From assembly GCA_944321955.1 (NCBI GenBank), contig CALUNG010000016.1, positions 1-41,198 on the forward strand: a stretch of 41,198 nucleotides of DNA, in the 5' to 3' direction. Below, one piece after another: positions 1 to 41,198 of this stretch. The notes beneath the pieces were generated by a model. The model was not told the DNA's origin. It searched no databases and saw nothing but the letters and a program-made list of their open reading frames with translations. The DNA is from an uncultured Alistipes sp. Its GTDB lineage: Bacteria > Bacteroidota > Bacteroidia > Bacteroidales > Rikenellaceae. Made by a program: the position numbers and the translations under genes. Numbering within the stretch: the first letter of the stretch is position 1; the number at the start of each line of letters is the position of its first letter.

Positions 1-46
1 ACTACTCTTTCCTGCCGGCCATCAACTAACTGCCGGCCATGAATAA

Positions 47-85
47 ACAAGCCCGGGAAGATTGCTTCCCGGGCTTGTCGTTTTT
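47..85. terminator. Strong intrinsic terminator, probably bidirectional
   Basis: A perfect 14-bp stem (47-60 with 65-78) rich in GC, loop ATTG, is followed on the plus strand by CGTTTTT. It can end a plus-strand gene lying left of the window. It also lies just beyond the stop of the minus-strand operon that ends at 99, so it may serve both directions. Confidence 0.85.
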
Positions 86-98
86 ATGTATAGGTCGG

Positions 99-608
99 CT
101 ATTTTATTCTGGCGGCCGCTGCACTGCGTCTCAGCTCCTCGACGAACGCACGTCGTGAACGGCATGAAACATAGTACGTCTCTTCGTATATGGTTGTTAT
201 CTCGATGAAGTTACGCCATTCGGTCGCATATATTTCTATATGTCTCATGTTCTTCAGATCGACGAAATGGCCGTAGAAACCGAAAAATCCGCAACATCCG
301 AATATCGGCATCTTCCATCTCATTTCGCGTTTGCTGACGGCACGTACGGAAGCTATGTCGTGGAGCGGTATTTCGGTTATGTCGAGAATGCACCGTATCT
401 GCAACGACTCTTCGGTAATTACCAGCCTGCGTGGTATCGACATGCTCATCAGTGCGAACAGGGCTATGATGAACGAGGCGAACCATGCCGACATGTAACC
501 GCCCTCGTAGAGGTGCATCATCAGTATCAGCAGCAGTATGAATACGGCTATGTACACCGCAGTCCAATACCACGTGTTGCGTCCGGTCTTGTACTTGTAG
601 CTGCTCAT
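99..608 (-). CDS. PH-domain-like small membrane protein
   Basis: A 169-residue protein with two hydrophobic segments near the N-terminus (about residues 14-32 and 38-56). After these comes a soluble, beta-rich part with the pattern RRLVITEESLQIR and later IPLHDIASVRAV. This layout (paired helices, then a strand-rich domain starting 'I-T-E-E-S-L') resembles bacterial PH-like membrane proteins; I infer that fold and cannot assign a function. It is the last gene of a minus-strand operon: its ATG overlaps the ispD stop by 4 nt (ATGA), implying translational coupling. A strong hairpin lies at 47-78, just downstream of its stop. Confidence 0.7.
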   Translation of the reverse strand: MSSYKYKTGRNTWYWTAVYIAVFILLLILMMHLYEGGYMSAWFASFIIALFALMSMSIPRRLVITEESLQIRCILDITEIPLHDIASVRAVSKREMRWKMPIFGCCGFFGFYGHFVDLKNMRHIEIYATEWRNFIEITTIYEETYYVSCRSRRAFVEELRRSAAAARIK

Positions 609-1294
609 TGCTCTCTTGCGGCTATTATGGCTTCGGCGAGCGTGAGGTCGTCGGCCGTAGTTATCTTGATGTTGTTGCGTTCACCTTCGCACAATGTTAC
701 GACGGCACCGGAGCGCTCCACCACTGATGCATCGTCCGTAAGCGTCTGGTCGTATTCGATCCCGTATGCACGGCGGAGCAGTTGTGCGTCGAATATCTGC
801 GGGGTCTGTATCATCCTGAGCCGCGAGCGGTCCACCGGATGCGACGAGTCGCCGTCATCCATCATGCGGAACGAATCCACGGGAGCTACGGCCGGTATGG
901 CCGCACCGGATTCGATTGCCGCCTGTAGCGTACGAATGATCAGTTTTTTGGTTACAAGTGCCCTGACACCGTCGTGTACAGCTATGAAGCGCGTATCATC
1001 GCCCAGGGCTGCAATGCCGGCCTTGACCGAGTGGAAACGTTCGCTGCCGCCTGTTACGATGCGGTGGCGTGCCACGTCGAAACGGGCCGACAGATTTTTC
1101 CAGAAGTCGATCTGGTCCGCCGACAGGACGACGACTATGTCGGCCGCAGGCAAAGCCTCGGCGAAGGTATTTATTGTGCGCACGAGCAGGGGTTCGCCAC
1201 CCGCAATCATGAATTGCTTGGGTATGGCACCTCCCATGCGGCGGCCGCTTCCGGCTGCCACGATTACTGCTCCGATGTTGAGTTTCGCGTCCAT
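605..1294 (-). CDS. ispD: 2-C-methyl-D-erythritol 4-phosphate cytidylyltransferase
   Basis: IspD transfers CMP from CTP to methylerythritol phosphate, the third step of the MEP isoprenoid pathway, in the cytoplasm. The N-terminal nucleotide-binding signature VIVAAGSGRRMGG...PKQF lies at residues 10-28 and the conserved HDGVRALV near residues 107-114. I choose the ATG at 1294 (229 residues, normal for the family) because the sequence matches IspD from there. A longer frame upstream only adds residues shadowing the preceding gene. The start lies 31 nt inside the upstream PPOX-like gene, and the stop overlaps the downstream start, so it is embedded in a tight four-gene operon. IspE, a later enzyme of the same pathway, is encoded at 38788-39606. 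Confidence 0.95.
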   Translation of the reverse strand: MDAKLNIGAVIVAAGSGRRMGGAIPKQFMIAGGEPLLVRTINTFAEALPAADIVVVLSADQIDFWKNLSARFDVARHRIVTGGSERFHSVKAGIAALGDDTRFIAVHDGVRALVTKKLIIRTLQAAIESGAAIPAVAPVDSFRMMDDGDSSHPVDRSRLRMIQTPQIFDAQLLRRAYGIEYDQTLTDDASVVERSGAVVTLCEGERNNIKITTADDLTLAEAIIAAREQ

Positions 1295-1701
1295 GTCAGT
1301 TTCTTGCCGAATCCCAGTGTGTTGTCCGTAAGTTTCATGAAGTCGGGTGTCAATCGCCATATTTCGAGCTTGCCGACAGCAGCGGCGTACGGGAAACGTT
1401 TCACGTACGTCATGTAATCATCCTTGTCTCCGCGTCCGACCGTACCGCATATCTGCAAGCCCTGTACCTTGCCGACGATGCGGGTCTCGAGAACTATCGA
1501 TGCTGCCACTCTGGAGTCGGCCTCCATCTCGCGTGCATGCCGCGTCGTCCCGTCCGAAGTGAATACGAAAACGTTGCGCTTGCGGTCGTAGGCATAGAAG
1601 AGGTTCGCACAATATGGCAAGCCGTCGGCCGAAACCGTCGCAAGCGTCATGACGTGATGCCGCCCGATAAACCTTTCTATTGCAGTCTCCGTTTCAGCCA
1701 T
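1264..1701 (-). CDS. Pyridoxamine 5'-phosphate oxidase-like FMN-binding split-barrel protein
   Basis: A 145-residue protein beginning with the usual short-form pattern of this superfamily: an N-terminal helix, then HHVMTLATVSADGLPYCANLFYAYD, then FVFTSDGTTRHAREMEADSRVA. These correspond to the first strands of the flavin-binding split barrel and the R/H-containing segment. Members bind FMN, F420 or heme and many have no known substrate; this one looks like the YhbP-type short group, though that subgroup call is weak. It follows the M23 peptidase gene by 6 nt and overlaps ispD, so it is co-transcribed. There is no sign that it is a true PdxH, being too short. Confidence 0.85.
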   Translation of the reverse strand: MAETETAIERFIGRHHVMTLATVSADGLPYCANLFYAYDRKRNVFVFTSDGTTRHAREMEADSRVAASIVLETRIVGKVQGLQICGTVGRGDKDDYMTYVKRFPYAAAVGKLEIWRLTPDFMKLTDNTLGFGKKLTWTRNSTSEQ

Positions 1702-1707
1702 CGATCG

Positions 1708-2967
1708 TTACTGTTTGTTTATGACGATCGAGTCCAGTTGTACGATGCGCATGCTGTCGGGTACGTCACCGTTGAGCTCGGCCACGATGCGGTCGCGGAC
1801 GAACTCGAATGCTTCGCGATTTGCATCCGAAATAGGCTCGGTAGGCTCCTGCGGTATCTTGAGCGGGTTGATCGGCTTGCCGCCCTTCCATACGCGGAAG
1901 TCGAGGTGCGGGCCGGTCGAAAGTCCCGTGCTGCCGACGTAACCGATGATGTCGCCCTGCGAAACGCGTTTGCCCTGAACGATACCCTTGGCAAACTTGC
2001 TCAGGTGCAGGTATCCGGTCATCATTTTGTTGGCATGCTTGATCTTTATGGTGTTGCCGCCGCCTCCGCCCCATCCGCGGAAGGTTACCACACCGTCTGC
2101 GACGGCACGTACGGGCGTACCTTTCGGCGCTGCATAGTCGACGCCGTGATGCGGGCGGTAGCGCTTGAGTACGGGATGGTATCGTGCGTTGGAGAATTTC
2201 GAACTTATGCGGGTGAACTTCAGTGGAGCCTTTAGCATCTGCTTGCGCAGGCTGGCGCCGTCATACTCCCAGTACTGTATCTTGTCGCCCTGCTTGAACG
2301 GTATGGCGTATATATCCTTGCCTCCGTGGTGGAACTTTGCTCCCCAGATCCGGCCTACACCGACCGAAAGCGTGTCGACGAACTTTTCGTCGTATATGAC
2401 TGTGAAGTTGTCGCCCTTCTGTACGCCGAAGAAGTCGACAGTCCATTGATATACGTCCTCGAGTTCGGCAGCCAGCGAGTAGGGCAGACTGTCCTTGATG
2501 ATCGCTCCCCAGAGCGAGCTCTCGATTTCGGCACTGCGTTTGGTACGGCGCAGAGTTATGGGACGCTCTCCCGTGCGTACGCTCACCGAATCGCCGACGA
2601 ACCCGAATACGACATAATTGGTGATGTCCTTGTCGTACACGAGGTAATCGAGACGCGATGCGATGGAGTCTTCGAGCAGAAATGCCGTATAGCTGTTGCC
2701 GGCGCGTATCTGGCGCAACGGAAAGATCTCGCGCGAGGCCTTGTCGAGCTGGTCGACTGTCTTGGCCGATATGCCGTAGTTGAACAGTATGTCGCTCAGG
2801 GTTTGTCCGTATTTGACTTCGTCGCGTTCGAGCGTATAGTCGTCGGCGATGATTCCATATTCGATTTTGTGTTGTTCTTCGACCGGCTGCTCCTTTTTCT
2901 GTGGTGTGCAGGCTACGGTCAGGCCGAGCGCGGCCACCGTAAATAGTTTTATGGCATTGTGTTTCAT
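1708..2967 (-). CDS. M23 family metallopeptidase lipoprotein (peptidoglycan hydrolase-like)
   Basis: The ATG at 2967 gives 419 residues with a lipoprotein signal ending LTVAC (Cys20). A -7 promoter box sits at 2974-2981, so the longer frame upstream is not the real start. Residues about 40-110 form a LysM/OapA-like region (KYGQTLSDILFNYGI). The LytM/M23 domain follows: HHGVDYAAPKGTPVRAV holds the HxxxD zinc motif, MTGYLHLS the second His, and GPHLDFRVW the last motif. There HxH is replaced by HxD (His354, Asp356), an unusual third zinc ligand. It is probably a periplasmic murein endopeptidase or divisome activator. It is the first gene of the operon that continues with the PPOX-like protein, ispD and the PH-like protein. 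Confidence 0.92.
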   Translation of the reverse strand: MKHNAIKLFTVAALGLTVACTPQKKEQPVEEQHKIEYGIIADDYTLERDEVKYGQTLSDILFNYGISAKTVDQLDKASREIFPLRQIRAGNSYTAFLLEDSIASRLDYLVYDKDITNYVVFGFVGDSVSVRTGERPITLRRTKRSAEIESSLWGAIIKDSLPYSLAAELEDVYQWTVDFFGVQKGDNFTVIYDEKFVDTLSVGVGRIWGAKFHHGGKDIYAIPFKQGDKIQYWEYDGASLRKQMLKAPLKFTRISSKFSNARYHPVLKRYRPHHGVDYAAPKGTPVRAVADGVVTFRGWGGGGGNTIKIKHANKMMTGYLHLSKFAKGIVQGKRVSQGDIIGYVGSTGLSTGPHLDFRVWKGGKPINPLKIPQEPTEPISDANREAFEFVRDRIVAELNGDVPDSMRIVQLDSIVINKQ

Positions 2968-2973
2968 ATCACG

Positions 2974-2981
2974 CAAAAGTA
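2974..2981 (-). promoter_or_regulatory. -7 box TACTTTTG for the M23 operon
   Basis: Read on the minus strand, TACTTTTG matches the Bacteroidota -7 consensus TAnnTTTG and ends only 6 nt before the ATG at 2967. Transcription would therefore start at or next to the start codon. No convincing -33 TTTG was found. Confidence 0.55.
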
Positions 2982-3063
2982 CGAAAAAAAAACGAGAAGG
3001 GGGCATGACATCCGGTATTTTGACATTGCTATTTGGTCGGTTCGGCGGTTTTGGCTCCAAAGT

Positions 3064-3094
3064 TTTGGCATTAGAGCTATTTTTGTTATCTTTG
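3064..3094 (+). promoter_or_regulatory. Promoter of lpxK-punA-ssb operon
   Basis: TTTG at 3064-3067, a 19-nt spacer, then TATCTTTG at 3087-3094: both elements and the spacing fit the Bacteroidota housekeeping promoter. It lies 18 nt before the ATG at 3113 and so supports that start rather than the longer open frame. Confidence 0.8.
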
Positions 3095-3112
3095 AAAAAT
3101 AGTTCGGACGTA

Positions 3113-4153
3113 ATGGCGGATTTTTTTAAGAAAATAGCGGCTTGTTGTTATGAAATGGGGGTACGTTTCCGCCATTTTCTCTTCGACACGGGCGTGCTCA
3201 AGAGCGAAAAGTTCGATATTCCGATAATATGTGTCGGCAACATAACCGTAGGAGGTACGGGCAAGACCCCGACGGCCGAGATGATTGTCGACTACATGTC
3301 GCAACATTATCATGTGGCCCTGCTGTCGCGCGGATACGGCCGCCGTACCCGCGGATATCGCGAGGTGTCTCTCTCGGATTCGTACCGCGATGTGGGTGAT
3401 GAACCGTTGCAGATCAAGTTCAAATATCCGCAGACGGTGGTGGTAGTGTGTGAGAAACGCGTCAATGGCATACGCCGCATCATGGCCGAACATCCCGAGG
3501 TCGATCTGATAGTCATGGACGACGGATTCCAGCACCGCTATGTAGAGCCGCGCGTCAATGTCATTGTCGTGGATTCGACGCGCCCCGTGGAGCACGATCA
3601 CATGTTGCCCTACGGTACGTTGCGGGATGTGCGTTCGTCGCTCGACCGTGCGCACTACTTCATAGTCACCAAGTGCAGCGACAGCATGTCGCCGCTCGAC
3701 CGCATGCTCATGCGCAAGGAGCTGCGCCACATAGCGTATCAGCGTATCTATTTCATGCGTTACGAATCGCTGCCTATGCGTCCCGTTTTCGCCGATGCAA
3801 GGGGTGAAGGCGTACCGAACTTCAGCGAGGTCATAGCGATGTCCGGAATAGGCAATCCCATGGTTTTCATTCGCGGATTGAGGCTGCATTACCGTGTCGT
3901 GGACGAATTGAGGTTCGACGACCACCATGTCTATCGTGTACGCGACCTGCATGCAATGGAACGGATGTTGGATCAGCATCCCGATGCCTATATCGTTACG
4001 ACCGAAAAGGATGCCGTGAAGATATTCGGCAGCCGCAAGGTTTCGGAAAGGTTGCGCGACAGATTGTATTATGTTCCCGTAAGAATGACTTATATCGAGG
4101 AGTCCGACAAGGATTTCCTCCAAAATTTGGAAAAAGATGTTAGAGGAGATTAA
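3113..4153 (+). CDS. lpxK: Tetraacyldisaccharide 4'-kinase
   Basis: LpxK phosphorylates the 4' position of the tetraacyldisaccharide 1-phosphate precursor to make lipid IVA, at the inner face of the inner membrane. The P-loop NITVGGTGKTP is preceded by PIICVG (residues about 39-53). Other family marks are LLSRGYGRRTRGY, GDEPLQIKFK and the DDGFQHR motif (Walker B region). The protein is 346 residues, the normal length. The ATG at 3113 fits both the promoter box ending at 3094 and the family start. The 3' end overlaps punA by 17 nt. Confidence 0.95.
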   Translation: MADFFKKIAACCYEMGVRFRHFLFDTGVLKSEKFDIPIICVGNITVGGTGKTPTAEMIVDYMSQHYHVALLSRGYGRRTRGYREVSLSDSYRDVGDEPLQIKFKYPQTVVVVCEKRVNGIRRIMAEHPEVDLIVMDDGFQHRYVEPRVNVIVVDSTRPVEHDHMLPYGTLRDVRSSLDRAHYFIVTKCSDSMSPLDRMLMRKELRHIAYQRIYFMRYESLPMRPVFADARGEGVPNFSEVIAMSGIGNPMVFIRGLRLHYRVVDELRFDDHHVYRVRDLHAMERMLDQHPDAYIVTTEKDAVKIFGSRKVSERLRDRLYYVPVRMTYIEESDKDFLQNLEKDVRGD

Positions 4154-4943
4154 GAAAACGGCCGACTTCATAAAGGCTCGGACCGAAAACTTCACGCCCG
4201 AAGTCGGGATCATTCTCGGCACGGGGCTCGGCGATTTTGCCGACAATATCGACGAACGCTATTCGCTCGACTACAAGGAGATTCCCGGATTCCCCGTATC
4301 GACGGTCGAGGGCCACAAGGGTCGCCTGATCTTCGGCACGATCGAAGGACGCAGGGTAGTGGCCATGCAGGGACGTTTCCATTACTATGAGGGATATACG
4401 ATGCAGCAGGTGACATTCCCAGTCAGGGTGATGAAGCTGCTGGGAATCGAGTATCTGTTCGTTTCGAATGCCAGTGGCGGTATCAATCCGACGTTCCGCG
4501 TCGGCGATCTGATGATAATCACCGACCACATCAACCTGATGCCGAATCCGTTGATCGGCAGGAACCTGTCCGAACTCGGACCGCGTTTTCCGGACATGCA
4601 CAACTGCTATGACCGCGGGCTGATAGCCAAAGCCACGGCAATAGCAGAGGAGGCCAACATCAAACTGCAGTATGGCGTATACGTGGGCAGTACCGGACCT
4701 ACTTTCGAGACGCAGGCCGAATACCGCTATTTCAAGAGTATCGGCGGCGATGCGGCCGGCATGTCGACCGTTCCCGAGGTGATCGTGGCGCGCCACATGT
4801 CCTTACCCGTATTTGCCGTATCGGTCATCACAAACTGCGGTCTGAGCGACGAGAAGGGAGATCATGAGGATGTGCAGCGCCAGGGACGGAAGGCCGGCGT
4901 GAAGATGGCCGAACTCTTCGTGAAACTGTTAAAACAATTGTAA
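4137..4943 (+). CDS. punA: Purine nucleoside phosphorylase
   Basis: This enzyme cleaves purine nucleosides with phosphate into base and ribose 1-phosphate (salvage). At 268 residues it fits the trimeric PNP/MTAP family. Marks include the phosphate-binding ILGTGLGDF near residue 26 and VEGHKGRL. NASGGINPTFRVGDLMIITDHINL, around residue 110, holds the conserved ribose/phosphate loop. GPTFETQAEYRYF and AAGMSTVPEVIVARHM lie near the C-terminal half. It starts inside the end of lpxK and is followed 1 nt later by ssb, so it is the middle gene of a three-gene operon. The functional link with its neighbours is not obvious. Confidence 0.95.
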   Translation: MLEEIKKTADFIKARTENFTPEVGIILGTGLGDFADNIDERYSLDYKEIPGFPVSTVEGHKGRLIFGTIEGRRVVAMQGRFHYYEGYTMQQVTFPVRVMKLLGIEYLFVSNASGGINPTFRVGDLMIITDHINLMPNPLIGRNLSELGPRFPDMHNCYDRGLIAKATAIAEEANIKLQYGVYVGSTGPTFETQAEYRYFKSIGGDAAGMSTVPEVIVARHMSLPVFAVSVITNCGLSDEKGDHEDVQRQGRKAGVKMAELFVKLLKQL

Positions 4944-4944
4944 T

Positions 4945-5421
4945 ATGATCAACAAAGTAATACTTGTGGGCAATGTAGGTATGGATCCCGAAGTCCGCAC
5001 GACCGAATCGGGGGTCAAGGTGGCGCGTATACGTCTTGCCACGACCGAACGACTTTTCGACCGTCAGGCCAATGAAACCAAGGAGCATACCGAATGGCAT
5101 ACCGTCACATTGTGGCGCGGTCTGGCCGATGTGGTCGACAAATATGTGCGCAAGGGATCGCAGCTCTATATCGAGGGGCGCCTGCGTACACGCGAGTGGA
5201 CCGACAAGGATAACCAGAAACGTTACACGACCGAGATTCTGGCCGATGACATGAAACTGCTGGGCCGCCGCGGCGACAACCAGCAGCAACAGCAGCAGCC
5301 GTCTTATTCGTCATCGCAGAACTCCGGCGGATATTCCCGTCCGGCACAGGCACCGGCACCTCAGCCGCAACAGCAGCCTATTGCGGCACCGGCGGAGGAC
5401 CCGGACGATCTGCCGTTCTGA
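4945..5421 (+). CDS. ssb: Single-stranded DNA-binding protein
   Basis: A 158-residue SSB. The OB fold (MINKVILVGNVGMDPEVR, then WHTVTLWRGLADVVDKYVRKGSQLYIEGRL) occupies about residues 1-110. It is followed by a low-complexity linker rich in Gln, Ser and Pro, and ends with the acidic tip DPDDLPF that docks repair and replication partners. It binds ssDNA as a tetramer. Last gene of the lpxK-punA-ssb operon, followed by a perfect 16-bp hairpin at 5442-5478. Confidence 0.96.
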   Translation: MINKVILVGNVGMDPEVRTTESGVKVARIRLATTERLFDRQANETKEHTEWHTVTLWRGLADVVDKYVRKGSQLYIEGRLRTREWTDKDNQKRYTTEILADDMKLLGRRGDNQQQQQQPSYSSSQNSGGYSRPAQAPAPQPQQQPIAAPAEDPDDLPF

Positions 5422-5441
5422 CGGCACCATTCCAGAAATGA

Positions 5442-5478
5442 AAACGGGAGCGATTCTACACAAGAATCGCTCCCGTTT
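5442..5478. terminator. Perfect 16-bp hairpin after ssb
   Basis: Stem 5442-5457 with 5463-5478 and a 5-nt loop ACACA. The downstream run on the plus strand is only GTTTGT, so it relies on stem strength. It ends ssb and probably also blocks read-through from the convergent peptidase gene. Confidence 0.8.
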
Positions 5479-5487
5479 GTCGTAAGA

Positions 5488-5518
5488 ATAATGCCGGAAG
5501 AGTCTCTTCCGGCATTAT
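5488..5518. terminator. Perfect 14-bp hairpin before the M13 peptidase stop
   Basis: Stem 5488-5501 with 5505-5518 and a 3-nt loop. It lies 12 nt beyond the stop of the minus-strand gene that ends at 5531, so it is probably that gene's terminator. No long T run follows on either strand. Confidence 0.7.
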
Positions 5519-5530
5519 GATATCAGGTTG

Positions 5531-7561
5531 TTACCAGATGATTACGCGCTCCTTTTCGGGCATGAACATCGCTCCGTCCGTAATGCCGAAGGCATCGTAG
5601 AACTCCTGAATGTTACGCAGCGTGGCGTTGACACGCCACTTGCCGAGCGAGTGAACGTCGAGCTTGGTCAGGCGGGCAATCTCCTCGTCGCGGATGTTCT
5701 GCGCCCACAGCGTCGCATATCCCAGATAGAAACGCTGCTCGGCCGTAAATCCGTCGATCGGGGCCGGCTTGTTGTCCCCGAGAGCATTCTGCAGGGCCGT
5801 GTAGGCTATGCGCAGACCTCCCTGATCGGCTATGTTCTCGCCGAGGCACAATGCACCGTCGGCGTGGAGCGCGGGCTGTCCGTCCTTTGCGGGAAGAACC
5901 TCGATGGCGTTGAACTGCTCGACCAGTATGTCGGTCTTCTTCTTGAAGGCTTCGGCATCTGCATCGGTCCACCAGTTGTTCATGTTGCCGTCCTTGTCGA
6001 ACTGACGACCCTGATCGTCGAATCCGTGCGTCATCTCGTGGCCGATAACTACGCCTATGGCACCATAGTTCACGGCGTCATCGGCATCGGGATTGTAGAA
6101 AGGCGGCTGAAGTATAGCGGCAGGGAAGCATATCTCGTTGCTGCCGGGGTTGTAGTATGCATTGACGGTCTGTGGCGACATGAACCATTCGCTCTTGTCC
6201 ACGGGTTTGCCGAGTTTCGAGAGGTTGTCGGCCGTATACCACTTGCCGATGGCTACGATGTTGTCCCAGTATGATTTCTTGGGATCTACCGTAAGGGTGG
6301 AGTAGTCCTTCCACTTGTCGGGATAACCTATCTTTACGGTGAAGGAAGCCAGTTTCTCCTGAGCGCGGGCCTTCGTTTCGTCGCTCATCCAGTCGAGAGC
6401 CGCGATGTGCTGGCCGAGAGCCGTCTGAAGGTTCTTTACCAGTTCGAGCATGCGGGCCTTGTCCTTCTCCGAGAAGTATTTGGCAACGTAGATCTCGCCT
6501 ACGGCCTCGCCGAGCGATCCGTTGGGTACGGACATGGCGCGCTTCCAGCGGGGTTGAATCTCCTGCTTGCCCGACATGGTCTTGCCGTAGAAGTCGAACG
6601 ATGCGTTTACGAAGTCATCGCTGAGGTAGCTTGCGGCGCTGTTGATATACTGTGCAGCCAGATAGTGGGCTATCTTCTCTACCGGAGCCGTCTTCAGAAT
6701 CTTGTTTGCTGCCTCGATCGACGACTGTTGCGTTACTATTATCGTGTCGAAGTCGCCGAGACCGACAAGCTTGTAGTACTCGGCCCAGTTCAGTGCGTCG
6801 TATTTCTTCTCGAAATCGGCTCTGGAGACGGGATTGTACTGAGCCTGCATGTCGCGAAGCTGAACGTTCGACCAGAATGCCTCGGCAAGCGTCGTCTCGA
6901 TCTCCATTACATCGTTCACGGCTTCGCCGACTTCACTCTCGGGCATGCCGACAAGGGTGAACAGTTTGTTCAGGTACTCTTTGTATGCCGTACGTATCTG
7001 CTCGTTTTCAGAAGTCAGATAGTAGTCGCGGTCACCCATTCCGAGTCCGCTCTGACTCGCATATACGGTGTTCATGCTGCTGTTCTTCAGGTCGGCATCG
7101 ACTCCTATGCCGAAGAACGGATTTGCCGTGGATGCATGCATCTCGGCAATGGCTGCGGTCAGCTCGCTGCGATCGCTGATCTTGAGCAGACGATCGACAC
7201 CCGCAAGAACAGGAGTTGCTCCCTCGGCGTTAAGACGAACGGAGTCGAGTCCCATTTTATAGAGGTCGGATATTTTCTGCTCGACGCTACCCGGTTCGGC
7301 CGTCTTCTCGGCCATCTCCTTGAAAAGTTCGTTGATGCGAACCTTGTTGTTCTCGCCGATAACATCGAATGCACCGTAACGGCTGTATTCGGGCTTGAGC
7401 GGGTTGCGCTGCTGCCAGCCTCCGGTAGCATACTGGTAGAAGTCCTCGTTCGGAGCAACCGACAGATCGAAATTGTTCATGTCGATTGCCGGGACCTTGC
7501 TCTGTTGCTCCTGACAGCCGGCCAGAATCGCGGCTGTGGCTAAAAGAATAAGTCTCTTCAT
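5531..7561 (-). CDS. pepO: M13 family (neprilysin/PepO-like) metallopeptidase lipoprotein
   Basis: A zinc endopeptidase of the neprilysin family, 676 residues from the ATG at 7561. The N-terminus MKRLILLATAAILAGCQEQ has a lipobox with Cys15, so it is a lipoprotein of the periplasm or surface. The N-terminal M13 domain begins near FDLSVAPNEDFYQYATGGW. The catalytic domain holds VIGHEMTHGFDDQGRQFD (HExxH zinc motif) and GENIADQGGL (ExxxD, third zinc ligand). The C-terminus ends VIIW, close to the CxxW end of the family but without the Cys. It is likely a single-gene transcript; the deaminase gene lies 127 nt upstream. Confidence 0.93.
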   Translation of the reverse strand: MKRLILLATAAILAGCQEQQSKVPAIDMNNFDLSVAPNEDFYQYATGGWQQRNPLKPEYSRYGAFDVIGENNKVRINELFKEMAEKTAEPGSVEQKISDLYKMGLDSVRLNAEGATPVLAGVDRLLKISDRSELTAAIAEMHASTANPFFGIGVDADLKNSSMNTVYASQSGLGMGDRDYYLTSENEQIRTAYKEYLNKLFTLVGMPESEVGEAVNDVMEIETTLAEAFWSNVQLRDMQAQYNPVSRADFEKKYDALNWAEYYKLVGLGDFDTIIVTQQSSIEAANKILKTAPVEKIAHYLAAQYINSAASYLSDDFVNASFDFYGKTMSGKQEIQPRWKRAMSVPNGSLGEAVGEIYVAKYFSEKDKARMLELVKNLQTALGQHIAALDWMSDETKARAQEKLASFTVKIGYPDKWKDYSTLTVDPKKSYWDNIVAIGKWYTADNLSKLGKPVDKSEWFMSPQTVNAYYNPGSNEICFPAAILQPPFYNPDADDAVNYGAIGVVIGHEMTHGFDDQGRQFDKDGNMNNWWTDADAEAFKKKTDILVEQFNAIEVLPAKDGQPALHADGALCLGENIADQGGLRIAYTALQNALGDNKPAPIDGFTAEQRFYLGYATLWAQNIRDEEIARLTKLDVHSLGKWRVNATLRNIQEFYDAFGITDGAMFMPEKERVIIW

Positions 7562-7688
7562 ATCGTTATGATTTGTTGTGATATCCATATGTGTATGAAC
7601 CGCGCTTTTGCTCGCCGCAGGTCCTTTAAATAAACGTACGTGTCCTCGGAAAATTATATATGCGGCACTATTATGTGCGTCTTGAATC

Positions 7689-8126
7689 TTATTGTTCGTC
7701 GAGTTGGATCTGCACGCACTCGATACCTACTCTGCCGAGCAGGTCAAGACCCTCGTTCGAGCGGTAGTTGTCGCTGAAGACCACACGTTTGATACCGGCC
7801 TGTATTATCAGTTTGGAACACTCGAGGCACGGTGCTGCCGTAATGTACAATGTGGCTCCGTCGCAGTTGTTGGCGCTTTTTGCCACTTTGGTTATGGCAT
7901 TGGCTTCGGCGTGCAGTACGTATGGTTTGGTCTTGCCTTCGGCATCCTCGCAGATATTCTCGAATCCCGAGGGCGTACCGTTGTATCCGTCAGATATGAT
8001 CATCTTGTCCTTGACGATCAGGGCTCCTACTTTGCGGCGTACGCAATATGAATTCTCGGCCCATATACGGGCCATGCGCAGATATCGTTCATCCAACTGA
8101 CGCTGTTTCTCTTCGGCGTATCCCAT
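7689..8126 (-). CDS. Deoxycytidylate (dCMP) deaminase-like zinc deaminase
   Basis: A 145-residue zinc deaminase of the ComEB/dCMP deaminase group, which makes dUMP for thymidylate synthesis. The zinc motif is intact: HAEANAI (His ligand and catalytic Glu) and, about 27 residues on, PCLECSKLI (two Cys ligands). RKVGALIVKDKMIISDGYNGTPSGFEN near residue 34 is the nucleotide-binding segment typical of dCMP rather than tRNA or cytosine deaminases. It stands between secA and the M13 peptidase gene, separated from secA by a hairpin at 8173-8204. Confidence 0.9.
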   Translation of the reverse strand: MGYAEEKQRQLDERYLRMARIWAENSYCVRRKVGALIVKDKMIISDGYNGTPSGFENICEDAEGKTKPYVLHAEANAITKVAKSANNCDGATLYITAAPCLECSKLIIQAGIKRVVFSDNYRSNEGLDLLGRVGIECVQIQLDEQ

Positions 8127-8172
8127 TTGGGTTCTGTTTGATTGATTGTAGTTGCGTTGTTTTCAAAGGTTT

Positions 8173-8204
8173 GGCCCCGGATTCACATGCGGTGCTCCGG
8201 GGCC
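8173..8204. terminator. GC-rich hairpin between secA and the deaminase gene
   Basis: Perfect 9-bp stem GGCCCCGGA (8173-8181) with TCCGGGGCC (8196-8204) and a 14-nt loop, 17 nt after the secA stop on the minus strand. There is no clear T run, so termination may be partial. Confidence 0.55.
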
Positions 8205-8220
8205 ATTGTCTTTTGTTGCA

Positions 8221-11200
8221 TTAAAGACCGCGACCGTGGCAGTTCTTGTATTTCTTGCCGCTGCCGCACGGACACGGGTCGTTGCGGCCGATCTTCTTCT
8301 CGACCTTTATCGGGGCCGGCTTGCTCTTCTCGTTCTGTCCGGCCTGGGCGGCGGCCTGCATGCGCGAAGCCTGCAGCTTGTTCACGTCGACCTTCGACTG
8401 CTGTGCGCGGGCACGCTGTACCGACTCGGGATTGTTCTCGCGAACGGGTATGTATGCCTTGTTGAGGACGGACAGTACCTCGCGGTTGATCTTCTCGAGC
8501 ATCTTCGAGAAGAGGCCGAACGACTCGAACTTGTAGATCAACAGAGGATCCTTCTGTTCGTATGTCGCGTTCTGAACGCTCTGGCGCAGGTCGTCCATCT
8601 CGCGCAGATGCTCGCGCCATGCGTCGTCGATGGTGGTGAACATGACCACCTTCGAGAACATCTTGTATATCTCGGCACCGTCGGTCTCCTTGCATTTGCG
8701 CAGGTTCACCGGAATGTTGTATCCCAGATGGCCGTCCGTCAACGGGAAGTAGATGTTGCCGTCAAGCTGATCCTTGCGATCTTCGTATATCCGCTGCATG
8801 ACCGGACGGACCGTATCGGCTACGGCCTTCGCACGGCGTGCATAGATGCTCTTGAGATCCTTTACGATCAACTCGACGAGTTCGTTGTGACGGGCGTTCT
8901 CGTATGTCTTTTCGTCGAATGACGGTTCGGTTGCAACCTCACGGATGAGTTCGAGACGTATGCCTTCGTAGTCCCAGCCTTCGTGCGACGATACGAATGC
9001 CTCGGCATAGTCGTACATTATGTTGTTGAGGTCTATTTCGATGCGTTCTCCGTAAAGTGCGTGGCGGCGGCGCGTATAGATCACTTCACGCTGCGAGTTC
9101 ATCACGTCGTCGTACTCGAGCAGACGCTTGCGTATTCCGAAGTTGTTCTCCTCGACCTTCTTCTGGGCGCGCTCGATGGCCTTGCTCATCATGCGGGCCT
9201 GGATTACCTCACCCTCCTGTATGCCCATGCGGTCCATTGCTGCGGCTATACGCTCCGATCCGAACAGACGCATCAAATCATCCTCGAGCGACACGAAGAA
9301 CTGCGACGATCCCGGGTCTCCCTGGCGGCCGGCACGACCTCTCAACTGACGGTCCACACGGCGGCTTTCATGACGCTCGGTACCGATGATCGCAAGACCT
9401 CCGGCAGCCTTCACTTCGGGCGTCAGCTTGATATCGGTACCACGACCCGCCATGTTGGTGGCTATGGTAACCTGTCCCGAACGACCGGCCTCGGCTACTA
9501 TCTGCGCCTCGAGCTGGTGCTGCTTGGCATTGAGGACATTGTGCTTGATGCCGCGGAGCTTGAGCATTCGGCTGAGCAACTCCGATATCTCGACCGACGT
9601 GGTACCGACGAGCACCGGACGTTTCTCGTCGTTTACGAGACGTACGATCTCTTCGATTACGGCATTGTATTTTTCGCGTTTGGTCTTGTATATCAGGTCT
9701 TCGCGGTCATCGCGGATTACCGGCTTGTTGGTGGGTATTACAACTACGTCGAGCTTGTATATGCTCCAGAACTCCGAAGCTTCGGTTTCGGCCGTACCGG
9801 TCATACCGGCCAGCTTGTGATACATACGGAAGTAGTTCTGCAGCGTGATGGTCGCGAACGTTTGTGTGGCGGCCTCGACCTTGACGCGCTCCTTTGCCTC
9901 GATGGCCTGATGCAGTCCGTCCGAGTAGCGGCGTCCCTCGAGGATACGTCCCGTCTGTTCGTCGACGATCTTGACCTTGTTGTCCATGACCACATACTCT
10001 ACATCCTTCTCGAACATCGCGTAAGCCTTGAGCAACTGTATGACCGTATGCACGCGCTCCGACTTGATGGCGTAGTCGTTGATCACCTCGTCGCGCTTGC
10101 GGGCCTTCTCTTCGGGCGAAAGATTCTCCTTTTCGAGGTCGGCTACCTCGCTGCCTATGTCCGGCAATACGAAGAAACCGTCCTCGTTGAAGTATTTCGA
10201 CAACACCTCGTGACCCTTGTCCGTCAGTTCAACCGAATTGAGCTTCTCGTCGATGACGAAGAAGAGTTCGTCGGTGATCTCGGGCATGCGTCGGTTGTTG
10301 TCCTGCATGTATATGTTCTCGGTTTTCTGCAGCAGAGCCTTGACTCCCTGCTCCGAGAGGAACTTGATCAGCGGCTTGTATTTGGGCAGACCCTTGTGTG
10401 CGCGGAGCAGCAGAATGCCTCCCTCCTCGGTTTTGCCTTCGTTGATGAGCTTGCGGGCTTCGGCCAGCAGGTTCGTGACAAAACCTTTCTGCAGATTGTA
10501 CAGGTTCTCGATGGCCGGACGGTACTGCTCGAACATCTGGTCATCGCCCTTGGGAACGGGGCCTGATATGATAAGTGGCGTACGTGCATCGTCGATAAGT
10601 ACCGAGTCGACCTCATCGACAATTGCGTAGTGATGCTTGCGCTGTACGAGGTCTTTGGGCGACGAGGCCATGTTGTCGCGCAGGTAGTCGAAGCCGTATT
10701 CGTTGTTGGTACCGAACGTGATGTCGGCCATGTATGCCTTGCGGCGGGCTTCGGAGTTGGGCTGGTGCTTGTCGATGCAGTCTACGGACAATCCGTGGAA
10801 TTCGTACATCGGGCCCATCCATTCGGAGTCACGACGTGCCAGATAGTCGTTCACAGTGACCATGTGCACGCCTTTGCGGGCGAGGGCATTGAGGAATACG
10901 GGCAGGGTTGCCACGAGGGTTTTACCTTCACCCGTCGCCATCTCGGCGATCTTGCCCTTGTGCAGTACCACGCCGCCGAAGAGCTGTACGTCATAGTGGA
11001 CCATGTCCCACTTGACGTCGTTGCCTCCGGCCATCCAGTGGGTGGCATAGATTGCCTTGTCGCCCGAGATCATAACGAAATCCTTGGTTGCGGCGAGCTG
11101 TCGGTCGAAATCCGTAGCGGTAACCTCCACGGTTTCGTTCTCAGCGAAACGGCGGGCAGTATCCTTCATTATGGCGAATGCCTCGGGCAGTATTTCGTCG

Positions 11201-11517
11201 AGTTTCTGCTCGATCTTGTCGTCTATACGCTTCTCGGTTTCGTCTATGTCCTTCGATATCTTCTCCTTGTCTGAGAGCGATGTCTCGGGCAGTTCGAGTT
11301 TTGCCTTCTGCGAAACTATATGCGCCTCGTCCTCGGCGATGAAATCGGCTATCTCTTTCATCAATGCAGCGCTGCGGCCACGCAGTTCGTCGTTGGTCAG
11401 AGTGCTGATTTTGGGGTATATATCCTTGATTTTAACGAGGTAGGGTTCAACCTCCTTACGGTCCTTGTCGGCTTTTGAGCCGAAGAAGAATTTTATCAGT
11501 CCGGTAAGTATGTCCAT
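8221..11517 (-). CDS. secA: Preprotein translocase ATPase subunit SecA
   Basis: SecA drives export of unfolded preproteins through SecYEG. At 1098 residues it has the long Bacteroidota form. Visible marks: the Q/Walker A segment [32 protein letters not shown], the DEVD Walker B ([23 protein letters not shown]), and the helicase part [12 protein letters not shown] followed by [21 protein letters not shown]. At the C-terminus [17 protein letters not shown] is the zinc-binding SEC-C motif that contacts SecB or ribosomes. The N-terminus ([23 protein letters not shown]) is a normal start. It has its own promoter box at 11547-11554. Confidence 0.98.
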
Positions 11518-11546
11518 TATAATGAGCTTTTCGTTAATTAACGCGC

Positions 11547-11554
11547 CAAAGATA
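11547..11554 (-). promoter_or_regulatory. -7 box TATCTTTG for secA
   Basis: Minus-strand TATCTTTG fits TAnnTTTG; it ends 29 nt before the secA ATG. The -33 region is not clear. The rest of 11555-11703 holds no convincing gene. Confidence 0.65.
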
Positions 11555-11703
11555 CGTATTTTTTATCTTATTCGGAAACATGCGCGCAATAAATAACGGC
11601 TCCGGATCTTACGTGTTTCGAGTCTGTTGTTTCAATATTTCAAGGACGGTAGCGGCGGCCGTGATTCTTTGCATGTTTACGTCTGCAACAGATGGTACGG
11701 ATG

Positions 11704-12654
11704 TTATTTTGACTTCATCACGTTTTCCACGATACGTCGACCGATCGGACATTCGCTGCATCGTGCGTGTGCGCAGTATTCGTTGCCGAGCTGCAGCAGG
11801 GCCTGCGTCTCGAAGGCATTGGACGGCATTACACCGTTGGCGCGCCATCTGTCAATGCGTGAATTGATCTCGGCCGGTATCTTCTCGAGCAGGGTGATGG
11901 CCCTGTCGCGCAGCCGGTCGTTGTTCATGTAGCTTCCGTAGGCGTATTGCAGTTGTGCGACTACGTTGATGCCAAGAATATTGGCCTTGGAACTGCCGAT
12001 GCGTTTTACCGTATCGACCGATGTTCTGGCCGGCAGGAAATGACTCAGCCAATACCCCGAAGCGCTGACATCGAACAGGACGGCGACATCCTTCGGCGTG
12101 CGGCACTCGAGTATCGAGTCCATGACGAAATTGCGCTGCGACAGAAATGCGGCGGCTTGTGCCAGACGCAACACCGGATGATTGTGCGGATATATGCGGG
12201 TGGTTTTCCACTCTGAAGGCGACATCGGAGTGATACCGTGTTTATGCGAAAGGTATGAAAATTCGCTCTTGAGGCCGAGCGTATATTCGTCGTCGCAATG
12301 GCTCTCCAGCAGACCCGATGCCCCGATGAGCAGAGCCTCAAGCGACCGCAGCGATCGCCCGTATCTCAATACGACGGCATACGGGACTCGTGTCGCGAGG
12401 GTTTCGAATGCCTGGCTGTTGTTCGGGGCTCCGAGGTAGTGCAACAGCAGTGTATAGAATGTCTGGTTCCAGTTCTCGAGCGAGGCGACATATATTGCGT
12501 GTATGTCGTCGTTCTTGCGCTTGAGGCGCTCGTATCCGAGCGACGTGTAGATTTCGGTTCTGTGCAGCGCGTCGAGTTGTGACAAATAACCTCCGCAGGC
12601 ACAGGTAGCTGCGCCTGCCTCGAGCCGGTTCAACATTCGCCGCACGGGATCCAT
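11704..12654 (-). CDS. DUF2851 family protein, apparently N-terminally short
   Basis: A 316-residue protein matching the later part of DUF2851. Visible marks are an ERLKRKNDDI segment, EALLIGASGLLE, EFSYLSHKHGI, RLAQAAAFL, ILGINVVAQLQYAYG, LLEKIPAEINSRIDRW and a C-terminal cysteine cluster EYCAHARCSECPIGRRIV. From memory the family is usually about 420 residues with an N-terminal domain of roughly 100 residues (W-x-x-G-x-VEIH region). That part is absent here, and the SufT-like gene ends only 3 nt before this ATG, so no room exists for it. The function of the family is unknown. It is the last gene of the suf-containing minus-strand cluster. Confidence 0.8.
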   Translation of the reverse strand: MDPVRRMLNRLEAGAATCACGGYLSQLDALHRTEIYTSLGYERLKRKNDDIHAIYVASLENWNQTFYTLLLHYLGAPNNSQAFETLATRVPYAVVLRYGRSLRSLEALLIGASGLLESHCDDEYTLGLKSEFSYLSHKHGITPMSPSEWKTTRIYPHNHPVLRLAQAAAFLSQRNFVMDSILECRTPKDVAVLFDVSASGYWLSHFLPARTSVDTVKRIGSSKANILGINVVAQLQYAYGSYMNNDRLRDRAITLLEKIPAEINSRIDRWRANGVMPSNAFETQALLQLGNEYCAHARCSECPIGRRIVENVMKSK

Positions 12655-12657
12655 GAC

Positions 12658-12978
12658 TCAGAGCATGTTGAGTTCGAGTTTGGCCTCGTCGGACATCATG
12701 CTCTTGTCCCATACGGGATCGAACGTGAGTATGACATCCACCGACTTTACGCCGTCGACCTTTGCCACCTGCGTGTTGACATCCTCGACAAGCATGTCTG
12801 CCATAGGGCAGTTGGGGGCTGTAAGGGTCATGCGTATCGTGGCCACGCCCGTAGGTTCGAAATCTATTTCGTAGACGAGACCGAGATCGTAGATGTTGAC
12901 CGATATCTCGGGGTCGTATATGTTCTTGAGTGTAAGGACAATGTCCTGCTCCACCTTCAAAATCTCTTCCGGTGTCAT
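12658..12978 (-). CDS. MIP18/DUF59 family Fe-S assembly protein (SufT-like)
   Basis: A 106-residue single-domain DUF59 protein: EEILKVEQDIVLTLKNIYDPEISVNIYDLGLVYEI, then TLTAPNCPMADML with the conserved Cys, and FDPVWDKSMMSDEAKLEL at the end. Relatives (SufT, eukaryotic MIP18) help mature Fe-S proteins. It sits 12 nt after the SufE gene, which supports a role in Fe-S assembly or repair. No sufBCDS genes lie in the window. Confidence 0.9.
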   Translation of the reverse strand: MTPEEILKVEQDIVLTLKNIYDPEISVNIYDLGLVYEIDFEPTGVATIRMTLTAPNCPMADMLVEDVNTQVAKVDGVKSVDVILTFDPVWDKSMMSDEAKLELNML

Positions 12979-12990
12979 CGTATAGGCTTT

Positions 12991-13419
12991 TTAAGCGTCT
13001 GCATGATGCTGGTTTGCGAAGGCCAGCGCATACATTTTCATCTGTTTGACCATTGCCAGCAATCCGTTGCTGCGTGTTGGCGAGAGGTTTTCGCTGAGAC
13101 CTATCGCATCGATGAAGTAGAGATCGAGGTCGGTGATCTCCTGCGGCGTGCGGCCGTTCATCACACGTATCAATAACGCGATGATGCCTTTTGTTATTAT
13201 GGCGTCGCTGTCGGCCGTGTAGAATACATGCCCCTCCTCGAGTCGGGCATCGACCCACACGCGTGACTGACAACCGTTGATCAGGTAGCGGTCGTTGCGG
13301 TGTTTGGGGTCGATTTCGGGCAACGAGTTGCCAAGTTCGATCAGGTAGTCGTACTTGTCGAGCCAATCGTCGAAAACCGAGAATTCGTCGATGATTTCGT
13401 CCTGTACCTTGTCTTTCAT
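12991..13419 (-). CDS. sufE: SufE family sulfur acceptor protein
   Basis: SufE accepts persulfide sulfur from the cysteine desulfurase SufS and passes it to the Fe-S scaffold. The 142-residue sequence shows the family pattern: DEFSVFDDWLDKYDYLIELGNSLP, then RYLINGCQSRVWVDA with the catalytic Cys in NGCQSRVW, and a C-terminal GLSENLSPTRSNGLLAMVKQMK. It follows the phosphatase-like gene by 19 nt and precedes the SufT-like gene by 12 nt. Confidence 0.94.
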   Translation of the reverse strand: MKDKVQDEIIDEFSVFDDWLDKYDYLIELGNSLPEIDPKHRNDRYLINGCQSRVWVDARLEEGHVFYTADSDAIITKGIIALLIRVMNGRTPQEITDLDLYFIDAIGLSENLSPTRSNGLLAMVKQMKMYALAFANQHHADA

Positions 13420-13438
13420 CTCTTATGGACTTTTCGTG

Positions 13439-15046
13439 TTATTTCAATTTCAGTACCGAGCCTTCCGATGCCGACGGTTCGGATATGCCGATCAGCCGTG
13501 CGGTAGTGGGGGCTACGGATGTCATGTCGACCGCTTCGTCATGGCGTTGCGGTGCGATGCCGGCGCCCCAGAATACCAGAGGCACGTGGGTATCGTAACC
13601 GTACATCGAGCCCGAGTGCGAGCGGCAATCATCGCGCTCCTCGATCCATTCGGGCATCAGGTTGATGATGACGTCTCCCGAACGTCTCGGATAGAAGCTG
13701 TTCTGCATCTTCTGTGCATATCCGCTGCCAAAGTAGCTCGTTCGCATGGCCGTCGACGACAACGCATGCGATACGCCGCGGAACTGCATGGCAAACGTGG
13801 CCACTTCGTTCTGAACGTCGGCGATTGACATGTCCTTGTCGTAGATGATGTTGTGGTTGATGTATATCGAGTGGTCGATATACCCGAGAATCCACTCTCC
13901 CTGGCCGTAACGTGCGCTGAGGAACGCGTTGACAATCACCTCGAACTGCCGTACGTTGAATCGCCTGCGCTCTTCCCGGCCGCTGTCGAACGACGGGCTC
14001 GTGCCGTGATCCGATGTGAGTACCACCAGCAGCGAACGTTCATCCTTGACATGCGTGCACACATAGTCGAGGAACTGGTCGAGATCGTTGTCGAGGCTGT
14101 AGAGCATGTCCTCGTATTCGACCGATTCGGGTCCGAAACGCTCGGCTATGTTGCGTGACGTGTCGAGGCAGATGTTAAGTATGTCGGTGTGGTCGTCGGC
14201 TCCCATGTTCATGCTCGTGACGGCATACTTTGCGAAGTCGAGCAACATGGTATTGCCCGCCGGCGTACGTGTAATCTTTTCACGGTCATTCAGCTGTTCT
14301 ACTGCCGTCTGCTGACGCGGACGGGTGTTTTTAGTCATCTGCTCGAGCATGACGATGGACGATGAGCGCGAATTGAGATATTTGTCGCGGTTGAAACGGC
14401 TCTGCCACGTTCCGGTCAGGAAACGTCCGTGCAGATCCTCGTCGTTGTACTCCTTGACCCATCCCGGAAGGTATGGCGTATAGTACGACGATGTGGCCCA
14501 CCGGCAGCGATTCATATCCATCCAGAACGTGTATCCGGCCTTGCCTCCCATGACTACGGCCGATTCGGGATCTATTGCTACCGTCACAATCCGGCTGCAG
14601 CTGTCGGCCTGCATCATTGCGTCGTTGAGCGTGGGGGCTATCAGGTTGTGCGGCGAATGGCATCCTTCACCGTCGCGGCAGTCGAGACCCGTAACCTCGT
14701 CGTCGACCGTGAGATATACGTTATTGTTGTTGGCGTAGTCGCTCCAGCGGCGAGAAACAACGCCGTGTGTCGACGGCATGGCTCCCGTGGACAACGTTGC
14801 CAGCGATACCGGCGTCAGAGTCTGCATGTAGTTGTAGCGGCTGTCGGTAAATACCGCTCCGCCGTCGATCAGACGTCGGAAACCTCCTTCGCTGAAGTTC
14901 GAGGCATAACGTTCGATGTCGTCGGCGCGCATCGAGCTTACCACTATGTTGATTACGAGTTTGGGTCGTTCTGCTGCAAGCGATGTCATGGACGATGCCC
15001 CGAGCATCAGGGCGAGAACGGATGTCTTTATGATATGGGCAGTCAT
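13439..15046 (-). CDS. Exported alkaline-phosphatase-superfamily protein with degenerate metal site
   Basis: A 535-residue protein (ATG at 15046 with GGAGACG upstream) and a signal peptide ending near SLAA. The fold is that of PafA-like phosphatases: MRADDIERY, GGFRRLIDGGAVF, TLTPVSLATLSTGAMPSTHGVV (candidate nucleophile Thr78), RFGPESVEYEDM, TSDHGT (Asp346/His347) and YDTHVPLVFWG. Three metal-ligand positions of PafA are changed: the Asp of VVDQM is Ser37, the Asp of the STDYVGH motif is Arg298 and its His is Glu302. The PGH after the nucleophile is also lost. I infer a pseudo-enzyme that may bind rather than hydrolyse. Its promoter box lies at 15073-15080. Confidence 0.85.
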   Translation of the reverse strand: MTAHIIKTSVLALMLGASSMTSLAAERPKLVINIVVSSMRADDIERYASNFSEGGFRRLIDGGAVFTDSRYNYMQTLTPVSLATLSTGAMPSTHGVVSRRWSDYANNNNVYLTVDDEVTGLDCRDGEGCHSPHNLIAPTLNDAMMQADSCSRIVTVAIDPESAVVMGGKAGYTFWMDMNRCRWATSSYYTPYLPGWVKEYNDEDLHGRFLTGTWQSRFNRDKYLNSRSSSIVMLEQMTKNTRPRQQTAVEQLNDREKITRTPAGNTMLLDFAKYAVTSMNMGADDHTDILNICLDTSRNIAERFGPESVEYEDMLYSLDNDLDQFLDYVCTHVKDERSLLVVLTSDHGTSPSFDSGREERRRFNVRQFEVIVNAFLSARYGQGEWILGYIDHSIYINHNIIYDKDMSIADVQNEVATFAMQFRGVSHALSSTAMRTSYFGSGYAQKMQNSFYPRRSGDVIINLMPEWIEERDDCRSHSGSMYGYDTHVPLVFWGAGIAPQRHDEAVDMTSVAPTTARLIGISEPSASEGSVLKLK

Positions 15047-15072
15047 TGTTGTTCGTCTCCTTTTTCGGGCAA

Positions 15073-15080
15073 CAAAAATA
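15073..15080 (-). promoter_or_regulatory. -7 box TATTTTTG for the phosphatase-like gene
   Basis: Minus-strand TATTTTTG fits TAnnTTTG and lies 26 nt before the ATG at 15046, with a GGAGA ribosome-binding site between them. The following suf genes are probably co-transcribed from it. Confidence 0.6.
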
Positions 15081-15119
15081 CTGAAAAAATCGGAATGTTG
15101 CTCGAATTGTGGCCTCGGC

Positions 15120-16082
15120 TTACAGAAACGACTCGAAATGGTGACGTTCCGCCGACAGATCGACCTTTCCGCCCAAGGCGTCGATTGCTTCGATGTTGCG
15201 TCGGCAGAAGGTACGGAAGGCATCGCTCGAGGCATTGAGCGGCCTGTGTTCTGCAGCCGCGACTATCTTGAGGACACGCGGCATCATTTCGATCGTTTCG
15301 GGTGACAGTGCAGCCCCGAAGAACTTCTCGCCGATATATTCTATGGCTTTGGCCGAAGGGTGAACCAGATCGTCGGCGTAGAAACGATAGTCGCGCAGGT
15401 CGTCGTTCAGTATCTCGTATGCCGGGAAATAGTCGGCCGAGGGGTATGCAGCCACAAGCTCCGCTACGGCGAGTTTGAGCGTAGCCTTGCTCAGAAAGTT
15501 CTCGTCGGCGCCGTCGCCGAGGTGACGTACCGGACTGACCGTGAATATTACGTGCTTCCCCTTCAGCGGGCCTTCCATCATCGATGTCAGTAGCCCGACC
15601 GTTTCGTCGGCGGAGAGGCGTCTGCGCCTGAATTCCGAAGATGGCTGCTTGTGACAGTTTGCGACAATGGTCCCCGAATCCTTCAACTCGTAAACCCATG
15701 CGGTGCCGAGCGTAATTATAATGCAGTCGGCATTTGTCAATGCCTCGGCTCCCTGTTCAATGGCCGCATTCATCCTGTCGAGGGCCTCTTCGGCCGACGT
15801 GGCCGAGAATGATCCGTGAAAATCGTAGCAGAACCAAATGCCGTTGCTCTCGTGCAGCTCTTCGCGGGTGACATGTCGGCGAGACTCCAATCGCTCCAAT
15901 GTCGCCGCTATCGATGCCGGATTGAACATTATGCCGGTCGGGTTTGCCGTAATGCGGAACTTCGCACGTCGCAGCAATGCCGACATGTTGTCGGCGAAGC
16001 ATGACCCTACGGCCAGTATGTTGCTGTTGTAGCCTGTCTTTGCGGTAAACGGCACGACATCTACCTCGGTACGGAACTTCAT
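15120..16082 (-). CDS. GSCFA domain protein
   Basis: A 320-residue protein with the name-giving motif GSCFADN at about residues 27-33, followed by TANPTGIMFNPASIA. Further on come ITLGTAWVYEL, FTVSPVRHLGDG, YFPAYEILNDDLRDYRFYADDLVHPS. The GSCFA family is related to SGNH/GDSL esterases, and the Ser after Gly in GSC plus the C-terminal DDLVHPS (Asp-x-x-His) could be the catalytic set. The substrate is unknown. The start ATG overlaps the stop of the preceding GNAT gene by 4 nt, so the two are coupled. 73 nt separate it from the phosphatase-like gene. Confidence 0.92.
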   Translation of the reverse strand: MKFRTEVDVVPFTAKTGYNSNILAVGSCFADNMSALLRRAKFRITANPTGIMFNPASIAATLERLESRRHVTREELHESNGIWFCYDFHGSFSATSAEEALDRMNAAIEQGAEALTNADCIIITLGTAWVYELKDSGTIVANCHKQPSSEFRRRRLSADETVGLLTSMMEGPLKGKHVIFTVSPVRHLGDGADENFLSKATLKLAVAELVAAYPSADYFPAYEILNDDLRDYRFYADDLVHPSAKAIEYIGEKFFGAALSPETIEMMPRVLKIVAAAEHRPLNASSDAFRTFCRRNIEAIDALGGKVDLSAERHHFESFL

Positions 16083-16618
16083 TGCTCTGGAATATTGTAG
16101 ACTGTTGCGTATATAACGCGGCGTATGGTCTTGAATTCGTCTTCTGCAAGCTGCCTGCCGAATGACAGCAGATGCATGGGTATTGGTTGCTGTTCGGGCG
16201 AATACGACGGTTGCGCATACGGAAACGGGGCTATGAAAAAGCCGTGGCGCGAATAGAATCCCAACCTGCGGCGGCTCAAGTCGTCCGTTGCGGTTTCGGC
16301 TTCGAGAACCACAAGTTTGTCGCAGCGTCCGGTAAACTCGTCAATGACCTTTCCTCCCGTGCCGCCGCCGCGTATCTGCGGCGATATGGCGAAATGTTCG
16401 GCATATATGAACTTTCCGAGATCCCAGTGGGTAAGGAATCCGGCGAAATCTCCATCGCGCTCGACCTTTTCCACCCGGAACATGTCGCATTCGCAGGCGA
16501 GATGCTCGAGCGATGAGATCGGTCGGCGCTCCTTTTCCGGAAACGATTCGATGTACAGGGCGATGAATCGTTCCCAATCGTGCTTGTCGGTCGGTGTTAT
16601 TCTTCGTAGTGCAATCAT
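16079..16618 (-). CDS. GNAT family N-acetyltransferase
   Basis: A 179-residue protein. The central segment IYAEHFAISPQIRGGGTGGKVIDEFTGR holds the acetyl-CoA pyrophosphate-binding motif (R-G-x-G-T-G-G-K), followed by LVVLEAE and RRRLGFYSRHGFF, typical of the C-terminal half of GNAT folds. The substrate cannot be told. It is the first gene of a pair with the GSCFA gene (4-nt overlap). A hairpin at 16661-16690 separates it from the zeta-like module upstream. Confidence 0.88.
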   Translation of the reverse strand: MIALRRITPTDKHDWERFIALYIESFPEKERRPISSLEHLACECDMFRVEKVERDGDFAGFLTHWDLGKFIYAEHFAISPQIRGGGTGGKVIDEFTGRCDKLVVLEAETATDDLSRRRLGFYSRHGFFIAPFPYAQPSYSPEQQPIPMHLLSFGRQLAEDEFKTIRRVIYATVYNIPEQ

Positions 16619-16660
16619 ATCGTTGAATGTTTGGTTGTAGCCTGTCGTTAAAGCATGCCG

Positions 16661-16690
16661 AACCCCGCACGGCTTTCGTGGTGCGGGGTT
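16661..16690. terminator. Hairpin after the zeta-like module
   Basis: Perfect 10-bp stem AACCCCGCAC (16661-16670) with GTGCGGGGTT (16681-16690). It lies 31 nt after the stop of the 51-residue gene on the minus strand. There is no long T run, so termination may be partial. Confidence 0.6.
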
Positions 16691-16721
16691 TATCGGGCTC
16701 GTGCATGAGCCGTGCAGCGTG

Positions 16722-16877
16722 TCAGATTTCGGAAGCCTTCACGTGGAGGATCTTTCCTTCGCGCATGATGACGAGCTCGCCGCCCTCCTTTTTTGTCTTC
16801 TCGATCAGGCGTTTGCGTGCGAGCAGTATTCCTGCGTTTATTTTTTCCTGCATCTGCTTTATTTCAATTTCGCTCAT
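16722..16877 (-). CDS. Small 51-residue protein paired with the zeta-like kinase
   Basis: This short gene encodes a 51-residue protein beginning MSEIEIKQMQEKINAGILLA and ending HVKASEI. The first half is a predicted charged helix (IKQMQEKINAGILLARKRLIEKTKKEGG) and the second a short beta hairpin (ELVIMREGKILHV). Its ATG lies inside the last codons of the zeta-like gene (14-nt overlap), indicating translational coupling. Its size, position and charge suggest an antitoxin or regulator of that kinase, but this is inference; I do not recognise a named family. A hairpin follows at 16661-16690. Confidence 0.75.
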   Translation of the reverse strand: MSEIEIKQMQEKINAGILLARKRLIEKTKKEGGELVIMREGKILHVKASEI

Positions 16878-17451
16878 AGTCTTTAATCGTTTGGTATGAT
16901 AACGGGTCTTTTATCTCGGTTGTTGTGTTCAGCCCTCCAGAAGCCACGATGCGAATCTTCAGATCGGCCGAGCTGTTGTCGTAAATGACCCAGTAGTTGC
17001 AAATTGGGGTATATAGAGCCATCAGGTTTCTTATGCCGCTGAAATATCGGCGGCGGATCGTATCCGACGGAATATTGTGTCCGCCCTCATTGACGCGCGT
17101 AGCCACACGTTCTATTGCCTGCTCCGGGGTTGGCAGCCAGAAGAACAGCAGCGATACGAAATAGCCCTTGCTTTGTGCCTGTTCGATGAACTTCACGTAC
17201 GAACGCGAGGCCAGTGTGGTCTCGAACGCAAAATCCTCGTCCATCGAAAGCAGGTCGTACATGCGTTGCAACATCAGCCTTCCGGCATCTATCGCCACGC
17301 TTTCGGGGTTGAACGGCGAGAGGCCCTTGGCTATCTCGTCGGCATTCACGAACTCCCGGCAGTTGAGCATCTCGGGCAGTATCGTGTATGATGCAGTGGT
17401 CTTGCCTGCACCGTTGCAACCTGCTATGATGAACAACTTGGGCATATCCAT
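16864..17451 (-). CDS. Zeta toxin-like P-loop kinase
   Basis: A 195-residue protein from the ATG at 17451 (MDMPKLF; a second ATG at 17445 is possible). The P-loop AGCNGAGKTTAS lies near residues 10-21, followed by EFVNADEIAKGLSPFNPES, DFAFETTLASRSYVKFI and the basic VNEGGHNIPSDTIRRRYFSG. This matches the zeta toxin/COG4185 group, some of which phosphorylate UDP-N-acetylglucosamine. The promoter at 17465-17496 lies just upstream, so the much longer open frame extending to 17727 is not real. It overlaps a 51-residue partner gene, forming a candidate toxin-antitoxin pair; the target is unproven. Confidence 0.87.
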   Translation of the reverse strand: MDMPKLFIIAGCNGAGKTTASYTILPEMLNCREFVNADEIAKGLSPFNPESVAIDAGRLMLQRMYDLLSMDEDFAFETTLASRSYVKFIEQAQSKGYFVSLLFFWLPTPEQAIERVATRVNEGGHNIPSDTIRRRYFSGIRNLMALYTPICNYWVIYDNSSADLKIRIVASGGLNTTTEIKDPLSYQTIKDYERN

Positions 17452-17464
17452 ATCTTTAGCAAGG

Positions 17465-17496
17465 CAAAGATAAGCATTTTCATTCATTAGTGCAAA
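17465..17496 (-). promoter_or_regulatory. Promoter of the zeta-like module
   Basis: On the minus strand TTTG (17493-17496), a 20-nt spacer and TATCTTTG (17465-17472). The -7 box ends 13 nt before the ATG at 17451, which decides the start and makes the module independent of the AraC gene. Confidence 0.75.
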
Positions 17497-17567
17497 AGTT
17501 CTTTTTCCGTGAGCCTGCACTAATTGTGCCCGGGAAGTCCGCCCGAATGTCATATTTGGGCAGACTG

Positions 17568-18428
17568 CTACTTCAAACCCCTGTCCAGACGGTATTTCAT
17601 GGGAGACAATCCTGTCCTGCGTTGGAAGAACTTGCCGAAGACCGACTGGTCGGAGAATCCGAGGGCATCGGCGATTTTTTTGATGTCCATGTCGCTGCTT
17701 TCGAGCAGTCTGCGGGCTTCGGCGCATATCAGTTCCGAAATGTGGAAGCGTACCGTATGTCCCGACGTGGATTTTACGATGCGCGACAGGTATGTTGTCG
17801 ATATGTTGAGCTTGTCGGCATAGAACGCTATGTCATGATGGCTTTTGTAGTGGTTTACGGCGAGCCGTTTGAAGTTTCGGAATATCTCGGTCGAACGTCG
17901 GATTATGCATGCCTGCTTCCCGGCATGGCTTCGGCACATGATGTCCGATACCTGCAGCAACAGAAAACTGCACAGATGCATGGCTATGCCGTCGTCGTAG
18001 AGGCTGAAGTTGCGCAGCGAATCCGAAAACAGGTCGATTGTCTTGTGCAGATAGTCGAGCTCGTTCGGTTCCAGTCTTATGGCCGGCAGTTCGTCGCCGG
18101 CAGCGAATCTGGAGAGCTGGTTGTACATGGGTTGTCCGTCCGGCAGACGGTCGAAATAGTCCGGTCGTATGTAGAGGCATGACATGACCATGTCATGGCT
18201 GCAACTCTCCAGTCGGCATGTCATGCTTGGCGAGAGTACGGCGAGCCAACGTCTGGACAATACCGGTCTCTTCTCACCGAATGAAACGGTGACTGTTCCG
18301 TTTGAGACCAACAGAATGTAGAATCCATGACGCAAAACCGCTCCTCCGCCGTCAAATAGCCGGCTGTTGATACTATACAGATAGATATTATGGTTCCTGC
18401 CTGCCTTTTCTATATCCAATACTCCCAT
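17568..18428 (-). CDS. AraC family transcriptional regulator
   Basis: A 286-residue regulator from the ATG at 18428; a TTG further upstream overlaps a promoter box and is rejected. The N-terminal part (GGGAVLRHGFYILLVSNGTVTVSFGEKRPVL) looks like a cupin ligand-binding domain. The C-terminal DNA-binding domain, about residues 185-283, has both helix-turn-helix units: DIAFYADKLNISTTYLSRIVKSTSGHTV, then MDIKKIADALGFSDQSVFGKFFQRRTGLSPMKYR. It is divergent from the membrane/kinase fusion gene at 18554 and may control it; the effector is unknown. Confidence 0.94.
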   Translation of the reverse strand: MGVLDIEKAGRNHNIYLYSINSRLFDGGGAVLRHGFYILLVSNGTVTVSFGEKRPVLSRRWLAVLSPSMTCRLESCSHDMVMSCLYIRPDYFDRLPDGQPMYNQLSRFAAGDELPAIRLEPNELDYLHKTIDLFSDSLRNFSLYDDGIAMHLCSFLLLQVSDIMCRSHAGKQACIIRRSTEIFRNFKRLAVNHYKSHHDIAFYADKLNISTTYLSRIVKSTSGHTVRFHISELICAEARRLLESSDMDIKKIADALGFSDQSVFGKFFQRRTGLSPMKYRLDRGLK

Positions 18429-18446
18429 GCCGTACTGTTTTGCATG

Positions 18447-18477
18447 CAAATTTAATTATTGTTTCGTTTTTGACCAA
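18447..18477 (-). promoter_or_regulatory. Promoter of the AraC gene
   Basis: Minus-strand TAAATTTG (18447-18454) fits the -7 box, with TTG at 18475-18477 after a 20-nt spacer as the -33 element. The -7 box overlaps the upstream TTG codon, so the ATG at 18428 is the start. Confidence 0.65.
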
Positions 18478-18553
18478 TAACGGTTCTTTTTTCATTATAT
18501 AAAAAGCCCGAACAACAAGAACTTTGCACCATCCAAAAAACAGAGTTTCATAT

Positions 18554-19846
18554 ATGAGTGTTTATACAATTCGGCGTTATATTTTGTTTGCCGTATCACT
18601 GTTTGTCAATTCGCTCGGTATTGCCTTCATAACCAAGGCATTGCTGGGAACATCGCCGATTACAAGCGTCACTTACGTTTTGAGCATGTTCACACCTCTC
18701 ACGATGGGCGTGTGGACCATAATATTGAATTTGCTGTTCGTTGTGCTGGAACTTCCGCTGATGTCGCGGGCCGAATTGAAGTCCGATTATCGCATGTTTC
18801 TGTTGCAGATACCTGTTTCGTTGTGTTTCGGTACCTTTATCGACATTTCGATGTCGTTGCTGTTCTGGCTCAATCCCGGACAGTACATGTTGCAGATATT
18901 GTGTCTGCTTGTCGGTTGCGTGATACTTGCCATGGGCATAACTCTCGAGGTCAAGGCCAATGCCGCCATGATGTCGGGCGAATATTTCGTCAGGGTCATT
19001 TCGCGGCGTTTCCGCAAGGAGTTCGGATATGTCAAACTCGGATTCGACATAACGCTTCTCTGTATTGCGTGTCTGTTGTCGCTGATCTTCATGTCGGGCA
19101 TTTACGGTGTGCGTGAAGGTACTGTTGTGGCGGCTCTGCTTGTCGGCCCCATAGTCCATTTCGTTACGCCGTGGTACCGTTTCCTCGACAAGTGGATCGA
19201 TGGTGACAAGAGTGCTGTTGCAGCCAAAATACGGTCGTCTAACAATATAGTCGTTACCATAGCACGTGAATACGGCAGCGGCGGGCATATCCTCGGCGAG
19301 ATGATTGCCCGGAAGCTCGGCATAAAGTTTTATGACCGTGAATTCATATCGATGGCTGCACGCGAGAGCGGTATGGACGAGCAGTATATCCGAAAGAACG
19401 AACAGTCCATACCTTCGTTCTGGCTGAAGTGTCTGTTCAACGGTAATGGCTCCGTGGAACGCAGCCTGTCCTCCGATGACGTGCTTTTCGTAGCCGAAAG
19501 CAAGATCATACAGGAGATCGCCGAACGTGAATCGTGCGTGATAATCGGCCGATGCGCCGATTTCGTGCTCAACGATTATCCCAATGTCATTAAGGTATTC
19601 TGTTATTCCGATATGTCAAGCGAGGTCTCGCGTTGCATCTCGGAGTACGGCATAGATGCAGACAATGCCGAAACAGAGATCCGTCGCATCAACCGTAACC
19701 GTATTACCCACTACGAATACTATACCGGCATGAAGTGGGGTGAGCCGCATCACTACAATCTGATGATCAATACAGGCAGCATAGACCTCAAGACCGCGTG
19801 CCAGTTGATAGTTGACGTTTATAATAATCGTCGCAAGAAGGCGTAG
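18554..19846 (+). CDS. YczE-like membrane protein fused to a cytidylate kinase-like domain
   Basis: A 430-residue two-domain protein. Residues about 1-205 hold five or six membrane segments: RRYILFAVSLFVNSLGIAF, ITSVTYVLSMFTPLTMGVWTI and others, ending GTVVAALLVGPIVHF. This resembles YczE/DUF6198 membrane proteins. From about residue 223 a cytosolic domain begins NIVVTIAREYGSGGHILGEMIARKLGIKFYDREFI, the pattern of cytidylate kinase-like proteins (PF13189 type). It continues with SCVIIGRCADFVL, CYSDM and ITHYEYYTGMKWG. The substrate is unknown. It is divergent from an AraC regulator and followed by a terminator at 19865-19898. Confidence 0.88.
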   Translation: MSVYTIRRYILFAVSLFVNSLGIAFITKALLGTSPITSVTYVLSMFTPLTMGVWTIILNLLFVVLELPLMSRAELKSDYRMFLLQIPVSLCFGTFIDISMSLLFWLNPGQYMLQILCLLVGCVILAMGITLEVKANAAMMSGEYFVRVISRRFRKEFGYVKLGFDITLLCIACLLSLIFMSGIYGVREGTVVAALLVGPIVHFVTPWYRFLDKWIDGDKSAVAAKIRSSNNIVVTIAREYGSGGHILGEMIARKLGIKFYDREFISMAARESGMDEQYIRKNEQSIPSFWLKCLFNGNGSVERSLSSDDVLFVAESKIIQEIAERESCVIIGRCADFVLNDYPNVIKVFCYSDMSSEVSRCISEYGIDADNAETEIRRINRNRITHYEYYTGMKWGEPHHYNLMINTGSIDLKTACQLIVDVYNNRRKKA

Positions 19847-19864
19847 TCGTTATGAATACCAAAC

Positions 19865-19898
19865 AAAAAGGTCCGCAACATCGGTTGCGGACCTTTTT
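19865..19898. terminator. Bidirectional terminator between convergent genes
   Basis: Perfect 15-bp stem (19865-19879 with 19884-19898), loop ATCG, ending in TTTTT on both strands. It serves the plus-strand kinase fusion gene and the minus-strand GGGtGRT gene. Confidence 0.93.
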
Positions 19899-19916
19899 GT
19901 TTGCATGAACCCGGGA

Positions 19917-20921
19917 TTATTTGTTCATTGCCTGCTGAACGGCTACGGCGATGGCTACCGTTGCGCCGACCATCGGGTTGTTGCCCATTCCGAGGAATCC
20001 CATCATCTCGACGTGTGCCGGAACCGACGACGAACCTGCGAACTGAGCATCGGAGTGCATGCGGCCCATCGTATCGGTCATACCGTACGAAGCGGGACCT
20101 GCAGCCATGTTGTCGGGGTGGAGCGTACGTCCCGTACCGCCGCCCGATGCAACCGAGAAGTAGGGCTTGCCGGCGAGGACACGCTCCTTCTTGTAGGTAC
20201 CTGCAACGGGGTGCTGGAAACGGGTCGGGTTGGTAGAGTTACCCGTGATCGATACGTCTACATCCTCTTTCCACATGATGGCTACGCCTTCACGTACATC
20301 GTCGGCGCCATAGCAGCGAACCTTTGCACGCAGACCGGTCGAGTAGGGTATGGTCTCCACTTCCTTGACCTCACCTGTGTAGTAGTCGAACTGGGTGCGG
20401 ACGTATGTAAAGCCGTTGATACGCGAGATGATCTTGGCGGCATCCTTGCCCAGACCGTTGAGGATCACGCGAAGCGGGGTCTTGCGGACCTTGTTTGCCA
20501 TTTCGGCGATCTTGATGGCACCTTCGGCTGCGGCGAAGGACTCGTGGCCGGCCAGGAAGGCGAAGCACTTGGTCTCCTCGCGGAGCAGACGTGCAGCCAG
20601 GTTGCCGTGACCGAGACCTACCTTACGGTCGTCGGCTACGGATCCGGGGATACAGAAAGCCTGCAGGCCTTCGCCGATAGCCTCGGCGGCCGAAGCGGCA
20701 TCCTTGCAACCCTTCTTTATAGCGATGGCGGCACCTACGACGTAGGCCCACTTTGCATTCTCGAAGCAGATGGGCTGGGTCTCTTCGCACATCTTGTAGG
20801 GATCGATGCCCTTCTCCGTGCAAATAGCCTTGGCCTCTTCCACACCGTTTATACCATATTGAGCAAGCACGGCATTGATTTTATCTATGCGGCGCTCGTA
20901 GCTTTCAAACAAACTTGCCAT
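19917..20921 (-). CDS. GGGtGRT family protein
   Basis: A 334-residue cytoplasmic protein carrying the family signature SGGGTGRTLHPDNMA in its second half. Other visible stretches are MASLFESYERRIDKINAVL at the start, GVDPYK-like 'GIDPYKMCEETQPICFENAKWAYVVGAA' with two Cys, and SSVPAHVEMMGFLGMGNNPMVGATVAIAVA at the end. No enzyme activity is established to my knowledge. It is encoded 37 nt after a NifU-like scaffold gene, and I recall such pairs as common in anaerobes. An Fe-S or redox role is a reasonable but unproven inference. Confidence 0.88.
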   Translation of the reverse strand: MASLFESYERRIDKINAVLAQYGINGVEEAKAICTEKGIDPYKMCEETQPICFENAKWAYVVGAAIAIKKGCKDAASAAEAIGEGLQAFCIPGSVADDRKVGLGHGNLAARLLREETKCFAFLAGHESFAAAEGAIKIAEMANKVRKTPLRVILNGLGKDAAKIISRINGFTYVRTQFDYYTGEVKEVETIPYSTGLRAKVRCYGADDVREGVAIMWKEDVDVSITGNSTNPTRFQHPVAGTYKKERVLAGKPYFSVASGGGTGRTLHPDNMAAGPASYGMTDTMGRMHSDAQFAGSSSVPAHVEMMGFLGMGNNPMVGATVAIAVAVQQAMNK

Positions 20922-20958
20922 AATTTCAAAGATTATTTATTCGGTTTGACAATGTGGA

Positions 20959-21651
20959 TTACTCTTTACGCGGGTCGATGTATTTTACGGCATCGTCGAA
21001 GCGTCCATAGTGGCCCTTGGCCTTCTCGATTGCTTCGTTTGCGTCGACGCCCTTGCGTACCATCTCCATTACCTTTCCGAGATGAACGAATTCGTAACCG
21101 ATAACCTCGTCGTTGGCATCGAGGGCCATGCGGGTGCAGTAGCCTTCAGCCATTTCGAGATAGCGGGTACCTTTGGCCAGCGTACCGAACATTGTACCTA
21201 CCTGCGAACGGAGACCTTTGCCGAGGTCCTCGAGCGAAGCGCCGATAACCAGACCGCCCTCCGAGAATGCAGACTGTGTACGTCCGTAAACGATCTGCTT
21301 GAAGAGCTCACGCATTGCGGTGTTGATGGCATCGCAAACCAGGTCCGTGTTGAGGGCCTCGAGGATCGTTTTGCCGGGAAGGATTTCCGATGCCATTGCG
21401 GCCGAGTGGGTCATGCCCGAGCAGCCGATGGTCTCGACCAGAGCCTCCTGAATGATACCGTCCTTTACGTTGAGCGTAAGCTTGCAGGCTCCCTGCTGGG
21501 GGGCGCACCAACCGATACCGTGAGTAAGGCCCGAAATATCCTTAATCTCTTTCGCGCGAACCCATTTGCCCTCCTCCGGAATAGGAGCGCACTCGTGATT
21601 TGCACCTTTCTTTACGCAGCACATCTGCTGCACTTCTTGAGAGTAAATCAT
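20959..21651 (-). CDS. NifU-like Fe-S cluster assembly scaffold protein
   Basis: A 230-residue protein of the IscU/NifU N-terminal type. It holds WCAPQQGACKLTLNVKDGIIQEALVETIGCSGMTHSAAMASEIL with Cys residues at the expected cluster-binding places. EALNTDLVCDAINTAMRELFKQIVYGRTQSAF follows. The N-terminus adds QQMCCVKKGANHECAPIPEEGKW, and the C-terminal part is longer than IscU. It is not a classical NifU. It is paired with the GGGtGRT gene downstream and is the first gene of that operon. Confidence 0.87.
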   Translation of the reverse strand: MIYSQEVQQMCCVKKGANHECAPIPEEGKWVRAKEIKDISGLTHGIGWCAPQQGACKLTLNVKDGIIQEALVETIGCSGMTHSAAMASEILPGKTILEALNTDLVCDAINTAMRELFKQIVYGRTQSAFSEGGLVIGASLEDLGKGLRSQVGTMFGTLAKGTRYLEMAEGYCTRMALDANDEVIGYEFVHLGKVMEMVRKGVDANEAIEKAKGHYGRFDDAVKYIDPRKE

Positions 21652-21721
21652 AGTTTAATTTTTTAAGCCGTTATTTGTTATGCCTGTTTATTCTGTTCTG
21701 GCGCAATGCGTAATTGCGTCG

Positions 21722-21729
21722 CAAAGATA
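21722..21729 (-). promoter_or_regulatory. -7 box TATCTTTG for the NifU-like/GGGtGRT operon
   Basis: Minus-strand TATCTTTG fits TAnnTTTG and lies about 70 nt before the ATG at 21651. A -33 TTTG at the proper distance is not clear. The rest of 21730-21865 holds no convincing gene. Confidence 0.6.
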
Positions 21730-21865
21730 ACAAAAAATGGAAATATAAAATATCGGTACGCTCAGCCTTTTGTTTAATTTTCCGCAAATCTTCGGCGCAC
21801 GGTTCTGCCGCAGGTGTTGTTGCAACCCGAAGTCGGCTCAAGCTGTGCCTCGTCAACGGCTGAAA

Positions 21866-22351
21866 CTACTTCTCGGCGTTTCTGAACGTGAAGTATTTGG
21901 CGGCGAGGAAACTGTACACGGCCGATATTACTGTCGTTATAAGTTTAGACGGGGTTGCCCATATCCCGCATGTCTCGACCAGTACCTTCATGCATACGTA
22001 GTTCAGCAGTATGGCACCGGCTACCGTCAGGGCATATCTTGCCAGCTGCGCATGTGTTGCCACGGGCGAGTGTCTGAATGCCACGTTGCGGTTGAGCCAG
22101 AATCCGGTGAAGAACGTAATCGGGAATACGAGCACCAGAGCGGCGATATGCGGCGAGACGACTACAAATCCAAGGTCGATATACCGTTTGCATATAACGA
22201 AGTGGTACAGCAGGAAGTACCATACCGAATCGAGTATCATGTTCGATACGCCGCACACTCCGTATCTGAAGAGCTGACGGGGTACTATTGCGGCTACGGG
22301 TCGTATGTACAGAGCGTCGATTCCCTTGGTTATGATCTCCGACAGGCGCAT
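21866..22351 (-). CDS. GtrA family membrane protein
   Basis: A 161-residue protein with four membrane segments in the GtrA pattern: LFRYGVCGVSNMILDSVWYFLLYHFVI, IAALVLVFPITFFTGFWLNRNVAF, ARYALTVAGAILLNYVCMKVLV and LITTVISAVYSFLAAKYFTFRN. GtrA proteins act in export or flipping of polyprenyl-linked sugars, often with a glycosyltransferase; none is adjacent here. I choose the ATG at 22351, whose first base overlaps the TAA of the preceding gene (TAATG); a GTG at 22375 is an alternative. Last gene of a five-gene operon. Confidence 0.87.
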   Translation of the reverse strand: MRLSEIITKGIDALYIRPVAAIVPRQLFRYGVCGVSNMILDSVWYFLLYHFVICKRYIDLGFVVVSPHIAALVLVFPITFFTGFWLNRNVAFRHSPVATHAQLARYALTVAGAILLNYVCMKVLVETCGIWATPSKLITTVISAVYSFLAAKYFTFRNAEK

Positions 22352-23292
22352 TACTCCTTTTTGCTGTAAACCCACATGTCACGGAACAGACGGGCGAGCG
22401 AATCCATGTATGCGAAACATTCCACGCGGTCGTCGCTTTCGTAAACCGTTACCATGTAGCGCGAACCGTATCCGTAAACCTTGCAGTGCAGGTTCCCGGC
22501 CTTTTGCTTGGCCTCCTTGACTGCCCGGAACGCATTTTCGGGTGTCGAATATATTCCGAGCACCACATAGTGGCGTCCGGGCGTGCTCGTAAGGATGCTG
22601 TTGGCCTCTTCGTCGCTGTTCGGTGCCGTCGATGCGGGATTTGTCTCCGCATTTGCCGTCTGTGCCGATGTCGGCGTCTCTTCATTGCCGGTGGTTGCGG
22701 CCGTAGCAGCCGTTGCCGTCTCCGGAGTTGTGACAGTCTCTTCCGTTGTGTCAGTTGTCTCCGCAACTGTATTTTCAGTTGCGGCTGCAACATTATTCCG
22801 CTTTGAGGGCTTGTCGTCTCCGTTGCGGTTGTCCAGAACGACATATCCGGCAACCGCAAGTGCGAAGATGCAGCAGATGGCCGCAAACGAGTAGAGTACG
22901 GTATTGTGACGCGGTTTTATTTTTACTCGTTCATGACCTTGTTTGTTTATCTCGTCGGCGAACTGGTCGCACATGACGAAACTGCCATGTTTCAACACTC
23001 CGACACCCTTTATCGTAAGGGCTTCGTCGTCGAGCGCCTGCGTCAGCCATTCGTCGAACATCTCATGAGCCTTTTCGGCGTCGACACCGGCCGCACGTGC
23101 AATCTCCTCCTCGAGCGATACGCCGCGGCGCTGCTCCGTGAAAGCCACGATCCTGCGCGGCTGTTCCATGCTCGTCCGCGAGACGCGCTTGGCTCCGAAT
23201 ATCTCGGTAAACAATGATCCTATACCCGGCAGATATAGTTCCCTTCCTGCCGCGAGTACGTTATGGGCCAGAGTGTCGATTTGTTCTACCAT
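22351..23292 (-). CDS. CCDC81-like HU domain and SPOR domain protein
   Basis: A 313-residue protein. The N-terminal ~130 residues (GRELYLPGIGSLFTEIFG, then FDEWLTQALDDEALTIKGVGVLKHGSF) look like the HU-related repeats found in bacterial CCDC81-type proteins. One membrane segment follows (VLYSFAAICCIFALAVAGYVVL, near residues 132-153). Then comes a Thr/Ala/Glu-rich periplasmic linker and a C-terminal SPOR domain (RHYVVLGIYSTPENAFRAVKEAK). SPOR domains bind denuded peptidoglycan at division sites, so this is likely a cell-division or envelope protein. It overlaps lgt by 7 nt. Confidence 0.86.
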   Translation of the reverse strand: MVEQIDTLAHNVLAAGRELYLPGIGSLFTEIFGAKRVSRTSMEQPRRIVAFTEQRRGVSLEEEIARAAGVDAEKAHEMFDEWLTQALDDEALTIKGVGVLKHGSFVMCDQFADEINKQGHERVKIKPRHNTVLYSFAAICCIFALAVAGYVVLDNRNGDDKPSKRNNVAAATENTVAETTDTTEETVTTPETATAATAATTGNEETPTSAQTANAETNPASTAPNSDEEANSILTSTPGRHYVVLGIYSTPENAFRAVKEAKQKAGNLHCKVYGYGSRYMVTVYESDDRVECFAYMDSLARLFRDMWVYSKKE

Positions 23293-24188
23293 TTTGGACT
23301 CTTCTTTTTATGAGACTTGTTTTTTGGTTCGGTGTTATTGGTTCCTGACTGTTGATGTTGGGCGGCAGGCTGTACTGCCGGTCTCGAGAAACCGCGGTAG
23401 ATCATGTATATGCCGAGCAATATGAACGGAATGCTCAGTATCTGACCCATGTCGAGTGCCATTCCCTTTTCGAAGTCGACCTGCTCGATCTTTATGAATT
23501 CGATCAGGAAGCGCGTGAGGAATATGCCCTCGAGTCCCACGCCGAAGAGTACTCCCGGACGTCGGCGTCCGATATCTTTGGCGTAGTACATGTATGCCAG
23601 TACCGCAAAAGTTATCAGGTAGCAGAATGCCTCGTACAGTTGCGTGGGGTGCTGTGCCGGGATCGATTCGAGTGGTACGCCCGGATAAAGCCTTACGAAC
23701 TTGAAGGCCCAGGGAACCGTCGTGACGTTGCCTACGATCTCCGAGTTGAAGAGGTTGCCCAGACGAACGATCGCTCCGCCTATACCTACGGGTATCATTA
23801 TGCGGTCGAGCGACCAGATGTACGGCATCTTGTTCTTGCGCGAGAAGAGCCACAGTCCGATGAGCAGACCTATGGCGGCTCCGTGACTTGCCATGCCGCC
23901 GTCGCGTATGCCGGTGATTATCTCCCACGGACGCGCCAGATAGTTTTCCGGCTCGTAGAATAGGCAGTGGCCTACTCTTGCACCGATGATTGTGGCAAGG
24001 GTGCCGTAGATGAATATCGAGTCGGCTATTTTCTGATCGAGGCCTTCCCTCTTGCAGAAGTTGTTGAACATGTAGCCGCCGAGCAGCAGCGCAATGGCCC
24101 ACATCAGGCCGTAGTATCGAATGTCGAATGAGCCTATCGAGAAGAGTACTGGATTGAAGTCCCAGACGACCACAAGGTTGTGCAACAT
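23286..24188 (-). CDS. lgt: Prolipoprotein diacylglyceryl transferase
   Basis: Lgt moves diacylglycerol from phosphatidylglycerol to the lipobox cysteine of prolipoproteins, the first lipidation step, in the inner membrane. The 300-residue sequence starts with FNPVLFSIGSFDIRYYGLMWAIA and holds GARVGHCLFYEP and DGGMASHGAAIG (the catalytic His region, usually HGG, here HGA). RLGNLFNSEIVG matches the Lgt signature and HPTQLYEA follows. Several membrane helices are visible. The last 30 residues are a basic, Gln/Lys-rich tail. It serves lipoproteins such as those at 1708, 5531 and 39741. Confidence 0.96.
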   Translation of the reverse strand: MLHNLVVVWDFNPVLFSIGSFDIRYYGLMWAIALLLGGYMFNNFCKREGLDQKIADSIFIYGTLATIIGARVGHCLFYEPENYLARPWEIITGIRDGGMASHGAAIGLLIGLWLFSRKNKMPYIWSLDRIMIPVGIGGAIVRLGNLFNSEIVGNVTTVPWAFKFVRLYPGVPLESIPAQHPTQLYEAFCYLITFAVLAYMYYAKDIGRRRPGVLFGVGLEGIFLTRFLIEFIKIEQVDFEKGMALDMGQILSIPFILLGIYMIYRGFSRPAVQPAAQHQQSGTNNTEPKNKSHKKKSPKW

Positions 24189-24192
24189 ATGA

Positions 24193-25245
24193 CTAACGGT
24201 TGTCTATCTCCTTTTTGCTTGCCTTCTTGAGTGTGAACGAGAACGTACTGCCGACGCCGAGTTCGCTGCGTACGGTGATGCGTTCGCCGTGAGCCTCGAT
24301 AATGTGCTTGACGATTGCCAGACCGAGGCCGGTGCCGCCCTGTTCGCGTGAACGGCCCTTGTCCGTGCGGTAGAAACGCTCGAAGATACGCTGGGTATCC
24401 TCCTTGCTTATGCCCAGACCGTTGTCCTCGACCTCGATCAGTATCTTGTCGATCATGTCGCGGAAGCGTACGGTCGTGGTTCCGCCCTTCTTGCCGTAGT
24501 GTATGGAGTTGATTATCAGATTTACGAGAACCTGTCCGATGTAGTGCTTGTCGGCAACGACCATGAATGGCGACGGCAGGTTGTCGGACCCCTTCACGAT
24601 TATGGTTATCTCCTTCTTTCTGGCCTCCATTTCGCTCTGGTCGGCAATCTCCTTGGCCAGAGCCACGATGTCGAAGGTCTGGAGTTTCATCTGGTTCATG
24701 TCGCTCTCAAGACGCGATATGGTGTCGAGGTCGTTTATGATGTTGATCATGCGGTCGATACTCTTCTCGGCACGCTCGAGGTATGTACGGTTTATCAGTT
24801 CGTCTTCGAGACCGCCGTCGAGCAGCGTCGTTATGTACCCCTGGATATTGAAGATAGGGGTCTTCAGTTCATGGGCTACATTGCCGAGATACTGTTTGCG
24901 GAACTTTTCGGTCTCTTTCAGACGGGCAATTTCCTTGTCGTTGTCGTCGGCCCATGCGGTCAATTCACGCGAAACATCCTCGACATGCTTGTCCTTGAGC
25001 TCATCGAGAATCTCTGTCGTGTGCACGTCGCGTGACAGTACAATGGAGTATATCGGCTTGAGTTTGTATGCCACGTATTTGTACATCATCAGCAGCGAGA
25101 ACAGAGCGATGGCGGCGAATACGCCAACGGCGACAAGCAGTGTCACCCACCATGCGGCATGCATGCAAATCGAAACGATCGTCACGCAGATGGTGGCGAC
25201 GAGCGCAATCAGAAGCGAAGCTCCTTCCTTGGTCTTGATAACCAT
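24193..25245 (-). CDS. Sensor histidine kinase, PhoR-like, without an adjacent regulator
   Basis: A 350-residue kinase. Two membrane segments (about residues 10-28 and 31-52) lie next to each other with almost no periplasmic loop. The cytosolic part has YLGNVAHELKTPIFNIQGYI (phosphoacceptor His in the H box), then NLIINSIHYG (N box), VEDNGLGISKED (G1), FERFYR (F box) and GGTGLGLAIVKHII (G2). All catalytic boxes are intact. No response-regulator gene lies beside it; the upstream neighbour is an S24-fold regulator, 4 nt away. The short loop suggests it senses a membrane or internal signal. Confidence 0.93.
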   Translation of the reverse strand: MVIKTKEGASLLIALVATICVTIVSICMHAAWWVTLLVAVGVFAAIALFSLLMMYKYVAYKLKPIYSIVLSRDVHTTEILDELKDKHVEDVSRELTAWADDNDKEIARLKETEKFRKQYLGNVAHELKTPIFNIQGYITTLLDGGLEDELINRTYLERAEKSIDRMINIINDLDTISRLESDMNQMKLQTFDIVALAKEIADQSEMEARKKEITIIVKGSDNLPSPFMVVADKHYIGQVLVNLIINSIHYGKKGGTTTVRFRDMIDKILIEVEDNGLGISKEDTQRIFERFYRTDKGRSREQGGTGLGLAIVKHIIEAHGERITVRSELGVGSTFSFTLKKASKKEIDNR

Positions 25246-25249
25246 AACG

Positions 25250-25879
25250 TCAGTTGTTTATAATCAATTTGCCTTCGACATGGTATAGCGCTTCGATATC
25301 CGCAACGGCTACTGTCATGTCGTCGAAATGTTTACGGTCGCCGGCCACGAGCTTGATGTCGCTTCGGGTTTCGGCGGCTCTCAATTTACGCAAAGTTACG
25401 AATTTTTCGCAAACAACAACGTATTCGTCGCCTAAAATTATTGCATCCGTGTCTGTCTTCTTTATGATTACGACCGTCCCGGGAGGAGTCGCATGGCCCA
25501 TGGCCTGCCCGTTGTATACCATGGCCATGTCGCAGTGCCCGAGTTGAGGTATGAACATTACGGATGACGGTTTGATGGAGTCGATGTTTCGGAGCGATGT
25601 TTCGATGTCGCAATTGTAGAACGGGATTTGCAATGCGCCGGAACTGTTCGAGGCGAACATGCTGCCTTCGCCCGTGAGTATCCAGGCTTTGCTTATTTCT
25701 GGAAAACGGGCGACGATTCTTTCGGCCACGTCGCGCGAGATGCCGTTGTTGCCGCGTTTTATCTGATACAGGTTTTCACCGTAGGGGAGCCCGATGTACC
25801 TGGCAAAGTAGTTGGTCGTCATGTTAGCCCATGTGATTATGGCATAAATTCTCTCCCAATTACTGTTGTTTTGTGTCAT
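25250..25879 (-). CDS. XRE/S24-like transcriptional regulator with lost catalytic residues
   Basis: A 209-residue protein. The N-terminal helix-turn-helix (NYFARYIGLPYGENLYQIKRGNNGISRDVAERIVARFPEISKAWILTGEGSMF) resembles phage-type repressors of Bacteroidota. The C-terminal half (about residues 95-180) resembles LexA/S24 folds: VYNGQAMGHATPPGTVVII aligns with the GDSM motif, with the nucleophile Ser replaced by Ala126. FVTLRKL aligns with the catalytic Lys region, where Arg164 stands in place of Lys. Self-cleavage is therefore unlikely. It is the first gene of the operon continuing with the histidine kinase and lgt. Confidence 0.8.
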   Translation of the reverse strand: MTQNNSNWERIYAIITWANMTTNYFARYIGLPYGENLYQIKRGNNGISRDVAERIVARFPEISKAWILTGEGSMFASNSSGALQIPFYNCDIETSLRNIDSIKPSSVMFIPQLGHCDMAMVYNGQAMGHATPPGTVVIIKKTDTDAIILGDEYVVVCEKFVTLRKLRAAETRSDIKLVAGDRKHFDDMTVAVADIEALYHVEGKLIINN

Positions 25880-25910
25880 AATTCAAAAAAAAATTGCATC
25901 TTTGCACGAC

Positions 25911-25982
25911 GGTTCCGTAGTTCAATGGATAGAATGCAAGATTCCGGTTCTTGTGATGAAGGTTCGAATCCTTTCGGGACTA
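25911..25982 (+). tRNA. tRNA-Arg (CCG anticodon)
   Basis: A full cloverleaf can be drawn. The 7-bp acceptor stem pairs GGTTCCG with CGGGACT, including two G-U pairs. The D stem is GTTC with GAAT. The 5-bp anticodon stem CAAGA/TCTTG has the loop TTCCGGT, giving anticodon CCG for codon CGG. The T arm is GAAGG/CCTTT around TTCGAAT. The 3' end is A with no encoded CCA. A partial -7-like element (CATCTTTG, 25897-25904) lies just upstream. Confidence 0.93.
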
Positions 25983-26011
25983 CACTTACACGCAGATACA
26001 GAATTATGCTT

Positions 26012-26038
26012 TCCCGGTTCCATGAATCGGGATTTTTT
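26012..26038 (+). terminator. Terminator after tRNA-Arg
   Basis: Stem TCCCGGTT (26012-26019) with AATCGGGA (26025-26032), 8 bp with one G-U pair, loop of 5 nt, followed by TTTTTT at 26033-26038. Confidence 0.85.
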
Positions 26039-26403
26039 CATGCCTTGAGCGTATGGGGCTATGGGGTTGTTCGGCGGGCTTTTGATGCTGGTTTCTTCAT
26101 TGGACAGTGTCTATTTGTTTAGCGTTAGGGTTCAGTCGGCCGTCATATTTATCAAAAGCACAGACTATAACCACCAATGCCACAAAACAGGTTTTTCGAC
26201 GACCTCACAATGTACATGTAGTTGTAATCTGTGCACACGGGCACCATACAACCTTTGACCCTCATTGTGATGAAAAAATGTCGAAAATTTGTTTTGTAGG
26301 GCAAAAGCCGATGCTTTCATAAATATGTCATACGATAATCGCGTCCGATTATCGAGACAAATATAATCCAAAAAATCGGATTGCGAAAGAAAGAGAAATC
26401 ACT
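26039..26403. other. Gene-free AT-rich stretch with inverted repeats
   Basis: No frame here looks like a gene: the short frames of up to 68 codons lack plausible composition or starts. Visible structure is a perfect 8-bp inverted repeat CGATAATC/GATTATCG (26333-26340 with 26347-26354), a TACATGTA palindrome (26213-26220) and AATCC...GGATT near 26367-26384. The stretch may hold regulatory sites for ruvB or decayed DNA next to the tRNA. Confidence 0.5.
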
Positions 26404-26437
26404 TTTGTATCCGTATCGGAAAAATATGTTACATTTG
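26404..26437 (+). promoter_or_regulatory. Promoter of ruvB
   Basis: TACATTTG (26430-26437) fits the -7 box; TTTG at 26404-26407 lies 22 nt upstream as the -33 element. The -7 box covers the GTG at 26437, so the ATG at 26455 is the start. Confidence 0.65.
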
Positions 26438-26454
26438 TGGGTAAATTTGATATC

Positions 26455-27468
26455 ATGGGCGTCGACAGAAATTTAAGGAATACGGAGAGCGACAGCGAGT
26501 TCGAGAACCGCATACGGCCTCAGGAGCTTGGCAGTTTCGCCGGTCAGGACAAGATCGTCGACAATTTGCGGGTCTTCATCAAGGCGGCACTCATGCGCGG
26601 CGACTCGCTCGATCATGTGTTGTTGCACGGGCCCCCGGGTCTGGGCAAGACCACGCTCGCCAATATCATCGCACACGAGATGGGTGCGCAGCTGAAGGTT
26701 ACGTCGGGACCGGTGCTCGACAAACCGGGCGATCTGGCCGGACTGCTCACCAATCTGGGAGCGGGCGACGTGCTTTTCATCGACGAGATACATCGCTTGA
26801 GCCCCATTGTCGAAGAGTACCTCTATTCGGCCATGGAGGATTTCAAGATAGACATCGTTCTCGACAAGGGACCGTCGGCACGATCAATTCAGATCGAGCT
26901 GGCTCCGTTTACGCTTGTCGGGGCCACTACTCGCAGCGGTCTGCTGACATCTCCGCTGCGGGCCCGTTTCGGCATACAGTGCCATCTGGAGTATTACGAT
27001 GCTCCGGTGCTGGCCGGGATCGTGAAGCGCTCGGCCCGGATACTCGACATTGCGATAGACGACGATGCTGCCGTTGAGATAGCGTTGCGCTCGCGCGGAA
27101 CGCCGCGTATCGCCAACTCGCTGCTCAGACGCGTGCGCGACTTTGCCATGGTCAAGGGCGAGGGCCGCATCGATCTTGGCATTACGCGCATAGCCCTGCA
27201 AGCACTCAATATCGACTCGCGCGGTCTCGATCAGATGGACAACCGCATCCTCGAAACCATCATAGAGAAGTTCAAGGGCGGTCCTGTCGGCCTGAATACC
27301 ATAGCTACGGCCGTGGGTGAAGAGGCAGGCACCATCGAAGAGGTATACGAGCCGTTCCTGATCAAGGAGGGATTCCTCAAGCGTACGCCGCGCGGACGCG
27401 AGGCCACGGAGCTGGCCTATCGTCATCTTGGGCTGACGCCTGCATCGGATGACGGTCTGTTGTTCTGA
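26455..27468 (+). CDS. ruvB: Holliday junction branch migration helicase RuvB
   Basis: RuvB is the AAA+ hexameric motor that drives Holliday-junction branch migration with RuvA. The 337-residue sequence has LRPQ-like '[20 protein letters not shown]', Walker [23 protein letters not shown] (Walker B), and the sensor/DNA-binding parts [18 protein letters not shown] and [18 protein letters not shown]. The C-terminal winged helix ends [18 protein letters not shown]. The longer frame starting with GTG at 26437 is rejected because it lies within the promoter box. A small exported protein follows after 18 nt. Confidence 0.97.
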
Positions 27469-27486
27469 CGATACTCATACTCTGCC

Positions 27487-28209
27487 ATGAAACTTTACAA
27501 ATCGATATTCTGCTGCCTGTTCATGACGATGAGTGCCGCCGTGTTTGCCTCGCAACCTGACGGCAGGTTGAAATACGGCACCTATTCGGCGGACAACGAA
27601 CTCACGTCGACCGATATGGCGACGTCGACAATCTCGAACGATACCACATACGTGTATATGGTTCCCGCCGGAGAAGGTGAAAAGTCTGCTGATGACAGTA
27701 CCGAACAGTCGTCATTGAATCTGAGCCACTATCTTTACGACGGCAAATTGTGGATCCCGCTGCGGAGCAATCTGAGTGCGTTGTCGGATGAACTGTGTCG
27801 TGCGACGGCAGATGCCGAATCCGGCGTGAAGATCGAACTTACGGAGATCTCCGGAAACGATTTCTCCATTCCGCTTGATGTGCGTGAAGGGGACAGAGTG
27901 TCCGACGCCTCGATGACATGCCGCATGTGCGTCGGTGATGATGACGGCAGTACCGTCGATATGCCGCCAATGACAATAACCATGAAAGGGGAGGTGCTCG
28001 CCCCGCGCCGGATCGTAACTCCGGCCGGAGAGTACGGCTGTTCTGTCGTGCGAATCGATGTAAAGGTGAAGATGTCCATCATCTCCATGACGGAGCATAT
28101 GGTATTCTGTTTTGTCCCTGAAACCGGCCTTGTAGTACGTGAAGAGAGCGTTACGCGCAAGGGTAAAGTCACCGAATACATACAAATTGAAGGCGTCGTT
28201 GAGCCGTAA
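27487..28209 (+). CDS. Exported protein, TapB/DUF3108-like
   Basis: A 240-residue protein with a signal peptide (about residues 1-21, ending AVFA-S). The body shows VLAPRRIVTPAGEYGCSVVRIDVKVKM followed by FCFVPETGLVVREESVTRKGKV. This pattern, a 'PAG-x-Y/F-x-C' strand and then 'VPETGLVVRE', is that of TapB/DUF3108-like secreted proteins of Bacteroidota, which have no firm function. It follows ruvB by 18 nt and may be co-transcribed. The strong promoter at 28243-28273 separates it from the WG-repeat genes. Confidence 0.68.
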   Translation: MKLYKSIFCCLFMTMSAAVFASQPDGRLKYGTYSADNELTSTDMATSTISNDTTYVYMVPAGEGEKSADDSTEQSSLNLSHYLYDGKLWIPLRSNLSALSDELCRATADAESGVKIELTEISGNDFSIPLDVREGDRVSDASMTCRMCVGDDDGSTVDMPPMTITMKGEVLAPRRIVTPAGEYGCSVVRIDVKVKMSIISMTEHMVFCFVPETGLVVREESVTRKGKVTEYIQIEGVVEP

Positions 28210-28242
28210 TCTGCAGGAACAGCCGGATTCCCGGCGTGTTTT

Positions 28243-28273
28243 TTTGCCTGTTCCGATTAAAAGGTTAATTTTG
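28243..28273 (+). promoter_or_regulatory. Promoter of the caspase/WG-repeat cluster
   Basis: TTTG (28243-28246), a 19-nt spacer and TAATTTTG (28266-28273): a near-ideal Bacteroidota promoter. The ATG at 28317 lies about 43 nt beyond the -7 box. Confidence 0.8.
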
Positions 28274-28316
28274 TAATTGTGTAACAATCTGATAATCGGA
28301 CCATAATTTTTTTGCC

Positions 28317-31025
28317 ATGAAAAGACTACTTGCATTTGTGATTTTATGTATGACGGCCGTTGCTGCTGCCGGTCAGAATCTGAGACCCGAACAGGCGAGC
28401 AATGGCAAATGGGGATTTGTGAATACCGATGGCAAACGGGTTGTCTATTGCATCTACGACAATGTATGGAATTTCAGCGAAGGCCTTGCCGCAGTTGAAT
28501 TAAACGGCAAACGGGGATATATAAATACCGAAGGCAAACGGGTTGTCGATTGCATATATGACGACGCATTTTCTTTCAGAGAAGGCCTTGCCGTAGTTGA
28601 ATTAAACGGCAAACGGGGATATATAAATACCGAAGGCAAACGGGTTATTGATTTCATTTACGACAATGGAGGCCCTTTCAGCGAAGGTTTTGCCGTGGTC
28701 ATGTTAAACGGTAAATGGGGCTATATAAATACCGAAGGCAAACGGGTTATTGATTTCATTTACGACAATGGAGGCCCTTTCAGCGAAGGTCTTGCCGGGG
28801 TCATGTTAAACGGCAAATGGGGCTATATAAATACCGAAGGCAAGCAGGTCGTCGATTTCATTTACGATTACGGAGAGCCTTTCAGGGGAGGCTTTGCCAA
28901 AGTCACGATAAACAACAGATGTGGATTTGTGAATGCCGAAGGCAGGCAGATAGCTGCATGCAAATATGATAATGTGTATGATTTCAAAAACGGGTTTGCC
29001 AATGTCAGACTGAATGGCAAGTTAGGAGTCATAGACACTGCCGGGCGTCAGATTACAGAGTGCAAATACGACTGGATTGGCGATTACAATGAAGAAAATG
29101 GGCTTGCTTCCGTGGGTATTGATGGGAAATACGGAATGATAGATACTGCGGGCAGGCAGATTGTCGAATGCAGGTACGACTGGAATATCAAGGTCGATGA
29201 CGGGCTTGTAATCGTGTCGATCGACGGGAAATACGGTATTGTCAATACAGACGGCAAACAGATTGCCGATTGTATATATGATGTGATTTTCATTTTCAGG
29301 GACGGATTTGCCAATGTAAAGTCGGACGGTAAATACGGAGCCATAAATGCTGACGGCAAACAGGTTGCAGAGTGCATATACGATTACAATTTCGAATTCA
29401 GGGACGGTTTTGCGAAAGTTAGTCAAAACGGCAGGTACGGCCTTATAGACACCGAAGGCAAGACCGTTATTCCATGCCGTTATGACCGGGTGTATGACAT
29501 GCATGACGGATTGATAAGGGTTTTGAGCGATAAATCGTATTATTACAAGGATACGCAGGGAAAGACTGTTTCAGGACCCTATTATTCCCATGCCACCGAC
29601 TTTGAAGGGGGCATTGCCGAGGTCAACATAAACGGCAGGATGTGCTATATCAATAAGATCGGACGCAGGTTCGATACGGCCGAGGAGTGTCGGATGTCGC
29701 AGCTTCCGTTCTCGGAGTATGCCAAACTCTATGTTGAGAAACGAATCAACGACTGGCAGAAAAAAGGGGAGTTCGAAACCACTGCCGACTGGCAGGCGCG
29801 CGTCAATCGGCAGACCCGCAGCCGCAAGATCGAAGAACTGACACGTGAGGCCGAACGTGAGTTTATTGCCGACCGTTCGGCTGGGTTGAATCCTGAGTAT
29901 ACGCTCGGCCGATACGATGCCGACAATCAGGTTTTCCTGATTGAGTGCAATGGCAAGGACCTGCTCGTTCATGTTCCGTACAAGGAGGCTCAGAATTTCA
30001 AGGAGAAGTGGGGTATAATAACCAAAACACCGAAATACTTTATCGAAGATGATCAGCTTGGCCTCGCGGAGGTGACTTTTGCCCTGTCCAAAAAGAAATC
30101 ATACAAATACAGCAACCAGGCGTCGCTCAACTATACCGTCGCACAGGTCGACTATAACTTCGATCCCATTGAGATCGTTCTGAACGACGATGGCGGCAAG
30201 AGCGGAAGCCAGAACATATCGACGGTAAACATCTCGGTGGGCAAGTCCGATGTCGATGTCGACATACCAGCAGGACGCAGCAGCAACGCCGAATCGACCT
30301 TTGCCGTGATTATCGCCAACGAGAACTACCAGCGTGAATCGGCCGTGGAGTTCGCACGCAACGACGGCGAGACATTCCGCAAGTACTGCACCACGACGCT
30401 CGGGCTGCCCGAGAAGAACGTGCACTACGTGGCCGACGCCACTCTCAACAACATGCGGGCCGAGGTCGACTGGGTGTGCCGCGTCGCGAAGACATACGGA
30501 GGCTCGGCCGACATCATCTTCTACTATGCCGGTCACGGCATACCCGACGAGTCGACACGCGAATCGTATCTGCTGCCCGTAGACGGTTACGGATACAACG
30601 TCTCGACTGGATACAAGCTGTCGGACCTCTACGCCAAACTTGGCGGCGTTCCGGCAGGCTCGGTGACGGTATTCCTCGACGCATGCTTCAGCGGCGCAAC
30701 GCGCAAGGGCGACATGCTGGCATCGGCGCGCGGTGTCGCGATAAAGGCCCGTACTGACGCCCCGACGGGCAAGATGGTGGTCTTCTCGGCGGCGCAGGGC
30801 GACGAAACGGCATACCCCTACCGCGAAAAGGGACACGGACTGTTCACCTACTATCTGCTCAAGAAGTTGCAGCAGACCAAAGGCAACGTAACCTACGGCG
30901 AACTGGGCGACTACATCACCGAACAGGTAGGCCGCACGGCCATTGTCGAGAACTCGAAGCCGCAGACCCCGACCGTGACGGTCGCACCGGCCCTCGCACA
31001 GACATGGAAAAGCTTGGAATTCTGA
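28317..31025 (+). CDS. Exported WG-repeat protein with C-terminal caspase domain
   Basis: A 902-residue protein. A signal peptide (MKRLLAFVILCMTAVAAAGQ) is followed by 12 full WG repeats of 34 residues (residues 29-438) plus a degenerate one. Their pattern is NGKWGYINTEGKRVVDCIYD...F-x-EGLA-V-L. A linker (about 440-660) includes the charged helix KRINDWQKKGEFETTADWQARVN. The C-terminal caspase-type C14 domain (about 660-900) has FAVIIANENYQ, YYAGHG with His740 and FLDACFSGA with Cys790, so the dyad appears intact. I infer a periplasmic or surface protease whose repeats, probably a beta-propeller-like fold, bind a target. Its own activation and substrate are unknown. It heads a three-gene cluster. 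Confidence 0.92.
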   Translation: MKRLLAFVILCMTAVAAAGQNLRPEQASNGKWGFVNTDGKRVVYCIYDNVWNFSEGLAAVELNGKRGYINTEGKRVVDCIYDDAFSFREGLAVVELNGKRGYINTEGKRVIDFIYDNGGPFSEGFAVVMLNGKWGYINTEGKRVIDFIYDNGGPFSEGLAGVMLNGKWGYINTEGKQVVDFIYDYGEPFRGGFAKVTINNRCGFVNAEGRQIAACKYDNVYDFKNGFANVRLNGKLGVIDTAGRQITECKYDWIGDYNEENGLASVGIDGKYGMIDTAGRQIVECRYDWNIKVDDGLVIVSIDGKYGIVNTDGKQIADCIYDVIFIFRDGFANVKSDGKYGAINADGKQVAECIYDYNFEFRDGFAKVSQNGRYGLIDTEGKTVIPCRYDRVYDMHDGLIRVLSDKSYYYKDTQGKTVSGPYYSHATDFEGGIAEVNINGRMCYINKIGRRFDTAEECRMSQLPFSEYAKLYVEKRINDWQKKGEFETTADWQARVNRQTRSRKIEELTREAEREFIADRSAGLNPEYTLGRYDADNQVFLIECNGKDLLVHVPYKEAQNFKEKWGIITKTPKYFIEDDQLGLAEVTFALSKKKSYKYSNQASLNYTVAQVDYNFDPIEIVLNDDGGKSGSQNISTVNISVGKSDVDVDIPAGRSSNAESTFAVIIANENYQRESAVEFARNDGETFRKYCTTTLGLPEKNVHYVADATLNNMRAEVDWVCRVAKTYGGSADIIFYYAGHGIPDESTRESYLLPVDGYGYNVSTGYKLSDLYAKLGGVPAGSVTVFLDACFSGATRKGDMLASARGVAIKARTDAPTGKMVVFSAAQGDETAYPYREKGHGLFTYYLLKKLQQTKGNVTYGELGDYITEQVGRTAIVENSKPQTPTVTVAPALAQTWKSLEF
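28401..29630 (+). repeat. Twelve WG repeats coded by ~102-bp units
   Basis: Twelve units of 34 residues (one has 36) in register. Units 3-4 are almost identical DNA (see 28621-28824). The units are visibly AT-rich compared with the caspase-coding part downstream. Confidence 0.9.
28621..28824 (+). repeat. Near-identical 102-bp tandem duplication
   Basis: Two adjacent 102-bp copies (28621-28722 and 28723-28824) differ at only about 3 positions by eye. This marks recent unequal exchange or slippage within the repeat array and suggests that repeat number can vary. Confidence 0.88.
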
Positions 31026-31046
31026 AAAACGCGATAAATTTTTGAC

Positions 31047-31094
31047 TTATAACCCTAAAACCTCCAACCATGAAACGTCTGCTTATACTTGTCG
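31047..31094 (+). repeat. 48-bp leader/signal-peptide repeat, copy 1
   Basis: This stretch, covering the last 23 bases before the ATG and the first codons of the second WG gene, recurs exactly at 32885-32932 before the third WG gene. The first WG gene lacks it. Confidence 0.9.
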
Positions 31095-32647
31095 CCTGCA
31101 GCCTGATTGCCACGTCCGCAGCCGGACAGAAAAACATCAATGCGGCATTCGATACCGAATCCCGTATGATTGATCTTTTTTATGTTTATGCTTATGATTC
31201 CAGCGAAGGTCTTACTCCTGTTTCAATAGACGGCAAATATGGTTTCATTAATGCCGAATATAAACTGGTCATCGATTGTGTATATGATGAAGTCAGAAAA
31301 TTCTGCGACGGTTTTTCCAAAGTTGAGTTAAACGGTAAATGGGGATTTATCAACACTAAAGGCACCCGTTTTGTCGATTGCATCTATGACGAGGTCTGGA
31401 ACTTCGAAGACGGCCTTGCCGAGGTTAAATTAAACGATAAATATGGATTCGTAAATACCGAAGGTAAAAGGGTCATTGATTGTATTTACGACGATGCCGA
31501 GCATTTCGGAGACGGTCTTGCTCCAATTGAACTAAACGGCAAATGGGGATTTATTAATACTGAAGGGAAACTTGTTGTCGATTGTATCTACGACAATGCA
31601 TGGCCTTTCACTGATGGCCTTGCCAAAGTTGAATTAAATGATCGATATGGTTTTATAAACGCGAAAGGAGAACAAGTCGTAGATTGCATTTACGACGATG
31701 TCGACTATTGCCGAGAAGGCCTGGCCTCTGTTAAATTGAATCGTAAATGGGGTTATATAAACACCGAAGGTAAATTGGTAGTTGATTGCATTTACGACTC
31801 TGAATGGAGTTTCAAAGACGGCTTTGCCAAGGTTCAGATGAGCGGCAAATGGGGATTTATTAATACCGAAGGAAAACGTGTTCTCGATTGTATCTATGAT
31901 GAGATCTGGAATTTCAGCGATGGATTTGCCGTAGTTGTCTTAAACGGCAAATACGGGTATATAAACACTGAGAGAAAACTGGTTATAGATTGCATCTACG
32001 ATTTTGCCGGTAGTTTCAACGACGGCTTTGCTCGGGTTGTATTGAACGGCAAATACGGCTTTATAAACACAAGTGGAGAGCTGGTTCTCGATTGTATTTA
32101 TGAAGATTCATGGATGTATATTCACGGAGACCTTGCTGCTGTTAAATTGAATGACCTATGGGGGGTGGTAAATACCACAGGAAAATTTGTTGTCAATTGT
32201 CTTTATGACGATATTGTGGTATGGGACAACGACTTTATTGCGGTTAATTTAAATGGCAAATGGGGATTTGTAAATACTGAAGGAGACCTGGTTGCAAATT
32301 GGATTTACGACAATGTCAATGGGTTCAGCGAAGGTCTTGCGGTGGTTCAGGTAAACTATAAATGCGGTTTTATAAATACTGAGGGCAAACTGGTTATTGA
32401 TCGCATTTACGACTATGCATATGATTTCAGAGACGGTCTTGCACCGGTTAAGCTAAATGGGAAATGGGGCTATATAAATGCTCAAGGCAAACTGGTAATC
32501 GATTACATTTACGACTATGCCAACTGTTTCGTTAACGGCATGGCTAAAGTCCACCAAAACGGGAAATGGGGTGTTATAAATACCAAGGGGGAACGTATTG
32601 TCGATTTCATGTATGACGAACATGTTGTTATGGAAATCATAGATTGA
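31070..32647 (+). CDS. Exported WG-repeat protein, repeat-only paralogue
   Basis: A 525-residue protein with a signal peptide (MKRLLILVACSLIATSAAGQ) and a half repeat. About 14 WG repeats of 34 residues follow to the C-terminus, of the type NGKWGFINTEGKLVVDCIYD. There is no catalytic domain. Cys is conserved in most repeats (VVDCIYD). It starts 44 nt after the caspase-bearing gene with no clear promoter between, so it is probably co-transcribed. It resembles that protein's repeat half and the third gene closely. I infer a gene duplication. Function is unknown; a partner, decoy or substrate of the caspase protein is possible. Confidence 0.9.
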   Translation: MKRLLILVACSLIATSAAGQKNINAAFDTESRMIDLFYVYAYDSSEGLTPVSIDGKYGFINAEYKLVIDCVYDEVRKFCDGFSKVELNGKWGFINTKGTRFVDCIYDEVWNFEDGLAEVKLNDKYGFVNTEGKRVIDCIYDDAEHFGDGLAPIELNGKWGFINTEGKLVVDCIYDNAWPFTDGLAKVELNDRYGFINAKGEQVVDCIYDDVDYCREGLASVKLNRKWGYINTEGKLVVDCIYDSEWSFKDGFAKVQMSGKWGFINTEGKRVLDCIYDEIWNFSDGFAVVVLNGKYGYINTERKLVIDCIYDFAGSFNDGFARVVLNGKYGFINTSGELVLDCIYEDSWMYIHGDLAAVKLNDLWGVVNTTGKFVVNCLYDDIVVWDNDFIAVNLNGKWGFVNTEGDLVANWIYDNVNGFSEGLAVVQVNYKCGFINTEGKLVIDRIYDYAYDFRDGLAPVKLNGKWGYINAQGKLVIDYIYDYANCFVNGMAKVHQNGKWGVINTKGERIVDFMYDEHVVMEIID

Positions 32648-32884
32648 TTATCATGCTTGTGTTGAATTAAAAGGCCGACAGGCTTGATCGATACAGAATA
32701 GTAAAAATATCTTATAAAAAAGAGGGATAATTTAATCAGCGTTTTGTCGCATGCCAATACCGCAGTCGGAGGAGGCCGATCAGGCTGAATGAATATATGA
32801 GACACTTTGTTATTTTGCTGACAATGAATGATGTATAAATTACAGCGTAAATCAGATAACTGGCAACAACAACGAATATTTTAT

Positions 32885-32932
32885 TTATAACCCTAAAACC
32901 TCCAACCATGAAACGTCTGCTTATACTTGTCG
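32885..32932 (+). repeat. 48-bp leader/signal-peptide repeat, copy 2
   Basis: Identical to 31047-31094. The 237 bp before it (32648-32884) hold no gene and no clear -7 box, and they are not shared with the shorter 31026-31046 gap. Confidence 0.9.
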
Positions 32933-34722
32933 TCTGCTGCCTGATTGCCACGACCGCTGCCGGGCAGGATCAGAAACCGAATCAGAATCATGACAAAACC
33001 GAGGAAGATGGTTATATAGAAGAATGTGGCGACTTCGTTGAATACGATACAAATTATAATTTCAACGAAGGTCTTACCCGTATCGTATTAAACGGTAAAT
33101 GGGGATTTGTAAATCACGAAGGCAAACGGGTCATTGATTGCATTTACGACAATGTCGAGGATTTCAGTGATGGCCTCGCCAAAGTTAAATTAAACGATCG
33201 ATATGGTTTTATAAACGAGAAAGGAGAATTGGTTATCGATTGCATTTATGACTTTGCTTGGGTTCTCAAAGACGGCATTGCCATAGTTAAATTAAACGAT
33301 AAATATGGAATAGTCAATACCGAAGGCGAAATGGTCGTAGATTGCATCTACGATGGCGCATGGTCTTTCAGCGAAGGCCTTGCCAAAGTTCAATTAAACG
33401 GCAAATATGGATTTATAAATACAGAAGGAAAACAGATTGTCGATTGCATTTACGACTTTGCCTGGTTTTTCAGAGACGGCCTTGCCAAGGTTCAGTTGAA
33501 CGGCAAATGGGGTTTTATCAATACCGAAGGTAAACAGATTGTCGGTTGCATTTACGACAAGATTGATGAGTTCAAGGACGGCATTGCCAGAGTTCAATTA
33601 AATGGCAAGTATGGACTTATAGATGCCGAATTCAGGCAGGTTTTGGATTGCATTTACGACTTTACATATGATTTCAGCGAGGGGCTTGTCGCAGTTGAAT
33701 CAAACGGTAAATGGGGTTTTGTCGATACCGAAGGCAAACAGGTTATGGATTGCGTCTACGACTTTGCCGGTAGTTTCAACGAAGGTCTCGCAGCGGTTCA
33801 ATCAGATGGTAAATGGGGTTTTGTCAATACTGAAGGCAATCTGGTCGTTGATTGCATTTATGACAGTACCATTTGGTATTTCAAGAACGGCTTTACTCAA
33901 GTTAAATTAAACCATAAATGGGGCGTTATCAATGCTGAAGGGAAACGTGTCATCGATTGCATTTATGATGAAGTCAGTGATATCAATGAAGGAATCGTTA
34001 AAGTCCAGTTAAACGGCAAATGGGGCTTTGTCAATACTGAAGGCAAACAGGTTGTCGATTGCATATATGACAAGATTGATGAGTTCAAGGATGGCTTTGC
34101 CAGAGTTCAGTTAAATGGCAAATATGGGTTTATAGATACCAAATTCCAATCGGTTGTAGATTGCATTTACGACTTTGCCGTAAATTTCAAAGACGGCCTT
34201 GCGGAGGTTCAGTTAAACGGTAAGCGTGGTATTATCGATACCGAATTCAAACAGGTTGTCGATTGCGTATATGACGAGATTAGTGAGTTCGAAGACGGCC
34301 TTGCCGGAGTTAAGCTGAACGGTAAATGGGGTGTCGTAAATACGGCAGGAAGATTGGTTGCCAATTGCATATATGACGAGATTGATGAGTTCAAGGAGGG
34401 TCTTGCCAGAGTTAAGCTGAACGGTAAATGGGGCTTTGTCAATACTGAAGGCAAACAGGTTGCCGATTGCGTATATGATGAGGTTGATAAGTTCAAAGAC
34501 GGCCATGCCAGAGTTAAGTCAAACTGTAAATGGGGCTATATAAATACCCAAGGCAAACCGGTTATTGCTTGCATTTACGACTATGCCGGCAATTTCTGCA
34601 ATGGTTTTGCTGATGTTTGCATAAACAAGAAATGGGGTGTTATAAATACCCAAGGTAAACGGGTTGTCGATTGCATTTACGACAAGCGTATTTGTGTTAC
34701 GCTTGTTTTTATTCGTATTTAA
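32908..34722 (+). CDS. Exported WG-repeat protein, repeat-only, reading through a terminator
   Basis: A 604-residue protein: a signal peptide (MKRLLILVVCCLIATTAAGQ), an acidic spacer (about residues 21-60), then 16 WG repeats, almost all with Cys in the VVDCIYD position. Blocks are duplicated: the unit at 33556 (YDKIDEFKDGIARVQLNGKYG) recurs at 34069, exactly 513 bp later. The last repeat is cut short and ends in the unrelated DKRICVTLVFIRI. Those codons form a terminator hairpin with a T run (34682-34710) before the stop at 34720-34722, so the mRNA may end without a stop codon. The original stop seems to have been lost. Function is unknown. Confidence 0.9.
   Translation: MKRLLILVVCCLIATTAAGQDQKPNQNHDKTEEDGYIEECGDFVEYDTNYNFNEGLTRIVLNGKWGFVNHEGKRVIDCIYDNVEDFSDGLAKVKLNDRYGFINEKGELVIDCIYDFAWVLKDGIAIVKLNDKYGIVNTEGEMVVDCIYDGAWSFSEGLAKVQLNGKYGFINTEGKQIVDCIYDFAWFFRDGLAKVQLNGKWGFINTEGKQIVGCIYDKIDEFKDGIARVQLNGKYGLIDAEFRQVLDCIYDFTYDFSEGLVAVESNGKWGFVDTEGKQVMDCVYDFAGSFNEGLAAVQSDGKWGFVNTEGNLVVDCIYDSTIWYFKNGFTQVKLNHKWGVINAEGKRVIDCIYDEVSDINEGIVKVQLNGKWGFVNTEGKQVVDCIYDKIDEFKDGFARVQLNGKYGFIDTKFQSVVDCIYDFAVNFKDGLAEVQLNGKRGIIDTEFKQVVDCVYDEISEFEDGLAGVKLNGKWGVVNTAGRLVANCIYDEIDEFKEGLARVKLNGKWGFVNTEGKQVADCVYDEVDKFKDGHARVKSNCKWGYINTQGKPVIACIYDYAGNFCNGFADVCINKKWGVINTQGKRVVDCIYDKRICVTLVFIRI
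33556..34174 (+). repeat. 513-bp higher-order duplication in the third WG gene
   Basis: A ~105-bp stretch starting at 33556 recurs at 34069 with high identity over its first 60 bases. The spacing is five repeat units plus one codon, so a block of about five repeats was probably copied as one. Confidence 0.7.
34682..34710 (+). terminator. Intrinsic terminator inside the end of the third WG gene
   Basis: Stem ACAAGCGTA (34682-34690) with TACGCTTGT (34698-34706), loop TTTGTGT, followed by TTTT. The open frame runs through it to the TAA at 34720-34722. Confidence 0.72.
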
Positions 34723-34872
34723 TCCTGGACTCAGTTCAATTATACGGATTGATGCCATGAAAAGATGTATCCGGCGGGCATGAATCGGTGCGTCGGGTCT
34801 TGTACCTGCAGTGGCCTTGACGCCCGTGCCATGTAAAAGCCATGCGACAGCTGAACGTAGGCTTCAGCAATC

Positions 34873-34920
34873 AAAAACAGCGGATATAACGACCGTCGGG
34901 CCGTATATCCGCCGTTGTTT
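34873..34920. terminator. Terminator between third WG gene and aroB
   Basis: Stem GCGGATATA (34880-34888) with TATATCCGC (34904-34912), extended by 3 bp (AAC with GTT) beyond one mismatch. An A/T run flanks it on both sides (AAAAA before, GTTTT after), so it can work on both strands and ends aroB on the minus strand. No gene is seen in 34723-34872. Confidence 0.75.
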
Positions 34921-34934
34921 TGCATGTCCAGACT

Positions 34935-35954
34935 CTATTCCGTCATATAGGATGCTATTTCATCGATGTGCATCTTGCGTACCTCGCACCGTCCTATGTC
35001 TGTCGGCAGTACGATGTTGATGCTTCCGGCAACCGATTTCTTGTCTTTGGATATGGCCTTGAGGAGCCTTTTCATCTCTGCCGGAGACTCTGTCCGGAAC
35101 CCGAGACAGGCGAACACATGTTCTATGCGGTCGGCATTTTCGGACGACAGTACTCCCATTTTTACGGCCATTCGCGATATTATGATCGTGCCGACGGCGA
35201 CGGCCTCGCCATGGTTCATCTCGGACGAACACTTTTCGATAGCGTGTGCGAACGTGTGGCCTAAATTGAGCTTGCGGCGTTCTCCGCTCTCCCGTTCGTC
35301 GCGGTCCACGATGTCGGCCTTGACTTTTATTGCGGCCATGACAATGCGATCCAGCAACCGCTCGTCACTGCGCAGCGAGTCGAGCGTCGAATGTTCGATC
35401 GTCTCGAACAGGTCGCGGTCGGCGATGATGCCGGCCTTTACGATCTCGGCCATGCCGGCACGGAACTCGCGTTCGGGCAGCGTGCGCAGCATCTCCACGT
35501 CGCATATTACGAACTGAGGCTGGGTGAAGGTTCCCACCATGTTCTTGTAGCCGTCTATGTTGACGCCGTTCTTGCCTCCGACACTTGCATCGACCTGCCC
35601 CAGAAGGGTTGTCGATACGAATCCGAAACGCAGCCCGCGCATGTATGTCGAGGCGACGAATCCTGCGACGTCCGTAACGATGCCTCCCCCGATGCCCAGG
35701 ACGAAGCAGCTGCGGTCGATGCCCATTTCGATGAAACGGCGATATATCGTATCGGCCGTGTGCAGCGTCTTGATGGTTTCGCCAGTTCCGATCATGATGT
35801 ATTCGTAACGTTGCAGCAGTGCGTGGTATCGCCGGTCTATGTTGGCGTCGGTGATGACCACGACGCGGCATTCGGGCAGAAGCCGCGGCAGCAGCTCCGT
35901 TACTCGTCCGAAATGTATTTCGCTCTTGTCGGCGACTTTGAGGCAGTCGGTCAT
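34935..35954 (-). CDS. aroB: 3-dehydroquinate synthase
   Basis: AroB cyclises DAHP to 3-dehydroquinate in the shikimate pathway, using NAD and a divalent metal. The 339-residue sequence from the ATG at 35954 has VLGIGGGIVTDVAGFVASTYMRGL (NAD-binding glycine motif), STTLLGQVDASVGGKNGVN, and the metal-ligand motifs RKLNLGHTFAHAIE and MNHGEAVAVG. An upstream ATG (35996) lies beyond the promoter box at 35983-35990 and is rejected. It diverges from typA. Confidence 0.96.
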   Translation of the reverse strand: MTDCLKVADKSEIHFGRVTELLPRLLPECRVVVITDANIDRRYHALLQRYEYIMIGTGETIKTLHTADTIYRRFIEMGIDRSCFVLGIGGGIVTDVAGFVASTYMRGLRFGFVSTTLLGQVDASVGGKNGVNIDGYKNMVGTFTQPQFVICDVEMLRTLPEREFRAGMAEIVKAGIIADRDLFETIEHSTLDSLRSDERLLDRIVMAAIKVKADIVDRDERESGERRKLNLGHTFAHAIEKCSSEMNHGEAVAVGTIIISRMAVKMGVLSSENADRIEHVFACLGFRTESPAEMKRLLKAISKDKKSVAGSINIVLPTDIGRCEVRKMHIDEIASYMTE

Positions 35955-35982
35955 GTCTGTCGAAGGTTTGATAATAGCAGAA

Positions 35983-35990
35983 CAAAAATA
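35983..35990 (-). promoter_or_regulatory. -7 box TATTTTTG for aroB
   Basis: Minus-strand TATTTTTG fits TAnnTTTG and lies 28 nt before the ATG at 35954. Its location overlaps the longer open frame and decides the start. Confidence 0.6.
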
Positions 35991-36013
35991 GCTCATTTTT
36001 CCCGATAAATTGT

Positions 36014-36021
36014 TACCTTTG
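36014..36021 (+). promoter_or_regulatory. -7 box TACCTTTG for typA
   Basis: TACCTTTG fits TAnnTTTG and lies 22 nt before the ATG at 36044. With the aroB box it forms a divergent promoter region of under 40 bp. Confidence 0.65.
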
Positions 36022-36043
36022 CGCGATTAATTCATGTAGGTAT

Positions 36044-37843
36044 ATGCAAAAATTGCGCAACATTGCAATTATCGCCCATGTCGACCATGGCAAGACCACG
36101 CTTGTGGACAAGATGATCCTGCAGGGTCATCTGCTCCGTGAAGGATCGCATCCGGGCGAACTTATTCTGGACAACAACGATCTCGAACGCGAGCGTGGTA
36201 TCACGATCCTTTCGAAGAACGTGTCCGTCATATATAAGGATTACAAGATCAACATTATCGACACTCCGGGACACGCCGATTTCGGCGGCGAAGTCGAACG
36301 TGTGCTGAACATGTGCGACGGTGTGCTGCTGCTGGTGGATGCGTTCGAGGGAACGATGCCCCAGACTCGTTTCGTGCTGCAGAAGGCTCTGGCTCTCGGC
36401 AAGAAACCCATTGTTGTTATTAACAAGGTCGACAAACCGAACTGCCGTCCCGAGGTCGTGAACGAACAGGTCTTCGACCTGATGTTCTCGCTCAATGCTA
36501 CCGAAGACCAGCTTGACTACAAGACCATCTACGGTTCGGCAAAGCAGGGCTGGATGTCGCATCGTGCCGATACGCCCACCAACTCGATTACGCCGCTTCT
36601 GGATGCCATCATCGACGAGATTCCCGAACCGGCCGTTGTCGAGGGAACGCCCCAGATGCTGATAACGTCGCTCGAGTACTCGCCCTACATAGGACGAATA
36701 GCCATAGGCAAGGTTACCCGCGGCGAGCTGCATACCGGTGAAAACGTGACGCTGGCCAAGCGCGACGGCAAGACCATGGTCAAGTGCAAGATCCGTGACC
36801 TGATGGTATTCGAGGGACTCGGCAAGACAAAGGTCGATACCGTACCATGCGGAGAGATATGTGCCGTTGTGGGTATCGACGGATTCGAGATCGGCGATAC
36901 GATCTGCGATTATGAGAATCCCGAACCGCTGCCGCCGATAGCAATCGACGAGCCGACCATGTCGATGCTCTTCACCATCAATAATTCGCCTTTTTTCGGC
37001 AAGGAGGGCAAGTATGTCACTTCGCGCCACATAAAGGAGCGTCTCGACCGCGAGCTGGAGAAGAACCTTGCTCTGCGTGTGGAGCCGGGACCGAACTCCG
37101 ACAGTTTCATCGTATATGGCCGAGGTGTGCTTCACCTGTCGGTGCTTATCGAGACCATGCGTCGTGAAGGCTACGAGCTGCAGGTAGGACAGCCCAAGGT
37201 AATCATCAAGGAGATTGACGGCCGCAAATGCGAACCTATTGAGGAGATGACCGTCGACTGCCCGGACGAGTATGCCGGAACCGTAATCGAACTTACGACC
37301 AAACGCAAAGGTACGTTGACGAATATGGAGTCCAATGCCGGACGTACTCGGCTCGAGTTCACCATACCGTCGCGCGGTATCATCGGACTGCGTTCGAACA
37401 TGCTGACGGCAACGGCCGGCGAAGCGATCATGAGCCACCGTCTCAAGGATTTCGAACCATGGGTCGGCGATATCGAGATGCGTACCAACGGATCTATCAT
37501 TGCATCTGAAACCGGTACGGCATACGCCTATTCGATCGACAAGCTGCAGGATCGCGGACGTTTCTTCATCTCGCCGATGGAGCAGGTTTACGAGGGACAG
37601 GTCATAGGAGAACATACCCGCAGCAACGACATTACTGTCAACGTTACCAAGGCCAAGCAGCTTACTAACATGCGTGCATCGGGTTCTGATGACAAGGCCG
37701 TTATCGTACCGCCGAAGATCTTCACGCTGGAAGAGGCGCTGGAGTATATCAAGGAGGACGAGTACGTTGAGGTTACGCCCAAGTCGATGCGCCTTCGCAA
37801 GATTCTTCTGAGCGAGACGGACCGCAAGCGTGCCGCGAAATAA
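36044..37843 (+). CDS. typA: Translational GTPase TypA/BipA
   Basis: A ribosome-binding GTPase related to EF-G that helps late ribosome assembly and stress or cold adaptation. The 599 residues begin with the G1 motif [27 protein letters not shown] (G2), [15 protein letters not shown] (G3) and NKVDKP (G4) follow. The domain III-V part contains [23 protein letters not shown], then [25 protein letters not shown] and [14 protein letters not shown], typical of TypA. Single-gene transcript; the divergent neighbour is aroB. Confidence 0.98.
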
Positions 37844-37856
37844 TTACGTCTGACGG

Positions 37857-38222
37857 TTATTTGCGTAACGTGGCGAACGAGAGTATGTGCCACGTTATGG
37901 CGACGGCCAGGGCGGCAAGCAGAAGTTGTGCCCAAAGCCAACGGTCGACTACCGCGAAGATGCAGTAAAGCATCGTGCCCCATACGAGCGAAACAGATAT
38001 GATCTTGGCATGCAGCGGTATGGCGCGGTTTTCGCGGAAATTGCGGATGTATTCGCCGAAGAGGCGGTGTTTTATGAGCCATGCATAAAGTTTCGGCGAA
38101 CCCTTGACGTAGAGGGCTGCCGTGAGCAACAGAAATGGCGTGGTCGGCAGCAACGGCAGGAATATGCCGAGTATGCCAAGGGCGAGCGACAGAGTGCCGA
38201 GTATGATTAACAGGGTTTTCAC
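37857..38222 (-). CDS. YbaN/DUF454 family inner-membrane protein
   Basis: A 121-residue protein with the DUF454 pattern: LIILGTLSLALGILGIFLPLLPTTPFLLLTAALYVKGSPKLYAWLIKHRLFGEYIRNF, then IISVSLVWGTMLYCIFAV and LAALAVAITWHILSF. Three or four membrane segments are visible. Function is unknown. The start is a GTG at 38222 with no ribosome-binding site; the -7 promoter box at 38227-38234 ends only 4 nt upstream, so the message may be leaderless. It converges with typA (13 nt apart). Confidence 0.85.
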   Translation of the reverse strand: MKTLLIILGTLSLALGILGIFLPLLPTTPFLLLTAALYVKGSPKLYAWLIKHRLFGEYIRNFRENRAIPLHAKIISVSLVWGTMLYCIFAVVDRWLWAQLLLAALAVAITWHILSFATLRK

Positions 38223-38226
38223 GTCG

Positions 38227-38234
38227 CAAAAATA
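38227..38234 (-). promoter_or_regulatory. -7 box TATTTTTG for the YbaN-like gene
   Basis: Minus-strand TATTTTTG ends 4 nt before the GTG start at 38222, implying transcription start at the start codon. Confidence 0.5.
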
Positions 38235-38238
38235 GTAT

Positions 38239-38246
38239 TATATTTG
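38239..38246 (+). promoter_or_regulatory. -7 box TATATTTG for rpiB
   Basis: TATATTTG fits TAnnTTTG, 30 nt before the rpiB ATG. It lies 5 nt from the divergent box at 38227-38234, so the two promoters may interfere. Confidence 0.6.
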
Positions 38247-38276
38247 TAATAGTTACGAATATCAAACATACCGAAT

Positions 38277-38720
38277 ATGGAGAAGGTTAAAGTAGGCGTG
38301 GCAAGCGACCATGCAGGTTTCGACATGAAGGAGTTTCTGACCGGATATCTCTCGTCCAAGGGGTATGATGTGGTCGATTTCGGTTGTTACAGCGAGGAGA
38401 GCTGCGACTATGCCGATTTTGCACATCCGCTGGCTTTGGCCGTTGAGAGCGGAGACGTGGCATTCGGAGTTGGCCTTTGCGGCTCGGGCGAAGGCATGGC
38501 CATGACGCTCAACAAGCATCAGGGCATACGGGCCGGTCTGGTGTGGTGCCGCGAAATAGCAGGCCTTGTGCGTCAGCACAACAATGCCAATGTGCTGGTT
38601 CTGCCGGCGCGTTTCATCTCCAACGACGAGGCCATGGAATTCGTCGACGTATTTACCTCGACCGAGTTCGAAGGAGGCCGTCACGAACGTCGCATAGCCA
38701 AGATGCCGGTATCGAAATAG
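38277..38720 (+). CDS. rpiB: Ribose 5-phosphate isomerase B
   Basis: RpiB interconverts ribose 5-phosphate and ribulose 5-phosphate in the pentose phosphate pathway. The 147-residue protein has the family start VGVASDHAGFDMKEFL and DYADFAHPLALAV. The catalytic part GVGLCGSGEGMAMTLNKHQGIRAGL holds the active-site Cys, and NNANVLVLPARF follows. Length is normal. It is divergent from the YbaN-like gene and converges with ispE across a shared terminator. Confidence 0.95.
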   Translation: MEKVKVGVASDHAGFDMKEFLTGYLSSKGYDVVDFGCYSEESCDYADFAHPLALAVESGDVAFGVGLCGSGEGMAMTLNKHQGIRAGLVWCREIAGLVRQHNNANVLVLPARFISNDEAMEFVDVFTSTEFEGGRHERRIAKMPVSK

Positions 38721-38743
38721 GCCTTTCGTATCTGTCGTAAAAC

Positions 38744-38782
38744 AAGACGGCCGTCACTCCATAAAAAGGTGACGGCCGTCTT
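38744..38782. terminator. Bidirectional terminator between rpiB and ispE
   Basis: Perfect 14-bp stem AAGACGGCCGTCAC (38744-38757) with GTGACGGCCGTCTT (38769-38782), followed by TATTTTTA on the plus strand. It serves both convergent genes. Confidence 0.88.
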
Positions 38783-38787
38783 TATTT

Positions 38788-39606
38788 TTATCGTATAGTC
38801 TCCTTGTGCAGAAAAACATCATCGAAAGGTGGCACAAATGTACTGTCTCCGTTGAACAATCCGTAGACGGCCGAACCGCTTCCCGACATCGAGGCATACA
38901 CGGCACCCTGTCGGTACATCGACTCCTTCAATGCTGCTATTTGCGGATGCGAGCGGAAGATATGCGTTTCGAAATCGTTGCCTATATTCTCGCGCCATGA
39001 CGATACTGGCAGTTTTATGCGCTGCCGGAGCGGAATATCCGGTGTGTGTGGAGCGACTCCGGAATAGGCCTCGCGCGTGGAGACGTTTTCCGATGGTTTG
39101 GCAATGACGAGAGTCATGCCTTTGAGGTCGATATCTACGGTTGACATTATCTCTCCACGGCCTGTACACAGTTGTGGGGTGTTTCTGACGAAGAATGGTG
39201 TGTCGCTGCCGAGTTCGGCCGCCAGACCCTCAAGTTCTCCGGTTGTCAGATGCAACTCGTACAACTCGTTGATGGCAATCAATGTGGCCGTGCCGTCGGA
39301 AGAACCGCCTCCCAGTCCCGCTCCGAAAGGAACGCGCTTGTCGAGATGCAGACGCAGGCCGTCTGTACCGTAGCGTTGTCTCATCAGTTCGAAGGCCTTG
39401 ATGCAGATGTTCTTCTCGGGAGGACAGTCTATGTCGATGCCGCTGGCCGAATATTCCATACCGTTACCGTCGATACGCGCAATATGCAGCATGTCATATA
39501 AATCGGCGACAGGATACATTATCGTTTCCAGTTCGTGATACCCGTCTTCGCGTTTGCGGATGATATCGAGACCTATGTTTATTTTACAGTTGGCTTTCAG
39601 TTCCAT
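38788..39606 (-). CDS. ispE: 4-diphosphocytidyl-2-C-methyl-D-erythritol kinase
   Basis: IspE is the GHMP-fold kinase that phosphorylates CDP-methylerythritol in the MEP pathway. The 272 residues start MELKANCKINIGLDIIRKREDGYHELETI, and the ATP-binding motif PFGAGLGGGSSDGTATL lies near residue 92. GSDTPFFV and SMSGSGSAVYGLF (C-terminal GHMP motif) follow. It is monocistronic and divergent from a lipoprotein gene. The -7 box TAATTTTG (39612-39619) ends 5 nt before the ATG, so its leader would be almost absent. Confidence 0.96.
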   Translation of the reverse strand: MELKANCKINIGLDIIRKREDGYHELETIMYPVADLYDMLHIARIDGNGMEYSASGIDIDCPPEKNICIKAFELMRQRYGTDGLRLHLDKRVPFGAGLGGGSSDGTATLIAINELYELHLTTGELEGLAAELGSDTPFFVRNTPQLCTGRGEIMSTVDIDLKGMTLVIAKPSENVSTREAYSGVAPHTPDIPLRQRIKLPVSSWRENIGNDFETHIFRSHPQIAALKESMYRQGAVYASMSGSGSAVYGLFNGDSTFVPPFDDVFLHKETIR

Positions 39607-39611
39607 GATTG

Positions 39612-39619
39612 CAAAATTA
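39612..39619 (-). promoter_or_regulatory. -7 box TAATTTTG for ispE
   Basis: Minus-strand TAATTTTG fits TAnnTTTG and ends 5 nt before the ispE ATG at 39606. Confidence 0.55.
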
Positions 39620-39740
39620 TGAAAAGAATGGCAATTTTACATGCGACTTTGCCGTTGGTCTGTTGATTAAGGTTTGATATTTGCAATTTTTTTTATTCCT
39701 TTGTCGCGATTTTGATAAATACATTAAAACTGTTGAAAAT

Positions 39741-40628
39741 ATGAAAAAGTTATTCATTGCACTTGCTGTTTCCGTCGGGCTGGCATCGTGTACGAGTTTC
39801 GGCAACAGCAACAATACCGGAGGTGAGGGACTGCCCGTAAAGAGCGTCCACTATATAGAAACGGGAGACGGTGGGCGATATACGTTTACCTATAACACGC
39901 AGAACTACATATCGAATGTGGCATACATGGATTTCGCCAATCCGAACAACAAGTTTTCGTATGATATAGACTATAATACGACCACAATAGACATCGAAAG
40001 CGATACTGAATTGTGGATCATGCGTTTCAACGGTCTCGGTTCGCTGGACAAGTTCTACAAGTCTTCGGGTTCGAGCGAAGAGTTGTTGAGTTCCTTTACC
40101 TATTTCACTCCTTACAGCAACATATCGCAGTTGTCTGGGATTTCGAGTGACAGCAATCGTTCGAATGCGGCCATTACGTGGATTTCGTTCTACGCCATCG
40201 GATCGTCTCGCAATACTGTTACTACCGAGGAGAACGGTAAGGAGGTTACATATACTACTACAGTAAAGTATACCTATGATGATCCGATAAGTAACATACA
40301 TTCCAACTTCAACTTCTTCTACTTTTTGGTACCGGAGCTGCTCGAGGTGTCGAAGTTGAACAATACGGTTGCGGCAGCGGTAAGTGTTCTCGGTTCCCGT
40401 TGCTATTACCTTCCGACCAAGGTTACGGTTGAAAAGACCAAGGTTACACTTGACGGTACGATTCCTATCGAGACCATTGAGCGTACTTACTCCTATGATT
40501 GCGACGATAACGGTTATGTGAATGCAATATATTCTGGATCAGGCGACAGCAAGGAGTTGCTCTATTCGATCGAATATTATACGCCGACCAGTAACGATAA
40601 TGCAACTGGCGTCGCTGTTCTGAAATAA
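39741..40628 (+). CDS. Bacteroidota lipoprotein, DUF4595-like
   Basis: A 295-residue lipoprotein: MKKLFIALAVSVGLASCTS has a lipobox (LASC, Cys17). The mature part is rich in Thr, Tyr, Ser and Asn and predicted beta-strands (RYTFTYNTQNYISNVAYMDF, YDIDYNTTTIDIE, KVTYTTTVKYTYDDP), recalling DUF4595-type proteins built of RHS-like strands; that is a loose resemblance. Function is unknown. The ATG at 39741 is chosen for the signal peptide. It diverges from ispE and ends before a terminator at 40648-40677. Confidence 0.75.
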   Translation: MKKLFIALAVSVGLASCTSFGNSNNTGGEGLPVKSVHYIETGDGGRYTFTYNTQNYISNVAYMDFANPNNKFSYDIDYNTTTIDIESDTELWIMRFNGLGSLDKFYKSSGSSEELLSSFTYFTPYSNISQLSGISSDSNRSNAAITWISFYAIGSSRNTVTTEENGKEVTYTTTVKYTYDDPISNIHSNFNFFYFLVPELLEVSKLNNTVAAAVSVLGSRCYYLPTKVTVEKTKVTLDGTIPIETIERTYSYDCDDNGYVNAIYSGSGDSKELLYSIEYYTPTSNDNATGVAVLK

Positions 40629-40647
40629 CTAGCAGGATGTTGTTAAT

Positions 40648-40677
40648 AAAGGCCTCGCCGTCACGGTGAGGCCTTTT
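40648..40677. terminator. Terminator after the lipoprotein gene
   Basis: Stem 40648-40660 with 40664-40676 (AAAGGCCTC then GCCG, one G-U pair), short loop, followed by TT on the plus strand. The AAAGG side gives a CCTTT end on the minus strand. No gene is seen in 40678-40802. Confidence 0.82.
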
Positions 40678-40802
40678 TGTTTATCTGTAGCCGCTCCGAT
40701 AATGCTAAATCTTACGGTTATTGCATTGACCCGACGTAAAAACTGGCCGCAGTATTTGATTTCCGATATGTTGCGGCCCTTGGGCTACTTGTCGAACAGG
40801 TT

Positions 40803-41198
40803 TTACTTCCCTTCCTTGATCTTCTGCAGCTCGTACATGCGGTCGCGATAGCGAGCCGCCGCCAGAAAGTCGAGCGATTTGGCGGCACGTTCCATATCCT
40901 CCTTTGCCTTGGCTATGAGAGCGTCGATGTTCTCGCCGGCCACATAGCTCTTTTCGACATCGGCAGCCGTGGAGTAATGCTCCTCCGCTATCGGATATAC
41001 GACATCATTGCGATACTCCGCCTTCTCCTGTCCTGCCAGCAGAGTGCTTTGTCCCGAGCCGCTCTTCTGTGCCTTGCGCGGCAGCATCTGGTGCTCGATA
41101 TTGTATCGTACCTGTTTCTCGCGTCGGCGGTTGCTCTCTTCGATGGCCACACGCATGGAATCGGTGCAGGTGTCGGCATACATTATGACGTTGCCGTT
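40803..41198 (-). CDS. uvrB: Excinuclease ABC subunit UvrB, C-terminal part (runs off the window)
   Basis: The last ~131 residues of UvrB, the helicase-fold damage-verification subunit of nucleotide-excision repair. It enters from the right edge in frame (NGNVIMYAD) and shows the family pattern MYADTCTDSMRVAIEESNRRREKQVRYNIEHQMLPR. A variable linker and the C-terminal UVR domain (IDALIAKAKEDMERAAKSLDFLAAARYRDRMYEL, the UvrC-contact helices) end the protein. The N-terminal nucleotide-binding part is outside the window. Confidence 0.94.
   Translation of the reverse strand, partial: NGNVIMYADTCTDSMRVAIEESNRRREKQVRYNIEHQMLPRKAQKSGSGQSTLLAGQEKAEYRNDVVYPIAEEHYSTAADVEKSYVAGENIDALIAKAKEDMERAAKSLDFLAAARYRDRMYELQKIKEGK

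Follow-up and report, generated by a model that had tools for sequence, protein, structure and literature searches.

An apparently exported WG-repeat caspase of an uncultured Alistipes and a Bacteroidales family with a constant protease half and varied front modules

Little is understood of what bacterial caspases do, and the discussion known to us deals mostly with death or defence in the cytoplasm. The gingipains of Porphyromonas (clan CD, family C25) are exported surface proteases of Bacteroidota. Polymorphic toxins combine a constant N-terminal part with a variable C-terminal toxin. Bacterial metacaspases are described as fused to repeat domains, with WD40, TPR and Sel1 the commonest partners, and some prokaryotic members have helices that are possibly signal peptides (PMC3501461); the main text of that source does not contain the terms 'KWG' or 'WG_beta'. 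A caspase-like domain is sometimes the toxin domain of polymorphic toxins, also in Bacteroidetes, and the abstract of the same source gives the constant N-terminal part and varying C-terminal toxin (PMC3482391). EADs are reported as small domains common to neighbouring conflict-system proteins (PMC7159879), and domain exchange is reported for gingipain-type proteases (PMC5266723). Repeat-domain metacaspase fusions and exported caspase-like toxin domains are already known. On proteins combining WG repeats with a caspase, no paper was found in the open-access library searched, and the domain that we call LNK had no name by which to search for it.

The locus belongs to an uncultured Alistipes sp. 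(GCA_944321955.1; 2.06 Mb in 30 contigs). We examined positions 28317-34722 of the window, a 41,198-nt stretch of contig CALUNG010000016.1 (C16), in which all features described lie on the + strand. As the preliminary description had it, three consecutive genes carry WG repeats and the first alone a caspase domain. Gene A (28317..31025; 902 aa) comprises a signal-peptide-like start, 12 WG stretches in an array at 28407..29636 (residues 31-440), LNK at 29697..30281 (residues 461-655, with a well-modelled core at about 465-594) and a C14 caspase/metacaspase-like domain at 30282..31022 (residues 656-902). The WG-only genes B (31070..32647; 525 aa) and C (32908..34722; 604 aa) follow with 13 and 15 WG stretches. 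The starts of all three proteins, assessed by eye, resemble signal peptides, which is consistent with the export proposed earlier. The strong promoter and the terminator claimed for the cluster also have counterparts: a Bacteroidota-type promoter match (28243..28273) upstream of A and a terminator-like hairpin (34681..34707) that overlaps the end of C. The promoter match is retained in G006, a genome of the same genus that we treat as a sister species: its aroB shares 89% identity with that of the window, against 51-71% in six other genomes tested. A further terminator-like hairpin (28222..28235) lies 3' of a DUF3108-like gene and 5' of A. As a single promoter match precedes A and a hairpin closes C, the three genes are probably read as one transcript.

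All three proteins match the WG-repeat family PF14903 at 370-604 bits (cut-off 25.6), with a unit of 34 residues or 102 bp, and the array has no good match among solved folds. G3, Y17 and D18 are invariant in 36/36 units of A, B and C, and positions 19, 21, 22, 24, 29 and 31 show about 3 bits of variation each over the same units. Such a pattern resembles that of a binding surface built from repeats. Their pN/pS is 0.78, against 0.30 elsewhere (39 unit pairs of 75% identity or more), and because it stays below 1, diversifying selection is not demonstrated. The DNA indicates that repeat units are still undergoing duplication, with copies that are 95% (A3/A4), 89% (C5/C10) and 100% identical (D6/D7, from the WG-only gene D on contig C13 of the same genome). 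A cysteine ladder is seen in the exported-looking WG proteins (window 28317-34722; L026:2059-4998), where Cys occupies unit position 15 in 16/16 matched units of C, 10/14 of B, 8/11 of A and 16/22 of D. Across the window genome's apparently exported genes this residue is found in 51/71 matched units, and in other fetched WG genes, where the pattern misses many units, in 7/25.

The caspase domain of A matches the Peptidase C14 profile at 71.8 bits (cut-off 21.4). His740 (codon 30534-30536) and Cys790 (codon 30684-30686), reported earlier as apparently intact, are indeed present as a catalytic dyad, which is retained in 19/19 aligned sequences. In the structure model, the dyad lies in a formed metacaspase/MALT1-like fold, with a poorly modelled active-site loop. 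This loop, residues 793-811 after Cys790, has low model confidence, as does the relative arrangement of the domains, and contains Arg796, Lys797, Arg805 and Lys810. Basic and lacking clear order in the model, it is a plausible place for self-cleavage. Two acidic residues are invariant in 16/16 aligned sequences: Asp683, on the domain's first helix, and Asp788, which precedes Cys790 by two positions. We take Asp211 of TbMCA2 to stand likewise two residues before the catalytic Cys, and hence to be the counterpart of Asp788. Together with Asp95 of the first helix, Asp211 lines the proposed S1 pocket of TbMCA2 (PMC4357240). By analogy, the similar placement of Asp683 and Asp788 makes a basic P1 residue (Arg/Lys) likely for A. 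Against the EACC1-associated caspase model NF047832, A scores 65.4 bits, below the NCBIfam cut-off of 140, and in a PADLOC scan of A, B, C and the DUF3108-like protein, an anti-phage caspase model is matched weakly, at 28.9 bits along part of its length.

LNK corresponds to no Pfam family. Modelled alone, it has a mean pLDDT of 77.5, rising to about 90-96 over residues 465-594, and its predicted topology (helices, then beta strands, and one helix in between) has no convincing resemblance to solved structures. LNK and C14 together form the constant C-terminal half of a family. A combined LNK-C14 profile at E 1e-30 matches 20/180 genomes of the genus and at least 83 of 393 sampled genomes of the order (completeness 80 or more; in most cases up to four candidates scored per genome), many in either set by the caspase part alone. 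Five LNK-caspase genes were found in the window genome by profile search. The module ahead of LNK-C14 differs between members: WG repeats, TPR, BspA-type LRR_5, or LysM accompanied by a weak WG match. Some members have next to none, L105 and L109 having 40 residues ahead of LNK, so that a front arm is not essential.

Front-module classes were assigned from Pfam matches (WG, TPR, LRR_5, LysM) on scanned proteins and then by similarity grouping. LRR_5 was matched in L040, and the other three members of its cluster were classed by similarity; TPR was matched in the two proteins scanned (L039, L087) of 11 TPR-type members, the rest following by similarity cluster. The WG label on the tree includes six genes (L029, L041, L042, L076, L079, L100) with 0-1 matches to the WG HMM built here, which were assigned to this class because their front modules are similar; for L029 and L079 the Pfam WG match does not reach cut-off, and a LysM domain stands at the front of L079. 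On a C14 tree of the 52 genes, the distribution of the four classes of front module takes 11 changes, where the minimum is 3 and shuffling gives a mean of 24.9, so that front modules are clustered yet not bound to a single origin each. Individual swaps are less certain, since 20/49 inner branches are weak and the starred branches alone require fewer changes. The fusion gene E (L026) has WG units resembling those of the window genes, and its caspase falls outside the main WG set, near the TPR-type caspases, at an open fork of the tree. The 52-gene set left out L031, L034 and L046 (contigs shared with the G006/G129 loci), L077 (caspase truncated by a contig end), the LNK-covering matches G233:C255, G212:C56, G252:C54 and G486:C825, G532:C22 (part of LNK) and matches to the caspase part only. 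A WG, CARDB and caspase protein lacking LNK was also seen at L091:9492-12011.

Gene A itself contains a recombination boundary at 30105, seen as an identity step against its paralogue on contig C26. DNA identity between the two genes is 53-78% in LNK up to this position, 97-100% over the next ~480 bp and 92-97% after that; at the boundary it is 62% over 399 bp to the left and 98% over 186 bp to the right. The C26 gene and its G006 orthologue, compared over the matching flanks, are 83% and 84% identical, with no step. A step in the first comparison and none in the second indicate that the caspase half was copied between A and the C26 gene after the species split, and on these sequences we conclude that the caspase half of A is exchanged with its paralogue. 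The step may alternatively reflect an assembly swap of the two 3' ends, because the two genes show no difference along about 360 bp and contigs C26 and C13 terminate inside a caspase gene near the shared stretch. Under either explanation, the gene ahead of the WG-only genes is a fusion. L028:1-1643 (C26) and L026:1-177 (C13) look like two ends of one caspase gene. The C26 and C13 contigs are probably adjacent, making a row of fusion, fusion and WG-only genes.

We read the family, with confidence that is evenly balanced, as exported proteases that are activated by a ligand and whose recognition arms can be swapped; on this view the WG-only genes supply arms without a protease. A would then be an exported metacaspase-type cysteine protease of three modules (WG arm, LNK and C14), whose arm would bind a ligand in or outside the envelope. 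The LNK-protease half would stay constant across the Bacteroidales family and the arm would be exchanged by recombination, as the boundary at 30105 may illustrate. Ligand binding would most likely gather or unlock molecules so that the protease self-activates, possibly by cutting within its own basic, disordered loop behind Cys790. The active enzyme would cut neighbouring envelope or outside proteins, presumably after Arg or Lys. B and C would be locally duplicated copies of the front part of a gene of this kind; binding a similar ligand but cutting nothing, they could extend or damp the response.

The preliminary description suggested that a WG/caspase fusion and the WG-only genes downstream of it form a system. 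The arrangement stands: it is present in the window and recurs on contig C13 (L026), where fusion E (220-2013) is followed by WG-only D (2059-4998) in the same order. That the trio is a conserved system is not supported. Among the matches listed, 3/52 LNK-caspase genes (window, L026, L043) have a WG-only gene within the flanks fetched, and outside the window genome the count is 1/47 (L043), the lack of such a neighbour being uncertain at loci cut by contig ends such as L028, L075, L102, L108, L109 and L112. The rule raised against the system, that relatives of the caspase gene never have adjacent WG paralogues, is thus not strictly true (3/52), and the association is nearly confined to the window lineage. 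In five relatives, 0/15 ORFs with a WG match and no caspase-family match share a contig with a fusion gene. At L043:7167-10772, a 353-aa WG-only gene lies 1 kb upstream of an LNK-caspase gene that has no WG repeats.

The leader and signal-peptide segments of B (31037..31129) and C (32875..32967) are near-copies, 91% identical over 93 nt, and similar leaders open E and D on C13. D is absent from the corresponding G006 locus, which lacks the stretch that on C13 separates a block ending at 2023 from one that starts at 5996. Because the WG-only genes carry the leader and signal peptide of the fusion family, and D is missing in G006, tandem duplication accounts for the arrangement; B and C look, from their sequences, like local duplicates of a fusion gene's front arm and not like a conserved partnership. 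A gene with a signal-peptide-like start follows D from about L026:5017, beginning in the stretch absent from G006. In G129, the ruvB and aroB matches are 98 bp apart, which leaves no room for the trio, and the 16 kb around them contain no match to A or to the DUF3108-like protein; the trio may have been gained in the window lineage or lost in G129. The G006 contigs L115 and L116 break off at the edges of the A-B-C island (window 34698 and 28300), as if the repeat-rich island had broken the assembly.

It is a real though somewhat doubtful possibility that tandem gene duplication and instability of the 102-bp repeat left B and C as by-products that play no part for the protease, and that A works alone. 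The near confinement of WG-only neighbours to the window genome and the absence of D from G006 agree with such an origin, as does the occurrence of WG proteins in genomes where no LNK match was found (G026 and G029, which match protein C). Duplication alone fits less well with B and C as long, intact reading frames that retain a signal peptide, with the constraint on most repeat positions (pN/pS 0.30), and with an order of fusion then WG-only gene found twice in one genome. An envelope housekeeping or nutrient protease, with the WG arm merely anchoring A to wall or surface and B and C as structural surface proteins, is rather unlikely in our judgement. The LysM domain at the head of L079 would suit it, and the Cys at position 15 could give stiff cross-linked rods, but a conditional trait accords better with the patchy presence (the 20/180 genus genomes, with several incomplete MAGs among them) and with module exchange.

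A more regular gene neighbourhood is seen in another branch of the family. All 11 TPR-type LNK-caspase genes found (L039, L083, L084, L085, L087, L088, L089, L097, L099, L101, L103) have a same-strand upstream neighbour that carries LNK and no caspase, at distances from overlapping to 42 bp. The partner protein is about 690-700 aa long (one was called shorter, at 452 aa) and has WD40-like beta-propeller matches in 3/3 partners scanned (L039, L087, L089), the others being assigned by similarity cluster. An LNK profile built from LNK-caspase proteins alone recovers these partners at E 1.7e-14 to 6.3e-8. Across 30 genomes, most of them chosen for carrying the LNK-caspase family, 49 LNK matches were obtained, of which three (G532:C6, G508:C9 and G365:C11) could be assigned neither to the LNK-caspase nor to the partner class. 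Judged by sequence and gene order, the WD40-like/TPR-type pair is a better conserved partnership than the A-B-C trio. B and C are not equivalent to the WD40-like partners because they lack LNK.

By analogy, a domain common to a protease and its protease-less neighbour looks like a homotypic adaptor. This can be extended to an exported apoptosome-like system, in which LNK would join WD40-like, TPR, WG and LRR sensors to the metacaspase by a CARD-like logic outside the cytoplasm, with Alistipes-like arms reshuffled by recombination and spare protease-less arms kept as competitors; we regard so broad a scheme as decidedly improbable. A polymorphic-toxin-like weapon, with A as exported protease toxin and B or C as immunity proteins, is very improbable: Sec-signal caspase-like domains with repeats do occur among polymorphic toxins, Bacteroidetes included (PMC3482391), but the LNK-caspase family reverses their constant and variable ends, 49/52 loci have no WG-only neighbour, and B and C look like A's arm, not like an inhibitor.

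A gut-bacterial family of apparently exported caspases with a constant protease half and swappable fronts is a concrete, testable protein set, and one branch adds a paired protease-less partner with the new domain LNK in common. Should the arms select the targets, the family would amount to a modular protease system acting outside the cell in the gut; should LNK prove to be a homotypic adaptor, it would represent an independent caspase-activation platform.

Compared with known systems, A can be set beside the prokaryotic metacaspases and orthocaspases (clan CD), with which it shares the C14 fold, the His/Cys dyad and fusion to repeat domains; it differs in carrying LNK, a segment with no Pfam match, between arm and protease. 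Gingipains are alike in clan, export, occurrence in Bacteroidota and recombination-rearranged adhesin or arm parts. They belong to C25, whereas the domain here is C14, running almost to the C terminus of A, with no match to a type IX C-terminal secretion domain in Pfam or NCBIfam. Polymorphic toxins with caspase-like domains resemble A in Sec-type export, in joining repeats to a caspase-like domain and in their occurrence in Bacteroidetes. In the LNK-caspase family, by contrast, the C terminus is constant and the N-terminal module variable, and no known immunity family was found in the neighbours scanned (B, C, DUF3108-like, ruvB, aroB). From EAD systems the family differs in its signal-peptide-like starts and in the window's B and C, which are without LNK; RuvB is the only NTPase among three window neighbours scanned. 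A small domain shared between neighbouring genes, as in EAD/NTPase systems, is therefore not seen for LNK in the window and appears in the 11 TPR-type relatives only, which are like EAD and apoptosome-like systems in that LNK is common to the caspase protein and its protease-less neighbour.
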